A stretch of DNA of 64,000 bases, from NCBI RefSeq assembly GCF_013377085.1, contig NZ_JACAAX010000028.1:1-64000 (forward strand), in the 5' to 3' direction. Below, in pieces: positions 1-64,000 of this stretch (the stretch's first letter is position 1; every line of letters starts with the position of its first letter). The DNA comes from Rhodoplanes sp. GTDB taxonomy: Bacteria; Pseudomonadota; Alphaproteobacteria; Rhizobiales; Xanthobacteraceae. The translations under genes and the position numbers were made by a program. Below the pieces are notes generated by a model. The model did not search any database and was not told the DNA's origin. It saw only the letters and a list, made by a program, of their open reading frames with translations.

Positions 1-77
1 CGAGCCCGGAATCCATACTCACAGACCGGGGTTATGGGTCCCGGGCTCGCGGCCTGCAGCCGCGCCCCGGGACGACG
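1..77. repeat. Composite palindromic repeat, copy truncated by window start
   Basis: The segment carries the modules CCCGGAATCCATA and CCCGGGCTCGCGG, ending in a GC hairpin arm and GGGACGACG. The same modules recur at 17109-17214 and 59970-60091. This copy is degenerate and its left arm lies outside the window. Bases 78-177 show no gene. Confidence 0.6.
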
Positions 78-177
78 GAGCCTGCGGACGTCGGCTCCTC
101 CATCGCCCACCCTTAAAGTTAGCGCCTATGCGCCTTCGCGGGGACGAGCGGACAAATGTTTCCGCGCGCAGTCGGCC

Positions 178-585
178 TCAATAGCTGATCTTGACCGGCA
201 GCGCCTTGGCGGTCTCGATCCAGCGCTCGATCGCCTTCTCGGAGGGCAACGTGCGGACCAGCTTGCGGTGGCGGTTCACCTCGGCCATGCGCTTCGCCAG
301 ATTGCCGGGGTTGCGGTACTTCAGCTCCCGCACGGTGTCGACCCCGGCGGCCTCCAGCAGCTCGGCATAGTCCTCGCCGACGCCCTTGATCCGCATCTTG
401 TCGGCGAAATTGGCGATCCGCAGCAGGCACTGCGGCGACAGGCCGGTGCGCTCTGCGAGTTGCTGACGCCCCTTCGGGGTCTTGGCAGCCTCGAGCAGCT
501 TGCTGGTGGTTCGGATGCCGGCGGATTTCAGCGCCGCGGCGATCCCCGGCACGATGCCGTCGAGCTCGGCGATCGAGTATCTCAT
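178..585 (-). CDS. DUF4332 domain protein (helix-hairpin-helix-like)
   Basis: A 135-residue soluble protein with no signal peptide or membrane segment. It begins MRYSIAELDGIVPGIAAAL. It shows the two-part DUF4332 pattern, in which helical pairs around residues 10-60 and 65-110 end in loops such as IKGVGEDYAELLEAAG. These loops resemble helix-hairpin-helix motifs that contact nucleic acid, but the family has no established reaction. The start was chosen at the ATG immediately before the conserved domain; a longer reading frame upstream has no family resemblance. It stands alone, followed on the other strand by the HerA-like ATPase gene. Confidence 0.8.
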   Translation of the reverse strand: MRYSIAELDGIVPGIAAALKSAGIRTTSKLLEAAKTPKGRQQLAERTGLSPQCLLRIANFADKMRIKGVGEDYAELLEAAGVDTVRELKYRNPGNLAKRMAEVNRHRKLVRTLPSEKAIERWIETAKALPVKISY

Positions 586-1042
586 TGCCGCGCTCCCAAA
601 GGCGTCGCGACGGCGGACAGCAAAACGGCTCGGGCCAGGACGATCTGCGAGCGGTGGCTGGACCGGCATGCGCGCCGCCGATCTCGATCCGGCCGCTGCC
701 CCACGGTGCTCGGCGCACCGGACTCGACAGCGATTCGGCTGGCAACGCGAACCATGGCCCCTCTCGCCCCCCGGCAATTCCGTCATCATTCTGACATCAC
801 GGCGCCGAAACACAATCACGCCACGATTGCGACAACGAGGTTGCAGGTCTGTGTGGCGATTGCGCAACGTCGTTGCGCCGGTCTACCACGATGCGACATC
901 GCGTGAGCCGCGCCGTTCGCGGTCCTGGCTCGCGCGCCGTGCAGGCACTCATTATAAGCCTGTATCGATCATTCGATCCGCGGTGCGGCTTCGGCACACG
1001 GCACACGGATCGCGGGCGCGATGCGGCGGGAGAAGCGAGACC
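586..1042. other. Intergenic region between divergent DUF4332 and HerA-like genes
   Basis: About 460 bases without a convincing gene. The only structure noted is a perfect inverted repeat at 862-878 with arms GCGCAAC and GTTGCGC and a 3-base spacer. It lies about 165 bases before the HerA-like start and could be an operator. A purine-rich GGGAG precedes the ATG at 1043. Confidence 0.5.
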
Positions 1043-2731
1043 ATGGGCACCCTCGATCAAGACGGCAAGATCCTCGTCGGCAAAAGCGACAAGCCGGAAT
1101 ATCTCACCCTCGCCTTCGGCAACCGGCACGGCCTGATCACCGGCGCCACCGGCACGGGCAAGACCGTCACGCTGCAGGTGCTGGCCGAGGGCTTCTCGCG
1201 GGCCGGCGTTCCAGTGTTCGCGGCCGACATCAAGGGCGACCTCTCCGGGGTCGCGGCCCGCGGCGAGGCGAAACCCGCCTTCGTCGAGCGGGCCAAGACG
1301 ATGGGCTACGACTACGCTCCCGATCAATTTCCCGTGGTGTTCTGGGACCTGTTCGGCGAGCAGGGCCATCCGATCCGCGCCACCGTGCACGACCTCGGGC
1401 CGCTGCTGCTCACCCGCATGCTCGACCTCAACGACGTGCAGGAGGGTGTCGTCAACATCGCCTTCAAGGTTGTGGACGAGGCCGACGGCACCGCGGACGG
1501 GGTGGCCTCGGACCTGATCGACCTCGCCAATCTGCGCGAGCTGCTCGCCTTTCTCGGGCAGAATGCCAAGGACATCGGCAATCGTTATGGCAACGTCGCG
1601 CCGGCCACCATCGGCGCGGTGCAGCGCCAGCTCCTGGTGATCGAGAACCAGGGCGGCGAAAAATTCTTCGGATTGCCGAGCCTCGATCTCACCGACTTCA
1701 TGGCGACCGACGCCCAGGGGCGCGGACGCATCAACATCCTGGCCGCCGACAAGCTGATGCAGAGCCCGCGGCTCTACGCGACCTTCCTCCTGTGGCTGAT
1801 CGCCGAGCTGTTCGAGCGGCTGCCCGAGGTCGGCGACCTCGACAAGCCGAAGCTCGTTTTCTTCTTCGACGAGGCGCACCTGCTGTTCAACGAAGCCCCG
1901 AAAGCGCTGCTCGACCGCATCGAGCAGGTGGTGCGGCTGATCCGCTCCAAGGGCGTCGGCATCTATTTCGTCACGCAGAACCCGCTCGACGTGCCCGACA
2001 CCGTGCTGGCCCAGCTCGGCAATCGGGTGCAGCACGCCTTGCGGGCCTTCACGCCGCGCGACCAGAAGGCGGTGCGCTCCGCCGCCGAGACGTTCCGGCC
2101 GAACCCCAAGCTCGACACCGCCCAGGTGATCACCGAGCTCGGCAAGGGCGAGGCGCTGGTGTCGTTCCTCGAAGGCAACGGCACGCCGTCGATGGTCGAG
2201 CGGGCGCTGATCCGGCCGCCGTCTGCCCGGATCGGGCCGCTGACGCCGCAGGAGCGTCAGGCGATCCTCGCCGCGAGCCCGTTCAAGGGCCGCTACGAGA
2301 AGACGGCGCCGCACAAGTCGCTGACCGACCTTCTGAGCAAGGCGGCCGGCGAGGCGGGCGAGGGCGAGGCGCCGCGCCCGGGTCGTGGTGGTCCCGGCGA
2401 GGGCGGTGCGCCGGTCGAGCAGCCGGGCATCGGCTCGCGCATCCTAGGCGGTATCGGCGCCATCCTGTCGAACCCGGTGGTCCGCCAGTTCGGCCGCTCG
2501 GTCGCCGCCGTCGTCGCCCGCACCGCGACCCAGGAGGCGATGAAGCGGATCGGCATGTCGCCCGCCTCGCGCCGCACCGCCGCGCGCTCCCGTCGCGACG
2601 ACGGCTTCGGCCTCGCCGACATCGACCGGGCTGCCGACAAGCTGTCGTCGCGTCCCTATGGCCTCGTCGGCGACGACGGCGGCGACCGCGGTCTGTTCGG
2701 CACGCCGCAACGCCCGGCGAGCCGGCGCTGA
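1043..2731 (+). CDS. HerA-like helicase/ATPase, DUF853 family
   Basis: A 562-residue P-loop ATPase. The Walker A motif GATGTGKT sits at residues 34-41, a DIKGDLSG segment follows, and a Walker B strand ending in FFFDEAH is near the middle. The FVTQNP stretch after it is typical of HerA/FtsK-like motors. The C-terminal 100 residues are low-complexity and Gly/Pro-rich, followed by a basic tail. Family members are hexameric ATPases of the HerA superfamily; for DUF853 the substrate is not established. It is not beside a NurA nuclease or a recognisable defence gene, so a housekeeping role is more likely than defence. GGGAG lies before the ATG. Confidence 0.88.
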   Translation: MGTLDQDGKILVGKSDKPEYLTLAFGNRHGLITGATGTGKTVTLQVLAEGFSRAGVPVFAADIKGDLSGVAARGEAKPAFVERAKTMGYDYAPDQFPVVFWDLFGEQGHPIRATVHDLGPLLLTRMLDLNDVQEGVVNIAFKVVDEADGTADGVASDLIDLANLRELLAFLGQNAKDIGNRYGNVAPATIGAVQRQLLVIENQGGEKFFGLPSLDLTDFMATDAQGRGRINILAADKLMQSPRLYATFLLWLIAELFERLPEVGDLDKPKLVFFFDEAHLLFNEAPKALLDRIEQVVRLIRSKGVGIYFVTQNPLDVPDTVLAQLGNRVQHALRAFTPRDQKAVRSAAETFRPNPKLDTAQVITELGKGEALVSFLEGNGTPSMVERALIRPPSARIGPLTPQERQAILAASPFKGRYEKTAPHKSLTDLLSKAAGEAGEGEAPRPGRGGPGEGGAPVEQPGIGSRILGGIGAILSNPVVRQFGRSVAAVVARTATQEAMKRIGMSPASRRTAARSRRDDGFGLADIDRAADKLSSRPYGLVGDDGGDRGLFGTPQRPASRR

Positions 2732-2792
2732 GCGAACTGATGTGACCTGCCCGGCGCGAGCCGGCCGACCCGACCCGAAGGACCATGCTGGA

Positions 2793-4175
2793 ATGACCGC
2801 TCTCGACCAGGTTCTGAGCCGCATCGACGCCGATCTCGACAACAGCCTCGAGCGGCTGTTCGCGTTCCTGCGCATTCCGTCGATCTCGACCGATCCGGCG
2901 CATGCCGGCGACTGCCGCGCCGCGGCCGCCCACCTCGCCGCGGATCTGCGCAGCCTCGGCATCGAGGCGACGCTGAGCGAGACGGCCGGCCACCCCGTGG
3001 TGCTCGGCCACAGCGGCGGCGGCGACAAGGGGCGCGTGCTGTTCTACGGGCATTACGACGTGCAGCCGGTCGATCCGCTGGATCTGTGGGCGACGCCGCC
3101 GTTCGAGCCGCGCATCGCGACACTGCCGGACGGCCGAAAGGCGATCGTCGCGCGCGGCGCCTGCGACGACAAAGGCCAGGTGATGACCTTCGTCGAGGCG
3201 TGCCGCGCTTACGTCGCCGTGACCGGCAAGCTGCCGCTGCCGATCACGCTGCTGATCGAGGGCGAGGAGGAGTGCGGCTCCAAGAGTCTGCCGGCCTGGA
3301 TCGAGGCCAACCGCGGATCGCTCGCGGCGAACCTGGCGCTCGTCTGCGACACCGGCATGTGGGATCCCAAGACTCCGGCCATCACCACGGCGCTGCGCGG
3401 GCTCCTTTACGAGGAGGTCGAGATCACGGCGGCCGACCGCGACCTGCATTCCGGCCTTTTCGGCGGGCCTGCTCGCAATCCGATCCGGGTGCTGACCAAG
3501 ATCCTCGGCGGGCTGCATGACGACGACGGCCGCATCACGATTCCGGGTTTTTACGACGGCATCACGGATCCGCCGGCCGAGGTGCTGGCCGGCTGGCGCA
3601 GCCTCGACCTGACGCCGGAGAATTTTCTGAAGCCCGTGGGTCTGAGCGAGCCGGCGGGCGAGCGCGGCCGTGCCCTCATCGAGCAGCTCTTCTCGCGGCC
3701 CGCCTGCGACATCAACGGCATCTGGGGCGGCTACACGGGCGCCGGCTCGAAGACCGTGATCCCGTCGAAAGCTTTTGCGAAAGTGTCGTTCCGGTTGGTG
3801 GCCGGGCAGGACCCGGACACGATCCGGCAGGCGTTTCGCGCGTATGTGCGGGCGAAATTGCCGACCGACTGCAGCGCCCGTTTCGAGGACCACACCGGTG
3901 CGCCCGCCGTCGCGGTGCCGTGGGACCTGCCGCAGCTCGCCGCCGCCCGCACGGCGCTCACCGCCGAGTGGGGCCGTGACGCGCTGCTGGTCGGCTCCGG
4001 CGCCTCGATCCCGATCGTCGCCGACTTCAAGCGGCTGATCGGCATGGACACGCTGTTGATCGGCTTCGGCCTCGACGACGACCGCATCCACTCGCCCAAC
4101 GAGAAGTACGACCTCGTGTCGTTCCACAGGGGCATCCGGAGCTGGGCGCGGATTCTGCACGCGCTGGCGGAGTGA
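2793..4175 (+). CDS. M20 family metallo-dipeptidase
   Basis: A 460-residue cytoplasmic hydrolase of the M20/ArgE-DapE-CPG2 group, expected to cleave dipeptides or N-acyl amino acids with two zinc ions. The first metal motif YGHYDVQP places His87 and Asp89. RGACDDKG supplies Asp125, and the catalytic and metal glutamates lie in IEGEEECGS (residues 155-163). A dimerisation or lid domain interrupts the catalytic domain at about 190-300, and a late histidine occurs in DRIHSPNE. The length is normal for the PepV/CNDP-like subfamily. It follows the HerA-like gene by 61 bases and may be cotranscribed with it. Exact substrate is unknown. Confidence 0.92.
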   Translation: MTALDQVLSRIDADLDNSLERLFAFLRIPSISTDPAHAGDCRAAAAHLAADLRSLGIEATLSETAGHPVVLGHSGGGDKGRVLFYGHYDVQPVDPLDLWATPPFEPRIATLPDGRKAIVARGACDDKGQVMTFVEACRAYVAVTGKLPLPITLLIEGEEECGSKSLPAWIEANRGSLAANLALVCDTGMWDPKTPAITTALRGLLYEEVEITAADRDLHSGLFGGPARNPIRVLTKILGGLHDDDGRITIPGFYDGITDPPAEVLAGWRSLDLTPENFLKPVGLSEPAGERGRALIEQLFSRPACDINGIWGGYTGAGSKTVIPSKAFAKVSFRLVAGQDPDTIRQAFRAYVRAKLPTDCSARFEDHTGAPAVAVPWDLPQLAAARTALTAEWGRDALLVGSGASIPIVADFKRLIGMDTLLIGFGLDDDRIHSPNEKYDLVSFHRGIRSWARILHALAE

Positions 4176-4214
4176 GTGGAGCGCCGCTGCGCACTCTTTG
4201 GATCGCGCTTCTCC

Positions 4215-4249
4215 GTAGGGCGCAATTCGCGGCGCTCATTGCACCCTAC
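4215..4249. repeat. Short hairpin repeat GTAGGGCGCAA/TTGCACCCTAC
   Basis: A near-perfect inverted repeat with 11-base arms and a 13-base loop. It lies in the 70 bases between the M20 peptidase and the convergent HicB gene, and the TAG stop of HicB (4246-4248) falls inside the right arm. It could act as a bidirectional transcript end, although there is no T-run. Confidence 0.6.
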
Positions 4250-4413
4250 AACGGCTCTTCGACGTCGACCGACAGGCAGCCTTCGATCGCCTCGTGCAGG
4301 TTCCGCACGAGCTCTTCCAGGGTTTCGCCCTGGGTGGCGCAGCCCGGAAGGGCCGGCACCTCGGCCCAGAACCCGCCTTCGTCCGCCTCGTGCACCACGG
4401 CCTTGATCTTCAC
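4246..4413 (-). CDS. HicB-family antitoxin-like protein, orphan
   Basis: A 55-residue protein beginning (GTG start) MKIKAVVHEADEGGFWAEVP and continuing with the typical PALPGCATQGETLEELVRNL. This is the partial RNase-H-like fold of HicB antitoxins (UPF0150). The GTG start was chosen because AAGGA lies 7 bases upstream and the conserved domain begins there; longer frames upstream carry unrelated residues. HicB normally pairs with a HicA double-stranded-RNA-binding toxin. No HicA can be found on either side: the M20 gene ends 70 bases downstream and lrgA starts on the other strand. It is therefore solitary, and its function is uncertain. Confidence 0.8.
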   Translation of the reverse strand: MKIKAVVHEADEGGFWAEVPALPGCATQGETLEELVRNLHEAIEGCLSVDVEEPL

Positions 4414-4591
4414 GGCAGGATCCTTGTCCGAATAGGCCGAATGTGCGTGCTCGCGCCGCGCGTGCAAGATCGGCCGGCCGGCTTTTGCCGCCTCGGCAAC
4501 AAAGCCTCGCCCCCCGCGTGCTTGTCTCTCCCGTTCGTCCCGGCGAGAGTGCGCACCGATCCGACGACTTCTATCGATGACGCGAGGTGCC

Positions 4592-4984
4592 ATGCTCTAC
4601 GGTTTTGCGATCCTGCTGGGCTGCCAGCTTCTGGGGGAGGCGTTCGTGCGGGCGCTGGTGCTTCCCGTGCCGGGCCCGGTGGTCGGCATGGTGCTGCTCA
4701 CGGCGCTGATGCTCGTGCGCGCGCCGCTGCCCTCGGAGCTCGGCGACGTCGCCGGCGGCTTGCTCAAGCACCTGTCGCTGCTGTTCGTGCCGGCCGGCGT
4801 CGGCATCGTCCAGCATCTCGGCCGCATCGGCCACGAAGGCGGCCGCATCCTGCTGGTCGTGGTGCTGTCGACCGCCGTGACGCTCGCCGTCACGGCCGTG
4901 GTGTTCGCCGGCCTGGCCCGCCTGATGGGTGTCGCGGCCGAGCGGGGCGAGCCGGACGTCGAGTCCGTGGAGGGCGAGTCGTGA
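4592..4984 (+). CDS. lrgA: CidA/LrgA family holin-like membrane protein
   Basis: A 130-residue integral membrane protein with about four hydrophobic helices and the family signature LPVPGPVVGMVLL around residues 25-37. LrgA/CidA proteins are small holin-like proteins. With LrgB they modulate murein hydrolase activity in Firmicutes; homologous pairs in other organisms export small organic acids. The ATG at 4592 was preferred over one at 4577 because GAGG lies five bases before it. The stop overlaps the GTG start of lrgB in a GTGA motif, so the two genes are translationally coupled. Confidence 0.85.
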   Translation: MLYGFAILLGCQLLGEAFVRALVLPVPGPVVGMVLLTALMLVRAPLPSELGDVAGGLLKHLSLLFVPAGVGIVQHLGRIGHEGGRILLVVVLSTAVTLAVTAVVFAGLARLMGVAAERGEPDVESVEGES

Positions 4985-5697
4985 GCCTGGTCGATCTGTG
5001 GGTCTATCTCGCCGGCGGGCCGCTTCTCTGGCTCACTACCACGCTGGTCGCCTATGTGGCGGCCGATGCCCTGTTCGTCGCGGCCGGGCGCCGGCCGATC
5101 GCCAATCCGGTGATGATCGCCGTCACGGCGGTGTCGATCGTGCTGGTGGTGACCGGCACGCCGTTTCCGGCCTATTTCGCCGGTGCGCAGTTCGTCCACT
5201 TCCTGCTCGGCCCGGCGACCGTGGCGCTCGCCGTGCCGCTGGTGCGCTACCTGCCGCAGGTGCGCCGCCTGATGGTGCCGATGCTGGTCGCGCTGGTGGT
5301 CGGCTCCGTGACGGCGATCGCCGTCGCGGTGCTGATGGCGCGCGCCTTGGGGCTCGATGCCGAGACGGTGCGGTCGCTGGCGCCGAAGAGCGCGACGGCG
5401 CCGATCGCCATGGGCACGGCCGAGGCGATCGGGGCCGATCCGGCGCTGACCGCCGTGCTGGTGATCCTCACCGGCATCATCGGCGCCATCATCGTCACGC
5501 CGCTGATGAACGCGCTGCGGCTGAAGAACTACGCGGCGCGCGGCTTCGCGGCCGGGCTCGCCTCGCACGGCATCGGCACGGCGCGGGCCTTCCAGGTCGA
5601 TCCGCTGGCCGGCACCTTCGCCGGCATCGCGCTCGGCCTCAACGGCTTCCTCACCGCCGTGCTGGTGCCGGTCCTGCTGCCCTGGCTGTTGGGCTGA
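4981..5697 (+). CDS. lrgB: LrgB family membrane protein
   Basis: A 238-residue protein with about seven hydrophobic segments spread over its length. It carries the LrgB core KSATAPIAMGTAEAIG followed by the conserved ASHGIGTARAF motif. The family partners LrgA; in plants the fused homologue PLGG1 carries glycolate and glycerate across the chloroplast envelope, so a small-carboxylate export role is possible here. The GTG start overlaps the lrgA stop. The gene converges on the HAD dehalogenase gene with only 27 bases between stops. Confidence 0.88.
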   Translation: MSLVDLWVYLAGGPLLWLTTTLVAYVAADALFVAAGRRPIANPVMIAVTAVSIVLVVTGTPFPAYFAGAQFVHFLLGPATVALAVPLVRYLPQVRRLMVPMLVALVVGSVTAIAVAVLMARALGLDAETVRSLAPKSATAPIAMGTAEAIGADPALTAVLVILTGIIGAIIVTPLMNALRLKNYAARGFAAGLASHGIGTARAFQVDPLAGTFAGIALGLNGFLTAVLVPVLLPWLLG

Positions 5698-5724
5698 CGG
5701 CTCGCCGCTTGACGAGCGCGCGTC

Positions 5725-6384
5725 CTACACCGGCGTGTCCAGCAGGCTCGCGAGACTGTGCAGCACCCGTATCGGCGCGAGGTCGTGATACTCCTCCGGC
5801 AGGCCGGAGCGGTTGATCCACACGGGCCGGAAGCCGACGGCCGCCGCTCCCATCACGTCCCAGCGGTTGGACGAGACGAACACCACGTCGGCGGGCGCCG
5901 TCGCGAAGGTGTCGATCACCAGCCCGTAGACCTCCGGACGCGGCTTGTAGAGGCGCACCGCCTCGACCGACAGCACGGCGTCGAGATGCGTGCCGATGGC
6001 CGCCGCCTCGACGGCGCCGGCCAGCATGGGCAGCGTCCCGTTGGAGAGGATTGCCGTGCGCTTGCCTCGCGCCTTCAGGCCGCGCAGCGCCTCGCGCGCA
6101 TCCGGATAGGCGTCGAGCGCCCGGTAGGCGTCGAGCAGGCGCGCCCGCATGGCGGGATCGACCGACGGCACCCGCGCCAGCGCATAGTCGAGGGCGCGCT
6201 CCGTCAGGGTCCAGAAATCGACGAAGCGGCCGGCCAGCGTCAGCGTCCAGGTGTATTCGAGCTGCTTCATCCGCCACAGCTCGGAGAGTCGGTCGGCGTC
6301 GGGGCCGACCGCGTCGCGATGGCGGGCGATCGCCGCATGGACGTCGAACAGGGTTCCGTAGGCGTCGAACACGTAGACCGGCAT
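5725..6384 (-). CDS. Haloacid dehalogenase, type II (HAD superfamily)
   Basis: A 219-residue cytoplasmic HAD hydrolase. Motif I FDAYGTLFDV places the nucleophile Asp7, motif II is LSNGT, motif III Lys is in YKPRPEVY, and motif IV is SSNRWDVMGAAAVGF. The S/T-N-x-x-D pattern of motif IV and the overall length match the (S)-2-haloacid dehalogenase group, which displaces halide from 2-haloalkanoic acids through an aspartyl ester. Other small substrates are possible. AGGAG stands before the ATG. It is divergently placed from nothing obvious and appears monocistronic. Confidence 0.88.
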   Translation of the reverse strand: MPVYVFDAYGTLFDVHAAIARHRDAVGPDADRLSELWRMKQLEYTWTLTLAGRFVDFWTLTERALDYALARVPSVDPAMRARLLDAYRALDAYPDAREALRGLKARGKRTAILSNGTLPMLAGAVEAAAIGTHLDAVLSVEAVRLYKPRPEVYGLVIDTFATAPADVVFVSSNRWDVMGAAAVGFRPVWINRSGLPEEYHDLAPIRVLHSLASLLDTPV

Positions 6385-6501
6385 GGCGGCTCCTCCCGGG
6401 GTCCGCCATGGTGACCGAACCGGCCGCCGGCGCAAGCCTGCGCCGCGGTGATCACGCGGCGCGACGCCGGCCGGGTCGTGCCGGCGTGGTCGTGCCGGCG
6501 T

Positions 6502-6535
6502 GGTCGATCCCGCGGGGCGGCCGCGAGGATCGACC
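6502..6535 (-). terminator. Hairpin downstream of the Leu/Ile/Val-type binding protein gene
   Basis: Perfect 8-base arms GGTCGATC and GATCGACC enclose an 18-base GC-rich loop. It lies 20 bases beyond the stop of the minus-strand binding-protein gene. There is no T-run, so it may only stabilise the 3-prime end. A 14-base unit (TCGTGCCGGCGTGG) is repeated twice just beside it. Confidence 0.35.
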
Positions 6536-6554
6536 GTCTGGCGCCGCAGGCCGC

Positions 6555-7796
6555 TCAGTATCCGAGCGACTTGAGCGTCGGCATGACCTCTTCGCCGCCG
6601 AGCGTTCCGGCGACCGTGAACAGATCCCACTCGTTCTTCTGCTGGTCCTTGCCTTTGCCTTTGACCAGGAAGGCCGCGTACTTGTAAGCCGCCTGATGGT
6701 CCTCGCGCCAGTTCGCCGGTCCCTTCATCGAAGTGAACTGGCCGTTGTTGGACCGCAGCACCGCCGACACCTTGAGCGGGTCGAATGACTTGGCCGCCTC
6801 GAATCCTCTCAGCATCTCGGTGTAGGCGACATAGGCGATCGCCGCATATCCGTCCGGCGGTACCTGATATTTGGCCTGGTACATCGCGGTGAATTCGCCC
6901 GCGCTCTTGGCGACCTCCTTGTCCGCGAAGTCGCTCAGGTCGTGGTAGAAATAATGCAGGGCATAGACGTCTCGCAGCGCCTCCGGGGGGAGGCCCTTCG
7001 CCACCACGTTGGTGATGAACGAGTTGAAGATGGTCATCCGCTTGCCGAGATCCATCTGGTGCACCTGCTTCAGCAGCGCCACCGCATCGGCCCCGAACTG
7101 GGCGGAGATGAAGACGTCGGCATTCGATGCCCGGACCTTTTGGAGAATGGTCGTGAAATCGGACGTTCCCAACGAGACCTCGTCGTAGCCGACGACCGCG
7201 CCGCCGAGATCCTTGGCGGCATCGTAGACGCCGTCACGGATGCCCCAGCCCCACGCGTCCGAGCGGGCCAGGAAGTAGATGCGCTTCTTGCCGAGCATCT
7301 TGATCGACGACTGGGCTGCCATGTAGCCGACCGTCCACGGCGTGTAGGCCGCCGCGAACGTGCATTCGGCGATCCGCCCCTTCTGGAAGTTCTCCTTCGG
7401 CGCGACGCCGACCGGGAAGTACGGCAGCGGTTCCTTGGACACGATCGAGTTGATGGCGTTGATGATGGGGGCGAAGGTCTGACCTCCCACCGCCTTCACG
7501 CCTTCGGAGACCAAATAGCGGAAGCGGCGAACGCCGACGTCGATCTTGGCCTCGTCGTCATAGACGACACCTTCGACCATGACCTTGCCCCAGGGCATGT
7601 CGAGGCCGCCCCGCTTGTTGACCACGTCGATCGCGAGCTGGGCGCCTTGCACCTCCGTCTCGGCGACGGCCGCGAACACGCCGGTGAGCGGCAGCAGGAT
7701 GCCGACCTTGATCTTGGCAGGATCCTCCGCCCGAGCGGCGGGCGCGAGAGCGCAGCAGAGTGCGGCCGCGACAACAAGGTTCCGGAAGCGTCTCAT
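6555..7796 (-). CDS. Branched-chain amino acid type ABC transporter substrate-binding protein
   Basis: A 413-residue periplasmic receptor. A classical signal peptide (MRRFRNLVVAAALCCALAPA, cleaved near ARAED) is followed by the Peripla_BP_6 fold: IKVGILLPLTG at about residue 30 and the paired alpha/beta lobes of LivJ-like proteins. Ligands of this family include branched-chain amino acids, amides, urea and aromatic acids; the present ligand cannot be deduced. No permease or ATPase genes (LivHMGF type) adjoin it, so it must share a transporter encoded elsewhere. GGAAG precedes the ATG. Confidence 0.88.
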   Translation of the reverse strand: MRRFRNLVVAAALCCALAPAARAEDPAKIKVGILLPLTGVFAAVAETEVQGAQLAIDVVNKRGGLDMPWGKVMVEGVVYDDEAKIDVGVRRFRYLVSEGVKAVGGQTFAPIINAINSIVSKEPLPYFPVGVAPKENFQKGRIAECTFAAAYTPWTVGYMAAQSSIKMLGKKRIYFLARSDAWGWGIRDGVYDAAKDLGGAVVGYDEVSLGTSDFTTILQKVRASNADVFISAQFGADAVALLKQVHQMDLGKRMTIFNSFITNVVAKGLPPEALRDVYALHYFYHDLSDFADKEVAKSAGEFTAMYQAKYQVPPDGYAAIAYVAYTEMLRGFEAAKSFDPLKVSAVLRSNNGQFTSMKGPANWREDHQAAYKYAAFLVKGKGKDQQKNEWDLFTVAGTLGGEEVMPTLKSLGY

Positions 7797-7952
7797 CCTC
7801 GACTTCCTTTCTGATCATGAATGCTACGGTGCACCTCCTGGGCGTCGCCGCCGGAAGGTGCCTCTTCGACGAGGATCGCCCGCTGCCCCGCCTCGCGCAT
7901 CTCGCGCTTCGCGTCCGTCGGGGCTCGGCAGGCGCGCGCCGCGCGCCCGACC

Positions 7953-8951
7953 TCAGTCGGGCTCGGCCCCGATCTCCTTCACGAGCGAGCTCCAGCGCAC
8001 CGTCTCGCGCTCGACATAGGCCTTGAACTCGGCCGGCGAATTGCTCGCCCGCGCGATCACGCCGGCATCGGCGAACCGCGCCTGGATGGTCGGATCCGAA
8101 AGGACCCGCTGCACGGCGGCATGGATCTTCGTGATGATCGGCTCCGGGGTGCCGGTCGGGACCAGCATGCCCTGCCAGGTCGTGACGACGTAGTCGGGGT
8201 AGCCGAGTTCGGCGAAGGTCGGGACCTCCGGCAGGGCGGGAATCCGCTCCTTGGTGGAGATCGCCAGCGCCTTGATCCGGCCGGACTTGATGTAGGACAG
8301 CGCCGGTGTGGCGGTGAGCTGGAACAGCTCGACATGGCCCGCGAGAATGTCGGCGGTCGCCGGTCCGGCGCCGCCCTTGTAGGGGACGTGGTTCATGGTC
8401 ATGCCCACCTCCTTGCGGAACTTCTCCAGCAGGAGCCGGTCGGCGCTACCGCTGCCGGCGGAGGCGAAGTTCACCTTTCCGGGATGCGCTTTCACATAGG
8501 CGATCGTCTCGGCGAGCGTGCTCGGCGGGAACTTCATGCTGGCGATCAGGATGCTGGGCGTTTCGGTCACCAGAGAGACCGCGACGAACTGCTTGTCCGG
8601 CTTGACCGTGAGGTCGGTATAGAGGGTCGGATTGACGCATACGGTCCCGGCATTGCCGAGGAAGATCGTGTACCCGTCGGGCGCCGCGCGGGACGCCACG
8701 TCCATGCCGATATTGCCGGCGGCGCCGGAGCGATTCTCGATGATCACCTGCTGGCCGAACGCCTGCGTCAGCCCGGGCTGGATGATCCGCATGGCGATGT
8801 CGGACGCCCCGCCCGGCGCGAACGGCACGATCACCCGAACGGGTTGCGACGGATACTTCGACGGGTCCTCGGCCGAAAACGCGGCGGTCGGGCACACACT
8901 CCCGGCCCACGCTGCTCCGAGAAGCAGACGAACGGTCTCTCGGCGATTCAT
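7953..8951 (-). CDS. Bug/TctC family tripartite tricarboxylate transporter receptor
   Basis: A 332-residue extracytoplasmic solute receptor. The N-terminus has a twin-arginine-like MNRRETVRLLLGAAWAG followed by a mature start near SAEDPSKYPSQPV. The family core is visible as VRVIVPFAPGGASDIAMR, then ENRSGAAGNIG, VPYKGGAGPA and GRIKALAIS. Bug proteins bind carboxylated ligands with a Venus-flytrap fold and deliver them to TctAB; no TctA or TctB is present. The ATG with GGAG upstream is preferred to a longer frame. It is 157 bases downstream of the LivJ-like gene start, same strand. Confidence 0.9.
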   Translation of the reverse strand: MNRRETVRLLLGAAWAGSVCPTAAFSAEDPSKYPSQPVRVIVPFAPGGASDIAMRIIQPGLTQAFGQQVIIENRSGAAGNIGMDVASRAAPDGYTIFLGNAGTVCVNPTLYTDLTVKPDKQFVAVSLVTETPSILIASMKFPPSTLAETIAYVKAHPGKVNFASAGSGSADRLLLEKFRKEVGMTMNHVPYKGGAGPATADILAGHVELFQLTATPALSYIKSGRIKALAISTKERIPALPEVPTFAELGYPDYVVTTWQGMLVPTGTPEPIITKIHAAVQRVLSDPTIQARFADAGVIARASNSPAEFKAYVERETVRWSSLVKEIGAEPD

Positions 8952-9362
8952 CTCGTTCTCCAGTCGGACGGTTGCGACATTCTGACGGACCAATCGCGCG
9001 GACGGGCCCGGCACAATCGAGATCCGTCACAAATCCGAGGCTCGAACGGGCGCCGTACCGGCGGCAAAAAATCACCGCCGCCGGAAAAGCCGGCGTTCGT
9101 GCAAGGTCTCCTCGGCGCGTCCGGCCGTCATCATCGCCGTGCGAAGGAGTGTCCTACTGAGCGATGATGAAATGCCCGCAGCGTGCAGTGAGCACGTGCC
9201 CGACGAGAGGGTCGTCCTCCTCGGGGGCGAGCCACTGCGCGATCAGGGTGAAAGGCTGGGCCATAAGCGGAAGCGATGACGGCAGAAAGCGTCACGCGAC
9301 GCTTAACATGCAAAGAACAAAATGTATTGAGTAATGCTACTAGGGCGCGCCCGCGCCCCGCC
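8952..9362. other. Intergenic region, no convincing gene
   Basis: About 410 bases. A 36-codon minus-strand frame (9154-9264) has no clear ribosome site or family match. The 9300-9350 part is locally AT-rich (ATGTATTGAGTAATGC) and may hold promoter elements, but none is clear enough to call. Confidence 0.4.
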
Positions 9363-11147
9363 TCACGGCGGCGGCAAGGTGAGCAACGTCTGGATGTCGC
9401 GGCCGCGGATGTCGTAGACGCGGGCGAAGACGACGCCGTCGCGCACCACCTCGGCGAGGATCGGCGCGTCGAGCTTGGCGCAGTAGAACTCGTTCAGCGA
9501 GATGGCGAGCTCGGCGCCCTGCGGCTGCCAGTCGGTCGGGTAGTTCCTGCCGAGCGCGAGCCGCACCGGCCGCTGCGGGCCACAGATGGCGATCGGCCGC
9601 TTGTGCTCGCGGGTGGCGAGCTCGCCGCGGGCGGCGAGCGCGTCGAGCAGCGCCTGCGACGCCTGCTTGAGCGACAGGCCCCAATAGTCGCGCATGAAGC
9701 GGCCGTCGGCCGCCTGCATGCCGCCCGACACGGCGTTGAAATAGGTGTACTCGAACGGGTGCAGCCGGATCATCGTGACGACCGGATGGGCGAGCGTCAT
9801 CGCCAGCACGGCCGCCGCGATCGCGGTGCGGCGCAGGTCGCTGCCGCCGAAGCGGTCGGTCAGGACGGCGCCGATCAAACCGCCCAGCACGGCGAGCGGC
9901 GGCAGCACGAAGACGAAGTGGCGCAGCCCGTTGTACATGGCCGGCCGCGTCACCACCGTGAAGGCGATCGGGAACACCACCGAGACGGCCAGGAAGACCA
10001 GGCTCGCCCGGCGGTTCAGCGGGCGGTCGCGATGCGCGGCACTCGCCAGCGCCCCGATCACGCCGGCGATGCCGAGCGCCCAGAAGATCTCCGGCGTCGT
10101 CAGCGCGAACAGCTCCGGCACGTAGCGGCGCGGCATGTCGGCGACCGAGCGCAGCGTGCCCTCGAACAGCTCGTTCCACGGCTTCTCGAAGAAATGCGAG
10201 AAGTAGACGAGGGCCCGGGCCGGATTGAGCGGCGAGACCACCGACCACGGCCAGATCAGCGCCATCAGGGCATAGGCGACGATCAGGGCGGGGATCAGCC
10301 GCAGCACGAACTCGACGGCGCGGGCGAGCGCGGCGCGCAGCGTGGTGTTGCGCGCCTCGGCGCCGACGATCAGGGCGAAGGCCGCGATCGCGGGCACGGC
10401 CGCCAGCGCGCCCATCACGCGGGTGCCGAAGGAGAGGCCGAGCCCGAGCCCGAGCAGCGCCGTGGTCGGCACGCTCGGATGCGGATACTCGGAGAAGGCG
10501 CGGACGAAGCCGAGGGTCGCGGCCAGCATGGCGACCGCGAAGGGCACGTCCTTCGGGTTGATGAACATGTGCCCGACATAGAGCGGGCAGGCGGCGAGCA
10601 GCGTAACGGCGACGAAGCCGGCGAGCGGACCGCCGAGCCGGCGGGCGATCCGCCAGGTCATCGCCAGGCCGGCGATGCCTATCACGGCGCCGACCAGGCG
10701 GCGCGTCTCGAACAGCGGGAACGGCAGCACCTTGGCGGCGAGCGCCGCCAGCATGTCGAAGCCGCCTCCATAGGCATAGAGGTTTACGAAGGAGAGGGCG
10801 CGGCGGTCCGTGAAGCCCGAGCCGTAGAGGCGCAGCAACAGCCCGCCATATTCGGCATGCGCGTAGTCGTCCCAGCCCATGCCGAAGTCGCGGAAGGTCG
10901 CCACGGCGACCACGCCCATGATCGCCAGCACGACCACGGAAGCCACATCGGCGGCGCGCAGCCCGCGCGGGGCAGCCGCACGGACCGGGGCGGTCGAGAG
11001 CAGGGCGGGCATCAGGAGGCCGTCATCGGGGGCGGGCTCGGTCGGGAGAGGCGGGACGACGGGGAGCTTCGAGATCGGGTCTTCGAGACAGTCTCGTCGA
11101 TACGGGGGCGTCTGAACAGGATCTTCGGCGCAGAATCTCCGGCGCAT
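9363..11147 (-). CDS. GT39/ArnT-like polytopic glycosyltransferase
   Basis: An approximately 594-residue membrane protein with ten or more hydrophobic segments between residues about 65 and 430 and a soluble C-terminal part. The segment FRDFGMGWDDYAHAEYG shortly after the first helix resembles the acidic first loop of PMT/ArnT (GT-C fold) enzymes, which carry the catalytic Asp and use polyprenyl-phosphate sugars. MFINPKDVPFA and RVMGALAAVPA follow the same family pattern. Acceptor and sugar are unknown. The start is uncertain: GTG at 11207, ATG at 11147 and ATG at 11012 are all possible and none has a strong ribosome site. Confidence 0.75.
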   Translation of the reverse strand: MRRRFCAEDPVQTPPYRRDCLEDPISKLPVVPPLPTEPAPDDGLLMPALLSTAPVRAAAPRGLRAADVASVVVLAIMGVVAVATFRDFGMGWDDYAHAEYGGLLLRLYGSGFTDRRALSFVNLYAYGGGFDMLAALAAKVLPFPLFETRRLVGAVIGIAGLAMTWRIARRLGGPLAGFVAVTLLAACPLYVGHMFINPKDVPFAVAMLAATLGFVRAFSEYPHPSVPTTALLGLGLGLSFGTRVMGALAAVPAIAAFALIVGAEARNTTLRAALARAVEFVLRLIPALIVAYALMALIWPWSVVSPLNPARALVYFSHFFEKPWNELFEGTLRSVADMPRRYVPELFALTTPEIFWALGIAGVIGALASAAHRDRPLNRRASLVFLAVSVVFPIAFTVVTRPAMYNGLRHFVFVLPPLAVLGGLIGAVLTDRFGGSDLRRTAIAAAVLAMTLAHPVVTMIRLHPFEYTYFNAVSGGMQAADGRFMRDYWGLSLKQASQALLDALAARGELATREHKRPIAICGPQRPVRLALGRNYPTDWQPQGAELAISLNEFYCAKLDAPILAEVVRDGVVFARVYDIRGRDIQTLLTLPPP

Positions 11148-11244
11148 GATCGTCAGCGCAGGTCTCGGGGACCGCGTCGAGACGCACGCTCGCCGGACGT
11201 CGGGCACCCGGCGGTCGGCTCACGCGCGCCGGCCGGGCGAATGC

Positions 11245-11284
11245 GCCGGCGCCGGCGCTCGCTTCGTGCGAGGCCGGCGCCGCC
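11245..11284 (-). terminator. Strong GC hairpin between sodB and the GT39-like gene
   Basis: A long inverted repeat (GGCGCCGG...CTCGC, loop TTCGT, GCGAG...CCGGCGCC) lies just past the stop of the superoxide dismutase gene on the minus strand. No T-run follows, so Rho-independent action is only possible. Confidence 0.4.
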
Positions 11285-11306
11285 GCATCATGTCACAGCG
11301 GACGGG

Positions 11307-11909
11307 CTATTTGGAAGCGGCCGCGTAGAGCTCGGCGACGTAGTCCCAGTTGACCAGATGGTCGACGAAAGCCTTCAGGTAGTCGGGACGGCGGTTGCGG
11401 TAGTCGATGTAATAGGAATGCTCCCACACATCGGCGCCGAGGATCGGCACGGCCCCGTGTACCAGCGGGCTCTCGCCGTTCGCCGTTTTCGTCACGATGA
11501 TCTTGCCGTCCTTCACGGCGAGCCAGGCCCAGCCGGAGCCGAATTGGGTGACGCCGGCCTGCACGAAGTCCTCCTTCGCCTTGGCGAGCGAGCCGAGGTC
11601 GGCGACGATCGCCTTCTCCAGCGCGCCCGGCAGCTTGTCGCCGCCGCCGTTCGGCTTCATCCACTTCCAGAAATGCAGGTGGTTGTAATGCTGGCCGGCA
11701 TTGTTGAAGAGGCCCGGGTTCTTGCCGAAGGAGCCTTTGACGATCTCCTCGAGCGACTTGCCCTCCCACTCGGTCCCCTTGAGCAGGTTGTTGCCGTTGT
11801 TCACATAGGCGAGGTGGTGCTTGTCGTGGTGATACTCGAGCGTCTCGCGCGACATGTAGGGCGCCAGCGCTTCGTGGGCATAGGGCAGATCCGGCAGCGA
11901 AAACGACAT
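11307..11909 (-). CDS. sodB: Superoxide dismutase, Fe (or Fe/Mn) type
   Basis: A 200-residue cytoplasmic enzyme converting superoxide to oxygen and hydrogen peroxide. The metal ligands are all present: His27 (LEYHHDKHH), His77 (HYNHLHFW), and Asp160 and His164 in the signature DVWEHSYY. Gln73, before the second ligand histidine, occupies the position usual for iron enzymes, whereas manganese enzymes carry Gln later in the chain; this favours iron. Length is standard. AGGAG stands six bases before the ATG. Confidence 0.95.
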   Translation of the reverse strand: MSFSLPDLPYAHEALAPYMSRETLEYHHDKHHLAYVNNGNNLLKGTEWEGKSLEEIVKGSFGKNPGLFNNAGQHYNHLHFWKWMKPNGGGDKLPGALEKAIVADLGSLAKAKEDFVQAGVTQFGSGWAWLAVKDGKIIVTKTANGESPLVHGAVPILGADVWEHSYYIDYRNRRPDYLKAFVDHLVNWDYVAELYAAASK

Positions 11910-12264
11910 CTCGTTGCTCCTCGAGGGTTCGATTTGGATCGGGGGGTGACGTTCGGGTCGTAGAACGGCGTCCGACCCTCCTCACGTAGAGATCGCGGAC
12001 CGCCTGCGCAACCTCGTCAAGGTGCCCTGATGCCGTTCCCTGTGTCGGTTTCCGAACCGCCTCGCCGGTCCGGTCTCGCCAAAATGGTTGTGGCCGGTCA
12101 AAGGCATGGATAATGTTCCGGAGGAAACGGACGAGTAGTTCCGGTGAACCGGCTGGCGCGCTTCCCGGTGCGTGCCCCGGCCGAAGCGGTCAGGCGAGCC
12201 GCCGGCGGCGTCGGCGCGGCTGTGCTCCGGGTTGGCGTTCCGGGTTGGCGTAGAGGGCGTTGCG
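11910..12264. other. Intergenic region between sodB and the Pro-rich membrane protein
   Basis: About 355 bases between divergent genes. No RNA gene or repeat was recognised. A GAGGG ribosome site near 12253 serves the plus-strand gene. Confidence 0.4.
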
Positions 12265-13236
12265 ATGGTCCTGGTCCTGATGTCGGTCGGCGCGCTGCTG
12301 ACGGTGGTCGGCCTCGCCTCGGTGGCCTACGGCCTGCCCTACAACGACTTCGGGCTGGGCAACATCCTGGTTGTGGCCGGCACCACTGCGACGGTCGCGG
12401 GCCTGATCCTGATCGCCCTCTCGGCCGTCCTGCGTGAGCTGATCGCGATCCGCACGGCGCTGACCGCCGGCGCCGCCGACCGGGCCGAGGCGCCGGGCCG
12501 GCTGCGGTCGAGCGAGCCGCCGCTTGCCGCCGCGCCGGATCAGCCCTCTGCCGCCGTCGCGGCGGAGCGCCTGCGTGCCGCACCATCGCGCGCCCCGGTG
12601 CCACCTGCCCCGGTGGCTCCGGCGTCGCCGCCGCTCCCCCAGGCCGAGCTGCCGCCGCAGCCGCCCCTGCGGGCGCCGCCGACCCCGCCACCGCTGCGGC
12701 GCTCCGATCTCGACAGCGAGCCGGCCGCCTACCGGACGCCCGTGGTGGCACCGCTTCCGGCCGCTGCACCGTCCTCCGACATCGGTCTGCCGGACTCGCT
12801 GCGCGCCCGTCCGCCGGCCGCCGGTCGGGGCGACGACACCGGCGACCTCGGTGCCCCGGCCCCCGACTGGACGCAGGACCCGCTCGGCGAGCCGATGTCG
12901 GTGAACGAGCGCAAGCGCTTCTTCGGCTGGACGAGGCGGCGCCAGACCGTGAGCTCCGACGCCGAGGCCCCGCACGCCGAGGCGGCCCCGCCCGCCTTCG
13001 ACCGCGCACCGCCCCCGCCGCCGCGTGCACCGTCACGGCCGGCCCCGCCGCCGCGCCCCGAGCCGCCTGCCGCCGAGGACACCGGCGGCGTCGCCGTCCT
13101 CAAGTCCGGCGTCATCGACGGAATGGGCTACACGCTCTACACGGACGGCTCGATCGACGCCGAGTTCGCGCAAGGGGTGCTGCGCTTCGGCTCGATCGAG
13201 GATCTGCGCCGCCATCTCGAGCAGTACGCCGGCTGA
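12265..13236 (+). CDS. Membrane protein with proline-rich linker and conserved C-terminal domain, unknown function
   Basis: A 323-residue protein of unknown function. Two hydrophobic helices occupy about residues 1-25 and 33-55 (LVLMSVGALLTVVGL; NILVVAGTTATVAGLIL). A 200-residue Ala/Pro-rich disordered linker follows, broken by a short segment MSVNERKRFFGWTRRR. The last 45 residues (VAVLKSGVIDGMGYTLYTDG through LRRHLEQ) form a compact domain that I have seen in alphaproteobacterial hypothetical proteins without assigned role. The ATG at 12265 was chosen for its GAGGG site and because the first helix starts there. It converges on the LDH/MDH-family gene. Confidence 0.75.
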   Translation: MVLVLMSVGALLTVVGLASVAYGLPYNDFGLGNILVVAGTTATVAGLILIALSAVLRELIAIRTALTAGAADRAEAPGRLRSSEPPLAAAPDQPSAAVAAERLRAAPSRAPVPPAPVAPASPPLPQAELPPQPPLRAPPTPPPLRRSDLDSEPAAYRTPVVAPLPAAAPSSDIGLPDSLRARPPAAGRGDDTGDLGAPAPDWTQDPLGEPMSVNERKRFFGWTRRRQTVSSDAEAPHAEAAPPAFDRAPPPPPRAPSRPAPPPRPEPPAAEDTGGVAVLKSGVIDGMGYTLYTDGSIDAEFAQGVLRFGSIEDLRRHLEQYAG

Positions 13237-13277
13237 GCGCGCGCCCGGGTGCGGCGTCCGGGCTCCACCTCGGATCG

Positions 13278-14210
13278 CTACAAATCCGCCAGCGCCATCA
13301 GCTCGCGGACATGGGCGTGCGAGACCTCGAAGGCGGCCTGCTCCTCCTGCGTGAAGCGGCAGGCGATGATGCGCTGGACGCCGCTGCGGCCGATCACGCA
13401 AGGCACGCTCATCACGGCGCCGTCGACACCGTACTCGCCCTCCAGCAGCGTGCCGACCGGCAGCACCGAGCGCTCGTTGCCGGCGACCGCGCGGATGATG
13501 CGAAAGACGCTCGCGGCGATGCCGTGATTGGTGTTGCCCTTGCCGGCGAAGATGTCGAGGCCGATCTGCAGCACGCGCGCCCGCACCGCGGCGCGATCGA
13601 GCGGGCCGGCGCCGTTCAGCGCGCAATAGGTGTCGATGTCGAGCCCGCAGACATTGCACAGGCTCCACGGGATGAAGCCGGTGTGGCTGTGGTCGCCGAG
13701 CACGTAGCCGAAGATGTTCTTCGGATCGATGCCGACATGGTCGGAGACGATGCGCATGAAGCGCGCCGTGTCGACGATGGTGCCGAGGCTGATCACCCGC
13801 TCCTTCGGAAACGAGGAGTGGGTGACGGCGACCTGCGCCATCACGTCGACCGGGTTGGTCACCATCAGCACGATGGCATCCGGCGAGGTCGCCTGCGCGC
13901 GGGCGATCAGGTCCTGGATCACCTTGCTGTTGATGCCGACCAGCGCGTCGCGGCTCTCGCCCTGCTTGAGCTGGGCGCCCGCCGTGATCACGACGATGTC
14001 GCTGCCGGCCGTCTCGGCCCAGCCGCCGGCGACCAGCTTCGGGTTCTTGGCGTAGATGAAGGCGGTGGTGTGGGCGAAGTCCCAGATCTCCGCCTGCGCC
14101 TTGACGGCATTCTGGTCCACAGCGACGATCTCGCTGGCCACCGTCGAGGCGACCAGATGGCCGACCACCTCGGTGCCGACCGCCCCCATGCCGATGACTG
14201 AAATTTTCAA
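13278..14210 (-). CDS. L-lactate/malate dehydrogenase family NAD-dependent 2-hydroxyacid dehydrogenase
   Basis: A 310-residue oxidoreductase. The Rossmann motif GMGAVG is at residues 7-12, VTNPVDVM is the conserved mid-domain strand, and the catalytic histidine lies in GDHSHTGFIPWS, where LDH proteins carry GEHGDS. The specificity loop reads TAGAQLKQGESRD, which has neither the NQKPGE pattern of lactate dehydrogenases nor the second arginine of malate dehydrogenases. The substrate may be another L-2-hydroxyacid. The start is inferred as TTG (14208-14210) directly before KISVIG, with GGGGG upstream; no ATG fits. Confidence 0.82.
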   Translation of the reverse strand: MKISVIGMGAVGTEVVGHLVASTVASEIVAVDQNAVKAQAEIWDFAHTTAFIYAKNPKLVAGGWAETAGSDIVVITAGAQLKQGESRDALVGINSKVIQDLIARAQATSPDAIVLMVTNPVDVMAQVAVTHSSFPKERVISLGTIVDTARFMRIVSDHVGIDPKNIFGYVLGDHSHTGFIPWSLCNVCGLDIDTYCALNGAGPLDRAAVRARVLQIGLDIFAGKGNTNHGIAASVFRIIRAVAGNERSVLPVGTLLEGEYGVDGAVMSVPCVIGRSGVQRIIACRFTQEEQAAFEVSHAHVRELMALADL

Positions 14211-14552
14211 GTGAAGCCCCCGTGGATATCCCGGGGCGCCGCACGGGTGCTCCCGAGCGTCGCAAACCCTGGGGTGCGCGGAGGATAGACCTCCGGGGCG
14301 GAAATTTCCGAGCGTGTTTGGGACCGAAACAGGAATTCGCTGTCGCAAAGAAGGCTTCGCGGGACATGTCGCGATCAAGACGGGCGGCGCGGCGTCGGGC
14401 CGCCGGCGCTCGCGTCGGTACCAGCCTGCCAGTATTCATCTCGCTGCGATCAGTTGACGCAGATGACGACGCAGATCCGGTGGCGTCGGACTGATCCAAG
14501 CGAAGAAAGACGGCGTAACCATCGCATAGTCACCATCAACAGGAGACCCCCG
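14211..14552. other. Intergenic region before the small membrane protein gene
   Basis: About 340 bases between divergent genes with no recognisable gene. An AGGAG ribosome site lies at about 14541-14545 and serves the small ORF at 14553. Confidence 0.4.
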
Positions 14553-14684
14553 ATGTTGAACTCCGTCACGATCGCTGCTCCGATCCTGCTCCCGCTGATG
14601 TCGTTCGGGATCGTCATCTACCTGATCGTGCGTGGCGGCAGCGCCGCCGCCACTCGGCTGTCGCGGGCGAACAGCGCACGCTGA
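14553..14684 (+). CDS. Small single-span membrane protein (43 residues)
   Basis: A 43-residue protein with one hydrophobic helix (VTIAAPILLPLMSFGIVIYL) and a short basic, Ser/Ala-rich tail. A textbook AGGAG site eight bases before the ATG and a perfect 26-base palindrome just after the stop support it as a real, separately expressed gene. No family could be recognised. It may be a membrane-protein regulator or a stress-induced small protein. Confidence 0.6.
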   Translation: MLNSVTIAAPILLPLMSFGIVIYLIVRGGSAAATRLSRANSAR

Positions 14685-14690
14685 ACATCG

Positions 14691-14716
14691 GCGACGCGGC
14701 CCGCGGGCCGCGTCGC
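14691..14716 (+). terminator. Perfect 26-base palindrome after the small membrane protein gene
   Basis: GCGACGCGGCCCG pairs exactly with CGGGCCGCGTCGC, starting six bases after the stop codon and followed by TTAT. The stem is very stable. The short T-rich tail makes it a probable though not classical terminator. Confidence 0.55.
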
Positions 14717-14730
14717 TTATGCCTGAAAAC

Positions 14731-14825
14731 CGTCGTGCACGGGCTCGACCCGCGCATCCATCACGCTTCGTAAAGGCACTTTGCTCGCACGGTGATGGAT
14801 CGCCGGATCAAGCCCGGCGATGACG
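14731..14825. repeat. Type B intergenic repeat, copy 1
   Basis: A 95-base element with an outer CGTCGTGCACGGGCTCGACC and CCGGATCAAGCCCGGCGATG layout. A second copy of 96 bases lies at 57101-57196 with the same order of modules: CGGGCTTGACCCGCGCATCC, a CGCTTTG-like centre, then GATGGATCGCCGGGTCAAGC and CCGGCGATGACG. Each half is a small hairpin. Confidence 0.65.
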
Positions 14826-14900
14826 TCGGTGGGTGAGGCTCACTCTCTGCAATTCCGCAGATCGTCTCGGCGATCCCGCGGGACCGTCACGGGGTGTGCC

Positions 14901-15827
14901 TCACCCCCGCCCCACCAACCTCATCGCCTCTGTTCCGTACGTCTCCCGCGCGTCGGCCAGCAGCGGCGCCACCGCCGCCACGAAGGTCGCGTGCTCGGCC
15001 GCGGTCGGCGTGATCAGCTCGCAGCCGGCGGCGGCGATCTTTTGGCGGGCGTCGTCGTCCTCCTCGGCCGTCATCACGCGTTGCGCCGCCACGGCGTCGC
15101 GGACGGCACTGCGCATCGTCTCCCGCAGGGCCACGGGCCAGGCATCGAACTGGGTCCGATTGAAGAACACCGGCCGCGAGACATAGAAGTGGTTGGTCAG
15201 CGTGTGGAACGGGTGGAAGTTGTGCACCCCGTACGTCACCGTGTTGGCGAGCGGGTTCTCCTGCGCGTCGAGGGTGCCGGCCTTGATCATGGCGATCGCC
15301 TCGGTGAGGTCCATGCGCATCGGCCGAGCACCGAGCAGCGCGAAGGTCTTGGCCTGCACGTCGCTCGGCAGCACGCGAATGCTCATGCCGGCCAGGTCGG
15401 CGGCGGTGCGCACCGGCCGCAGCCGATTTGAAATCTGCCGAAAGCCGTTCTCGAACCAGCCGAGGATGCGATAGTCGACGCTCTCCTCGATCTTGCGGGC
15501 GAGGTATGTGCCGAGCGCGCCGTCGATCGCGGCGCGGGCCTCCTCGTTGCGGGAGAACAGGAATGGCAGGTCGACCAGGCCGAGTTCGGGAACGCGGTCG
15601 GTGAGATAGCTCGACGACTGGTAGCCGACGCTCAGGACACCGGATTCGACCAGCCACAGGATATCCTCGGCCTTGTAGCCGAGATCCATGATGTTCCAGA
15701 CGTAGCGGACCTTCACGTCGGCGCCGAACGCCGCCTCGACGCGGTCGCCGATGATCTTCAGGGCCTTGCTGAAGCAGGTGGAGGACGGGCCGTAGCCGCC
15801 CATCCGGATCTCGATCGGTTTGGTCAT
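14901..15827 (-). CDS. TRAP transporter solute receptor (DctP family) without signal peptide
   Basis: A 308-residue protein of the DctP family. It starts MTKPIEIRMGGYGPSSTCF and shows the family core: ALKIIGDRVEA, a GVLSVGYQSSSYL strand, LGLVDLPFLF, then GMSIRVLPSDVQ, where the conserved Arg that grips the ligand carboxylate lies. Such receptors are periplasmic and feed DctQM. Here no export signal is visible: the first 20 residues are the first strand of the fold and the upstream in-frame residues are not hydrophobic. DctQ and DctM are absent. It may be a cytoplasmic binding protein or have a mis-assigned start. Confidence 0.75.
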   Translation of the reverse strand: MTKPIEIRMGGYGPSSTCFSKALKIIGDRVEAAFGADVKVRYVWNIMDLGYKAEDILWLVESGVLSVGYQSSSYLTDRVPELGLVDLPFLFSRNEEARAAIDGALGTYLARKIEESVDYRILGWFENGFRQISNRLRPVRTAADLAGMSIRVLPSDVQAKTFALLGARPMRMDLTEAIAMIKAGTLDAQENPLANTVTYGVHNFHPFHTLTNHFYVSRPVFFNRTQFDAWPVALRETMRSAVRDAVAAQRVMTAEEDDDARQKIAAAGCELITPTAAEHATFVAAVAPLLADARETYGTEAMRLVGRG

Positions 15828-16092
15828 GAGGACTTTCGGCAGGTGTTTTTGCGGGGACCGGCGCCGCTGGCGGCAGGGCCGCGGCTTCGACGTCGGCGAC
15901 CATAACGGCGCCGCCGTCGGCTGTCGAATGCCAGCCCCGCGTGCCGCGCGAGGCTCGTGCGATTGCCGATGCGATCTTGCATTGGTGCGGTGCGGCAAGC
16001 TCCGCCGGGCCGCGGTGCGCGCTTGTGTTCGGCGCGGGGCGGCGCCAGAGTCGGCGCACCAACAATCACGATAATCAATCGGGGGAAAGCGA

Positions 16093-17082
16093 ATGAAACG
16101 ATACGTGCTCGCGGCGGCTCTGATCGCCGGAGCGGCGACGGCGGGGCTGCAGGACATCAGGCAGGCCGCGGCCCAGGCCTTCCCGTCGCGCCCCGTCACC
16201 ATGGTGGTGCCGCTCGGGCCCGGCGGGTCGACCGACGTGGTGGCCCGCGTCGTCGCCGAGGGGATGCGGGCGGCGCTCGGCCAGCCCGTCATCGTCGAGA
16301 ACACCACGGGGGCCGGCGGCACCGTCGGGGTCGGCCGCGTCGCCCGCGCGGCGCCGGACGGCTATACGTTCGGCATCGGCCATTCCGGCACCAATGTCGT
16401 CAACGGCGCCATCTATCCGCTGCAGTACGACCTGCTCGCCGACTTCGAGCCGATCGGCCTGATCGCGACGCAGCCGTTCTTCATCGTCGCCCGCAAGTCG
16501 ATGCCGGCCACCAACCTGGCCGAGCTGGTCACCTGGCTGAAGGCCAATCCCGACAAGGCGACCGAGGGCAATTCGGGCATCGGCACGCCGAGCCACATCT
16601 CCGGGATCCTGCTGCAGAACACGCTGGGCGTGAAATGGACCATGGTGCCGTATCGCGGCGCCGGGCAGTCGATGCAGGATCTGATCGCCGGCAATACCGA
16701 CATCCAGCTCGATACCCCGGCGACCTCGATGGGCCACATCCAATCCGGCCTGATCAAGGTCTATGCGGTGACGGCGAAGGAGCGCCTCGCCATGGCGCCC
16801 GACATCCCGACCACCGACGAGGCCGGGCTGCCGGGCTTCTACTACTCGTTCTGGCACGCCCTGTGGGCCCCCAAGGGCACGCCCAAGGAGGTGGTCGCCA
16901 AGCTCAACGCGGCGCTGCGCACCGCGCTCGCCGATCCAGCCACCCGCAAGAAGCTGGTCGAGCTCGCGCAGGTGATCTTCCCGGCCGACCAGCAGACCCC
17001 GGAGGCGCTGCACGCCTTCCAGAAGGCCGAGATCGAGAAATGGTGGCCGATCATCAAGGCCGCCGGCATCAAGGTGGATTGA
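16093..17082 (+). CDS. Bug/TctC family solute receptor
   Basis: A 329-residue periplasmic receptor. A signal peptide (MKRYVLAAALIAGAATAGLQ, cleavage near AAAQAF) leads into the conserved FPSRPVTMVVPLGPGGSTD. Downstream motifs VENTTGAGGTVGVGRVA, AAPDGYTFGIG and VPYRGAGQSMQDLIAGN are standard for Bug proteins, which bind dicarboxylates, nicotinate-like aromatics and other carboxylates. No TctAB genes adjoin. GGGGGAAAG precedes the ATG. It is divergent from the TRAP-like receptor gene with a 265-base gap. Confidence 0.9.
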   Translation: MKRYVLAAALIAGAATAGLQDIRQAAAQAFPSRPVTMVVPLGPGGSTDVVARVVAEGMRAALGQPVIVENTTGAGGTVGVGRVARAAPDGYTFGIGHSGTNVVNGAIYPLQYDLLADFEPIGLIATQPFFIVARKSMPATNLAELVTWLKANPDKATEGNSGIGTPSHISGILLQNTLGVKWTMVPYRGAGQSMQDLIAGNTDIQLDTPATSMGHIQSGLIKVYAVTAKERLAMAPDIPTTDEAGLPGFYYSFWHALWAPKGTPKEVVAKLNAALRTALADPATRKKLVELAQVIFPADQQTPEALHAFQKAEIEKWWPIIKAAGIKVD

Positions 17083-17108
17083 TGTAACGACCGCGGTCGA
17101 CAACACCC

Positions 17109-17214
17109 CGTCATTCCGGGGCGCGGGCCGAAGGCCCGCGAGCCCGGAATCCATACACACAGACAGGGGTCATGGATTCCGGACAGCGTTGCTTCGCAAC
17201 GCTTCCGGAATGAC
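17109..17214. repeat. Composite palindromic repeat
   Basis: The outer ends CGTCATTCCGG and CCGGAATGAC are inverted. Inside are two hairpins: GCGGGCC-GAAG-GGCCCGC and AGCGTTGC-TTC-GCAACGCT, separated by CCCGGAATCCATA...CATGGATTCCGG. It lies between convergent genes and may end both transcripts. Related copies are at 1-77, 38712-38752, 39745-39784, 48389-48429 and 59970-60091. Confidence 0.75.
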
Positions 17215-17252
17215 CGCGGTGAACTGTTCGATCGACCTGCGTGCTCGCGCCG

Positions 17253-19364
17253 CTACTCCCGTCCCGCAACCGCGATCGCAAAAGCGTAGGAGAGCGCCAC
17301 CTCGCGCAGGCGCTCGAAGCGGCCGGCGGCGCCGCCGTGGCCGGCGTCGAGATTGGTGCGCAAGAGGACCAGGTTGTCGTCGGTCTTCAGGCGGCGCAGC
17401 CGCGCCACCCATTTGGCCGGCTCCCAATACGTCACGCGCGGGTCGGTGAGGCCGGCGAGCGCCAGGATGGCCGGATAGGCCTGCGCCCTCACATTGTCGT
17501 AGGGCGAGTAGGCGCGGATGGCGTGGAACGCAACCTCGTCGCGGATCGGGTCTCCCCATTCGAGCCATTCAGGCGGGGTCAGCGGCAGCGTCTCGTCCAG
17601 CATGGTGTTGAGGACGTCGACGAACGGGACCTCGGCGATCAGCCCGGCATAGAGGTCGGGCCGCATGTTGGCGATGGCGCCGATCAGCATGCCGCCGGCC
17701 GAGCCGCCCTGGGCGACGACCTTGTCGGGCGCGACGATCTTCTGCGCGATCAGATGCTCGGTCGCGGCGATGACGTCGCGAAACGTGTTCGGCTTCGCCG
17801 CGAGCTTGCCTTCGCGATACCAGCGCCAGCCCTTCTCGGTGCCGCCGCGGGCATGCACGATGGCATAGACGAAGCCGCGGTCGACCAGCGACAGGCGCGA
17901 GGTCGAGAACGCCGCCGGCATCGACATGCCGTAGGCCGCATAGGCATAGATCAGCGCCGGCGCGGTGCCGTCGAGCGGCGTGTCCTTGCGGGCGAGGAGC
18001 GAGACCGGCACGGTCTCGCCGTCGGTCGTCGGGGCGAACAGGCGGCGCGTGACATAGTCGGCCGGATCGTGCCCGCTCGGCACCTCCTGGCGCTTGCGCA
18101 TCACGCGGGTGCGCGCCGCGCAGTCATAGTCCCACACCTCGGTCGGCGTGGTCATCGAGGAGTAGCTGAAGCGCAGCGTGTCGGTGGCGAACTCGTAGCC
18201 GGGATTGATGCCGAGCGAATAGGCCTCCTCGTCGAACGCGATCGTGTGCTCCTCGCCGGTCGCCAGCCGGCGCACCACGATGCGGGGCAGGCCGTCGGCG
18301 CGCTCGAGCCGGATCAGCCAATCGGCCGTGACGCCGAAGCCGAGCACGAACACGCCCGGCCGGTGCGGAACGAGGTCGCGCCAATGCGCGCGGCCGGGCG
18401 TCGCCAGCGGCGCGACCGCGATCTTGAAGTCCTCGGCGCCGTCCGCATTGGTGCGCAGGAACAGGACGGGACCGCCCTCGAAATCCGGGTGATGCTCGAC
18501 GTCGTACTGCAGCGACGCCTCGTGCGGCGCGACCTGGACGGGCCGGGAGTCGGGCGCCTCGAGGTCGATCAGCCAGGCCTCGGCCGACTCGTGGTCGTGC
18601 ACCGAGATCTCGGCGAAACGTCGCGACTGCAGCGGCGACAGCGAGACGAAGAAGCCAGGGTCGTCGGTGCGGAACACCTCCTCGTCGGCGTCCGCGGGCG
18701 TGCCGAGGCGATGGCGGAACACCTTGCTGGGGCGGTGCTGCGCGTCGAGCCGCACGTAGTAGAAGGCGCGCGAGTCGGCCGCCCACACCACCCCGCCGGA
18801 GATCTCCGGCACGAGATCGGGCAGGTCCTCGCCGATCGACAGGTCGCGCACCCGGGCCGTGAAGAACTCGGACCCGCGATCGTCGGCGCTCCAGGCGAGC
18901 CGGCCGTGATCGGGCGAATGGTCGGTGCTCCCGATGCCGAAGAAGGCCTTGCCGGCGCCGAGCGCGTCGCCGTCGAGCAGGATCTCCTCCGGTCCGCCGT
19001 CGCGTGGCACACGGCACATCAGCGGGTGCTCGCCGCCTTCGCGGTGGCGCGTGTAATAGGCATAGGGGCCGTCCGGCACCGGCACGCCGGCGTCGTCCTC
19101 CTTGATGCGGCCTTTCATCTCGGCGAACAGCGTCTCCTGCAGGGCAGCCGTCGGGGCGAGTGCCGCCTCCGCATGGCCGTTCTCGGCCTCCAGCACGGCC
19201 CGGATGGCAGGGTCGAGCACGGCGGGGTCGCGCATCACGGCCTGCCAGTTGGGGTCGCGCAACCAGGCATACTCGTCCGTCAGGGTGACGCCGTGCCACT
19301 TTGTGACGCTCGCCGTCTCGGCGACGCGCGGGGGAGCAGGGGGGCGGGAGACGCGGTCCAGCAT
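17253..19364 (-). CDS. ptrB: Oligopeptidase B (S9A serine peptidase)
   Basis: A 703-residue cytoplasmic peptidase, the length usual for oligopeptidase B, which cleaves short peptides after basic residues. An N-terminal beta-propeller (about 75-410) precedes the alpha/beta-hydrolase domain. The catalytic triad is Ser555 in GGSAGG, Asp641 in LTDPRV and His676 in DAGHGG. The oligopeptidase B signature ARGGTEKGWRWYREGK precedes the serine. The start at 19364 (MLDRVSRPPAP) was chosen because the conserved propeller sequence VTKWHGVTLTDEYAWLRDPN follows shortly after; an upstream extension is basic and not conserved in pattern. Confidence 0.93.
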   Translation of the reverse strand: MLDRVSRPPAPPRVAETASVTKWHGVTLTDEYAWLRDPNWQAVMRDPAVLDPAIRAVLEAENGHAEAALAPTAALQETLFAEMKGRIKEDDAGVPVPDGPYAYYTRHREGGEHPLMCRVPRDGGPEEILLDGDALGAGKAFFGIGSTDHSPDHGRLAWSADDRGSEFFTARVRDLSIGEDLPDLVPEISGGVVWAADSRAFYYVRLDAQHRPSKVFRHRLGTPADADEEVFRTDDPGFFVSLSPLQSRRFAEISVHDHESAEAWLIDLEAPDSRPVQVAPHEASLQYDVEHHPDFEGGPVLFLRTNADGAEDFKIAVAPLATPGRAHWRDLVPHRPGVFVLGFGVTADWLIRLERADGLPRIVVRRLATGEEHTIAFDEEAYSLGINPGYEFATDTLRFSYSSMTTPTEVWDYDCAARTRVMRKRQEVPSGHDPADYVTRRLFAPTTDGETVPVSLLARKDTPLDGTAPALIYAYAAYGMSMPAAFSTSRLSLVDRGFVYAIVHARGGTEKGWRWYREGKLAAKPNTFRDVIAATEHLIAQKIVAPDKVVAQGGSAGGMLIGAIANMRPDLYAGLIAEVPFVDVLNTMLDETLPLTPPEWLEWGDPIRDEVAFHAIRAYSPYDNVRAQAYPAILALAGLTDPRVTYWEPAKWVARLRRLKTDDNLVLLRTNLDAGHGGAAGRFERLREVALSYAFAIAVAGRE

Positions 19365-19945
19365 GGTTCGCTCGTGATGTTGACGGCGGGGCCGCGAGCC
19401 GGGGCGCACGGTCGAGCGCAAGAGGAAGCGCTGAAGACTTAATGTAGGGTTCGTCAGGTCCGGCGCAAACCGCGTCGGCACCGCGGTACCGCCAGTCGAC
19501 TGTCTGCGGTGCCGCCGACAACTCGTCCGAGCAGCGGGGCTGCGACCGCAGTTCGGCTGTCCAGTTTTGGCGCCGATATCCTCATGAATTTACGTAATAA
19601 AATCCACAGGGCCGGAGATCGGCCCAACGCCGGGGTCGAGGCGGCACGCGCGGTCGCGACCGGATGATCGGCGTTCCGGTATGGGGGTCATGCCGATTTG
19701 AACGTACAAACCTGTACTGTCAGGTGTCGTTGCGCGAATAGTTCGGCCGTTCTGTTGTCGAGTTCACGATGATTTCTACGCGGGGCGATTCTGTTCTTGC
19801 TTTCCCCAGCAATGGCGATACATAAGAAGAGTTCTCACGAGTCGGCCGCTGATGTCGCGCTGCTCGCGGGCCGGCCGGGTCTATTAGGGGGCTTTTGTGG
19901 CCCGGGCGGAGTGGTCGGGGCCATTAAAAGAGAAATGAACGAGAA
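19365..19945. other. Intergenic region upstream of mucR
   Basis: About 580 bases between divergent genes. It contains a short AT-rich patch (GAATTTACGTAATAAAATCC, 19585-19605) that differs sharply from the surrounding GC-rich sequence. MucR proteins bind AT-rich sites and usually repress their own gene, so this patch is a reasonable but unproved autoregulatory site. No gene is evident. Confidence 0.45.
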
Positions 19946-20359
19946 ATGGGCGAGAGCGCACAGAACTATATTGAGCTGACGGCCGACATCGTGTCGGCGT
20001 ATGTTAGCAACAACAGCATATCCGCAAACGATATTCCGGGGCTCATCAACCAGATTCATTCGGCATTGCTGAGGGTTTCGGGTGGCCCGAGCGACGCTCC
20101 CGTCGAGCCGCTCAAGCCGGCCGTGTCGGTCAAGAAATCGATCACGCCGGAGTACATCGTCTGTTTGGAAGACGGGAAAAAGTTCAAGTCCCTCAAACGG
20201 CACCTTCGGACCCAGTACAACATGACACCGGAGCAGTACCGCGAAAAATGGGGTCTGCCGCCAGACTATCCGATGGTGGCGCCGAACTACGCGGCGGCCC
20301 GCTCGCAGCTCGCCAAGCAGATGGGGCTCGGGCAGCAGCGCCGGCGGCGCTCGAAGTAA
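19946..20359 (+). CDS. mucR: MucR/Ros family transcriptional regulator
   Basis: A 137-residue DNA-binding protein. The N-terminal half ([17 protein letters not shown]) is the helical oligomerisation region. The zinc-finger-like domain begins at [20 protein letters not shown] and ends with the invariant [13 protein letters not shown]...YPMVAPNYA. Ros-type fingers use C-x2-C/D and two histidines. Here only one Cys (CLED) and one His (KRHLRTQYN) occupy these positions, the second His being replaced. Family members regulate exopolysaccharide, motility and, in some alphaproteobacteria, cell-cycle genes, binding AT-rich DNA as H-NS-like oligomers. Confidence 0.93.
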
Positions 20360-20407
20360 GGCGCGGCGCGCCGGCCCAGCCGGCGTTCGATGCGCATCGA
20401 GGTATCA

Positions 20408-20440
20408 CCCGTCGGGCCGCAGGCCCGGCGGGTTTTCTTT
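20408..20440 (+). terminator. Rho-independent terminator of mucR
   Basis: The stem CCCGTCGGGCC / GGCCCGGCGGG with a GCA loop is followed directly by TTTTCTTT. It stands 48 bases after the mucR stop. Confidence 0.88.
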
Positions 20441-20745
20441 GTGCGCAGGTCGATCTTCCCGCTGGCTTGCCCGCTGGCCGGCGGGTGGGGCCGCATGGTG
20501 GCCTACGAGAAGCCCGCGCCGACCGGCGGCGGTCGAGACCACGGCCGGGGCCGGCCGGATCCGGATGGCGGCTCGTCATAATCCAGACAGAATTCCTATG
20601 TCGGATCCGCTTCCGTCCCGCCCGAATCCGCTAACAAATTTTGTAGGCTGATTTATTCCAGGCGAATAAAACTTATCCCCGGCGACCGAAACGCGACGAT
20701 AATCTGGGTATCTAGTCCTAGATTGGTTCGTCAGACGAGGTCGCC
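20441..20745. other. Intergenic region upstream of the DnaA-domain gene, locally AT-rich
   Basis: About 300 bases. From 20620 to 20720 the composition falls well below the neighbours and includes an 11-base palindrome ACAAATTTTGT and TTATCCCCG at 20673-20681, seven of nine matches to a DnaA box. This is the likely promoter of the DnaA-like gene; no gene is seen. Confidence 0.4.
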
Positions 20746-21141
20746 ATGTCGCTGTCTCTCCTGTCGTCGGGGCCGTCGGCCCCACCTGCGCCGCCGGTCG
20801 CCGCCGCGTCCGATCGGGTGCCTCGCTGTCCGGCCGATGCGCTGCGCGAGCTGGTCGCCACCGTCTTCGGGTTGCCGCCTGCGGTGCTGTCGGCGTCGTC
20901 CCGCGGCGGAGCCGAGGTCGCCTTTGCGCGCCAGACCGCCATGTACCTCGCCCACGTGGCCTTCGGGGCGTCCTACAGCGAGATCGGCCGGGGCTTTGGC
21001 CGCGATCGCACGACGGCGGCGCATGCCTGCCGGGTGGTCGAGGAGCGCCGCGACGACCCGCGGGTCGAGGCCGTGGTGCAGCGGCTCGAGCGGCTGCTCG
21101 CCGCGGCGCTGCGCCGCGCCGGCGAGGGGAGGCGGGCATGA
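20746..21141 (+). CDS. Stand-alone DnaA domain IV (helix-turn-helix) protein
   Basis: A 131-residue protein with no AAA+ ATPase. Residues about 30-115 align in pattern with the C-terminal DNA-binding domain of DnaA: ALRELVATVFGLPPAVL, FARQTAMYLAHVAFGASYSE, and the recognition helix IGRGFGRDRTTAAHACRVVE, which keeps the R-D-R-T-T-x-x-H-A core that reads the DnaA box. The N-terminal 25 residues are Ser/Pro/Ala-rich. It should bind DNA but cannot hydrolyse ATP or open an origin. The stop overlaps the start of the DUF6456 gene (ATGA), so the two are coupled. Confidence 0.82.
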   Translation: MSLSLLSSGPSAPPAPPVAAASDRVPRCPADALRELVATVFGLPPAVLSASSRGGAEVAFARQTAMYLAHVAFGASYSEIGRGFGRDRTTAAHACRVVEERRDDPRVEAVVQRLERLLAAALRRAGEGRRA

Positions 21142-21800
21142 GCCGGGCCTCGCGCCGCAAGTCGGTCCGACCCGGGTTGCGGGACGGCGTCGACGCCGGG
21201 ACAGTCGCCGAGATCGGCCCATTCCGGGCCAAGCGCCTGGCCGTCGCCCGCCGACCGGACCCGGACGCGCCAGGCAGGACGGCTTCGGCCAAAGCCGGAT
21301 CGACCGGGACCGGGCCGGCCGGGACCGTGCTGGTCAACGAGGCCGAGAGCCCGCTCGCCTGGCTGGCCCGCCGCAAGGGCCGCGACGGCCGGCGGATGAT
21401 CGAGCCGGAGCAGTTTTTGGCCGGCGAGCGGCTGCGCGCCGACTTCACCTTCGCCCAGCTCGGGCCGCGGCTGTCGGTCGACTGGTCGGCGCCGCTCGCC
21501 GCCGGCCTCGGCGGCGGTGGGCCGGCGGCCCTGACCGACGCCGTGATCGCCGCCCGCCAGCGCCTCGCCGGCGCACTCGCGGCCGCCGGCGCGGAGTTCT
21601 CCGGCCTGCTGCTCGACGTCTGCTGCTTTCTCAAGGGACTCGAGGACGTCGAGCGCGAGCGCGGCTGGCCGCCACGCTCCGCCAAGGTGGTGCTGCAGCT
21701 CGGCCTCGACCGGCTGGCCCGCCATTACGGGCTGGGCGGCGAGGCGCGCGGGCGAGCCCGGGTACCGGTGCGGGCGTGGCGGGCAGAACAGGGTGAGTAG
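21138..21800 (+). CDS. DUF6456 domain protein
   Basis: A 220-residue soluble protein. After a basic, probably disordered N-terminus (about 70 residues) comes the DUF6456 core NEAESPLAWLARRKGRDGRR, then PEQFLAGERLRADFTFAQL and VDWSA. A later helix LLLDVCCFLKGLEDVERERGWP precedes a helix-turn-helix-like tail AKVVLQLGLDRLARHYG. The domain is widespread in alphaproteobacteria without established function; the tail suggests DNA binding. Its ATG lies in the last codon of the DnaA-like gene. Its TAG stop is supplied by the first unit of the GAGTAGC repeat. Confidence 0.8.
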   Translation: MSRASRRKSVRPGLRDGVDAGTVAEIGPFRAKRLAVARRPDPDAPGRTASAKAGSTGTGPAGTVLVNEAESPLAWLARRKGRDGRRMIEPEQFLAGERLRADFTFAQLGPRLSVDWSAPLAAGLGGGGPAALTDAVIAARQRLAGALAAAGAEFSGLLLDVCCFLKGLEDVERERGWPPRSAKVVLQLGLDRLARHYGLGGEARGRARVPVRAWRAEQGE

Positions 21801-21888
21801 CGAGTAGCGAGTAGCGAGTAGCGAGTAGCGAGTAGGGGAGGGAGGCCGCGCCGCCTGCTCTTCCCCTATTCGCCACTCGCTATTCGCT
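21795..21888. repeat. GAGTAGC tandem/inverted repeat element, copy 1
   Basis: Five consecutive GAGTAGC units and one GAGTAGG (21795-21836) are followed, after a 24-base spacer, by the inverse arm CCCCTATTCGCCACTCGC and TATTCGC. It can fold into a long stem-loop. The stop codons of both flanking convergent genes (DUF6456 at 21798-21800 and SufE at 21880-21882) lie inside its arms. A related element is at 26279-26361. Confidence 0.8.
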
Positions 21889-22308
21889 TTTGGCCAATGC
21901 CGCCTCGGCATCGCGACGGATGCGGGACACCATCGATTTCAGGCCGTTGGAGCGCTGCGGGGTGAGGTGGTCGCGCAGGCCGAGCTGTTCGAACACGGTG
22001 CCCGGGTCCACGGCGAGAATCTCGCGCGCGGCACGGTCCGAATAGAGGGAGAACAGGATGGCGATGAGGCCGCGCACGATATGGGCGTCGCTGTCGCCCG
22101 TGAAGGTCAGCACCGGCCCGGCCGCCCCGTTCGGGCGCACATCGGTGGTCAGCCACACCTGGCTGGCGCAGCCCTGCACCTTGTTGGCCTCGACGTGATC
22201 GGCCTCCGGCAGCGGCGCGAGCGTGCGCCCGAGCTCGATAATGTACCGGTAGCGGTCGTCCCAGTCGTCGAGCAGCGAGAAGTTGTCGAGGATCTCGTCG
22301 ATCTTCAT
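21880..22308 (-). CDS. sufE: SufE family sulfur acceptor
   Basis: A 142-residue protein of the SufE/CsdE fold, which takes persulfide sulfur from the SufS cysteine desulfurase during iron-sulfur cluster assembly. Typical features are WDDRYRYIIELGR at about 15-27 and the acceptor cysteine in KVQGCASQVWL (about residue 50). The C-terminal LGLRDHLTPQRSNGLKSMV is also characteristic. No other suf gene lies nearby. The last residues (LAKSE) and the stop are encoded by the repeat arm at 21880-21888. Confidence 0.93.
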   Translation of the reverse strand: MKIDEILDNFSLLDDWDDRYRYIIELGRTLAPLPEADHVEANKVQGCASQVWLTTDVRPNGAAGPVLTFTGDSDAHIVRGLIAILFSLYSDRAAREILAVDPGTVFEQLGLRDHLTPQRSNGLKSMVSRIRRDAEAALAKSE

Positions 22309-22494
22309 TGTGAGTGTCTGGCGCGCCCTCGCCGACGGCCCCCATGGCGGCCGGCTCCGCTTACATAAGCGCGATCGGCCCGAATGGGAATTCGCCATGC
22401 GGAGAAGGCGTGCGCCGCAGCCGCCGGGGCGGCTGCGGTATCGGTCGGCGGCGCCGGCGGCCCCGGCGGACACGGTCCGCGGTGAGGCTCCCGG

Positions 22495-22926
22495 TCAGCC
22501 CGGCGGGCGGGCCGCGATCTCGCGGCGGGCCGATGTCCCGCGCCAGTCCGGCGCGAGGTCGGCGGCCGAGAGCGTGTGCTGCGACGCCACCGGGCGCGCG
22601 AGGTCGCCCTTGGCGGCAGCCGCGCCGGTCGTGACCGGCGCGCGTTCGGAGCCGGCGAGCGTCTCGCTCACCATCTCGTACATGATCTTCGCACCGGCCT
22701 GGGCCTTCTGGCCGATCGACACCGCGACCTGCGCGCCGACCGCGCAGACGTCGGGCTGACGCGAGCAGAACTGGCGCATGTCCGAGACGGTCGACGCGGC
22801 CGCGGTGGCGGCGTCGGCCGCGCTCACCGCGGACTGGCCGGGGCCGTCTGTCGGCGATCGCGTGACGGTGGGCAATAGCACCGCCACGACGCCGAGCCAG
22901 AAGGCCGTGCGCAACAAGAAACCCAT
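22495..22926 (-). CDS. DUF5330 domain protein, membrane-anchored
   Basis: A 143-residue protein with one N-terminal hydrophobic segment (MGFLLRTAFWLGVVAVLLP) acting as an anchor or signal. A low-complexity Ala-rich stretch then a conserved block MRQFCSRQPDVCAVGAQVAV and IGQKAQAGAKIMYEMVSE make up DUF5330. The two cysteines may form a periplasmic disulfide. Function is unknown. AGGA precedes the ATG. Its upstream region is shared with the divergent sensor kinase gene. Confidence 0.78.
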   Translation of the reverse strand: MGFLLRTAFWLGVVAVLLPTVTRSPTDGPGQSAVSAADAATAAASTVSDMRQFCSRQPDVCAVGAQVAVSIGQKAQAGAKIMYEMVSETLAGSERAPVTTGAAAAKGDLARPVASQHTLSAADLAPDWRGTSARREIAARPPG

Positions 22927-23036
22927 TGTCCTGTCCCCGTGGTCCCCGTCTCCCTCGTCCCGTGTCCCCGTTTCTCGTCTTCCCCGACCCGAACGCTAGC
23001 AGCGCCGCTTTGACGCGCGGTTCGCCGCACCGGTGC

Positions 23037-23046
23037 GATTCGAATC
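23037..23046. promoter_or_regulatory. Tandem GANTC (CcrM-type) sites
   Basis: GATTC and GAATC abut at 23037-23046, forming the palindrome GATTCGAATC. GANTC is the target of the CcrM cell-cycle methyltransferase of alphaproteobacteria. The pair lies 111 bases upstream of the DUF5330 start and in the shared control region of the kinase gene. Confidence 0.4.
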
Positions 23047-23207
23047 GAGTTTTCAGACAATTCGAACGATCGCGTTCACCATCGGTGAGGACCTGCCACA
23101 CCCGATCGGACGCGGTGGATCAAAGGCTCGCCCACCGTGAGGCCGCGCCCGCCGAGAATGCCGCAACGACGGGCGTTCACGCGGCGTCGGCGCTTTTGGA
23201 AACCTCG

Positions 23208-23264
23208 CGTTCACCAATCAACACTGCGTTCACCATTCAACATACCGTTCACCATCAGCGCAGA
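23208..23264 (+). repeat. Three direct repeats CGTTCACCA(T) at exact 19-base spacing
   Basis: CGTTCACCA begins at 23208, 23227 and 23246, so the period is 19 bases. The units read CGTTCACCAATCAACACTG, CGTTCACCATTCAACATAC and CGTTCACCATCAGC. A further CGTTCACCAT is at 23073 with its own inverse (CGGTGAGG). They lie 140-200 bases before the DivJ-like kinase gene. The arrangement looks like a multi-site protein-binding region. Confidence 0.7.
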
Positions 23265-23330
23265 ATGGATCACGGCGCAGCGGCGTTTTCCCCACCCCAT
23301 GGCAAGCGAACGTCGTCGGAGCCTGCGTCC

Positions 23331-23345
23331 TTAGTGTTCGTTTAA
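23331..23345. promoter_or_regulatory. CtrA-like box TTAG-N7-TTAA upstream of the sensor kinase
   Basis: TTAG, seven bases, then TTAA match the half-site pattern and spacing of CtrA sites (TTAA-N7-TTAA) with one substitution. It lies about 60 bases before the kinase GTG start. Confidence 0.5.
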
Positions 23346-23403
23346 TGGGGCTCTGAGACGATCGCCTTCGACGCGAAGGGGCGCGTCCGTCAAAGGACGT
23401 GCA

Positions 23404-25302
23404 GTGGGCGACGTGAGCGTTCTCAGATCACTCGGGCATTATGTCGATGCGCAGGTGCACCCGTCCGCGCAAGGCGATCCGCTCGCCAAGGCGCGGCATC
23501 GTGCCTTCATTGCGCCACGGCTCGTCGGCAGCTTGACGGCGCTCGTCGCCTTTCCGGCCTACCTGGCCGTGCGCGGCGCACCGAGCGCGCTCGAGGTTCT
23601 CGTGTTCTGCTGGTTGGTCGCGCCGATTCTCACCTCCTATTTCCTGTCCCGCACCGGCCGCTACGAGAGCGCGCATGTGCTCTCCGCGCTCGCGCTCACC
23701 GGGCTCGTCACCGTGATCGCCGCGAAGACCGGCGGCATCGGCTCGTTCGCCGCGATCTGGCTGGTCGTCGTGCCGCTCGAGGCGGCGCTGTCCGCCTCGC
23801 GTCGCGTCGTCGCGATCGCCTCGACGCTGGCGCTCGCCGCCGCCGGCCTGCTGGTCGGCATGGGCGATTTCGGGCTGCTGCCGGAGCCGGTCGCCGGTGC
23901 GCAGGGCACCGCGGTGTTCGCCGCGCTCGGCGTCGTCTCCGCCTCCCTCTATGCGACGGGGCTCGCGCTCGGCGCCGAGTCGCTCACCCGCACGAGCTTC
24001 TGGCTCCTCTATGCCGAGGAGGACCGCTACCGCCTTCTCGCCCGCAACATGACGGACGTGATCACGCGCCACGGGCAGAACGGCGTGGTTCTGTTCGCCT
24101 CGCCGGCCGCCGAGCAGCTTTTCGGTGCGGGCGCCGCGGAGCTGCGTGGCCACGGCCTGTTCGACCGCGTCCACATCGCCGACCGTCCCGCTTATCTCAG
24201 CGCGCTCGCCGATGCGGCAGCGCAGGGACTGGCGGGCTCGGTCGAGTTCCGGGTGCGCCGCGACGCCGAGACGGCGGCCGGCCCCGTGCACTTCATCTGG
24301 ATCGAGATGCGCTGCCGGCCGCTCGATCGCGCCGTCACGGGTCCCGACGGCGCCACCCGCGAGGTCGTCGCGGTCATGCGCGAGGTGACCGAGCGCAAGG
24401 AGCAGGAGCGCGCCCTCGATCAGGCCCGCACCGAGGCGGAACGCGCCAACTCCGCCAAGAGCCGCTTCCTCGCCACCATGAGCCACGAGCTGCGGACGCC
24501 GCTCAACGCCATCATCGGCTTCTCGGACATGCTGGTGAACGAGAAGTCGCTCAAGATCACGCCCGAGCGGCGGCTCGAATACGCGCAGCTCATCAACGAC
24601 TCGGGCAATCACCTGCTGGCCGTCGTCAACGACATTCTCGACATGTCGAAGCTCGAGACCGGCGAGTTCGAGATCCGCCCCGAGCCCTTCACGCTGGCGC
24701 CCGTCGTGCGCTCGTGCTGCGACATCCTGGCCCTCAAGGCGCGCGAGCAGGAGATCCGGCTCGAGGCCGCGGTCGACCCCTCACTGCCCGAGCTCATCGC
24801 CGACAAGCGCGCCCTCAAGCAGATCCTCATCAACCTGCTGTCCAACGCCGTGAAGTTCACGGATCGCGGCGGCTGCATCACCGTGTCGGCCCGGCCGGAC
24901 GGTGCCCGGGTCGCCATCTCGGTCGAGGACAACGGCATCGGCATCCGCGAGGACGATCTCGACCGCTGCGGCAAGCCGTTCTTCCAGTCGCGCGATTCCT
25001 ACGATCGTCCTCACCAAGGCACCGGCCTCGGCCTGTCGATCGTGAAGGGCCTGGTCGGACTGCATGGCGGCGAGATCACCATGACGAGCCGGCTCGGCGC
25101 CGGCACTTGCGTCACGGTGCGGATTCCGCTCGATTGCGAGCCGCGTCGCGGCGCGCGGTCGCCGTCGCTGGTGCCGGCGGCCTCGACGGTGCGGCGGCTC
25201 GCGCTGCCGAGCGAGCCTGCGGCGAGCGAAACCCATCTCCACGACATCAAGTCCGGCGAGGCCGGGAACGAGGCAGCGGTTGCGGTCAAGAAGCGTGCGT
25301 GA
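23404..25302 (+). CDS. DivJ-like PAS sensor histidine kinase
   Basis: A 632-residue membrane kinase. After a cytosolic start containing DPLAKARHRAFIAPRLVG come about five or six hydrophobic helices (about 38-195), a PAS domain (about 205-330), and the HisKA box ATMSHELRTPLNAIIGFSDM with His361. The ATPase domain shows NLLSNAVKFT, DNGIGI and GTGLGLSIVKGL. A 60-residue variable tail ends the protein. The domain order and N-terminal sequence resemble DivJ/PleC-type kinases that act on DivK in the CtrA pathway; this is inference. GTG start with AAAGGA upstream. The stop overlaps the next gene by eight bases. Confidence 0.85.
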   Translation: MGDVSVLRSLGHYVDAQVHPSAQGDPLAKARHRAFIAPRLVGSLTALVAFPAYLAVRGAPSALEVLVFCWLVAPILTSYFLSRTGRYESAHVLSALALTGLVTVIAAKTGGIGSFAAIWLVVVPLEAALSASRRVVAIASTLALAAAGLLVGMGDFGLLPEPVAGAQGTAVFAALGVVSASLYATGLALGAESLTRTSFWLLYAEEDRYRLLARNMTDVITRHGQNGVVLFASPAAEQLFGAGAAELRGHGLFDRVHIADRPAYLSALADAAAQGLAGSVEFRVRRDAETAAGPVHFIWIEMRCRPLDRAVTGPDGATREVVAVMREVTERKEQERALDQARTEAERANSAKSRFLATMSHELRTPLNAIIGFSDMLVNEKSLKITPERRLEYAQLINDSGNHLLAVVNDILDMSKLETGEFEIRPEPFTLAPVVRSCCDILALKAREQEIRLEAAVDPSLPELIADKRALKQILINLLSNAVKFTDRGGCITVSARPDGARVAISVEDNGIGIREDDLDRCGKPFFQSRDSYDRPHQGTGLGLSIVKGLVGLHGGEITMTSRLGAGTCVTVRIPLDCEPRRGARSPSLVPAASTVRRLALPSEPAASETHLHDIKSGEAGNEAAVAVKKRA

Positions 25303-26284
25303 TCCGGTCGACGAGGATGTCGACCTCCGGGACGAGACGGCCGGCGCGGTGCGTGCCCGGCGGCGCGGTGCTGTGACCGTGGTCGCCTTGGCGCTGTTGC
25401 GGCGGCCGCGTGACACGCTGGCCAGCGCCGCCGGCATCGCCGCCTTCGCCACCATCGTGATCAACGCGCTGTTCATGCAGCCGGGGCCGCATCCAGCGCC
25501 GATCTTTGCGCTGCGGACCGAGCGCCCGCCCGTCGTCGTCGCCGGCCGCGAGTCGACCGGCGCGCTGTCGGTGCTGCCACGTCCGCGTCCGCCCGACGCG
25601 CCGCTCGCGACGCGGCCGGATCTTCAGGCGACAGCACCGGCCGGAGCCGCGCCGAAGCCCGCCGCCCCGCGCCCGCTCGTCACCGACATCCAGCGCGAGC
25701 TCCTGCGCCGCGGCTATTACGACGGCCCGGTCGACGGAGTCGCCGGCAGCCGCACCGAGACGGCGATCCGCGACTTCGAGCAGGCGACCGGCCTCGCGCC
25801 GACCGGCGAGCCGACCGATACGATCCTGAAATCCATTGCGCGCGCTCCTGTGAAGGCGAAGCCGGGCACGCCGCCGCGCCGCGATCCCATCGCCGGCCTG
25901 CTCGGCGGATCGTCTGCCCCGGCGCCGCACCCGCCGCTGCCGGTGGTGCAGGCGAAGGCCACGGTTCCGCCCGCGCCCCTCACGGGGTCTGCGCCAGCGT
26001 CGATGCCGCCGCTGCCGGTCGTGCAGGCCAAGGCCACGGCTGCGCCGCCCTCGCCGCCGGCACCCGTGCCGACGCCGTCGACCGGCTCGTCGCAGGTCAA
26101 GTCGGTGCAGCGCGCGCTCGCCGATTACGGCTACGGCCAAGTGCGGCCGACCGGCGTCTACGACAAGACCACCCACGACGCCATCGCGGCCTTCGAGGAG
26201 GCGAGGCGGATGCCGGTCACCGGCCAGGTCAGCGATCGGCTGGTGCGCGAGCTCGTCGCCCTCACGGGTCGACCGATCGAGTAG
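25295..26284 (+). CDS. Peptidoglycan-binding domain protein, single-pass membrane
   Basis: A 329-residue protein. A basic cytosolic segment precedes one hydrophobic helix (about 40-62, SAAGIAAFATIVINALF). Two PG_binding_1 domains follow: about 130-185 (DIQRELLRRGYYDGPVDGVA) and 265-325 (VQRALADYGYGQVRPTGVYD). The Pro-rich linker contains a duplicated PLPVVQAKAT. It should lie in the periplasm and touch murein. The GTG at 25295 overlaps the kinase stop, suggesting coupling; an alternative TTG is at 25280. The TAG stop sits at the edge of the second GAGTAGG-type repeat. Confidence 0.82.
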   Translation: MRDPVDEDVDLRDETAGAVRARRRGAVTVVALALLRRPRDTLASAAGIAAFATIVINALFMQPGPHPAPIFALRTERPPVVVAGRESTGALSVLPRPRPPDAPLATRPDLQATAPAGAAPKPAAPRPLVTDIQRELLRRGYYDGPVDGVAGSRTETAIRDFEQATGLAPTGEPTDTILKSIARAPVKAKPGTPPRRDPIAGLLGGSSAPAPHPPLPVVQAKATVPPAPLTGSAPASMPPLPVVQAKATAAPPSPPAPVPTPSTGSSQVKSVQRALADYGYGQVRPTGVYDKTTHDAIAAFEEARRMPVTGQVSDRLVRELVALTGRPIE

Positions 26285-26361
26285 GGCGATTGGCGAATAG
26301 CGAATGGCGGCCCAAGATCCGCCTCTCTGTGCTACTCGCTACTCCCTATTCGCCATTCGCC
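26279..26361. repeat. GAGTAGG/GAATAGC inverted repeat element, copy 2
   Basis: The left arm GAGTAGGGCGATTGGCGAAT continues AGCGAATGGC; the right arm CTACTCGCTACTCCC continues TATTCGCCATTCGCC. It is built of the same 7-base modules as the element at 21795-21888. Its first unit contains the stop codon of the peptidoglycan-binding gene (TAG, 26282-26284). Confidence 0.75.
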
Positions 26362-26372
26362 CGCGGGGCCGC

Positions 26373-26720
26373 ATGCGTTTGAAATCCGGCATCTGGGTCG
26401 CGGCCTATATCCGCCGCTGCGGCGTCGAGGGTGTATTCGCGGCGGTGCGCCGGCGTGGCGCCGATGACGCCGGGGCGATCTTCATCATCGTCAACCGGCT
26501 GAACGGCACCGCCGACCTCTATGGTCCGGCGCCGCAGACCGCCTTCGACGAGGAGAAGCCGTTCGACCGCGCCTTTGCGTCGGTGCTCGCCGACAGCCCG
26601 GCGCCGGAAAGCGCCGCCGAGGCCTTCATCGTCCGCGAGAGCCGGTTCGATCCCGACGTCTGGGTGATCGAGATCGAGGAGCCGTCAGGACGCCACTTTC
26701 TCGACCGGGTCGTGCGCTGA
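26373..26720 (+). CDS. DUF1491 family protein
   Basis: A 115-residue cytosolic protein starting MRLKSGIWVAAYIRRCGVEG. The conserved core GAIFIIVNRLNGTADLYGPAP and a tail DPDVWVIEIEEPSGRHFL match DUF1491, an alphaproteobacterial family of unknown role. The 3-prime end overlaps the convergent DUF2336 gene by 36 bases. Confidence 0.85.
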   Translation: MRLKSGIWVAAYIRRCGVEGVFAAVRRRGADDAGAIFIIVNRLNGTADLYGPAPQTAFDEEKPFDRAFASVLADSPAPESAAEAFIVRESRFDPDVWVIEIEEPSGRHFLDRVVR

Positions 26721-27653
26721 GCCGGACTCGGGAGACGGGCGGGCCGGGGGGCCGATACGGCTCGGAGCGGTGCGGTCGAGACCGCCGCGGTCGTGGCCGG
26801 CAAGCCGGTCCGGGATGGTGGCACCGATCCGGCTGCGCACCAGGCCGGCGCCGCGCGCGGTCGGCGTCGCCGGACGCTTGCGTTCGGCCGGCTCGGCGAT
26901 GCGCCAGGCGGCGACCAGTCGCAGCGCCGCCGCGAGGCTGACCTCGCCGTAGAGCGCGCTCAGCGCATAGACGCGGCGCACCGAGTGGCCGATCGCCGGG
27001 TTCACGAACAGCAGGATGCGCTGCAGCGCTGCCGTCGGCACGGAGAGCGCGCGCGCCGCCACCACCAGCGGCTCGCCGCCGAGGTCGTTGACGATCCGCT
27101 CGGCCAGCGTCCGCGAGACGCCGAGCGCCCGCTCCAGTTCTCGGACGAAGTCGCCGGGACGCCCGGCCAGCACGCTCGTCTCCAGACGCCGCGCCACATC
27201 CTCGGCCGGGGTCGCCCAGTCGTCGCCCTCCAGTGCGCCGGCGGCGTCCAGCACCTGCAGCATGGCACGGCGGCCGTCCGCCTCGGCATTGAAGAAGTCG
27301 CGGATGAGGGTTTTGGCTTCGGCGCGTACCGCGGCGTCAGCGCGCGTCGCGGCGGCCTCGTCCTCCTCCGCACCCAGAGCCGGCGTCTCGGGGCGGCCTT
27401 CCAGGCGGGCGAGGATTTTCTCCGGAGCGCCCGGATAGGTGGCGAGCCGCCGCGCGACGATGTCGCGGGTGGCGGCGTCGACCGCATCGATCAGGCGCAG
27501 CGACAGCTCGACATACTGGCGTTCCTCGTCGGCCGTGTGGGTCGGCTTCTGAACATAGAGGTCGGTCAACACCCGCAGCAGCGTCGGCTTCACGTCGACG
27601 CCGTGCTGGGCGAGCCCGACCAGGCTGTCCAGTCCTGGAAACAAGGACGACAT
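26685..27653 (-). CDS. DUF2336 domain protein
   Basis: A 322-residue, mostly alpha-helical cytosolic protein, starting MSSLFPGLDSLVGLAQHGVD. DUF2336 occurs in alphaproteobacteria; its HEAT-like helical repeats are seen here at about 30-260 (VELSLRLIDAVDAATRDIVA; LERALGVSRTLAERIVNDLG). The last 60 residues are basic and Pro/Arg-rich. Function is unknown. A CtrA-like box lies 76-90 bases before the ATG, suggesting cell-cycle control. Confidence 0.8.
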   Translation of the reverse strand: MSSLFPGLDSLVGLAQHGVDVKPTLLRVLTDLYVQKPTHTADEERQYVELSLRLIDAVDAATRDIVARRLATYPGAPEKILARLEGRPETPALGAEEDEAAATRADAAVRAEAKTLIRDFFNAEADGRRAMLQVLDAAGALEGDDWATPAEDVARRLETSVLAGRPGDFVRELERALGVSRTLAERIVNDLGGEPLVVAARALSVPTAALQRILLFVNPAIGHSVRRVYALSALYGEVSLAAALRLVAAWRIAEPAERKRPATPTARGAGLVRSRIGATIPDRLAGHDRGGLDRTAPSRIGPPARPSPESGSAHDPVEKVAS

Positions 27654-27728
27654 CACGCAACAAGCCCCCGCCAGGTCCTCTCGACCATGTCCCCCGAAAC
27701 GACCTGCCGCGAGCTTAGGACGGACTCG

Positions 27729-27743
27729 TTAGCGGAGCCTTAA
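27729..27743. promoter_or_regulatory. CtrA-like box TTAG-N7-TTAA before the DUF2336 gene
   Basis: TTAG, then CGGAGCC, then TTAA gives the exact CtrA half-site spacing. A further TTAACC occurs 14 bases on. It is 76 bases upstream of the minus-strand DUF2336 ATG. Confidence 0.5.
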
Positions 27744-27980
27744 CCCAAACAACCCATTAACCTTTTTGGCGCAATCCGAACGACCCTGAGAGGCTTTTGT
27801 AAAGCATGTCGGGTGGCCTCGACGGCGGGCCGATGACGGGCGAGGGGTGATGTCGGTGGGACGCCTCACCTCCACGGAGTCGACCGCAAGCGGCGGCTCG
27901 TCCCCGTGCGGTAGCCTGAAACCGCACCGGAAATCGCCGGTGTTGCCCGGACACAACCGTTCTGGAACAAGGGCTTACAC

Positions 27981-27995
27981 TTAACGAACCGTTAA
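27981..27995. promoter_or_regulatory. Perfect CtrA box TTAA-CGAACCG-TTAA
   Basis: An exact TTAA-N7-TTAA site, the consensus of the CtrA master regulator of alphaproteobacteria. The following base pair CC extends the match to TTAACC. It lies 64 bases before the 65-residue plus-strand gene at 28059. Confidence 0.65.
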
Positions 27996-28058
27996 CCAAA
28001 CCGGCCCCTAATCGGCGGTGGCAGACCGCGGATCACTCACGATCCGATGGAGGGAGCC

Positions 28059-28256
28059 ATGGGAACCATCATCACCTTCCCGGCCGGTCGTTACGTCTAC
28101 AACGACGGGCGGGGGCGCAGCCCCGACGAGCCGGCGACCATCATCATTCTTCCGGTGGTGCGCGTCGACCGCTACGGCGACGAGCCGCGTGACGGCATGC
28201 GTGACGGCGGCTCGGCCGCCGGCCGCAAAGGGCGACGCCCGACGGCACGGCGGTGA
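28059..28256 (+). CDS. Small conserved-looking protein (65 residues), unknown
   Basis: A 65-residue protein beginning MGTIITFPAGRYVYNDGRGR with a central strand ATIIILPVVRVDRYG and a basic tail. It has no signal peptide. AGGGAG lies directly before the ATG and a perfect CtrA box 64 bases upstream, so it is likely expressed. No family was recognised. Confidence 0.6.
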   Translation: MGTIITFPAGRYVYNDGRGRSPDEPATIIILPVVRVDRYGDEPRDGMRDGGSAAGRKGRRPTARR

Positions 28257-28269
28257 GTGCGGCCACGTG

Positions 28270-29166
28270 GTGAGCACAGTTCAGAACCGGGAAGGGCGCG
28301 CCCGCAGCGGCGCGACGGTGCGGCTCGCGCCGCTGCTCGCCCTGGTGATCGTGGTTCTGGTCGGCGGCTGTGGCGCCAACGGCGGCAACGGCGATTTCGG
28401 CCGGATAAAGCCCGGCCTGGTGCGCGACGGCGTGCACGACTGGATGGGCCCCGCGGCGGCGACCCGGGCCGGCGTGCCGGTCTCGGCCTATCCCTACACC
28501 GAGGACGAGCGTCTGCTGCGCGACCTCTCCTTTCCGCTGATCGAGCCCACCTACGACCTCCAGCGCTGGTACGCCATCCTCGAGCAGTACGGCATCACCC
28601 GCGGCGTGCAGCAGGAGTGGTGCGTGTTCAATCTCGCCGCCTACGAGCGGATCCTGATGCAGACGGCCTACCGCTCGGCGACGGCGCGCTACGCGAGGAT
28701 CAACGAGGACATCCGCAACGACGTCGCCCGCCTGCCGTACTGGGTGTCGACGGCGCGGCGCGTGATCGACATGGACATCAAGCGCGGCAAGAGCCTCGAG
28801 CATGTCAACGGGCTGACGCCGGCCGAGGCTGCCAATGCGACGGCGCGGATGGCCGAGAACGCTCTGATCATAAGCTGGGTGCAGCAGTCGCTGGTCAACC
28901 GCGTCGCCTCCTATTCGTATGCGCTGGAGCGGCTGGTGATCGCGACCCCGGTGCCGGCGGCCGTCGAGGTCGAGCGGTCGCTGACGCTCTACAAGACCCG
29001 CATCGTCGAGGCGCGGGTTCTGCCGGGTCCGGAGATCGTCGCCGGGTCGATCGTGCTCGTGCCGCCCTATCCGCTGACGAGCTCGCCGGTGATCTCCAAG
29101 TCGCCGCCCGTCGGCGCGGCCGCGCCGTTGCCGTCGCCGACCTTCGCGTCCATCGTGAATCCCTGA
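28270..29166 (+). CDS. Probable lipoprotein, unknown function
   Basis: A 298-residue protein. The N-terminal helix LAPLLALVIVVL is followed by the lipobox LVGGC (about residues 31-35), so it should be lipidated after export. The mature part is helical, with WMGPAAATRAG, LIEPTYDLQRWYAILEQYG and VQQSLVNRVASYSYALERL, and a Pro/Ser-rich end. No family was recognised. The start is a GTG (28270, or 28267) 13 bases past the preceding stop, so both genes are probably one transcript under the CtrA-like box. Confidence 0.7.
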   Translation: MSTVQNREGRARSGATVRLAPLLALVIVVLVGGCGANGGNGDFGRIKPGLVRDGVHDWMGPAAATRAGVPVSAYPYTEDERLLRDLSFPLIEPTYDLQRWYAILEQYGITRGVQQEWCVFNLAAYERILMQTAYRSATARYARINEDIRNDVARLPYWVSTARRVIDMDIKRGKSLEHVNGLTPAEAANATARMAENALIISWVQQSLVNRVASYSYALERLVIATPVPAAVEVERSLTLYKTRIVEARVLPGPEIVAGSIVLVPPYPLTSSPVISKSPPVGAAAPLPSPTFASIVNP

Positions 29167-29291
29167 GCGGCCACTCCGAACCTGTCCCGCGGGCCATCCG
29201 CGTTTCACCCGCTTGGCGTGCCGCCCGCCGCCGGCCTATCGTCGCCGCTGCGGCGTCACGGCCGCGTGTCGCCTGAGTACGCGGAGCGGGC

Positions 29292-30518
29292 ATGACGATC
29301 CACCAGCCGCCGATTCCACCCGTCTGGGCGCCGCCCGTCGCGGCGCCGGTGCGCCGCGACCTCTGCACCGACTGCGGCATCTCGCGCACGACCGAGCCGG
29401 GCCGCTGCGGCCATGCCTGTCAGTTCCTCAAGCCAGACTATCCGGCGATGGAGCGCGCCGTGCACGGCCGCGCCCGCGACCCCGCCCGTCCCGACGAGCA
29501 GTTCTTCGGCCCGTTCAAGACGATGCTGCGCGCCGCCCTGAACGAGCCGCGCCCCGGCGCCCAGTGGACCGGCATCGTCACCCGCATCGGCGAGCGGCTG
29601 CTGGAGACCGGCGCGGTCGACGCCGTGCTGGCGATGGCACCGGACCCGTCCGACAAGTGGCGGCCCATGCCGGTGCTGGTGACCAAGCCCGAAGGCATGG
29701 CGCAGTGCCGCGGCATGCGGATGGGCTACGCGCCGCTGTTGGCGCTGCTCGAGCCGGCGCGCGCGTGCGGCTTCAAGCGCATCGCCGTGGTCGGCATCCC
29801 GTGCCAAATCTTCGCGCTGCGCGCCATCGAGCAGGAACTCGGCTTCGAGCGGGTCTATGTGATCGGCACGCCGTGCTCCGACAACACCACGACGGAGCGC
29901 TTCCACGAGTTCTTGGGGCTGCTCGCCGACGATCCTTCGACCATCACGTATCTGGAGTTCCGCGCCGACTATCACGTCGAGCTGCGCTTCTCCGACGGCA
30001 CCGAGAAGCATGTGCCGTTCCTGATGCTGCCGCTGTCCAAGCTGCCGCGCGACTTCTTCCCGCTCACCTGCCGCACCTGCGTCGACTACACCAACGCACT
30101 CGCCGACATCACGGTCGGTTACATGGGCGGCGAGGGCGAGCAGTGGCTACTCGTCCGGAACGAGCGCGGCGAGGAGCTCTTGCGACTTCTCGGTGACGAG
30201 GTCCGGACGGCCGCGCCGGGGACGGGCGGCAACCGTCGCGCGCCCGTAAAGGGCTTCCTGAAGAACACCGTGCGCGCGGCCGGCGGCCTGCCGGTGCGCG
30301 GCACGCCCAACTTCCTGCGCCCGCTGGTCGGCTGGCTGATGCCGCGGATCGGCCCGCGCGGATTGGAGTTCGCCCGCGCGCGTCTCGAGATGAAGGCGAT
30401 CGAGACCGTCCTGCATCTGCGCCGCGAGCGCCCGAAGCGTCTGCGCCACATGGTGCCGCAGCATGTGTGGGATCTGGTCGCGTCCTACGGGCTGACGCCG
30501 GGGTCGGGGGAGAAATAG
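29292..30518 (+). CDS. FrhB/BciB-like coenzyme F420 hydrogenase beta-subunit family protein
   Basis: A 408-residue flavo-iron-sulfur protein. The N-terminal cysteine set LCTDCGIS...GRCGHACQFL (about 24-46) and later GIPCQIFAL, GTPCSDN and LTCRTCVDYTNALADITVG follow the FrhB_FdhB N- and C-terminal domains. The N-terminal motif closely resembles the BciB/HCAR branch, which reduces the 8-vinyl group of (bacterio)chlorophyllide or the 7-hydroxymethyl group of chlorophyll. No pigment gene is in the window, so the substrate is open. A GGAGCGGGC stretch precedes the ATG. It converges on the SUMF1-like gene with 13 bases between stops. Confidence 0.8.
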   Translation: MTIHQPPIPPVWAPPVAAPVRRDLCTDCGISRTTEPGRCGHACQFLKPDYPAMERAVHGRARDPARPDEQFFGPFKTMLRAALNEPRPGAQWTGIVTRIGERLLETGAVDAVLAMAPDPSDKWRPMPVLVTKPEGMAQCRGMRMGYAPLLALLEPARACGFKRIAVVGIPCQIFALRAIEQELGFERVYVIGTPCSDNTTTERFHEFLGLLADDPSTITYLEFRADYHVELRFSDGTEKHVPFLMLPLSKLPRDFFPLTCRTCVDYTNALADITVGYMGGEGEQWLLVRNERGEELLRLLGDEVRTAAPGTGGNRRAPVKGFLKNTVRAAGGLPVRGTPNFLRPLVGWLMPRIGPRGLEFARARLEMKAIETVLHLRRERPKRLRHMVPQHVWDLVASYGLTPGSGEK

Positions 30519-30531
30519 CGCCCGGGTCCCG

Positions 30532-31422
30532 TCACGGCAGGTCGCGTGCGACCCTGAAGCCGTTGGCGTAGTAGCGGACGTCCTTGTCGTAGCGGAAGCG
30601 CGCGGCGGAGCGGATCGCCGCCGGCGTCGAGCCGAAGGAGCCGCCGCGCAGCACCCGCTGGCGGCACTGGCCGGCGTTCCAGGCCGAAGCATCCTTCGGC
30701 GCGCCCCGATAGGTCTCGTTCCAGCAGTCCTCGACCCATTCGGCGGCATTGCCGGCGGTGTCGTAGAGGCCGAAGGCGTTGGGTCGGAACGAACCCACCG
30801 GCATGGTCTGGCGCGCCGGTTGCGCCGTGCATGTGCTGCAGTTGGCGCGGCCGGTGCCGACCTCGCGGCCCCACCAGTGCGGCGTCGCCGAGCCGGCGCG
30901 GGCCGCATACTCCCACTCCGCCTCGCTCGGCAGCCGGTAGGTCCGGCCCGACACCTGCGACAACCAGGCGATGTAGACCTTGGCGTCGTCGTAGCTCACG
31001 TCGATGACGGGTTGCTTGTCGCGGCCCCAGCCGTGATCGTCGGGCCGATGACGGCACGCACCCGCGGCGACGCAGAGATCCCACTCGGCGAAGCTGATCT
31101 CGCGGCGCCCGATGGCGAACGGACGCGCGATGCCGACGCGGCGCACCGGCTTCTCGTAGTCGCTGTCGTTGGAGCCCATGTCGAACTCGCCGTCCGGAAT
31201 CACCACCATCTCGGGACAGTCGGTGCAGTCGCGAAAGGTCTCGCCCGGGACGCGGACGGCGCTCTGCTGCGCGACGGGCACGGAGGCGGACGGCGGGCGC
31301 GGTGCGAGATCGTAGCGCCGCTGGCCGGGCGCGTCCTGGGCGGCGAGCGGCCCGGCGAAATCCATCGCGAGGGCTGTTCCGACAGCGATCACAAACAGGA
31401 GAAACGCCAGCCACCGCTGCAT
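30532..31422 (-). CDS. SUMF1/EgtB/PvdO-fold exported protein lacking the FGE cysteines
   Basis: A 296-residue exported protein. A signal peptide (MQRWLAFLLFVIAVGTALA) is followed by the formylglycine-generating-enzyme-like fold: MVVIPDGEFDMGS at about 72, PVIDVSYDDAKVYIAWLS, YRLPSEAEWEYAARAG, GLYDTAGNAAEWVEDCW and VLRGGSFGSTPAAIRSAAR. True FGE enzymes carry a cysteine pair in the last region; here the positions hold Ser/Thr/Ala. It is therefore unlikely to oxidise sulfatase cysteines and is best viewed as a related binding or iron-dependent protein. AGGAAAG lies before the ATG. Confidence 0.85.
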   Translation of the reverse strand: MQRWLAFLLFVIAVGTALAMDFAGPLAAQDAPGQRRYDLAPRPPSASVPVAQQSAVRVPGETFRDCTDCPEMVVIPDGEFDMGSNDSDYEKPVRRVGIARPFAIGRREISFAEWDLCVAAGACRHRPDDHGWGRDKQPVIDVSYDDAKVYIAWLSQVSGRTYRLPSEAEWEYAARAGSATPHWWGREVGTGRANCSTCTAQPARQTMPVGSFRPNAFGLYDTAGNAAEWVEDCWNETYRGAPKDASAWNAGQCRQRVLRGGSFGSTPAAIRSAARFRYDKDVRYYANGFRVARDLP

Positions 31423-31754
31423 AATCCGCTTTCCTGCAATGTTGCGATGGCGCAGAGTCCGCTCCCTTTTGGAAGTATTCGCGGAAGCGTCGCCGGCGTC
31501 AACGTGCCGCCCGATACCGATGACCGGCGTGCCGGAATTCGTGGTCGCGCCGGCGATCGTCAGGAGCGACGATCGTTCGGAGTGGTGAGGCGGGGTGCCG
31601 AATCTGTTCAGCATCTGCGGTTCACTTGTGCGTGGGACGCGATCATGCTGGCATGACGCTCGCATCGACGATGCCGGATCGAACCGGCCGGGCCGACGGG
31701 CCCACAGATACGAATCGGGACGAAACGTCAAAGCGCAACGAGCGGAGGCAGGGC
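31423..31754. other. Intergenic region between divergent SUMF1-like and DUF4399 genes
   Basis: About 330 bases without a gene. An inverted repeat with arms CGATCGTC and GACGATCG and a 6-base spacer lies at 31554-31575 and is a possible operator. Confidence 0.4.
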
Positions 31755-32720
31755 ATGCGGACTGCGGGAGCGGACGTCGCGAACACGTGCACGGCGGGGC
31801 TGCTCGCAGTTCTGATGCTGGCGGCCGGATGCGGGGTGGCGCTCGCTCAGGGCGCTCCGCCGGCCGGCGGACACGGCGCCCTCGGCGTGCCCGCTCTGCG
31901 CGGCGGACCGGTGGCGTCGCCGCCGGGAGCCGCCGTCTACTTCATCGCGCTCAAGGATGGCGCGACCGTGCCGCAAAAATTCGTGGTGCATTTCGGGCTC
32001 ACCGGCATGGGTGTCGCACCCGCCGGATCCGACCGCGAGAACTCCGGACATCACCATCTGTTGATCGACACCGACCTGCCGCCGCTCGATCAACCGATCC
32101 CGAGCGATTTCCAGCATCTCCACTTCGGTGCCGGGCAGACCGAGGCGGAGGTGACGCTGCCGCCGGGTCCGCACACGCTGCAGCTCCTGCTCGCCGACAA
32201 GGACCACATTCCGCATTCGCCGCCCGTGATGTCGCCGCGCATCCGCATTGTCGTGTCGGACGGAGCTGCGACGGCCGCGGCTGCGGCGCCGGCGCCCGCC
32301 GCCGTCTCCGGGCCGAAGGCGCGCAGCCCGTCGCCGGCCGACGCCAAGGTGTATTTCGTCCAGCCGACCGACGGCGCCTATGTGTCGCGCACGCCGGTGA
32401 TCCGCTTCGGCCTGATCAACATGGGCGTCGCGCCCGCCGGCGTCGCCAAGGCGAACACCGGGCACCATCACCTGATCATCGACTCCGAGCTGCCGCCGCT
32501 CGACCAGCCGATCCCGAGCGACTTCCAGCATCTGCATTTCGGCTCCGGCCAGACCGAGGCCAAGGTGACGCTGCCGCTCGGCCGCCACACGCTGCAGCTC
32601 CTGCTGGCGGACGAGGACCACGTCCCGCACGATCCGCCGGTCTTCTCCAAGCCGATCACCGTGACGGTGACCAAGTCCGGCCGGAGACCGCGCTCCGTCT
32701 CACGGTGGAGATACCATTGA
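31755..32720 (+). CDS. Exported protein with two tandem DUF4399 domains
   Basis: A 321-residue protein with an N-terminal signal (LLAVLMLAAGCGVALAQG). Two copies of DUF4399 (about 55-165 and 195-305) share VYFI/VQP, FGLTGMGVAPAG, SGHHHLLIDTDLPPLDQPIP and HLHFGAGQTEAEVTLPPG. The GHHH and HLHFG histidines recur in both, suggesting metal binding in the periplasm, though no role is established for the family. The two DNA copies are still very alike, indicating an internal duplication. The stop (TGA 32718-32720) overlaps a possible TTG start of the caspase gene. Confidence 0.85.
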   Translation: MRTAGADVANTCTAGLLAVLMLAAGCGVALAQGAPPAGGHGALGVPALRGGPVASPPGAAVYFIALKDGATVPQKFVVHFGLTGMGVAPAGSDRENSGHHHLLIDTDLPPLDQPIPSDFQHLHFGAGQTEAEVTLPPGPHTLQLLLADKDHIPHSPPVMSPRIRIVVSDGAATAAAAAPAPAAVSGPKARSPSPADAKVYFVQPTDGAYVSRTPVIRFGLINMGVAPAGVAKANTGHHHLIIDSELPPLDQPIPSDFQHLHFGSGQTEAKVTLPLGRHTLQLLLADEDHVPHDPPVFSKPITVTVTKSGRRPRSVSRWRYH

Positions 32721-32734
32721 TCGTGCCGGTCGCC

Positions 32735-34363
32735 ATGTTCCGCACCGCGACCGCGGCGCGCCGTCTGGCGCTCGCCGCGTTCGCCGTGCTGATATTTTCG
32801 ACGGGCGCCGCCGACACGGCCCGCGCCGGCAAGCGCGTCGCCCTGGTGATCGGTAACACGATGTATCGCAGCGTGCCGTCGCTGCCCAACACCGGCAACG
32901 ACGCCAAGGCGATGGCGGCGCTGTTCACCAGCGCCGGATTCGACGTGGTGCAGTCGCGTTATGATCTCGGCGTGCTCGACTTCAAGCGGACGCTGCGCGA
33001 GTTCATGGGCATGGCGCGCGACGCCGACATCGCGGTCGTCTACTATGCGGGCCATGGCGTCGAGGTGAAGGGCACCAACTATCTGATTCCGGTCGATGCG
33101 AAACTCGCGCGCGACTACGACGTCGAGGACGAGGCGATCCCGCTCGACCGCATCCTGTCGTCGATCGAGCAGGCCCGCACGCTGCGGCTGGTGATCCTCG
33201 ACGCCTGCCGCGACAATCCGTTCCTCGGCAAGATGCAGCGCACCGTGTCGATGCGGGCCGTCGTCAACGGCCTGGCGACGGTCGAGCCCCCCACCGGGAG
33301 CACCTTGGTCGCCTATGCGGCCAAGGCCGGTTCGGTCGCGGCCGACGGCGCCGGCCGGCACAGCCCGTTCACAACGGCGCTGCTCAACCACATCACCGAG
33401 CCCGGACTCGACGTCCGCATCGCCTTCGGCCGTGTGCGCGACGAGGTGCTCCGCGTCACCGCCAATGCACAGGAGCCGTTCGTCTACGGGTCGCTCGGCG
33501 GGACCACGGTCTCGCTCGTTCCGGCTCCGGCGGCGCCGCCCGTGCCGGTCGTCAGCATCCGCGACCAGCAGCGCGATTACGAGCTCGCCGAACGGGTCGG
33601 CACCGTCGCGGGCTTCGAGACGTTTTTGGCCCGCAACGCGACCGGATTCTACGCCGAGCTGGCGCGGGCCCAGATCGCCAAGCTGACCGAGCGGGCCGGG
33701 CAGGGCCGCGCGGAGCCCCCGCGCGTCGTGTCGGCGAAGCCGGCCGATCCGGTCGACGCCGCGGCCGAGGCGCTGCGTCAACGCCGCGAGGCCCAGCGTG
33801 CCCGCGAGCAGGCGGCCCTGCAGACGCCGGTGGCGCCGGCCCCGGTCCCGCCAGCCGCGACTCCGTCGCCCGTTGCATCGGTGCCGCGCGCAGAACCGGC
33901 CGGCGCGGCGACGAACGCCGAACAGTCCTGCCGGCGCGACCGCGACCGGCTGGCGCGCCTGCGCAGCGATCCGGTCGCCGAGGAGGTGCTGCGGTTCGAG
34001 CGGGAGCTCGCCTGCGAGCCGCTGCGGGCGCAGGTCGCGCGGCTGCGCGAGAGCGTCGTCGGCCCGGTGGCCGCGCCGGCGCTCGCCGCCCAGGCGGCGC
34101 GTCCGGTCTCGGTTCCGACGGGTCCAGTGCCGACGGCGGCGGCGCCGTCGGTCGCGACGCCTCCGCCGGCCTTGGCTGCAAAGTCTGCGGCGGCGCCGAG
34201 CTCGGCCGCGGTCTCCGCCGATGCCTGCCGGCGTGACCAGGAGACGCTGGCGCGACTGCGCGCCGATCCGACGCGTGAAGGTATCGCCAGGCTCGAGCGG
34301 GAGCTGAGATGCGAGACGTTGCGGCCCCAGGTGGTCCGGCTGCGGGAGAGCGTCGCAGATTGA
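32735..34363 (+). CDS. Caspase-family (C14) protein with C-terminal paired repeats
   Basis: A 542-residue exported protein. A signal-like helix (RLALAAFAVLIFSTGAADTA) precedes a caspase/metacaspase domain (about 34-265) with His107 in YYAGHG and Cys158 in ILDACRDNPF, both catalytic residues. After a linker come two roughly 45-residue repeats, each CRRD...LARLR.DP...RFEREL.CE.LR.QV.RLRES, near 395-440 and 495-542, separated by Ala/Pro-rich stretches. A TTG at 32717, seven bases after GGAG and overlapping the DUF4399 stop, is an alternative start. The pair is likely one operon. Confidence 0.85.
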   Translation: MFRTATAARRLALAAFAVLIFSTGAADTARAGKRVALVIGNTMYRSVPSLPNTGNDAKAMAALFTSAGFDVVQSRYDLGVLDFKRTLREFMGMARDADIAVVYYAGHGVEVKGTNYLIPVDAKLARDYDVEDEAIPLDRILSSIEQARTLRLVILDACRDNPFLGKMQRTVSMRAVVNGLATVEPPTGSTLVAYAAKAGSVAADGAGRHSPFTTALLNHITEPGLDVRIAFGRVRDEVLRVTANAQEPFVYGSLGGTTVSLVPAPAAPPVPVVSIRDQQRDYELAERVGTVAGFETFLARNATGFYAELARAQIAKLTERAGQGRAEPPRVVSAKPADPVDAAAEALRQRREAQRAREQAALQTPVAPAPVPPAATPSPVASVPRAEPAGAATNAEQSCRRDRDRLARLRSDPVAEEVLRFERELACEPLRAQVARLRESVVGPVAAPALAAQAARPVSVPTGPVPTAAAPSVATPPPALAAKSAAAPSSAAVSADACRRDQETLARLRADPTREGIARLERELRCETLRPQVVRLRESVAD

Positions 34364-34384
34364 GACGCCGGCCCGTCCCGACCG

Positions 34385-35107
34385 TCAGCTCTTCGGCTCG
34401 ACGTCGGGCCCGGCCTGGATGCCGGCGGCAATGAACCGGACCAGAAAGCGGCCCTTGGTCGGCAAGTCACCCGGCTTGTAGCGGTGCTTCGACAGGCGCG
34501 ACATCCGCTCGTCGAAGAAGTTCATCACCAGCGCGCCGACCGCGAACAGATAGGCCCAGTGCAGATACTCCGGCGACTGCTCGGGCAGGGCGCGCTGCAG
34601 CGCCGCGATGAACTCGCGCGCCATCGGATCGTAATAGTCGCGCAGGATGCCGCGCGAGCGCTCGTGCGGATCGGACGCCTCACGCACCGTCAGCATCGAA
34701 TAGTACTTGCCGTCCGGCCGCGCCTGCTGGCGCATCACCGGCATCACGAAGGCGGTGACGATCCGCTCGACCGCGTCGGGTGCCGTGACGTCCTCGATGG
34801 CCCGCAGCTCGGCGAGCCGTTCCCCGAACAGCATCTGATGCTCGGCGAACACGGCCCGATAGAGGTTCTGCTTGGTCTCGAAGTGATAGACCACGACCGA
34901 CAGGCCGACCCCGGCCGCCTCGGCGATGTTGCGCATCGAGGCGCCGTGGAAGCCCTCCATCGCGAACAGCTTCTCGGCGGCGCGCAGGATTTTCGCACGC
35001 CGGCTCGGCTCCTCGGCGGCGGTGCGCCGCGCAGCGGCCTTCGGCGTGGTCCTCACGGTGCTCTTCGGCGTCGTCTTGAGCGTGGTCTCGGAAGCTGGCT
35101 TGGTCAT
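34385..35107 (-). CDS. TetR family transcriptional regulator
   Basis: A 240-residue repressor-type protein. After a Lys/Thr/Arg-rich leader of about 35 residues comes the TetR helix-turn-helix (about 38-84): ILRAAEKLFAMEGFHGASMR, then IAEAAGVGLSVVVYHFETKQ. The C-terminal ligand and dimer domain runs from about 95. The ATG at 35107 is chosen; one at 35134 is also possible. It is divergent from an MFS gene across 440 bases containing a perfect 18-base palindrome at 35374-35391, its probable operator. Confidence 0.88.
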   Translation of the reverse strand: MTKPASETTLKTTPKSTVRTTPKAAARRTAAEEPSRRAKILRAAEKLFAMEGFHGASMRNIAEAAGVGLSVVVYHFETKQNLYRAVFAEHQMLFGERLAELRAIEDVTAPDAVERIVTAFVMPVMRQQARPDGKYYSMLTVREASDPHERSRGILRDYYDPMAREFIAALQRALPEQSPEYLHWAYLFAVGALVMNFFDERMSRLSKHRYKPGDLPTKGRFLVRFIAAGIQAGPDVEPKS

Positions 35108-35547
35108 GCGGTCGCGCGGGGGTCGGGAGGGCATTCGGCCGCGATGACCTTTTCGTTCAGATCGAGCTCGGCTGTCGAGCCGTCAACTTAGTCGCGGGGC
35201 GGCGGCGCTGTCCACCCGCAAAAAACCGGGCGTGGGTTTCTCGCCGGCGCGCCGTGCGCGGGCCGCGGTGCCGTCCGGGGCCACATAGGTCGGCCCGGCG
35301 GCGTCGAGATCTGCGGTTTTCGCAACCCCCTCCCGGCAGCCGACGGGGGCCGGCTTCGTGTTTATCCGGATACACTGTACGTACGTACAGTCTAAGTTCG
35401 AGGCATCGACCACGAGTTCCACGGATCGTCGCGGCGATGTCCAAACGGCCACCCGTCTTTTCCCCGCCGGAACAGGGTTGACGGGCCCAGCGCCCGTCGG
35501 GCCGGGACATCGCCGCGGCGAGCGACTGCGACCCTGGGGGTGAAACA
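35108..35547. other. Control region between tetR and the catabolic operon
   Basis: About 440 bases without a gene. It holds the palindrome at 35374-35391 (listed separately), preceded by a relatively AT-rich CGTGTTTATCCGGATACA stretch that may contain promoter elements. Confidence 0.5.
35374..35391. promoter_or_regulatory. Perfect 18-base palindrome, probable TetR operator
   Basis: ACTGTACGTACGTACAGT is identical to its reverse complement. It lies between the divergent tetR and MFS genes, 157 bases before the MFS start. Length and symmetry are typical of TetR-family operators. It is the most regular inverted repeat in the intergenic DNA of the window. Confidence 0.7.
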
Positions 35548-36789
35548 ATGAAAAACGACACGACCAAATGGCGCGTCCTCGGTGGAGGATTCGCGGCCTA
35601 CACGTTCGACGCCATGGACCTCGTTCTGCTGGCCATGGCGTTCCAGCCGATCATGAACGACCTCGGCCTCACCCGCTCGGAGGCCGGCCTGCTCGCCACC
35701 GCCACCCTGATCGGCGTCGGCATCTCCAGCATCGTGATGGGCTGGTACTCGGACAATTACGGGCGTCGCAAGGCGATGCTGTGGTCGCTGATCAGCTTCA
35801 GCCTGCTGACCATGGCGATCGCCTTCGCCAGCAGTTGGCTGGAGATTCTGATCCTCCGCTTCCTGGCCGGTCTCGGCCTCGGCGGCCTGTGGGGCGTCAT
35901 CGCGGCGTATATCGCCGAGACCTGGCCTCCGGCGCAGCGCGGGCGTGCCGCCGCCTTCGTGATGAGCTCGTTCCCGGTCGGCGTCGGCCTCGCCTCCTTC
36001 TTCGCCGGCAAGATCATCCCGATGTGGGGCTGGCGGGCGCTGTTCCTCACCGCCGGCATCGCCCTGGTCGTGGCGATCTACGTCTGGTTCTTCGTGCCCG
36101 AGTCCGAGGCCTGGAAGACGCAGCGCGACGCGCGGTTGCGCGGTGACGGCGGCCAGTCGGTCGAGAAGGTCTCGGTGAAGGAGATCTTCGCCGACGGCAT
36201 GGCCCGGAACACCATCCTGGCGACGCTCGTCTCCGCCTTCGCGCTGACCGCCTATTGGGGGCCGACCACCTGGCTGCCGACCTATCTGGTCAAGGAGCGT
36301 GGCCTCAGTGTCGCCGACATGGGCATGTTCATGACCATTCTCAGCGTCGGCATGTTCATCGGCTACAACGCGTTCGGTTGGATCGCCGACTTCATCGGCA
36401 AGCGCAACGCGCTGGTGCTCTCGCTCGCCGGCTCCGCCGTGATGCTGGCCGTCTACGCCTTGACCGAGAATCCCGCCACGCTCCTGTGGATGGGCCCGGC
36501 CTATGCGTTCTTCATGGCCTTCGTCGGCCTGATGGGCTCCTACTACGGCGAGCTGTTCCCGACCCGGATGCGCACCACCGGCTCGGGCTTCTGCTTCAAT
36601 GTCGGACGCGGCGTCTCCGCCTTCGCGCCGTTCATCCTGGGCGGCATCGCCACGGCCTACAGCCTGCAGACCGCCATCCTGATCTGCGCCGTGCCGTTCG
36701 CCATCGCGGCGGTGCTCACCGCTTTCCTGCCGCGCACCGAGGGCCCGTCGCCGCAACCGGCCGTCGTCGCCGCGGCGTCGCGGAGCTGA
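35548..36789 (+). CDS. MFS transporter, aromatic acid:H+ symporter (AAHS)-like
   Basis: A 413-residue, 12-helix carrier. The family motif GWYSDNYGRRKAM lies between helices 2 and 3 (about 70-82). FDAMDLVLLAMA in helix 1 carries the acidic residue usual in AAHS carriers such as PcaK and BenK. FLAGLGLGGLWGVIAAYIAE and LFPTRMRTTGSGFCFNVGR support the assignment. It presumably imports the organic acid degraded by the operon. It heads the set MFS, cyclase, BKACE (gaps 68 and 105 bases). It is clearly paralogous to the MFS at 39850. Confidence 0.9.
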   Translation: MKNDTTKWRVLGGGFAAYTFDAMDLVLLAMAFQPIMNDLGLTRSEAGLLATATLIGVGISSIVMGWYSDNYGRRKAMLWSLISFSLLTMAIAFASSWLEILILRFLAGLGLGGLWGVIAAYIAETWPPAQRGRAAAFVMSSFPVGVGLASFFAGKIIPMWGWRALFLTAGIALVVAIYVWFFVPESEAWKTQRDARLRGDGGQSVEKVSVKEIFADGMARNTILATLVSAFALTAYWGPTTWLPTYLVKERGLSVADMGMFMTILSVGMFIGYNAFGWIADFIGKRNALVLSLAGSAVMLAVYALTENPATLLWMGPAYAFFMAFVGLMGSYYGELFPTRMRTTGSGFCFNVGRGVSAFAPFILGGIATAYSLQTAILICAVPFAIAAVLTAFLPRTEGPSPQPAVVAAASRS

Positions 36790-36857
36790 GCGGCCGCGAA
36801 TCGCGAAAGGACCGGCCGCGATCGATACCCGCGGCCGGATCCGAACGGAGCAAGACC

Positions 36858-37631
36858 ATGAGAAAAATCATCGACCTGTCCATCTACTTCGAGAACGGAA
36901 CGCTGGCGGATCCGCCCGTCTACGAGCCGAAGATCAAGTACCGCAATCACAAGGAGACGATGGACGAGCTGCTGCCGTTCTTCCCCGGTCTCGCCGCGGC
37001 CGACATGCCGGACGGCGAGGCCTGGGCGATCGAATGGGTGAACATCACCACCCACAACGGAACCCACCTCGACGCGCCCTATCACTTCGCCTCGACCATG
37101 AACCGCGGCGAGCGCGCCATCACGATCGACGAGGTGCCGCTCGACTGGTGCTTCCAGCCCGGCGTCAAGCTGGACTTCCGCCGCTTCGCGGACGGCTACG
37201 TCGTCACGGCGAAGGACGTCGAGGAGGAGCTCGCGCGCATCGGCCACACGCTGAAGCCGCTGGAGATCGTCGTCGTCAACACCCGCGCTGGCGAGATCTA
37301 CGGCCACGAGGGCTATGTGGCGGCCGGTTGCGGCATGGGGCGCGAGGCGACCCTCTATCTCACCGAGCGGGGCGTGCGGGTGACCGGAACGGACGCCTGG
37401 AGTTGGGACGCGCCCTTCGTCTTCACGGCGAAGAAATACGCCGCCTCCCACGACGCCGGGCTGATCTGGGAGGGCCACAAGTCGGGCCGCGAGGTCGGCT
37501 ACTGCCATATCGAGAAGCTCCATAACCTGGAGCTGCTGCCGCCGACCGGATTCACCATCTCCTGCTTCCCGGCGAAGATCCGCGGCGCTTCGGCCGGCTG
37601 GACCCGCGCCGTCGCCATCCTGGACAACTGA
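36858..37631 (+). CDS. Cyclase-family metal-dependent hydrolase, copy A (kynurenine formamidase-like)
   Basis: A 257-residue protein of PF04199, whose members (KynB, isatin hydrolase) hydrolyse amide or lactam bonds with a Zn or Mn centre. The metal motif is HNGTHLDAPYH at residues 66-76, and AGCGMGREATLYLTERGVRV is the later conserved segment. The N-terminal insertion (IKYRNHKETMDELLPFFP) distinguishes it from KynB. It follows the MFS gene by 68 bases, with GGAG before the ATG. A ring-opening or amide-hydrolysing step is the natural inference. Confidence 0.85.
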   Translation: MRKIIDLSIYFENGTLADPPVYEPKIKYRNHKETMDELLPFFPGLAAADMPDGEAWAIEWVNITTHNGTHLDAPYHFASTMNRGERAITIDEVPLDWCFQPGVKLDFRRFADGYVVTAKDVEEELARIGHTLKPLEIVVVNTRAGEIYGHEGYVAAGCGMGREATLYLTERGVRVTGTDAWSWDAPFVFTAKKYAASHDAGLIWEGHKSGREVGYCHIEKLHNLELLPPTGFTISCFPAKIRGASAGWTRAVAILDN

Positions 37632-37736
37632 TCACCCCCGCCGGGGCGGCGTGCCGTCTGACACGGGGGCCGCCCCGAAGCTCGCTTCGGCCGGCATCGC
37701 GATGCCGGCCGCAACGCGTTTCGCATGGAGACGACA

Positions 37737-38687
37737 ATGTCGAAGCTGATCATCACGGCGGCCGTGACGGGCTCGGTGCATGTGCCGAGCCTGTCGGCCT
37801 ATCTGCCGGTGACGCCGGAGGAGATCGCGGCCGACGGCCTCGCGGCGGTGCGGGCCGGCGCCGCGCTGGTGCATGTGCATGCGCGCGACCCGAAGACCGG
37901 CAAGCCGAGCGCGGATCCCAAGCTCTACGAGGAGATCGTCAAGCGCATCAGCGCCGAGACCGACGCGCCGATCTGCATCACCACGGGCGGCTCGAAGGAG
38001 ATGACGGTGGCCGAGCGGGCCCGCTCGGTGATGCTGCTCGAGCCCGAGCTCGCGTCCTTGAACACCGGATCCATGAACTTCGCCATCCACCCGCTCGCGG
38101 CCAAGATCAAGGAGCCCAAGTTCGACTGGGAGATCCCGTTCCTGCAGGCGACGGAGGACTGGATCTTCCCGAACACCTTCAAGACGCTGGGCGAGTTCGC
38201 CACCTTCATGGCCAAGGCCAGGACCAAGCCGGAGCTCGAGGTCTACGACGCCGGCATGCTGTCCAACGTGCAGTTCCTGCTGGGCACGGGCGTGCTGAAG
38301 GCGCCGATCCACATCCAGTTCGTGCTGGGAATCCTGGGCGGCATGCAGGCCAGCGTCGGCAACCTGGTGTTCCTCCACGAGTCGGCCTGCCGGATGATCG
38401 GCGAGGCGAACTTCACCTGGTCGCTGTCGGCGGCCGGCCGCGCCCAGCTTCCGATGATGGCCACCGCGATGGGCATGGGCGGCAATGTCCGGGTCGGCTT
38501 GGAGGACAACCTCTATCTGGCGCCGAAGCAGCTCGCCAAGTCGAGCGCCGAGCAGGTCGAGCGGATCGTGACCATCGCCAATGCGTTGAGCATCCCGGTG
38601 GCGACGCCGGCCGAAGCGCGACAAATCCTCGGCCTCAAGGGGGCCGACGCGGTCGGCTGGGCGAAGGCGAAGTCCGCGGCCGAGTGA
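37737..38687 (+). CDS. Beta-keto acid cleavage enzyme (BKACE, Kce-like), copy 1
   Basis: A 316-residue TIM-barrel enzyme of the DUF849/BKACE family. It condenses a beta-keto acid with acetyl-CoA to give acetoacetate plus a new CoA ester. The zinc ligands known from Kce are present at the same positions, His46 and His48 in VHVHARDP. The later R-x3-E-D of the active site is Arg252, Glu256 and Asp257 in NVRVGLEDNLY. The true substrate varies widely in the family. GGAG is seven bases before the ATG. It is identical in DNA to copy 2. Confidence 0.93.
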   Translation: MSKLIITAAVTGSVHVPSLSAYLPVTPEEIAADGLAAVRAGAALVHVHARDPKTGKPSADPKLYEEIVKRISAETDAPICITTGGSKEMTVAERARSVMLLEPELASLNTGSMNFAIHPLAAKIKEPKFDWEIPFLQATEDWIFPNTFKTLGEFATFMAKARTKPELEVYDAGMLSNVQFLLGTGVLKAPIHIQFVLGILGGMQASVGNLVFLHESACRMIGEANFTWSLSAAGRAQLPMMATAMGMGGNVRVGLEDNLYLAPKQLAKSSAEQVERIVTIANALSIPVATPAEARQILGLKGADAVGWAKAKSAAE

Positions 38688-38711
38688 CGAGCCTTCGGGG
38701 CTCTCGGTCGT

Positions 38712-38752
38712 CGTCGTTCCGGACGCGCTGCTGCGGGCCCCGGAATGACGAC
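38712..38752. repeat. Short REP-like palindrome (in duplicated segment)
   Basis: CGTCGTTCCGG and CCGGAATGACG flank a GC hairpin. This is a minimal form of the composite repeat seen at 17109 and 59970. The same element is in the second copy at 48389-48429. Confidence 0.6.
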
Positions 38753-38900
38753 GCCGAGGTGGTTACACGGCTGACTGACGCGAACGGAGGCACCCCGACA
38801 AGCCAGACGTGCCAAAGGTAAAAGGAGCGGCGAGACCCGCCGTCGCTGCAACGGTGCGCTGCGGCGTGAGAGTTGCGTAAAACGCGATCCGTACCGTATT

Positions 38901-38918
38901 GTGGATCGAGTTCTCCAC
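38901..38918. promoter_or_regulatory. Candidate IclR operator GTGGA-N8-TCCAC
   Basis: A 5-base-arm inverted repeat lies 35-52 bases before the iclR start, where autoregulatory sites usually sit. Directly upstream is a tandem half-site CCGTACCGTAT (38889-38899), related to the palindrome at 43634-43650. Confidence 0.3.
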
Positions 38919-38952
38919 TGGATTCGATCACCGAAGCGACGGGACGACTGGA

Positions 38953-39732
38953 ATGAAACGCACCGATGCCCCACCGCACGTTGAACGGGGACCGGTGCAG
39001 GTGATCACCCGCGCCGCCTCCATTCTCCGCGCCCTCGAGGATCAACCGGCCGGACTGAGCCTCGGCCAGATCGCCCAGCGGGTCGATCTCGCGCGCTCCA
39101 CGGTCCAGCGCATCGTCGCCGCCCTCGAGGCCGAGAAGCTCCTGATCGCCGCCTCGCCGACCGGCCGGGTCCGGCTCGGGCCGACACTCCTACGGCTCGC
39201 CTCGTCGGTGCAGAGCGATTTCGTGTCGTTGTGCCGGCCCTATCTGGTCAAGCTCTCCGGCGAGCTGCGTGAGACCGTCGACCTCGCGGCGGTGAAACGC
39301 GACTACCTGATCTTCCTCGACCAGGTCATCGGCTCGCAGCGACTGCGCACGGTGTCGTCGGTCGGCGAGACATTCCCGCTCTACTGCACGGCGAACGGCA
39401 AGGCCTATCTGGCCCAGCTCGGCAACGAGGCGGTGGAGCAGCTCATCGGCCGCACCTATCCGGCGCGTACGCCCACGACCCTGACGACCTTCGACAGTCT
39501 GCTGCAGGATCTCCGCCGGGTGCGCCGCACCGGCGTCGCCTTCGACCGCGAGGAGCACACCGCCGGCGTCTGTGCTGCCGGCGTGGTCCTGCGCGACACG
39601 CTCGGCAACTATCTCGCGATCTCGGTGCCGGTGCCGGCCCAGCGCTTCTACGATCGGCAGAACATGATCGCCGAGCACCTGCTCGCCACCAAGCGAATCC
39701 TCGAGGATCAGCTCGAGGTCGCCGCGGCCTGA
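38953..39732 (+). CDS. IclR family transcriptional regulator
   Basis: A 259-residue regulator. The winged helix-turn-helix is at about 15-75 (RAASILRALEDQPAGLSLGQ, then IAQRVDLARSTVQRIVAALE), the effector domain at about 90-255 (LVKLSGELRETVDLAAVKRD; FPLYCTANGKAYLA; DREEHTAGVCAAGVVLRDTL). IclR proteins control aromatic and carboxylic acid degradation with small-molecule ligands. It sits between the two arms of the catabolic island and is the obvious candidate to control the divergent operons at 39850-43539 and 44337-48364. Confidence 0.92.
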   Translation: MKRTDAPPHVERGPVQVITRAASILRALEDQPAGLSLGQIAQRVDLARSTVQRIVAALEAEKLLIAASPTGRVRLGPTLLRLASSVQSDFVSLCRPYLVKLSGELRETVDLAAVKRDYLIFLDQVIGSQRLRTVSSVGETFPLYCTANGKAYLAQLGNEAVEQLIGRTYPARTPTTLTTFDSLLQDLRRVRRTGVAFDREEHTAGVCAAGVVLRDTLGNYLAISVPVPAQRFYDRQNMIAEHLLATKRILEDQLEVAAA

Positions 39733-39744
39733 GCCGCATCCGTT

Positions 39745-39784
39745 CGTCGTTCCCGGGCGTCGCGCCGCGGCGACCCGGAATGAC
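39745..39784. repeat. Short composite-repeat relic
   Basis: CGTCGTTCCCGGGCG...CGACCCGGAATGAC is a shortened copy of the palindromic repeat family, placed just after iclR. Confidence 0.5.
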
Positions 39785-39797
39785 AGACGCCGTGAAT

Positions 39798-39825
39798 CAA
39801 AAAGGCCGCCCGCGGGCGGCCTTTC
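39798..39825. terminator. Bidirectional terminator between iclR and MFS
   Basis: The perfect stem GGCCGCCCGCGGGCGGCC (39804-39821) is bounded by AAAAA on the left and TTT on the right. It can end both the plus-strand iclR transcript and the minus-strand MFS transcript. Confidence 0.85.
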
Positions 39826-39849
39826 GCATGTGTCCAGACCGAGGTCCGC

Positions 39850-41103
39850 TCAGTCGACCGCGGCCCGCCCGCGGGTGTCCGGCAGCATCAGCATCATGAC
39901 GCCGGCGAGCGCGAAGCTCGCCCCGCACAGCGAGATGCCGACCGCCAGGCTGTAATGGGCGGCGATCTGCCCGAGCAGGAAGGGCGCGAAGGCCGAGATG
40001 CCGCGGCCGACATCGAAGCAGAAGCCGGAGCCGAGGCTGCGGATGCGCAGCGGGTAGAGCTTGGCGAAGTACGACCCGAAGATGCCCGCATACGAGAAGA
40101 ACAGCGCCATCACGGGGCCGAGCCAGAACAGGAGCGTCGTGTTCTCGGCGAACGCGTAGACCGGTACCATGATGGTGGCGCCGACGAAGTTGAGGATCAG
40201 GGCGTTCTTGCCGCCGATCTTGTCGGCCAGGAAGCCGAAGAACTGGTAGCCGACGAACATGCCGACGTTCAGCATGACGATGAACATCGACATGCTCGCG
40301 ATGTCCATGCCGCGCTCCTTCACCAGGAAGGTCGGCACCCAGGTGTTGACGCCCCAGTAGGCGATCAGGGCACAGCTCGCCGACAGGGTGCCGACGATGG
40401 TGAAGCGTAGGAACTCGGGCGCGAAGATCTCGGTGATGCCGATCGACGCCGTCGTGCCGCCCTTGGCCTCACGCTCCTTCTTGCTCTTCTTCCAGGCCTC
40501 CGACTCCGGAACGAAAAAGTAGGTGTAGGCGACCGCGACCAGGGCGACGGCGCCGCAGAAGAACAGCACCCGCCAGCCGTAGCGCGGCAGGATGAAGCCG
40601 GCCAGCAGCGCTGCCGTCCCGAACCCGATCGGCCACGAGCTGAACACGAAGGAGGCGGCGCGCCCGCTCTGGTGCGACGGCCATGTCTCGTTGATGAAGG
40701 CCGCGATGACGCCCCAGATACCGCCGAGCCCGAGGCCGGCGATGAAGCGCAGCGCCATGATCGAATAGTAGCCCTGCGAGAAGCCGATCGCCGCAGTGAA
40801 AATGCCGAAGATCGAGATGCCGACCATCAGGGCGGTCTTGCGGCCGTAATTGTCGGCGAACCAGCCCATCACGATGCTGCTCAGCCCGACGCCGAGCAGG
40901 GTCGCGGTACCGAGCAGGCCGGCATCGGCCATGGTGATGTCGAGCTCCTTGATGATGAGCGGCAGCGACATCGCCAAAATCATGAAGTCGAGCGCGTCGA
41001 ACGCGTAGCTCATGAACCCGCTGATCAGGACCCGCCATTTGATGGGCAGGCCCGTGGCGACCGCGCCGGTCGCCGGCGTTGCAGTGTCGGTATTGATAGC
41101 CAT
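39850..41103 (-). CDS. MFS transporter, AAHS-like
   Basis: A 417-residue, 12-helix carrier. Motifs match those of the MFS at 35548: YAFDALDFMILAMSLPL in helix 1, GWFADNYGRKTALM (about 79-92), FIAGLGLGGIWGVIAAFINE and LYPLRIRSLGSGFCFDVGR. The shared signatures mark it as a paralogue. It probably moves an organic acid with protons. It is the last gene of a minus-strand group (amidohydrolase, OFA-like MFS, this gene). GGAG stands before the ATG. Confidence 0.9.
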   Translation of the reverse strand: MAINTDTATPATGAVATGLPIKWRVLISGFMSYAFDALDFMILAMSLPLIIKELDITMADAGLLGTATLLGVGLSSIVMGWFADNYGRKTALMVGISIFGIFTAAIGFSQGYYSIMALRFIAGLGLGGIWGVIAAFINETWPSHQSGRAASFVFSSWPIGFGTAALLAGFILPRYGWRVLFFCGAVALVAVAYTYFFVPESEAWKKSKKEREAKGGTTASIGITEIFAPEFLRFTIVGTLSASCALIAYWGVNTWVPTFLVKERGMDIASMSMFIVMLNVGMFVGYQFFGFLADKIGGKNALILNFVGATIMVPVYAFAENTTLLFWLGPVMALFFSYAGIFGSYFAKLYPLRIRSLGSGFCFDVGRGISAFAPFLLGQIAAHYSLAVGISLCGASFALAGVMMLMLPDTRGRAAVD

Positions 41104-41268
41104 CGTTTTTCATCTCCAGTGAAGCAAAAGCCGACCGTGTGGTCTGTCGGCGCTTCCGGAGCCCGATGGCGAGCCGATTGGGGGCGGTGCCGCCAGTTCT
41201 TGAGGGCATGCCGACGACGATCGGGTCGATCAACCGGCCGGGCGTCAGGGGAACACACGAGAAGGGGT

Positions 41269-41297
41269 GGTCCCGGGCGTCGTTGACGCCCGGGACC
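41269..41297 (-). terminator. Perfect 13-base-pair hairpin after the OFA-like MFS gene
   Basis: GGTCCCGGGCGTC pairs with GACGCCCGGGACC across a GTT loop, 16 bases beyond the stop of the minus-strand MFS gene. No T-run follows. It may separate the upstream two genes from the AAHS-like gene. Confidence 0.5.
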
Positions 41298-41312
41298 AGC
41301 AGCGTGGTCGCG

Positions 41313-42554
41313 TCAGGCGTCCTGGACCGCGAGCTTGCGGCGGGCGAGCTCGTGCTTCGACGGGTAGACGTAGGGGCCCATCTGCAGGACCAGGATCGAG
41401 GCGACGACCAGGCCGCCCGCGAAGGTCCACAGCACCGGTACGTAGGAGCCGGCCTTGTCGAACGAGACGCCCATCACGAACGGGCCGATGCCGTTCGCCA
41501 GCATGAAGATGGCGAACAGGTAGCCGTAGATCTCGCCGAAGCTGCGCAGGCCGAGATAACGCGAGATGAAGAACGCGATCAGGTCGACCTCGGCGCCGAG
41601 GCCGAGCCCGATCAGCACGGTCGCGAGCGAGGCCAGGGCCGTGTTGCTGGTCGTGATCAGCATCACGATGCCGATCAGCGGGATGATGATGAACACCACC
41701 GCCACATAGGGCGCGAACAGGCGGTCGAGCAGATAGCCGGCGAGCAGCCGTCCGGCGATCAGGGCGAGGCCCGCCATGGTGAGGGCGGAGGTCGCCATCT
41801 GCGGGGAGACGCCGCGGTCGGTGAGCAGCGGCACCACATGGCCGATCGACCCGTTGGCGGCGGCGGCGAGCGCGAAGAACGGCACGACGAGCAGCCAGAA
41901 GTACTTGGTCTTCAGCGCCTCCCGGCCCGACAGGCCGGGCAGGACCGTGGGCATCTCCTCGCCGTCCGCCGCCAGCGCGCGATCCGGCTCGCGCACAAAG
42001 AACGCGACGGCCGGAATCGCGAGCACGAAGGTGAGGAGGCCGAGGCCGACATAGGCGCCGCGCCAGCCGAACGCATCGATCAGCGCCTGCGCATATTGTG
42101 GGATCAACGCGGCGCCGAGGCCGACGCCCGCCATGGCGACGCCGAGCGCGAGGCCGCGATGATCGTCGAAGGTCGCCGCGATCGACTTCGAATAGATCAG
42201 CGGGGTCTGGCCCGAAGCGGCGAGGCCCATCAGGCCGTAAAAGGCAATGAAGGCGGCCGGCGAGGACGGGGTCAGTGACGTCAGGGCCACGATGGCGGCG
42301 AACACCGTGATGCACGGCAGCGCGACGCGGCGGATGCCGTAGCGGTCGACCAGGACGCCGATGAGCGGCGTCATCAGGCCGGTGCAGACGAGCCCGACCA
42401 CCATGGCCATGGAGACGGTGCCGCGGCTCCAGCCGAACTCCTGGCCGATCGGCTTGAGCAGCACACCGAACGAAAACTGCATGATGGCGCCGTTGCCGAC
42501 CAGCAGGCCGAGCACCGAGCCGAAGACGACCCACCACGGATTCTTGAGCGACAT
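41313..42554 (-). CDS. MFS transporter, OFA/monocarboxylate-like
   Basis: A 413-residue, 12-helix carrier of a different MFS subfamily from its neighbours. NGAIMQFSFGVLLKPIGQEF and GWSRGTVSMAMVVG in helices 1-2 and the LVDRYGIRRVAL loop resemble oxalate/formate antiporter and monocarboxylate carriers. Substrate is unknown but a monocarboxylate is plausible. It follows the amidohydrolase gene by 31 bases and has AGGA before the ATG, so the two are cotranscribed. Confidence 0.88.
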   Translation of the reverse strand: MSLKNPWWVVFGSVLGLLVGNGAIMQFSFGVLLKPIGQEFGWSRGTVSMAMVVGLVCTGLMTPLIGVLVDRYGIRRVALPCITVFAAIVALTSLTPSSPAAFIAFYGLMGLAASGQTPLIYSKSIAATFDDHRGLALGVAMAGVGLGAALIPQYAQALIDAFGWRGAYVGLGLLTFVLAIPAVAFFVREPDRALAADGEEMPTVLPGLSGREALKTKYFWLLVVPFFALAAAANGSIGHVVPLLTDRGVSPQMATSALTMAGLALIAGRLLAGYLLDRLFAPYVAVVFIIIPLIGIVMLITTSNTALASLATVLIGLGLGAEVDLIAFFISRYLGLRSFGEIYGYLFAIFMLANGIGPFVMGVSFDKAGSYVPVLWTFAGGLVVASILVLQMGPYVYPSKHELARRKLAVQDA

Positions 42555-42585
42555 GGTCTTGATCCTGGGTGTGTGGTGAAAGGGG

Positions 42586-43539
42586 TCAGGCGAGGCCGAG
42601 CAGGGTCTTGGCGTTGCCCGAGGCGATCTCCGTGCGGACCTCGTCCGGGATGTCGACCGTATCGAGGAAGTGCCCGGCCTCGCCGGCGTCCTCGAACGGA
42701 TGGTCGGAGGCGAAGCAGACGCGGTCGCGCCCGAGCGCGGCGACCGCGCAGGCGAGCGGCTCGGCCGAGGACATGCCGGAGGTCGTCACCGCGATGTTGC
42801 GCTTGATGTAGAAGGACGGCGGCTTCGGCAGCGTGACGCCGTAGAGCTTGGCGCGGCTGTCGAAGCGCCAGAGCAGATAGGGCAGGGTCTCGCCGAGATG
42901 GCCGAGCATCAGGCGCGCCTCGGGATGACGCTCGAACACGCCACCGAACACCAGCCGCAGCGCGTGCGTGCCGGTCTCGACGCCCCACTCCCAGGTGGCG
43001 CGCTTGAGCCCGAAGGTGCCGGCGAGCGACGGCATGGTGGCGACCGGATCGGCCGGGTGCAGATAGATCCAGGTCTTCAGCGTCGCCGCGCGCTCCCAGA
43101 ACGGCGCATAGGCGGGGTCGTCGAGATAGCGGCCGTTGGTGTGACCATTGACCATGGCGCCGCAGAAGTTCAGCTCCTCGACGCAGCGCTGCAGCTCGTC
43201 GGCGGCGGCCAGCGGATCCTGCATCGGCAGATGGCCGAAGCCCGCATAACGGTCCGGTCGCTTGGCGACCTCGGCGGCCAGGAAGTCGTTGGAGGCACGC
43301 GCCTTGGCAATGGCCCGCGCCGTGTCTGTCTCGACCTGCACGCCGGGGCCGGCGATGCCGATCACGGCCTTGCCGATGCCGGCGCGATCCATCCCGGCGA
43401 GACGGCGCTCGCCGAAATCCGTCAGCGCGTCCAGCAGGCGGTCCCGGACGACGGCGGGTACATCGGCGACGGTCGGGTGCCAGTACTCCGTCAGGCCCGG
43501 GCACAGGGCGTGCTCTTCGAGTGCGATCTTGGTGACCAT
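42586..43539 (-). CDS. Amidohydrolase-family (de)carboxylase, gamma-resorcylate decarboxylase-like
   Basis: A 317-residue metal-dependent TIM-barrel enzyme of the amidohydrolase_2/ACMSD group. The N-terminus KIALEEH provides Glu8 and His10. His161 (YLHPADP), His214 (MLGHLGE) and Asp279 (FASDHPFED) complete the metal and catalytic set in the order found in gamma-resorcylate and 5-carboxyvanillate decarboxylases. GFGHLPMQDPLAAADELQRC is also close to that subgroup. It would remove or hydrolyse a carboxyl group of a cyclic acid. No ring hydroxylase or dioxygenase is nearby. GGAG before the ATG. Confidence 0.88.
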   Translation of the reverse strand: MVTKIALEEHALCPGLTEYWHPTVADVPAVVRDRLLDALTDFGERRLAGMDRAGIGKAVIGIAGPGVQVETDTARAIAKARASNDFLAAEVAKRPDRYAGFGHLPMQDPLAAADELQRCVEELNFCGAMVNGHTNGRYLDDPAYAPFWERAATLKTWIYLHPADPVATMPSLAGTFGLKRATWEWGVETGTHALRLVFGGVFERHPEARLMLGHLGETLPYLLWRFDSRAKLYGVTLPKPPSFYIKRNIAVTTSGMSSAEPLACAVAALGRDRVCFASDHPFEDAGEAGHFLDTVDIPDEVRTEIASGNAKTLLGLA

Positions 43540-43633
43540 GGAGTCTCCGTGTGGTCAGACGTGTTTGCTCGGGAGAGGCGGAGGTCCGGAAAGGGATCGC
43601 GGGCCGCGACCGGACTTCCGTAGATGTCCTGTA

Positions 43634-43650
43634 ATACGGTTCAGCCGTAT
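43634..43650. promoter_or_regulatory. Operator-like palindrome ATACGG-N5-CCGTAT
   Basis: The 17-base inverted repeat lies 95 bases upstream of the amidohydrolase ATG. The half-site ATACGG also occurs, inverted and in tandem, before iclR (38889-38899). Binding by the local IclR protein is a reasonable inference. Confidence 0.45.
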
Positions 43651-44253
43651 CAAATGGTGGGTTGACCGGCAAGCGCCCCGCGCCGTGTCACGTGCGATCT
43701 ATTGGTGTGCGGCGCAGCGCGCGCGGCGCACAAAGTCGATCTCGCTCGATGTGAGAAATGGTGTCCGCACAAGATCATTGTTCAGTTTGCATGTGCGAAA
43801 TGAGGTCTCGCCGAGTGATTGAAAAATATTCCGTCGAACGATCCGCACGAACACCTACGTGATGTTACGCGGCCCAAATTGCTGTCCCGAATCGTGGTCT
43901 CCGGAATCGCCGTACGGGTGTCTTTTGGCTGCGTCGACGGTGATCCACCAAAAGCCGACGTGATTAGATCGCATCGCGACCGCCTCGGGTAGTGGCGACC
44001 CGACGGGCCGAGGAGATCAGGACGAGTACTTATATAAACGGGAGCTCTCGCCGACCCGTAACCCGCATGGCGGTACAGGAGGCGTCTTCGGATCGTGCGG
44101 CGCACATCGCGCCCGACCAGCGGAGTGAGCCGCTGCGACAGGCGTTTGCAGCGCAACCGGTGCGTCTGATCTCGCAGTGCAGCGACATCACCCCGGTCTA
44201 CAGCCATCCGGCCCGTCGTGACGAGCCGTGCGGCCGGTGCATGGCGACGGCCG

Positions 44254-44282
44254 TTGACCTATAGAACCACGATGCGATACGT
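44254..44282 (+). promoter_or_regulatory. Candidate sigma-70 promoter of the cyclase B operon
   Basis: TTGACC is followed after 17 bases by ATACGT. It lies 55 bases before the AGGAG-preceded ATG at 44337. The -35 element is good, the -10 element weak. Confidence 0.4.
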
Positions 44283-44336
44283 GTGACCTACATCGCGGGT
44301 CATACTCTCTCTGAAACACACAAGAAGGAGACGACG

Positions 44337-45176
44337 ATGCCGGTCATCCGGGGCGTGTCGATGGAAGGCAACCTCGACAACAGCATGGGGCTCGAGTTCT
44401 ACGACCTGTCCCATCCGTTCGGCCTGCAGAAGCCGAACTGGCCGTACTTCCAGGACGTCCAGATCGAGCGCATCCATTACATGGCGAAGTCGGGCGTGCT
44501 GTCCCAGCGCATCACGACCAGCATGCATCACACCACCCATATCGACGCCCCGGCCCATGTGATCCAGGGAACGCCGTTCATGGACGAGGTGCCGCTGCCG
44601 CATTTCTTCGGCTCGGGCATCGTGATCTCGATCCCCAAGAAGCAGTGGGAGCAGATCGGCTATGACGACCTCGAGAAGGCCGCCGGCAAGCTGGTGCGTC
44701 CGCGCGACGTCGTCATCGTCAACACCGGCTGGCACGAGAAGTACGAGGACAGCGAGGAGTATTTCTGCCTGTCGCCCGGCTTCGTGAAGTCGGCCGGCGA
44801 CTGGTTCGTCGAGAAGAAGGTCAAGGTGGTCGGCCACGACACCCAGGCCAACGACCATCCGCTGGCGACCGCCATCGGCCCGCACCGCAACGGCCCGATC
44901 CATCCGCATCTCGCCGCCGAGTACAAGAAATGGTCGGGCGGCCGCGACTGGAAGGACGACTTCCCGGATTGGGAGCCGGTGCACCGCACCCTGTTCAGCA
45001 ACGGCATCCTCGGCATCGAGAATGTCGGCGGCGAGATCGACAAGGTCACGGGCCGCCGCTGCACCTTCGCGATGTTCCCGTGGCGCTGGGAGCGCGGCGA
45101 CGGCTGCATCATCCGCCTGGTCGCGATCGCCGATCCGAAGGGTGCCTACCGGATCGAGAGCGGGGAGCGCTTCTGA
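44337..45176 (+). CDS. Cyclase-family metal-dependent hydrolase, copy B
   Basis: A 279-residue protein of PF04199, different from copy A in sequence. The metal motif is MHHTTHIDAPAH (63-74), with the usual glycine replaced by Thr66. GHDTQANDHPLATAIGPH and the C-terminal LGIENVGGEID are conserved in the subgroup. It probably opens a ring or hydrolyses an amide or ester of a small acid. AGGAG before the ATG. Its TGA overlaps the cupin ATG (TGATG), so the two are coupled. Confidence 0.85.
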   Translation: MPVIRGVSMEGNLDNSMGLEFYDLSHPFGLQKPNWPYFQDVQIERIHYMAKSGVLSQRITTSMHHTTHIDAPAHVIQGTPFMDEVPLPHFFGSGIVISIPKKQWEQIGYDDLEKAAGKLVRPRDVVIVNTGWHEKYEDSEEYFCLSPGFVKSAGDWFVEKKVKVVGHDTQANDHPLATAIGPHRNGPIHPHLAAEYKKWSGGRDWKDDFPDWEPVHRTLFSNGILGIENVGGEIDKVTGRRCTFAMFPWRWERGDGCIIRLVAIADPKGAYRIESGERF

Positions 45177-45517
45177 TGAAGGTCAAGCGCTTCGCCGAGC
45201 TGAAGACCTACGACGCGCCGAACCACCGCGGCTGCATGCCGCTGCGCGTGTTCGGCGCCGAGGCGGGCGGCACCACCGGCGTGGTGGTCGGCGTCTCGCA
45301 CTTCCTGCCCGGCGGCGGCGCCGGGCCGGACGCCTCGCCGCCCGAGAAGGTCTACTTCGTGCTGGCCGGCGAGCTCACCGTGATCGTCGACGGCAAGGAG
45401 ACGGTGCTGAAGCAGCACGACGCCTGCACGATCGGACCCAACGAGAGCCGCGAGATCATCAATCGCGGCAACGAGGTCTGCACCATCCTGGTGGCGGTCG
45501 CCGCGCCGAAGAGCTGA
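45176..45517 (+). CDS. Small cupin protein
   Basis: A 113-residue single-domain cupin. Motif 1 is SHFLPGGGAGPDASPPEKVY and motif 2 GPNESREIINRGNE; the two histidines usual in motif 1 are largely missing, so metal binding may be altered. Such small cupins often act as isomerases, decarboxylases or sensors. Its tight coupling to cyclase B suggests a role in the same step or a regulatory subunit. Confidence 0.82.
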   Translation: MKVKRFAELKTYDAPNHRGCMPLRVFGAEAGGTTGVVVGVSHFLPGGGAGPDASPPEKVYFVLAGELTVIVDGKETVLKQHDACTIGPNESREIINRGNEVCTILVAVAAPKS

Positions 45518-45628
45518 GACGTCGCGGCGGCGGAGGGCGCCGGCGGTCGCGCGAATGCGGCTCGCCGACGCTCTCCGCCTGCGGCGACCTGCGCGCCTCC
45601 GAAGGGGCGCCGTCAGAGGAGACGCATC

Positions 45629-46432
45629 ATGTCGGAAGATTTCCTGAAGAACCCGCTCGCGCTGTTCGACGTGCGCGGCAAGACCGCCCTCGTCACCGGC
45701 GCGTCGGGCGCATTCGGTGCCCTCGCCGCCAAGGTGCTGGCCGGGGCCGGCGCCAACGTGGTGATCGCGGCCGGCAACGCCGCCGAGCTCGACAAGGTCG
45801 CGGCGGAATGCAAGACGCTCGGCGCCAAGGTCAAGACGGTCGCGTTGCGGCCGAGCGACGAAGCCAATTGCGACAAGATCGTCGCGGCCGCGGTCGAGGC
45901 CTTCGGCCGGCTCGACATCCTGGTGGTCGGCTCCGGCAAGAACGACGTGGCAAAGATCGGCGACATGACGCCCGAGCGCTTCGAGGACGTCATGGACGCC
46001 AACGTCACCCAGTCGTGGCTGATGGCGCGCGCCTCCAGCAAGCAGATGCTGGCGCAGGGCGGCGGCGGCAAGATCGTGCTGATGTCGTCGGCCCGCGGCC
46101 TCCTCGGCCATCCGGCCGGCTACACGGCCTATTGCGCGTCGAAGTCGGCGGTGGACGGCCTCACCAAGGCGCTCGGCTGCGAGCTCGGCCCGACCGGCAT
46201 CACGGTCAACGCCATCGCCCCGACGGTCTTCCGCTCGGCCCTGACGGCATGGATGTACGAGGACACCGAGAAGGCGCGCGGCGTGCGTCCGGCGTTCCTG
46301 GCCCGCGTGCCGAAGGGCCGGCTCGGCGAGCCGTCCGATCTCGCCGGCCCGCTGCTGTTCCTGTCGTCCGCGGCGTCCGATTTCTACACCGGACACATCC
46401 TGTACGCCGACGGCGGCTACACGGCGGGCTGA
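45629..46432 (+). CDS. SDR family oxidoreductase
   Basis: A 267-residue short-chain dehydrogenase. The cofactor motif TGASGAFG is at 23-30. The active site is Ser153/154, Tyr168 and Lys172 (AYCASK). The usual NNAG strand reads VVGSGKND, which is atypical. ILYADGGYTAG closes the protein as in other SDR enzymes. It likely oxidises or reduces a hydroxyl/keto group in the pathway. GGAG precedes the ATG; the next gene starts three bases after its stop. Confidence 0.88.
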   Translation: MSEDFLKNPLALFDVRGKTALVTGASGAFGALAAKVLAGAGANVVIAAGNAAELDKVAAECKTLGAKVKTVALRPSDEANCDKIVAAAVEAFGRLDILVVGSGKNDVAKIGDMTPERFEDVMDANVTQSWLMARASSKQMLAQGGGGKIVLMSSARGLLGHPAGYTAYCASKSAVDGLTKALGCELGPTGITVNAIAPTVFRSALTAWMYEDTEKARGVRPAFLARVPKGRLGEPSDLAGPLLFLSSAASDFYTGHILYADGGYTAG

Positions 46433-46435
46433 ACC

Positions 46436-47335
46436 ATGACCGAGACAGCGCGCATCGCCGTCATCGGCGCCGGCATGATGGGGCACGGCATCGCCCAGGT
46501 CTTTGCGCTCGCCGGGCACCAGGTGGCACTCACCGATGCCCACGCTCCGACGCTGGCGAGCGCGCTCTCCCGCGTCGAGGCCAATCTGATCGACCTCGGC
46601 GAGGATGTTTCCGCGGTGAAGCGGATCCGCACGGCGGAAAGCCTCGCCGACGCCGTGCGGGACGCCGACTACATCGTCGAAGCGGCGCCCGAGAACCTGG
46701 AGATCAAGCGCAAGCTGTTCGCCGACATCGAGGCGGCGGCGCGGCCCGACGCGATTCTCGCCAGCAACACCTCGGTGATCCCGATCACCGAGATCATGCG
46801 GAACCTGGCGCGGCGCGAGCGCGCCGTCGGGACGCACTGGTGGAATCCGCCGTTCCTGGTGCCGCTGGTCGAGGTCATCGGCACCGAATGGACGTCGCAG
46901 GTCACCATCGACGTCACGATGGCGTTGCATGCAAAGGCCGGGAAGACTCCGGTTCACGTCAAGAAGGACGTGCCCGGCTTCGTCGGCAATCGCCTGCAGC
47001 ACGCGCTGTGGCGCGAGGCGGTGGCGCTGGTCGAGCACGGCATCTGCGACGCCGAGACGGTCGACACCGTGATCAAGGCGAGCTTCGGCCGACGGCTCGC
47101 GGTGCTCGGGCCGCTGGAGAACGCCGATCTGGTCGGCACCGACCTGACGCTGGCCATCCACCAGACCGTGCTGCCGGCGATCGAGAGCCGGCCGGGGCCG
47201 TCGCCTTATCTCGAGGCACTGGTCAAGGACGGCAAACTCGGCATGAAGTCGGGCGAAGGGTTCCGCCGCTGGACGCCGGAGCAGCAGGCCGCCTTGCGGG
47301 CCCGCGTCGTCGACCACCTCAAGAAGGCCCGCTGA
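46436..47335 (+). CDS. 3-hydroxyacyl-CoA dehydrogenase family enzyme, probably acting on a free 3-hydroxy acid
   Basis: A 299-residue protein with an NAD-binding domain (GAGMMGHG, 11-18) and the HCDH C-terminal domain (DVPGFVGNRLQHALWREAVA). The catalytic pair His134 and Glu146 lies in THWWNPPFLVPLVEV. Fatty-acid enzymes have HFFNP followed by V; the WWNPPFLVPLVE version is nearer to carnitine and gulonate 3-dehydrogenases, which oxidise free hydroxy acids. Oxidation to a beta-keto acid would supply the adjacent BKACE directly. It is three bases from the SDR gene and 78 bases from BKACE copy 2. Confidence 0.87.
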   Translation: MTETARIAVIGAGMMGHGIAQVFALAGHQVALTDAHAPTLASALSRVEANLIDLGEDVSAVKRIRTAESLADAVRDADYIVEAAPENLEIKRKLFADIEAAARPDAILASNTSVIPITEIMRNLARRERAVGTHWWNPPFLVPLVEVIGTEWTSQVTIDVTMALHAKAGKTPVHVKKDVPGFVGNRLQHALWREAVALVEHGICDAETVDTVIKASFGRRLAVLGPLENADLVGTDLTLAIHQTVLPAIESRPGPSPYLEALVKDGKLGMKSGEGFRRWTPEQQAALRARVVDHLKKAR

Positions 47336-47413
47336 CCGAGCCCGCGGACTTTGTGCGCGCCGCCGCGTCGCCGGTCGACGCCGGCTCGCCGTACCGGACA
47401 TCAGGAGAAGACA

Positions 47414-48364
47414 ATGTCGAAGCTGATCATCACGGCGGCCGTGACGGGCTCGGTGCATGTGCCGAGCCTGTCGGCCTATCTGCCGGTGACGCCGGAGGAG
47501 ATCGCGGCCGACGGCCTCGCGGCGGTGCGGGCCGGCGCCGCGCTGGTGCATGTGCATGCGCGCGACCCGAAGACCGGCAAGCCGAGCGCGGATCCCAAGC
47601 TCTACGAGGAGATCGTCAAGCGCATCAGCGCCGAGACCGACGCGCCGATCTGCATCACCACGGGCGGCTCGAAGGAGATGACGGTGGCCGAGCGGGCCCG
47701 CTCGGTGATGCTGCTCGAGCCCGAGCTCGCGTCCTTGAACACCGGATCCATGAACTTCGCCATCCACCCGCTCGCGGCCAAGATCAAGGAGCCCAAGTTC
47801 GACTGGGAGATCCCGTTCCTGCAGGCGACGGAGGACTGGATCTTCCCGAACACCTTCAAGACGCTGGGCGAGTTCGCCACCTTCATGGCCAAGGCCAGGA
47901 CCAAGCCGGAGCTCGAGGTCTACGACGCCGGCATGCTGTCCAACGTGCAGTTCCTGCTGGGCACGGGCGTGCTGAAGGCGCCGATCCACATCCAGTTCGT
48001 GCTGGGAATCCTGGGCGGCATGCAGGCCAGCGTCGGCAACCTGGTGTTCCTCCACGAGTCGGCCTGCCGGATGATCGGCGAGGCGAACTTCACCTGGTCG
48101 CTGTCGGCGGCCGGCCGCGCCCAGCTTCCGATGATGGCCACCGCGATGGGCATGGGCGGCAATGTCCGGGTCGGCTTGGAGGACAACCTCTATCTGGCGC
48201 CGAAGCAGCTCGCCAAGTCGAGCGCCGAGCAGGTCGAGCGGATCGTGACCATCGCCAATGCGTTGAGCATCCCGGTGGCGACGCCGGCCGAAGCGCGACA
48301 AATCCTCGGCCTCAAGGGGGCCGACGCGGTCGGCTGGGCGAAGGCGAAGTCCGCGGCCGAGTGA
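47414..48364 (+). CDS. Beta-keto acid cleavage enzyme (BKACE), copy 2
   Basis: A 316-residue protein identical to copy 1, with His46/His48 and Arg252/Glu256/Asp257. Here it terminates the operon cyclase B, cupin, SDR, HCDH, BKACE. Its upstream neighbour is the dehydrogenase expected to make its keto-acid substrate, so this may be the ancestral position. GGAG is eight bases before the ATG. Confidence 0.93.
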   Translation: MSKLIITAAVTGSVHVPSLSAYLPVTPEEIAADGLAAVRAGAALVHVHARDPKTGKPSADPKLYEEIVKRISAETDAPICITTGGSKEMTVAERARSVMLLEPELASLNTGSMNFAIHPLAAKIKEPKFDWEIPFLQATEDWIFPNTFKTLGEFATFMAKARTKPELEVYDAGMLSNVQFLLGTGVLKAPIHIQFVLGILGGMQASVGNLVFLHESACRMIGEANFTWSLSAAGRAQLPMMATAMGMGGNVRVGLEDNLYLAPKQLAKSSAEQVERIVTIANALSIPVATPAEARQILGLKGADAVGWAKAKSAAE

Positions 48365-48388
48365 CGAGCCTTCGGGGCTCTCGGTCGT

Positions 48389-48429
48389 CGTCGTTCCGGA
48401 CGCGCTGCTGCGGGCCCCGGAATGACGAC
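48389..48429. repeat. Short REP-like palindrome in right duplication copy
   Basis: Same element as 38712-38752. Confidence 0.6.
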
Positions 48430-48573
48430 GCCGAGGTGGTTACACGGCTGACTGACGCGAACGGAGGCACCCGGGCGCGTCGGTAAGAGAGGGTCGGGGC
48501 GGACGCGCGCCGGCCCTCTTCTGCTCTCCACGCCGGCGCGGCTCGAAACCGGAGCTGCACCTGAAACGCAAAA

Positions 48574-48601
48574 GCCGACGGGGAGGGGCCTCTCCGTCGG
48601 C
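48574..48601 (-). terminator. Terminator of the CoA-transferase operon
   Basis: On the minus strand GCCGACGGAGAG, a short loop, and CTCCCCGTCGGC form a stem with one mismatch, followed by TTTTGCG. It is 35 bases after the stop of subunit B. Confidence 0.75.
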
Positions 48602-48635
48602 TCTCGTCACCCGGTCTTTCGAACGGGCCGCGGCG

Positions 48636-49298
48636 TCAAGCCGCGACGCCCAGATCCATCTCCGGGACGTCGCCGTCGATCACCAGCTTGGCGCTGGTCG
48701 CGGCGACGATCTGGTCCACCGTGACGCCGGGCGCCCGCTCGCGCAGCACCAGTCCCTCGTCGGTCGGCTCGATCACGGCGAGGTCGGTGACGATCAGGCT
48801 GATGCGCCGGATCGACGTCAGCGGCAGCGTGCATTTCGGCACGATCTTCGGCGCACCCCTGGCGGTGTGGTTCATGGCGACGATCACGCGGCGCGCGCCG
48901 GTGACCAGATCCATGGCGCCGCCCATGCCCGGCACCATCTTGCCCGGCACGACCCAGTTGGCCAGCAGGCCTTCCTCGTCCACCTCGAGGGCGCCCAGCA
49001 CGGTCGCATCGAGATGGCCGCCGCGGATCAGGCCGAACGAGTAGGCGCTGTCGATGGTGGCCGCGCCCGGGATCGCCGACACGGTGCCGCCGCCGGCATC
49101 GGTGAGGTCGGGGTCGTCCATGCCCTCCGGCGGCTTGGCGGCCAGCCCGACGATGCCGTTCTCCGACTCGAACAGGATGTTGTCGTGCTCGTCGATGAAC
49201 TTGGCGACGCCGGTCGGCAGTCCGATCCCGAGATTGACCAGGCTGTTGGGCTTCAGCTCGCGGGCGACGCGGCGCTGGATGATCTCTTCGGGTTTCAT
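48636..49298 (-). CDS. 3-oxoacid/acetoacetate CoA transferase, subunit B (AtoA-like)
   Basis: A 220-residue subunit. The catalytic glutamate is Glu46 in FESENGIVG, where a CoA thioester forms during transfer. GIGLPTGVAKFI and MGGAMDLVTGARRVIVAMNH are family motifs. With subunit A it should convert acetoacetate to acetoacetyl-CoA using succinyl-CoA or another donor. The ATG overlaps the stop of subunit A (TGATG). Confidence 0.92.
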   Translation of the reverse strand: MKPEEIIQRRVARELKPNSLVNLGIGLPTGVAKFIDEHDNILFESENGIVGLAAKPPEGMDDPDLTDAGGGTVSAIPGAATIDSAYSFGLIRGGHLDATVLGALEVDEEGLLANWVVPGKMVPGMGGAMDLVTGARRVIVAMNHTARGAPKIVPKCTLPLTSIRRISLIVTDLAVIEPTDEGLVLRERAPGVTVDQIVAATSAKLVIDGDVPEMDLGVAA

Positions 49299-49951
49299 CA
49301 GGCGGCCCTCTCGATGAGATAGTCGACGACGACGCCGGGCGTCTTCACCACGTCCGGGGGGATCATGCCGATGGGGAGGATCTCGCGCGCCTCGCAGATC
49401 ACGGTGGCGCCGGCGAGCGCCATGATCGGATTGAAGTTGGTCGAGGTGAGCTGATACTGCAGATTGCCGCTGTAGTCGGCCTGGTCGGCGGCGATCAAGG
49501 CGAAGTCGGCCTTCAGCGGCTTGGCCAGCAGCCACAGCTCGCCGTCGATCTCGACCGTCTGTTGGCCGTCGGCCGCGATGGTCCCGAGGCCGGTCTTGGT
49601 CAGCACGCCGCCCAGCCCGTAGCCGCCGGCGCGGATGCGCTCGACCAGCGTGCCCTGCGGCACCAGCTCGACGTCGATCTCGCCGGAGATCATGCCCTTC
49701 TGGGTCTCGGGGTTGAGGCCGATGTGGGAGGCGATCAGCTTGGACACCGCGCCCGCCCGGATCAGCTTGCCGATGTCGACGCCCGGACGTGCGGTGTCGT
49801 TGGCGATGACGGTGAGATTGCGCTTTCCGGATTGAGCCAAGGCCTCGAGCAGGCGGTGGGGAGATCCCACGCCCATGAAGCCGCCGATCATGAGGCGCGC
49901 GCCATCGGGGATGAGCTTGACCGCGTCTTCCGGTTTCAGATGAGGTTTCAT
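49298..49951 (-). CDS. 3-oxoacid/acetoacetate CoA transferase, subunit A (AtoD-like)
   Basis: A 217-residue subunit carrying the CoA-binding signature PDGARLMIGGFMGVGSPHRL at about 15-34 and ETQKGMISGEIDVELVPQGT. It pairs with subunit B in an A2B2 enzyme. The operon is divergent from the hydroxybutyrate permease gene, across 640 bases. An imperfect palindrome CGTAG-AG-CTACG lies about 145 bases upstream. Confidence 0.92.
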   Translation of the reverse strand: MKPHLKPEDAVKLIPDGARLMIGGFMGVGSPHRLLEALAQSGKRNLTVIANDTARPGVDIGKLIRAGAVSKLIASHIGLNPETQKGMISGEIDVELVPQGTLVERIRAGGYGLGGVLTKTGLGTIAADGQQTVEIDGELWLLAKPLKADFALIAADQADYSGNLQYQLTSTNFNPIMALAGATVICEAREILPIGMIPPDVVKTPGVVVDYLIERAA

Positions 49952-50595
49952 GAGGACACTCGTGGTTTGGTCGTTGACCGGGTGGGTCGGTCGATGACCG
50001 GGCGCCCGCGTCGAGGCGCGGTGCCGAGTCGGAAGCAGACGGCCGTTTTATGGGGCGGGTCCGCAATCGCCGCATCGGTAATACACCTATGTCGTAGAGC
50101 TACGTCGTGATCGTGAGCGGGCACGAGATTCGCTCGACCGCCGGAAGGCGGCAGCGGTGTCGACGGTCGTGATTTGATCGTCGCCACGCCGAGCGACACT
50201 CGGCTCTCGAATCAATTTTGTCACAAAACAGGAAAGTTGCTCGACAGCCGATTGCACCGCAACGACGTTTCGTGTAACGCTACCGTAAGCTGATTATTAG
50301 GCCAGAGGCAACCCGTGTGCATCGCGGCAACCCCTGCAGAACAAAAGCCAAGTCGTATTGGTGCTTAATAGGCCTAGTACTTAGCGAAGTGAGCTGTTTG
50401 ATATAAGTCAACGCTGCTACACAGGGCCGCGCCTACAGGCGATCTCATGTCGCAATGCTCCTTCATTGAAAAAATACAAAACAGGGCACTGCGTCGAAAG
50501 TAAAAGTCATGCCAACGACAGTCGAGGCGCCATCCTGACCAAGTAAAACCTCCGAGAGCGCCGGAACGTCTCAAATACCTTGGGAGTGCCTGCCC
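49952..50595. other. Control region between CoA-transferase and permease operons, low GC
   Basis: About 640 bases with no gene. From 50200 to 50560 the sequence is clearly less GC-rich than the neighbours (CTGATTATTAGGCC, GTGCTTAATAGG, GAAAAAATACAAAACAGG). An inverted arm pair CGTAG/CTACG is at 50093-50104. Promoters for both operons must lie here. Confidence 0.5.
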
Positions 50596-51987
50596 ATGAG
50601 TTTCGTAATCTGTCTCGCTGCGCTCGGCTTTCTGATGTTCGTGGCCTACCGCGGCTACAGCGTCATTCTCTTCGCGCCCATCGCTGCGATGGGCGCGGTG
50701 TTGCTCACCGATCCTTCTGCAGTTCCGCCGATCTTCACCGGACTGTTCATGGAGCGGATGGTCATCTTCGTGAAGCTGTACTTCCCGGTGTTCTTGCTCG
50801 GCGCCGTCTTCGGCAAGGTCATCGAGCTCTCCGGCTTCTCGAAGTCGATCGTCTCGGCCGTGATCGGCGTGGTGGGGCGCGAGCGGGCGATGCTGTCGAT
50901 CGTCGCGGTGTGCTGCCTGCTGACCTATGGCGGCGTGTCGCTGTTCGTCGTTGTGTTTGCGGTCTATCCGTTCGCCGCCGAGATGTTCCGTCAAGGCAAC
51001 ATCCCGAAGCGGTTGATTCCCGGCACCATCGCGCTCGGCGCCTTCACGGCGACCATGGATTCGTTCCCCGGTACGCCGCAAATCCAGAACATCATCCCGA
51101 CCACCTTCTTCAAGACCACCACCTGGGCGGCCCCGTGGCTCGGCACCATCGGTGGATTGTTCATCCTGACCGTCGGCCTGATCTATCTCGACTGGCGGCG
51201 GCGGGCTGCGGCGAATGCCGGCGAAGGCTACGGCACGGGCCACATCAACGAGCCGGAGCCGATCAGCAAGGAGGCCCTGCCGAACCCGATCCTCGCGCTG
51301 ACGCCGCTGCTCCTCGTGCTGGTGGTCAACTTCATCTTCACGTCCCTGATCCCGAAATACTACGGTGCCACCAGCGAGGTTGCCCTGGTCGCCGGCACCA
51401 AGCCGATCGTCCAGCAGGTCTCGTCCGTGCTGGCGATCTGGGCCGTCGAAGGCGCGCTGGTGATCGGCATCCTGTTCGTGGTCGCGTTCGGCTGGAAGCA
51501 GGTGACGGCGAAGTTCGCCACCGGCAGCCAGCAGGCCATCGCCGGCTCGCTGCTCGCCTCGCTCAACACCGCGTCCGAATACGGCTTCGGCGCCGTCATC
51601 GCGGCGCTGCCGGGCTTCCTGGTGATCCGCGACGTCCTCACCGCGATCCCCAATCCGCTGGTCAACATCGCCGTCTCGGTGACGGTGCTGGCCGGCATCA
51701 CCGGGTCGGCCTCGGGCGGCATGTCGATCGCGCTGGCCGCGATGGCGGATCAGTTCGTCGCCATGGCCAATGCGGCGCACATCCCGCTGGAGGTGCTGCA
51801 CCGGGTCGCCTCGATGGCGTCGGGCGGCATGGACACGCTGCCGCACAACGGCGCCGTGATCACGCTGCTGAACGTCACGGGTCTCACCCATCGGCAGTCC
51901 TACAAGGACATCTTCGCCATCACGGTGATCAAGACCAGCAGTGTGTTCGTCGTGATCGCGCTGTACTATCTGACCGGCCTCGTCTGA
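50596..51987 (+). CDS. GntP-family permease, probably hydroxybutyrate/ketone-body carrier
   Basis: A 463-residue membrane protein with about 12 helices. GVVGRERAMLSIVAVCCLLT, LTYGGVSLFVVVFAVYPFA and the re-entrant-loop-like segments GITGSASGGMSIAL and ASMASGGMDTLPHNGAV are GntP/CitM-type features. The PGTPQIQN segment around 155-165 also belongs to this group. Close homologues often adjoin bdhA, and here 3-hydroxybutyrate dehydrogenase follows 258 bases downstream. Import of 3-hydroxybutyrate or acetoacetate is a context-based inference. GGGAG precedes the ATG. Confidence 0.87.
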   Translation: MSFVICLAALGFLMFVAYRGYSVILFAPIAAMGAVLLTDPSAVPPIFTGLFMERMVIFVKLYFPVFLLGAVFGKVIELSGFSKSIVSAVIGVVGRERAMLSIVAVCCLLTYGGVSLFVVVFAVYPFAAEMFRQGNIPKRLIPGTIALGAFTATMDSFPGTPQIQNIIPTTFFKTTTWAAPWLGTIGGLFILTVGLIYLDWRRRAAANAGEGYGTGHINEPEPISKEALPNPILALTPLLLVLVVNFIFTSLIPKYYGATSEVALVAGTKPIVQQVSSVLAIWAVEGALVIGILFVVAFGWKQVTAKFATGSQQAIAGSLLASLNTASEYGFGAVIAALPGFLVIRDVLTAIPNPLVNIAVSVTVLAGITGSASGGMSIALAAMADQFVAMANAAHIPLEVLHRVASMASGGMDTLPHNGAVITLLNVTGLTHRQSYKDIFAITVIKTSSVFVVIALYYLTGLV

Positions 51988-52080
51988 GCCGGACCCGCCG
52001 TGCGGCTTCGGCCGCACGGCCTTGGGGTGCGTTCGGCGAGAGTGGAATCCGGTTTTGCGTCGAAACGCGCTCTGAATGCT

Positions 52081-52138
52081 CATGGAGCGGGCGTTTTCTT
52101 CACGCGAACTGGTGTCCACGTCGCTTGAAAACGCTCTC
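52081..52138. repeat. GCGTTTTC / GAAAACGC hairpin repeat
   Basis: GGAGCGGGCGTTTTC and GAAAACGCTCTC are inverted around CGCGAACTGGTGTCCACG and TCGCTT. The layout matches a short dispersed repeat I know from Rhizobiales intergenic DNA. It lies between the permease and bdhA. Confidence 0.55.
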
Positions 52139-52245
52139 GTCGACGTCTCGGTCCCGGCGGCTCACGATAATGTGCCGCGGTGCGGTCCGGGACGCCGGCA
52201 CGCGGCCCCGCCGCCTGCCGACAACACAAGACCAAGGAGAGTCCT

Positions 52246-53028
52246 ATGTTGAAGGGTAAAGTCGCCGTCGTCACCGGCTCGACCAGCGGCATCGGGTTGG
52301 GCGTCGCCCGGGCGCTCGCTGCCAAAGGCGCCGACATCATGCTGAACGGTTTCGGCGACCCCGCCGAGATCGAGAAGATCAAGAGCGGCATCGCGGCCGA
52401 GTTCGGGGTGAAGACCGCCTACAATGGCGCCGACCTGTCGAAGCCGGCCGAGACCAAGGGGCTGATCGAGGCGGCGACCAAGGAGCTCGGCAAGGTCGAC
52501 ATCCTGGTCAACAATGCCGGCATCCAGGTGGTGTCGCCGATCCAGGACTTCCCGGACGACAAATGGGAGCTCGTGCTGGCGATCAACCTGTCGGCCGCCT
52601 TCTACGCCATCAAGGCGGTGGTGCCGCAGATGCAGGCCCGCAACTGGGGCCGCATCATCAACATCGCCTCGGTGCACGGCCTCGTCGCCTCGACCAACAA
52701 GGTCGCCTATGTGTCGGCCAAGCACGGCCTCGTCGGCCTCACCAAGGTGGTGGCGCTGGAGAATGCCGAGACCGGCGTCACCTGCAACGCGATCTGCCCC
52801 GGCTGGGTGCTGACGCCGCTGGTGCAGAAGCAGATCGACGCCTGGGCCGAGCGCGAGCACATCAGCAAGGAAGAGGCCGGCCGCAAGCTCCTCACCGAGA
52901 AGCAGCCGTCCAAGCAGTTCGTCACCCCGGCCCAGCTCGGCGAGCTCGCCGTGTTCATGTGCTCGGACGCCGCGTCCCAGCTCCGCGGCACCGCCATCAA
53001 CATGGACGGCGGTTGGTACGCCCAATAA
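52246..53028 (+). CDS. bdhA: 3-hydroxybutyrate dehydrogenase
   Basis: A 260-residue SDR enzyme oxidising D-3-hydroxybutyrate to acetoacetate with NAD. TGSTSGIG is at 10-17, NNAG at 89-92, and the active site is Ser142, Tyr155 and Lys159 (AYVSAKH). NIASVHGLVAS and CPGWVLTPLVQKQI are diagnostic of this enzyme, and the length is exactly standard. AAGGAGA before the ATG is a strong ribosome site. The terminator at 53059 ends the transcript. Confidence 0.95.
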   Translation: MLKGKVAVVTGSTSGIGLGVARALAAKGADIMLNGFGDPAEIEKIKSGIAAEFGVKTAYNGADLSKPAETKGLIEAATKELGKVDILVNNAGIQVVSPIQDFPDDKWELVLAINLSAAFYAIKAVVPQMQARNWGRIINIASVHGLVASTNKVAYVSAKHGLVGLTKVVALENAETGVTCNAICPGWVLTPLVQKQIDAWAEREHISKEEAGRKLLTEKQPSKQFVTPAQLGELAVFMCSDAASQLRGTAINMDGGWYAQ

Positions 53029-53058
53029 GGCGCCGACCTTCGATACCAAGAACATGCA

Positions 53059-53091
53059 GACGGCCGGGCTCGCCCGGCCGTCGTTTTTTTT
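53059..53091 (+). terminator. Rho-independent terminator of bdhA
   Basis: GACGGCCGGG and CCCGGCCGTC form a perfect 10-base-pair stem with a CTCG loop, followed after G by eight T residues. It is the strongest terminator in the window. Confidence 0.95.
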
Positions 53092-53112
53092 ATGTCGGGT
53101 GCGGGTGGGTCG

Positions 53113-53658
53113 TCAGCCCTGCGGCTGGCACTTGGCGGCCGAGACGGTGGCGTCGGCCATCGGCCGCAGGCCGGGCTCGGGGCTGAGCGCCCGCACCACG
53201 ATCAGGCCGGTGGCTGTCGGCGATTCGACGATCAGCCGGTCGGCCGCGGTCACGTCCTCCTCGGGCGGCAGGGCGTCGCGCTGGGCTGTGGTCATCAGGT
53301 CTAGCTCGATCTGGCGGCGGCCGGCGGCGCGGTCGTTGATCGCGTAATAGGCGACGCCGGTGCGGGTGTAGAAGGTCACCGAGGTGTAGGCTTGGCTCAC
53401 CGGCGCCGTCAGCTTGATGGCGCCGGTGCCGAGATCGTAACGGCAGACCGAGGCCGCGAAGGCCGGGTCCATGAATGGCATCGCCGCCTTCTCGGGGGTC
53501 GGCTCGGGCAGCAGCGTGAAGGTGTTGACGGGCGTCACCGGCTCGAGCCGCGTATAGGCGTCGCGGGTCGCCGCCTTGGGCAGCATCAGGATGGTGCCGA
53601 AATGCACGATGCCGCCGAGGATCACGCCGGCCAGCAGCCACAGGAGCCAGCGGATCAT
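53113..53658 (-). CDS. DUF1254 family membrane protein
   Basis: A 181-residue protein with one N-terminal helix (LLWLLAGVILGGIVHFGTIL). The mature part shows PVNTFTLLPEP, FAASVCRYDLGTGAIKLTAP and YAINDRAAGRRQIELDLM of DUF1254. Function is unknown. It is the second gene of a coupled pair: its ATG overlaps the stop of the DUF1214 gene (ATGA). Confidence 0.85.
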   Translation of the reverse strand: MIRWLLWLLAGVILGGIVHFGTILMLPKAATRDAYTRLEPVTPVNTFTLLPEPTPEKAAMPFMDPAFAASVCRYDLGTGAIKLTAPVSQAYTSVTFYTRTGVAYYAINDRAAGRRQIELDLMTTAQRDALPPEEDVTAADRLIVESPTATGLIVVRALSPEPGLRPMADATVSAAKCQPQG

Positions 53659-54248
53659 GAGCAGCCCTCCGGCACTGTGATGGAGGGCATCGGCGCCTCG
53701 CGCTCGGCCCGCGTCGCGATCCCGACCGGGGTGTCGTAGATGCGCAGCACCAGCATGTAGCGCTCGACGCCGCCGGTCGGCAGCCAGTTGCCGGGGCGTG
53801 CCCGCGGCGCCACCACGATCTCGAAGGTGCCGTCGGCCTTGCGCACCAGCTCCTGGCTGGTGAAGCCGTAGCGGCCGAGCGAGTTGGCGACCAGCGATCC
53901 GTCCGGCCGGTAGAGCGTCACCGTGAAGTAGCGCGCCTGCGGCGTGGTGCCGGCGACCCGCACCTCGCAATGTCCGTCGAGCGGGCGGCCGGCGTCGTCG
54001 CCGCGCGCAATGAAGGCGACGCCGTCGCCGAGGCCGACCGGCAGCAGGCCGTTGCGCGAGATCGAGGCGCGCGCATAGGGGTCGACATCGGCGCTGCCGG
54101 CGCGCGGATAGGCCGTCCAGGCGCCGAGCGTGACGGCGCCGAAGGCGACGCCGCGGCTCAGCGCGAGCCAAGTCGAGCCGAGCCCGATCGCCGCGGCCAC
54201 CAAGAGGGACAGAAGGGCACCGATCAGCAGCCGCACGGACGTGTCCAC
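53655..54248 (-). CDS. DUF1214 family membrane protein
   Basis: A 197-residue protein with one N-terminal helix (VRLLIGALLSLLVAAAIGLG). The conserved core RYFTVTLYRPDGSLVANSLG and GRYGFTSQELVRKADGTFEI, plus ARPGNWLPTGG, is DUF1214. DUF1254 and DUF1214 often occur as halves of one protein; here they are two overlapping genes, each with its own anchor. The start codon is GTG. Confidence 0.82.
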   Translation of the reverse strand: MDTSVRLLIGALLSLLVAAAIGLGSTWLALSRGVAFGAVTLGAWTAYPRAGSADVDPYARASISRNGLLPVGLGDGVAFIARGDDAGRPLDGHCEVRVAGTTPQARYFTVTLYRPDGSLVANSLGRYGFTSQELVRKADGTFEIVVAPRARPGNWLPTGGVERYMLVLRIYDTPVGIATRAEREAPMPSITVPEGCS

Positions 54249-54257
54249 ATCTCGTTT

Positions 54258-54400
54258 TCACCCTCCCCTGGAGGGGGAGGGTCGGGCGTCCGCGCAGCGG
54301 ACGAACGGGGTGGGGTGAAGCCGCAACCGCCGGCTTCGCCGATCACCCCCTCCCGACCGGCCTGTGGCCGGTCGACCTCCCCCCTCCAGGGGGGAGGTGA
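54258..54400. repeat. 143-base palindromic repeat with CTCCCC/GGGGAG ends
   Basis: TCACCCTCCCCTGGAGGGGG at the left and CCCCTCCAGGGGGGAGGTGA at the right are inverted over the whole length, with inner hairpins (GCGTCCGCGCAGCGGACG; GACCGGCCTGTGGCCGGTC). It lies between the DUF1214 start and the PBP1A stop region. Confidence 0.75.
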
Positions 54401-54490
54401 AAGGAAGTGACGCCGGGTGTTATCGCCGCGCGTCCCTCCGGGTCAAACGACAATTCAAGCTGCAGGGACACGAAAGAGCGCGGCGGACCT

Positions 54491-56731
54491 CTAATCCCGC
54501 CGCACCGCCGGCAGCACCTTGTCGGCTGCCGCGGTGGCGCCCGGGATCGCCGGTGCCGCTTCCGTCTGCGGGCCGAGCTTGGGCGCGGCCGCCGCGGCGG
54601 CACGCGTCGCCTCGTCCATCAGCCGCTCGATCCGCACCAGCGACTGCGCGCCCTTGCCGGTCAGCATGGCCGGGCGCGGCACGTCGTCCTTGCTCTCGGC
54701 CATGCGCGGGCCGGTCTGCGCCGGGTTCGGCGGCAGGCCCGGGATGTTCTTCAGCTCCACCCCCTGGTGGGCGTACTCCATGATGGTGTGCCACACCATG
54801 GCGGGCAACGCGCCGCCGGTCATGCGGTTGAGCGGGCTGTAGTCGTCGTTGCCGAACCACACGCCGCAGACGAAGTTGCCGGTGTAGCCGACGAACCAGG
54901 CGTCGCGATACGCATTGGTGGTGCCGGTCTTGCCGGCCGCCTTGATGCCGTTGAGGATGGCGCGGCGCGCCGTGCCCTCCTCGACGACCTTGTTCATCAT
55001 GAAGGCCATGTCGGCGGCGACCTGCGGCGACATCACCTGGCGCGGCTGCGGGCCGTCCCGGTCGAACCGCCAGATGGTCTCGCCCATGCCGGTGCGCACC
55101 TCGAGAATGGCGTGCGCCCGCACGGCCTTGCCGGCGTTCGGGAAGGTCGCATAGGCGACCGTGTGCTCGAACACCCTGACCTCGGCTGCGCCGATCGGCA
55201 GCGACGGCGTGTCGGTCAGCGGCGTCGTCAGCCCCATCGCCCGGGCGAGCGCCACGACCTTGTTGCGGCCGGCGCGGTCGTTGCCGTTGCCGACCTTGCG
55301 GGTCAGCCAGACCGCGACGGTGTTGAGCGAGCGGGTCAGCGCCGAGGTCATCGACGTGGCGCCGGAGAAGCCGCCGGAATAGTTCTTCGGGCACCAGTTG
55401 CCGACGCAGATCGGGCCGTCGATCACCTGGGAGGTCGTCTTCAGGCCGGCGATCAGGGCGCTCGCATAGACATAGGGCTTGAACGATGAGCCGGGCTGGC
55501 GCAGCGCGTCGCTCGCCCGGTTGAACTGGCTCTCGCCGTAGTCGACGCCGCCGACGATCGCCCGGATGGCGCCGTCGAGGTCGGCCACCGCGGTCGCCGC
55601 CTGCTTGGCGTGGTAGTCGCGGCCGAACTGCTTGATCGCGTCCTCGATGGCGTTCTCGGCGGTCTGCTGCAGGCCGGGGTCGAGCGCGGTGCGGACCACG
55701 AAGGCCCGCTCGGTGACCGACCGGGGCAGCCTGTCGACCAGCTTGCGCATCTCGTCGAAGGCGAAGTCGAGATAGTAGTTGGGGGCGCTCTCGTCGCGCC
55801 GGTCGATGGTCTTGGCCGGGTTGCGGCGGGCGCCGAACACTTGGCCTTCGGTCATGAAGCCGGCATCGACCAGGTTGTCGAGCACCACGTTGGCGCGGGC
55901 GCGGGCCGCCGGCAGGTTGATGTGGGGCGCGAACTTGGTCGGCGCCTTGAACAGGCCGGCCAGCATGGCCGCCTCGGGCAGGCTGACGTCGCGGGCCGAC
56001 TTGCCGAAATAGTACTGCGCTGCCGCGTCCACCCCGTAGGTGCCGCCGCCCATATAGGCGCGGTCGAGGTAGAGCTTGAGGATCTCGTTCTTGGTCAGGC
56101 GCGACTCCAGCCACATGGCCAGGAACGCCTCCTTGACCTTGCGCTCGATGGTGCGCTCGTTCGACAGGAACAGGTTCTTGGCGAGCTGCTGGGAGAGCGA
56201 CGAGCCGCCCTGCACGACGCCGCCGGCCCGCGCATTGGTGACGACCGCCCGCATGGTGCCGGGGATGTCGATGCCGAAATGCTCGTAGAAGCGCCGGTCC
56301 TCGGTGGCGAGCACGGCCTTGATCAGGTGGTCCGGGAAATCCTCGAGCGGTACCGAGTCGTTGTGCTTGATGCCGCGCGAGCCGACCTCGTTGCCGTAGC
56401 GATCGAGGAAGACCACGGCGAGCTCGGATTTCTTCAGCCAGTCCTCGTCCGAGGTCTCCTGGAAGGCGGGGACCGCCAGCGCCAGCATCAGCATCAGGCC
56501 GACGAAGCCCAGCGTCAGCGCCTCCGAGGCCGGCTCGACCAGCAGCCAGCGCCGCCAGCCGCCGACATGGAAGCGGTCCATGAACACGACGAAGCGCTCG
56601 AATACCTCGCGGCTCGCCCGGAATCCCTTGAAGATTCCGAAGTCCAGCCGCGAATCGAGGTCGAGCATGAAGCGTCGGAAGCGCTCCGCGATGGACACGC
56701 GGCGGTGGCGGTCGGGGTTGTCCTCGTCCAA
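54491..56731 (-). CDS. Penicillin-binding protein 1A (bifunctional transglycosylase/transpeptidase)
   Basis: A protein of about 746 residues building cell-wall peptidoglycan. A cytosolic N-terminus and one helix (about 72-90) precede the GT51 domain with Glu144 in ATEDRRFYEHFG and QGGSSLSQQLAKN. The transpeptidase domain carries Ser415-SFK (SxxK), SLN at 468-470 and KTG at 601-603. The Ala/Pro-rich tail is variable. The start is inferred as TTG (56731) eight bases after GAGAGGGA. A GTG at 56830 is the alternative; no ATG fits. Confidence 0.92.
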   Translation of the reverse strand: MDEDNPDRHRRVSIAERFRRFMLDLDSRLDFGIFKGFRASREVFERFVVFMDRFHVGGWRRWLLVEPASEALTLGFVGLMLMLALAVPAFQETSDEDWLKKSELAVVFLDRYGNEVGSRGIKHNDSVPLEDFPDHLIKAVLATEDRRFYEHFGIDIPGTMRAVVTNARAGGVVQGGSSLSQQLAKNLFLSNERTIERKVKEAFLAMWLESRLTKNEILKLYLDRAYMGGGTYGVDAAAQYYFGKSARDVSLPEAAMLAGLFKAPTKFAPHINLPAARARANVVLDNLVDAGFMTEGQVFGARRNPAKTIDRRDESAPNYYLDFAFDEMRKLVDRLPRSVTERAFVVRTALDPGLQQTAENAIEDAIKQFGRDYHAKQAATAVADLDGAIRAIVGGVDYGESQFNRASDALRQPGSSFKPYVYASALIAGLKTTSQVIDGPICVGNWCPKNYSGGFSGATSMTSALTRSLNTVAVWLTRKVGNGNDRAGRNKVVALARAMGLTTPLTDTPSLPIGAAEVRVFEHTVAYATFPNAGKAVRAHAILEVRTGMGETIWRFDRDGPQPRQVMSPQVAADMAFMMNKVVEEGTARRAILNGIKAAGKTGTTNAYRDAWFVGYTGNFVCGVWFGNDDYSPLNRMTGGALPAMVWHTIMEYAHQGVELKNIPGLPPNPAQTGPRMAESKDDVPRPAMLTGKGAQSLVRIERLMDEATRAAAAAAPKLGPQTEAAPAIPGATAAADKVLPAVRRD

Positions 56732-56831
56732 AGCCAGATCCCTCTCGCCCAGATCCTCGTCAGCGAACGCCTCGACGGCCGCACACGTGGCCGCGGTGCC
56801 GGACCTCGCCACTCGTCCGGACGCCGCCACC

Positions 56832-57317
56832 CGGTCCGGGACCGGGCCTCCTGGTCGGGACCCGCCGCCCGAGAGCTACGGCCGGCCCGGCGGTGCGGAT
56901 TCCGGCCATACGCCACCGCGCCGAACAGAGCGGACCCTTCAGCACCGCGTCCGGTTTATCCGAGGAAACCGGCCCGGCCAATGGCGCACCGGTCACAAAG
57001 CGAAGTAATTATGGGGGGAGTATGGCCGGGCAGGGCGCTTGCATTCCCTCTCCCGGCTTGCGGGCGAGGGAATGCACACATCGCTTGCCAGGCCTGAGAG
57101 CGTCATGCGCGGGCTTGACCCGCGCATCCCTCGAGTTTCGCAAAAAACGCTTTGTTCGCAGGATGATGGATCGCCGGGTCAAGCCCGGCGATGACGACCG
57201 TGCGTCAGGCGCACTCTTTGCCGTACCACCAGATGCTCTCGACTAAACGAGATCCATGCATCCCGCAGCGCCCGCGGCGAGAGGTGAAAGGCGGCTCCGA
57301 GGATCGGTCTCCCCGCC
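56832..57317. other. Intergenic region with a type B repeat
   Basis: About 490 bases holding the repeat at 57101-57196 and no credible gene. Confidence 0.5.
57101..57196. repeat. Type B intergenic repeat, copy 2
   Basis: The modules GCGCGGGCTTGACCCGCGC, a central CGCTTTG, and GATCGCCGGGTCAAGCCCGG match the copy at 14731-14825. Confidence 0.65.
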
Positions 57318-57626
57318 TCAATACATCGTCCGTACCGGGCCGCCGTAGAGCATCCATTTCCGCGGGTCGTAGCCCTTCGGAAATTGGCAGCGGAACGCGA
57401 CATAGTCGCCGTACCAGCGATGCACGCTCGTGATCCGGGCGGCCTTGTTGTACCGGGCGCAGTGGGTCGCGGCGATGTCGCGGTAAATGTGGGCGATTTC
57501 CGGCGACCAGGCGATGATGCCGCCGGTGTCGTTGCCCTCGAACGGGCGGGTGTCGATGACGCCGGCCGCTGCCGGCGCCGCCACGAACGGCAGCACCAGC
57601 AGGGCGGCGAGCAGGCCTTTGCGCAT
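57318..57626 (-). CDS. Small secreted protein, unknown
   Basis: A 102-residue protein with signal peptide MRKGLLAALLVLPFVAAPAA. The mature part GVIDTRPFEGNDTGGIIAWS and HIYRDIAATHCARYNKAARI, ending in CQFPKGYDPRKW, has two cysteines likely joined in the periplasm. No family was recognised. GAGGT lies before the ATG. Confidence 0.7.
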   Translation of the reverse strand: MRKGLLAALLVLPFVAAPAAAGVIDTRPFEGNDTGGIIAWSPEIAHIYRDIAATHCARYNKAARITSVHRWYGDYVAFRCQFPKGYDPRKWMLYGGPVRTMY

Positions 57627-57933
57627 CGCTGACCTCGGGGTCGCGCGGCGGCGCCGCGCCTCGTGGAATCCGCCGGCACGATCCCACGCCGGCAGGGCCC
57701 GCGGCAACCGCCCAGGGGCGGATTCCGCCACTCTGTCGCCCACCGGCAACAGAAGCGCTGCTGGCGCGGCGGCTGAACGGTCCTCCCAAAATCGTGATCG
57801 GTGTGGCGCCCTTGTGAGGCAACTTTTTAGCGTTTTGCCGGTTTTCTAGCGCACGTCGGCCGAACCGTCTTCGGGCCCGCGCCGACCAACACGACAAAAG
57901 CCGTGCCTTCAACGTGTCGCTGGGAGCGATGTC
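57627..57933. other. Intergenic region
   Basis: About 305 bases between divergent genes. Nothing recognised beyond a GGGAG ribosome site before 57934. Confidence 0.4.
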
Positions 57934-58494
57934 ATGAGTGTCCAAACGCTGCTGCGGCGGTTTGCCGTGCTGGCCGGTTTTCTTGTCGCGGCGGCTGCCG
58001 CGACCGTCGGCGGGCCCGCCGGGGCGCGTGAGAGCGACGCCTCCCCGAAGGCGTTCCTGTCCGGCATCTATCAATCCTATGTGGGCAATTCGACCCAGCG
58101 CGCGAAAGGCGTGGCGCTCGACTCGCCCGAGGCCGTGAAGCGCTACTTCTCGCATGGCCTCGCCTCGGTGATCCTCGAGGACGGTGTCGATGTCCGCCAG
58201 GCCGGCGCCGCCCTGGTGCTCGGCAGCGACCCCTTCGTCGGCCGCGAGAGCTGGGACATCGCCGACCTGTCGATCGACGTGAAGGACGCCGGGCCCGCCA
58301 AGGCGGTCGGCATCGTCAAGTTCTCGAATTTCGGCCAGCCCGAGACCGTGACGGTCGAGCTCCTCAAGGTCGGCGAGGCGTGGCGGGTGTCCGAGATCAA
58401 GTGGGGTCCGTTGACGCTGCGCGGCCTCTACAAGACCAAGTGGCAGGCCGCGGCCAAGGCGCAGGCCTCGCTCGAGCAGCCCCAGGTGAAGTGA
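57934..58494 (+). CDS. Exported DUF3828-like protein
   Basis: A 186-residue protein. A signal peptide (LLRRFAVLAGFLVAAAAATV, cleavage near AGARES) is followed by KAFLSGIYQSYVGNS, the pattern VKRYFSHGLASVILED, and a tail VGEAWRVSEIKWGPLTLRGL. This is the DUF3828 layout, a small periplasmic domain with an NTF2-like fold. Role is unknown. GGGAG before the ATG. Confidence 0.75.
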   Translation: MSVQTLLRRFAVLAGFLVAAAAATVGGPAGARESDASPKAFLSGIYQSYVGNSTQRAKGVALDSPEAVKRYFSHGLASVILEDGVDVRQAGAALVLGSDPFVGRESWDIADLSIDVKDAGPAKAVGIVKFSNFGQPETVTVELLKVGEAWRVSEIKWGPLTLRGLYKTKWQAAAKAQASLEQPQVK

Positions 58495-58759
58495 CGGCGT
58501 TGAGGCGACAGCCGACGCGCCGTTCCCGTCCCGTCCACGCCGCCCCGTGTCGTCAGCACCGGGGCGGTCTGCGTCTTGTCGGCAGGGCCGCGGCGCTCGG
58601 TCCGCTGGCTGCCCCCCTCACGCGTTCCCCCACGTGCACAACCGAGGCTTTGCGGCCGGTTCCGTTTCGCCGCAGGCGCGGCTGTCGGGCCGCTGCCGCC
58701 GGCCTATACTGACGTGACGGCCGCCGCCGGCCCGTCATGACCTTTTGGAGACGTCGTCC

Positions 58760-59170
58760 ATGGACATTCAACCGTGCGGAAGCGTGCCGTCGAAGCGGGC
58801 TCCGGCCTCCTGGTTCACCGGGACGGTGTGGCAGGATCCGGTGGTCGAGGCGCCGGCGCCCGCCCGCATCCGCTCCGCCTGGGTGCGCTTCGAGCCTTCC
58901 GCCCGCACCGCCTGGCACACCCATCCGCTCGGCCAGACCCTGGTGATCGTCTCCGGCATCGGGCGGGTGCAGACCTGGGGCGGGCCGATCCGCGCCGTGC
59001 GGGCCGGCGACGTGGTGTGGATCCCGCCGGGCGAGAAGCACTGGCACGGTGCCGCGCCCGATGTGGCGATGGAGCATCTCGCCATGCACGAGGCGGGACC
59101 CGACGGCAAGCATGTCGACTGGATGGAGCATGTGACCGACGCGGACTACGGGGCTCCGCTCGGTGCCTGA
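58760..59170 (+). CDS. Cupin domain protein
   Basis: A 136-residue single-domain cupin. Motif 1 WHTHPLGQTLVIVSGIGRVQ holds the two metal histidines and motif 2 PGEKHWHGAAP the third. RAGDVVWIPP leads into it. Related proteins are found among carboxymuconolactone-linked cupins and quercetinase-like enzymes. The reaction is unknown. The ATG with GGAG upstream was preferred to a TTG at 58745. Confidence 0.88.
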   Translation: MDIQPCGSVPSKRAPASWFTGTVWQDPVVEAPAPARIRSAWVRFEPSARTAWHTHPLGQTLVIVSGIGRVQTWGGPIRAVRAGDVVWIPPGEKHWHGAAPDVAMEHLAMHEAGPDGKHVDWMEHVTDADYGAPLGA

Positions 59171-59263
59171 GCGGCTCGCGCGAGCGCCGCGCCCGCGGCG
59201 CTCCGTTGTTGCCGCTGCTGTCTGCCCCGCCCACCAAGAAGGCTACCCACAGGGAGGACTGAC

Positions 59264-59950
59264 ATGATCCGTACGAGGTGTCTCGCCGCGACCGCGGCGT
59301 CGTTCGCATGCGCGGCCGTCATCGGCTTGGCCAGCGTCGGCCCGGCGGCGGCCCAGCAGGCCGGCATGACGTTCTTCGTCACCAGCCAGGGGCCCGGCAA
59401 GGGCGCCGATCTCGGCGGCCTCACGGGGGCCGACGCGCACTGCCAGGCGCTCGCCCAGGCCACCGGCGCCGGCGCCAAGACCTGGCGGGCCTATCTCTCG
59501 ACCCAGGCCGAAGGGAGCACGCCCGCCGTCAACGCCCGCGACCGTATCGGCCGTGGGCCGTGGCAGAACGCCAAGGGCGTGGTGATCGCCAAGGACGTCG
59601 AGGATCTGCACGGCACCAACAATCTCACCAAGCAGACGGCGCTGAGCGAGAAGGGCGACGTGATCAACGGCCGCGGCGACACCCCGAACCGCCACGACGT
59701 CCTCACCGGCTCGCAGCCGGACGGACGCGCCTTCCCGCCCGGCGAGGACCGCACCTGCCGGAACTGGACGAGCGGTACGCAAGGGGCCGCCATGGTGGGC
59801 CATTCGGACCGCACCGGCCTCGACGAATTGCCGCCGGCGAAGTCGTGGAACTCCTCGCATCCCTCGCGCGGTCCCGGCGGCGGCTGCACCCAGGCCGACC
59901 TCAAGTCGACGGGCGGCGACGGGCTTTTGTACTGCTTCGCGACGAACTGA
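59264..59950 (+). CDS. Exported lectin/endostatin-like protein
   Basis: A 228-residue protein. The signal peptide ends near GPAAAQQ. The mature protein has the pattern FFVTSQGPGKGADLGGLTGA, then DAHCQALAQATG, ARDRIGRGPWQNAKG and CRNWTSG...GHSDRTG, ending in LLYCFATN. This resembles bacterial C-type-lectin or collagen NC10/endostatin-like domains, with three or four Cys for disulfides. A periplasmic or surface binding role is likely. AGGGAGG precedes the ATG. Confidence 0.78.
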   Translation: MIRTRCLAATAASFACAAVIGLASVGPAAAQQAGMTFFVTSQGPGKGADLGGLTGADAHCQALAQATGAGAKTWRAYLSTQAEGSTPAVNARDRIGRGPWQNAKGVVIAKDVEDLHGTNNLTKQTALSEKGDVINGRGDTPNRHDVLTGSQPDGRAFPPGEDRTCRNWTSGTQGAAMVGHSDRTGLDELPPAKSWNSSHPSRGPGGGCTQADLKSTGGDGLLYCFATN

Positions 59951-59969
59951 GGCAGGGAGAATTGGATCA

Positions 59970-60091
59970 CGTCGTTCCGGGGCGGCGCGCAAGCGCCGAG
60001 CCCGGAACCCATATCCCCTGTGGTCGCCGTCATTTATTCAGGGCGTATGGATTCCGGGCTCGCGGGCCTTCGGCCCGCGCCCCGGAATGAC
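59970..60091. repeat. Composite palindromic repeat
   Basis: CGTCGTTCCGG and CCGGAATGAC mark the ends. Two hairpins (GCGCGCAAGCGC; GCGGGCCTTCGGCCCGC) and the inverted pair CCCGGAACCCATA / TATGGATTCCGGG lie inside. Same family as 17109-17214. Confidence 0.75.
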
Positions 60092-60226
60092 TGGGCTGTG
60101 CACGGCCGGTCACGCAAAGCGGGGCCGTCCCTTCGGCATGCGGGCCATCCGCAGCCTCCTCTCCCCGGAACCCTGTAATCGTTCTATAAGCGGCGGTCCC
60201 CCGCGGAACGAGCCAGGACCCATGCC

Positions 60227-61876
<1,650 letters not shown>

Positions 61877-61887
61877 GGGGGCTGCCC

Positions 61888-61915
61888 TTGACTGACTACG
61901 CCAATGGCGTACATA
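61888..61915 (+). promoter_or_regulatory. Promoter with internal operator for the toxin-antitoxin pair
   Basis: TTGACT (61888-61893) and TACATA (61910-61915) are spaced 16 bases. Between and over them lies the perfect inverted repeat TACGCCA-A-TGGCGTA (61897-61911). The toxin ATG starts four bases after the -10 element, so the transcript must be leaderless or nearly so. Confidence 0.7.
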
Positions 61916-61919
61916 TCCG

Positions 61920-62276
61920 ATGACCACGCCGCTGCATGTCGTCGCCGAGATGCCGCAGTTCATCCGGGATGCGGACGCGGTCGGGTTGTCCGATGATGAG
62001 CGCCGGGCGATCGTCGACGTGATCGCCGCGAACCCCTTGCTGGGCGACGAGATCCGTGGGTCTGGCGGAGTTCGCAAGGTCCGATTTGCCGGGCGCGGCA
62101 AGGGAAAGAGTGGTGGCTATCGCGTAGTCACCACCTATTTCCGGTCGGACGCGCCGGTCTACTTGGTTGCGCTGCTGAGCAAGGGCGAGAGGGCGAACTT
62201 CACGGCGGCGGAGATCGCCGCCTTCAAGCAATGGACGTCGCAAATCGCGCGGTCGTGGCGTCGGAGGCGAACATGA
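61920..62276 (+). CDS. RelE/HigB family toxin
   Basis: A 118-residue protein of the RelE/ParE superfamily, HigB-like mRNA interferase branch. The pattern MPQFIRDADAVGLSDDERRA, then VIAANPLLGDEIRGSGGVRK, GRGKGKSGGYRVVTTYF and VALLSKGERANFTAAE is typical. It probably cleaves mRNA on the ribosome. It lies first in the pair, and its TGA overlaps the antitoxin ATG (ATGA). No ribosome site precedes the ATG, consistent with leaderless translation. Confidence 0.88.
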   Translation: MTTPLHVVAEMPQFIRDADAVGLSDDERRAIVDVIAANPLLGDEIRGSGGVRKVRFAGRGKGKSGGYRVVTTYFRSDAPVYLVALLSKGERANFTAAEIAAFKQWTSQIARSWRRRRT

Positions 62277-62563
62277 GCAGGGCAGCGGATCGGATCGTGC
62301 GCGGGCTCCGCGAAGCGGCGGCGCATGCGCGCGGCGAAGACGTGCCTGGTATCAGGATCAACGTCCCGAACGCGATCGACGTGCACGCCATCCGCCGCAA
62401 GACCGGCCTCACGCAGGAAGCGTTCTCGTCACGCATCGGTGTTTCCACCGGGACGCTGCGAAACTGGGAGCAAGGCCGGCGGATGCCGGAAGGGCCGGCG
62501 CGTGTGTTGCTCGCGCTGCTGGCGCGAAATCCTCACATCGTCGAGGACATGCTGGCGGACTGA
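62273..62563 (+). CDS. HigA-like XRE antitoxin
   Basis: A 96-residue helix-turn-helix protein. The HTH is at about 45-80 (IRRKTGLTQEAFSSRIGVST, then GTLRNWEQGRRMPEGPAR). Such antitoxins neutralise the partner toxin and bind the operator in their own promoter; the palindrome at 61897-61911 is the natural target. GGAGGCGAAC lies before the ATG. Confidence 0.9.
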   Translation: MSRAADRIVRGLREAAAHARGEDVPGIRINVPNAIDVHAIRRKTGLTQEAFSSRIGVSTGTLRNWEQGRRMPEGPARVLLALLARNPHIVEDMLAD

Positions 62564-62591
62564 TCTCGTCCCGCTTCACCGCTTCACCGCC

Positions 62592-63662
62592 TCACCGCCT
62601 CACCCTGTACTCCGTCGGAAAGCCGTTCTCGGCGCCGTCGTACAGGATCAGCAGGCGCAGCGGCTTGCCGGCCGCGTCGTGCAGCACCAGCACGGTCTCG
62701 GCCTTGGCGCCGGCGGGCAGGTTTTGCGGCGGCAGCAGGAGCCCGAGCGGCGTGAGGGTGCCGGTCTTGTCGGCCCAGTGCCAGAGGGCCGGCGTCACGG
62801 CCTGGTCGTTGACCGGGCCGGTGAGCAGGACGAGCCCGTCCTGTACGGCGGCGAGATCCCGGATGCCGGTCGTCGGCCCGAGCGGCAGCCGCGCCAGCTT
62901 CGGGTGCAGCGGCTTGTCGGGCGTGAATGCCGCGTCCGCGTCGACGCTGAGGATGAACGCCTGCCCGTCCACCGACGGCCCGCGGAATCCGAGATGCATG
63001 CGGCCGTCCTTGACCGCCAGCCCCTCGATGTTGACGCCGTTCTGGTCGAGCGGCTTGTCGAAGTACGGGCCGACGCCGTCGGCCTCGCGCATCGCCTCGC
63101 TCAGCCGGGTCGAGGCCGCCACCCCGACCACGTCGTCCTCCGACACGGCGAAGGAGGGCCGGCCGCGCTTGTCGGTCGGAAAGCGCAGCACGACGAAGCG
63201 CGCCGAGCCCTCTGCGTCGCCGAAGCGGGTGCGGCCATGCGAGCCGATCACGTAGAAGAAGCCGTCCGCGAAGGCGGCGCCTTCGGCGTCCGGGTCGCCC
63301 TTCACGTCCTTGGCGGTGAGGCGGATCAGCGCGCCGGGCCGCAGCGTCTTTTTTTCGATCGAGAAGAACTGCGCGTATTTCTTCTCGTCGTTGACGATCA
63401 GGCAGGAGGCGAAACGCGGCTTGGCCGGGGCGCAGGCGGCTCCCGAAAGGTTCATGCGGGCGCGGGTGCGCGGCGCCTCGTCCTTTGCCTTCTTGGCGAA
63501 ATCGCCGTCGACCGACCAGGTCTGCCCCGGCGCGAGCGCCGGCGTCTCGGCTGCCGCCGCGGCGGCGAGCAGGGCGAGCGGCAGGACGACCAGGGCGGCC
63601 CATCGGCGCCGCAGCGGCGTTCGGCGCGACGGCGGGCTTTGCCACGGCAGGGTGATCGGCAT
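62592..63662 (-). CDS. Exported DUF3616 domain protein
   Basis: A 356-residue protein. The N-terminus has a basic stretch and a hydrophobic helix (WAALVVLPLALLAAAAAA), likely cleaved near AAAETP. The DUF3616 region shows LSGAACAPAKPRFASCLIVN, DVKGDPDAEGAAFADGFFYV, LRFPTDKRGRPSFAV and VNIEGLAVKDGRMHLGFRGP, consistent with a beta-propeller. Function is unknown, possibly a periplasmic binding or scaffold protein. AGGGA before the ATG. Confidence 0.82.
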   Translation of the reverse strand: MPITLPWQSPPSRRTPLRRRWAALVVLPLALLAAAAAAETPALAPGQTWSVDGDFAKKAKDEAPRTRARMNLSGAACAPAKPRFASCLIVNDEKKYAQFFSIEKKTLRPGALIRLTAKDVKGDPDAEGAAFADGFFYVIGSHGRTRFGDAEGSARFVVLRFPTDKRGRPSFAVSEDDVVGVAASTRLSEAMREADGVGPYFDKPLDQNGVNIEGLAVKDGRMHLGFRGPSVDGQAFILSVDADAAFTPDKPLHPKLARLPLGPTTGIRDLAAVQDGLVLLTGPVNDQAVTPALWHWADKTGTLTPLGLLLPPQNLPAGAKAETVLVLHDAAGKPLRLLILYDGAENGFPTEYRVRR

Positions 63663-63889
63663 GAAAAGTCCCTCTTGGTCGATCGCCTGACCTACCGCCG
63701 TGGCCACCCTGAACGCAACTTGAGATCGCCGCCCGTAAACCCGCACCGAAGTCGGCGCTAGGGATGGCCTAACAGGCAAAAAAACGCTTTGATGAGAAAA
63801 AGCGCCGCCGGCAGGCCCGGCGGGCCGGTGCCGTCGGCCGGGGATCGGCACCGCAGGCGGCGGCGCGTCCGTGCACCGAAGGACGTTCC

Positions 63890-64000
63890 ATGCCGACCTT
63901 TCCGTTCGTCTCGCGCCGCCGTCTCGTCTGCGGGATGATCCCGCTCGCGGCTCTGCTGCTCGTCTCCGGCCTGCGCGCCGAGGACGCCTATCCGAACCGC
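63890..64000 (+). CDS. Exported protein, start only (probable Bug/TctC receptor)
   Basis: Only the first 37 codons are in the window. They encode a twin-arginine-like signal (SRRRLVCGMIPLAALLLVSG) and then LRAEDAYPNR. That mature start is typical of Bug/TctC receptors (AE-YPNRPV), but the rest is missing. AAGGA lies before the ATG. Confidence 0.55.
   Translation, partial: MPTFPFVSRRRLVCGMIPLAALLLVSGLRAEDAYPNR

Follow-up and report, generated by a model that had tools for sequence, protein, structure and literature searches.

Promoters with several CtrA sites, and control of divJ by CtrA, are already in print. In Sinorhizobium meliloti, divJ is directly activated by CtrA, which binds in its promoter region (PMC4433202, available text), and the ctrA promoter of the same species carries five verified CtrA sites with the consensus TAA-N7-TTAAC (PMC3616915, in the portion available). 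The pilA promoter of Caulobacter crescentus, as set out in the accessible sections of PMC11264516, contains four CtrA sites, with the extra, off-consensus ones located upstream of the -35 site. These upstream sites, two of which are only 3 bases apart, reduce and delay expression, and binding of CtrA to the deviating sites taken together is stronger than to the -35 site, indicating that an off-consensus sequence alone does not mean weak binding. CtrA is described as binding TTAA-N7-TTAAC, and TTAACCAT is given as the ungapped version, or half, of this site (PMC3692519, PMC6180460 and PMC7200025, available text). Neither the TTCACCAT form nor a 19-bp array was reported in the openly accessible literature we searched.

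Here we analysed a 64,000-nucleotide stretch of a Rhodoplanes sp. contig (NZ_JACAAX010000028.1; hereafter the window), in which an array of short repeats precedes a divJ-like histidine kinase gene (Table 1). The kinase combines PAS, HisKA and HATPase_c domains with DivJ as its best curated match (NCBIfam NF050805, 253.7 bits), a score below the equivalog cut-off of 1000 of this Caulobacter model, and the nearest named relative is R. piscinae (68% over the best-matching kinase segment). The genes before it encode MucR, a DnaA domain-IV-like protein, DUF6456, SufE and DUF5330. The second of these products (window 20746-21141), encoded between MucR and DUF6456, is a short protein that resembles DnaA domain IV only (Bac_DnaA_C). 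The DnaA signature is DHST; this protein has DRTT in its place, and its DNA specificity may differ from that of DnaA.

Table 1. Features at and around the divJ-like kinase gene in the window
Feature	Position	Strand	Remarks
DUF5330 gene, divergent	22495..22926	-	Pfam; distance to array varies between genera (tblastn, G018, G041)
Fourth CGTTCACCAT copy (23073) inside AATTCGAACGATCGCGTTCACCAT	23059..23082	+	Separate conserved stretch
Array unit 1	23199..23217	+	GAAAC-N6-TTCACCAA; candidate CtrA-type box, both halves off-consensus
Array unit 2	23218..23236	+	TCAAC-N6-TTCACCAT
Array unit 3 (family-wide "distal box")	23237..23255	+	TCAAC-N6-TTCACCAT
Proximal TTAG-N7-TTAA box, CtrA-like	23331..23345	+	Followed by conserved TCTGACACGATC
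divJ-like histidine kinase, 632 aa	23404..25302	+	Pfam PAS, HisKA, HATPase_c; N-terminus hydrophobic by eye
DUF2336-like gene	26685-27656	-	Pfam 27.6 bits, below the 34.6 cut-off

An earlier note on this DNA had placed CGTTCACCAT repeats of 19-bp period at 23208, 23227 and 23246, a further copy at 23073, GATTCGAATC at 23037 and a TTAG-N7-TTAA box at 23331, and each of these elements lies exactly there. The step between the three consecutive units is exactly 19 bp, and from the start of TTCACC in unit 3 it is 83 bp to the TTAG of the downstream proximal box. The unit at 23208 reads CGTTCACCAA, a 9/10 match to CGTTCACCAT, and a unit with this CCAA ending also comes first in the congeneric genomes G001, G002, G003 and G005. 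We rejected the copy at 23073 as an array unit, because the AAC of its left half is shifted upstream by one base relative to the true units; its CGTTCACCAT part is kept in G002 and G005, carries one change in G001 and is degenerate in G003. The surrounding AATTCGAACGATCGCGTTCACCAT is conserved across most genus genomes compared, and in about 10 other regions ATTTCGAAACCAT or AATTCGAAACCAT precedes the distal box by some 31-35 bp; this AATTCGAACGATCGCGTTCACCAT/ATTTCGAAACCAT/AATTCGAAACCAT stretch is a possible further regulator site. A plus-strand open frame of 139 aa (window 22926-23345) spans the array and is probably not a gene, because the gaps of the genus alignment in this stretch are not multiples of three.

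The repetition is not due to chance. With up to one mismatch allowed, the window contains 11 copies of CGTTCACCAT, a count reached in none of 100 shuffles (mean 2.59). An 8-mer present three times at a single spacing of 10-40 bp arose in 2 of 300 simulated windows, and the real window holds one further triple 8-mer, with period 14, near 21,780. Within the 6.48-Mb host assembly, the array is the sole match to CGTTMACCA-N7..11-GTTMACCA. The pattern NNAAC-N6-TTMACC has five matches in the window, all on the plus strand, three being the array units and two lying before the DUF2336-like gene. Three CtrA-type boxes (TTAGCGGAGCCTTAA, CAAACAACCCATTAACC and TTAACGAACCGTTAACC; window 27729-27999) are located before this same gene. 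Exact CGTTCACCAT has 19 copies in the host genome against 1 for the reversed control. We viewed the surroundings of the 10 forward copies and of one of the nine minus-strand copies (contig C32): three forward copies are the window's own, and a genome-wide CGTTCACCAT regulon was rejected since most of the other seven look coding by eye, with one possibly intergenic.

The array is conserved in relatives. The earlier note had named absence of the repeats upstream of orthologous kinases as the observation that would count against it; on the contrary, each of the six same-genus genomes searched (the host included) has the array upstream of its divJ-like orthologue. G000, G001, G002, G003 and G005 carry three units; G004 also carries three, but partly changed. 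When 198 family genomes were scanned with a loose pair pattern, 26 rows in 17 genomes were returned, against 1 match for the reversed control. The 16 of these with the exact 19-bp step fall in 8 genomes, comprising the six of the genus together with G018 (three units) and G041 (four units), in both of which the array is flanked by the kinase and DUF5330; G039 carries two units, one of them altered at one base. At the sequence level, two to four boxes at 19-bp steps thus precede the kinase in the host genus and in three other genera. For the 10 rows of the scan with shorter spacing (9 genomes), tblastn placed neither the kinase nor DUF5330 nearby. The same note had grouped the repeats with a GANTC pair and a CtrA-like box before a DivJ-like kinase. 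The conserved element and the CtrA-like box held up; the GANTC pair, which is not conserved as a pair within the genus, was discarded as a conserved partner, and the copy at 23073 proved to be out of register.

To define the wider distribution, we searched 61 family genomes, 45 of which gave a kinase match at 1e-60 and 16 none; these 45, together with G001, G004 and G005, supplied 48 divJ upstream regions. TTCACCA stands at the distal place in 45/48 regions (36 genera), the exceptions being G008 (TTTACCA), G057 (TTAAACA) and G025 (none), and TTA[AG]-N7-TTAA is present in 47/48. The alignment behind the logos comprises 46 regions, including G008 and G057 and omitting G043 (no strict TTAG box, though TTCACCAT is present) and G025 (no distal box). 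It yields G[GC][AC]AAC-N5-GTTCACCAT for the distal site and CTTAGYGTTCGYTTAAG followed by TCTGACACGATC for the proximal one. The distance between the two is 82-84 bp in 37 regions, 71-74 bp in 7 and 53 bp in 2, corresponding to 7.8-8.0, 6.8-7.0 and 5.05 turns at 10.5 bp per turn. The changes in distance are therefore close to whole helical turns, a pattern that is suggestive only, few of the changes being independent. One distal box about eight helical turns before TTAG-N7-TTAA thus emerges from these alignments as a family-wide divJ feature. A search for remnants of extra units in the single-box genera gave no signal at -19 (36 rows, with 6/7 matches reached in 1 of 36).

In our best reading, the CGTTCACCAT units are probably the right halves of tandem off-consensus CtrA-type boxes that tune divJ. 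A single base distinguishes CGTTCACCAT from CGTTAACCAT, which forms the right half of the family's CtrA-type box at flgB, and all three window units read NNAAC-N6-TTCACC, with a left half at N7 spacing. The general form at divJ is NNAAC-N6-TTCACCAT, a direct repeat of 11-bp period. Its left half, whose placement does not depend on that of the right, is marked by AA at -9/-8 in 44/46 aligned sites, which is the geometry of TTAA-N7-TTAA; at ten other offsets tested, AA occurs in 0-3 of 46 sites, except at the overlapping -10, with 19. Both halves depart from the consensus in sequence. The right half has 7/8 bases of TTAACCAT, with C as third base in 44/46 sites, and the left half is usually GMAA at divJ (GAAA, TCAA and TCAA in the window units) instead of TTAA, mostly extended to GMAAC, with some units of G001 and G003 reading GAC or AAG.

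A matrix of flgB boxes points in the same direction. It was built from 25 of 30 loci with a pattern requiring TTAACC; the short loci L310, L311 and L327 gave no match, and L317 and L329 have TTAACCAT without an AAC left half, L329 showing TTTACCAT beside it. With this matrix, the divJ distal site ranks first among 864 placements in 44/48 regions, a ranking aided by the TTNACCAT common to both site classes; it ranks 5th in G008 and 15th in G038. In G000, G001, G002, G003 and G005 the array units take the top three places, with unit 2 the best match in G000. Spacer preferences are also common to the two classes, with a pyrimidine at -2 in 25/25 flgB and 42/46 divJ sites and a purine at -1 in 25/25 and 45/46, respectively. 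The proximal TTAG box scores low (e.g. -5.1 in G007), so that it is read as a CtrA site from its resemblance to TTAA-N7-TTAA, and as the box driving divJ from this resemblance together with the Sinorhizobium case. Within the genus, TNAAC-N6-TTMACCAT has 32 matches in 5 genomes against 0 for the reversed control, and A-form matches (third base A) lie just before flgB in 5/5 genomes; in G001 and G005 they also precede a DUF2336-like gene. Both genes were named by eye from translated open reading frames. The host genome encodes CtrA (L400; NF045991 equivalog, 425 bits, cut-off 350). A separate locus, L407 (1405-1851, own contig C67), encodes a 149-aa protein with a CtrA-like recognition helix, identical to CtrA at 24/64 residues, in which we found no receiver domain and only weak matches to two phage families.

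These results do not support the earlier statement that the CtrA consensus does not explain the unit, given its single-base difference from CGTTAACCAT, its left half at N7 and its flgB-like spacer. Its dismissal of DnaA and LexA was upheld. The alphaproteobacterial LexA box is GTTC-N7-GTTC, and the GTTC copies of the array, 19 bp apart, leave a gap of N15 rather than 7 bases; the DnaA box has a TTATCCACA-like core, and by eye the array has none. A CenR site (TGA-N8-TGA, an 11-base repeat) was likewise rejected, the minus-strand TGA steps in the array being 12 and 7 by eye.

The third base of the right half separates the sites into two forms. It is C in 44/46 aligned divJ sites and in 24/24 sites at another DUF2336 gene (30 loci, 20 genera with a site), whereas all 25 flgB boxes used (19 genera) have A; a looser scan of the flgB loci found no C at this position, though the matrix pattern itself demands A. 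Of 30 fliN loci, 13 have TTNACC at that place, with C (4), A (7) or T (2) as the differing base; seven of these 13 lack the AAC left half, and the sites with a full NNAAC left half have C 4, A 1 and T 1. We also took 40 divJ upstream regions of other families from 71 order-level matches in 150 genomes: 12 contain a TTCACCAT-like octamer (up to one mismatch) at very roughly the same distance, 3 of the 12 having a left-hand AAC, and 28 contain none. The third base in this set is A (L266, L300), G (L283), T (L276, L279) or C. The C-form box at the DUF2336 gene, present in 24/30 loci and mostly reading TTAACAAANNGTTCACCAT, is the second widespread one; in the host (L228:4028-4046, own contig C39, 12327-12345) it lies upstream of the DUF2336 gene, oriented opposite to that gene, with a CheY-like gene about 2 kb away.

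This partition is an argument for a different regulator that owns the C-form boxes of both divJ and the DUF2336 gene, either another OmpR-family response regulator or a reader of the dyad AAC-N5-GTT, with CtrA using the A-form and perhaps the proximal TTAG box. The genome indeed has 15 Trans_reg_C matches, of which CtrA is one and the receiver-less L407 with its CtrA-like recognition helix another, and AAC-N5-GTT is a dyad. The differing base, however, varies at fliN and at divJ of other families (there mostly with weak left halves), and the spacer preferences are common to divJ sites and flgB boxes; the dyad is broken at -1 in 11/46 divJ sites, with the same G/A choice there as in the flgB boxes, and the TGA-N8-TGA given for CenR in the available text of PMC9275681 does not fit the spacing. 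The unrecognised regulator that the earlier note took to be implied thus finds no support, and we consider ownership of these boxes by another regulator unlikely. A second reader keeps some probability because the third base is nearly fixed at divJ itself: a single, freely tolerant reader should let this base drift, and the near-fixed C speaks against one. We read the retention of C as selection for a set affinity. More tentatively, the C-form box TTCACCAT may be a distinct regulatory class kept apart from the A-form, either as a CtrA site purposely set to another affinity, so that divJ and the DUF2336 gene are kept for one particular level of CtrA~P, or as a site of a second factor with CtrA-like specificity; in the genus it would be stacked into a cooperative array, setting a threshold on the CtrA-DivJ-DivK loop. 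We regard this proposal as possible, though rather doubtful.

Two further alternatives concern what the array serves and whether it is functional as an array. It shares a divergent intergenic region with the DUF5330 gene and lies about 280 bp from the start of that gene, which could accordingly be its target instead of divJ. We find this very unlikely, considering that every unit points toward divJ, that the distance to the divJ proximal box is near fixed as given above, and that the distance from array to DUF5330 differs between G000, G018 and G041. Tandem units are present in only 9/48 regions, the others having one box or none, as would be expected of a neutral tandem duplication of one functional box by replication slippage. 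Across five genus genomes, however, 28/33 motif positions are invariant against 6/24 elsewhere in the array and 12/73 in the flanks (Fisher p 7e-6 and 2e-11, respectively, with the third unit as anchor and the genomes not independent), and the CCAA ending of unit 1 is retained in 5/5 near-complete genus genomes, so that neutral duplication is highly improbable.

Returning to the CtrA-type reading, we infer CtrA binding, phase-dependent contact and a direction of effect. Phosphorylated CtrA would bind the distal array boxes and the proximal box, the latter, TTAG-N7-TTAA, driving divJ. The off-consensus distal boxes, by analogy with Caulobacter pilA, would most likely set the CtrA level or the cell-cycle time of divJ expression. 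They would contact the proximal box in a phase-dependent way, and would either raise divJ expression or, on the pilA pattern, lower it and make it later. A step of 19 bp does not amount to a whole number of turns, and full simultaneous occupancy of neighbouring units is not certain because their half-sites are only 8 bp apart. DivJ phosphorylates DivK and thereby lowers CtrA activity, and CtrA control of divJ would close this feedback loop of the alphaproteobacterial cell cycle. With the distal box at a near-fixed distance in most of the 36 genera and a natural copy number of 1 to 4, the copy-number variants and the one-base difference from the flgB boxes offer a ready-made set for relating site affinity and number to the timing of cell-cycle genes.

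Compared with the described systems, the locus would resemble S. meliloti divJ in the kind of regulator, the target, CtrA binding upstream and positive control; unlike here, the available text of PMC4433202 does not describe a distal array or the TTCACCAT form. The S. meliloti ctrA promoter is similarly multi-site, but it serves autoregulation of ctrA, and the accessible part of PMC3616915 describes no regular array. Caulobacter pilA is alike in having several off-consensus CtrA-type sites upstream of another site; as far as the available text of PMC11264516 goes, its spacing is irregular, the half-site gaps at sites 2 and 3 are 6 bp and the gene is different, whereas the divJ array proceeds in equal steps of 19 bp, with N7 spacing and C almost fixed as the third base. 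Relative to the CtrA half-site TTAACCAT given in the available text of PMC3692519 and PMC6180460, the divJ unit has 7/8 bases in common, with C rather than A as the third. The array is no clear sign of an unknown regulator and is probably a conserved variant of the known CtrA-type multi-site promoter.
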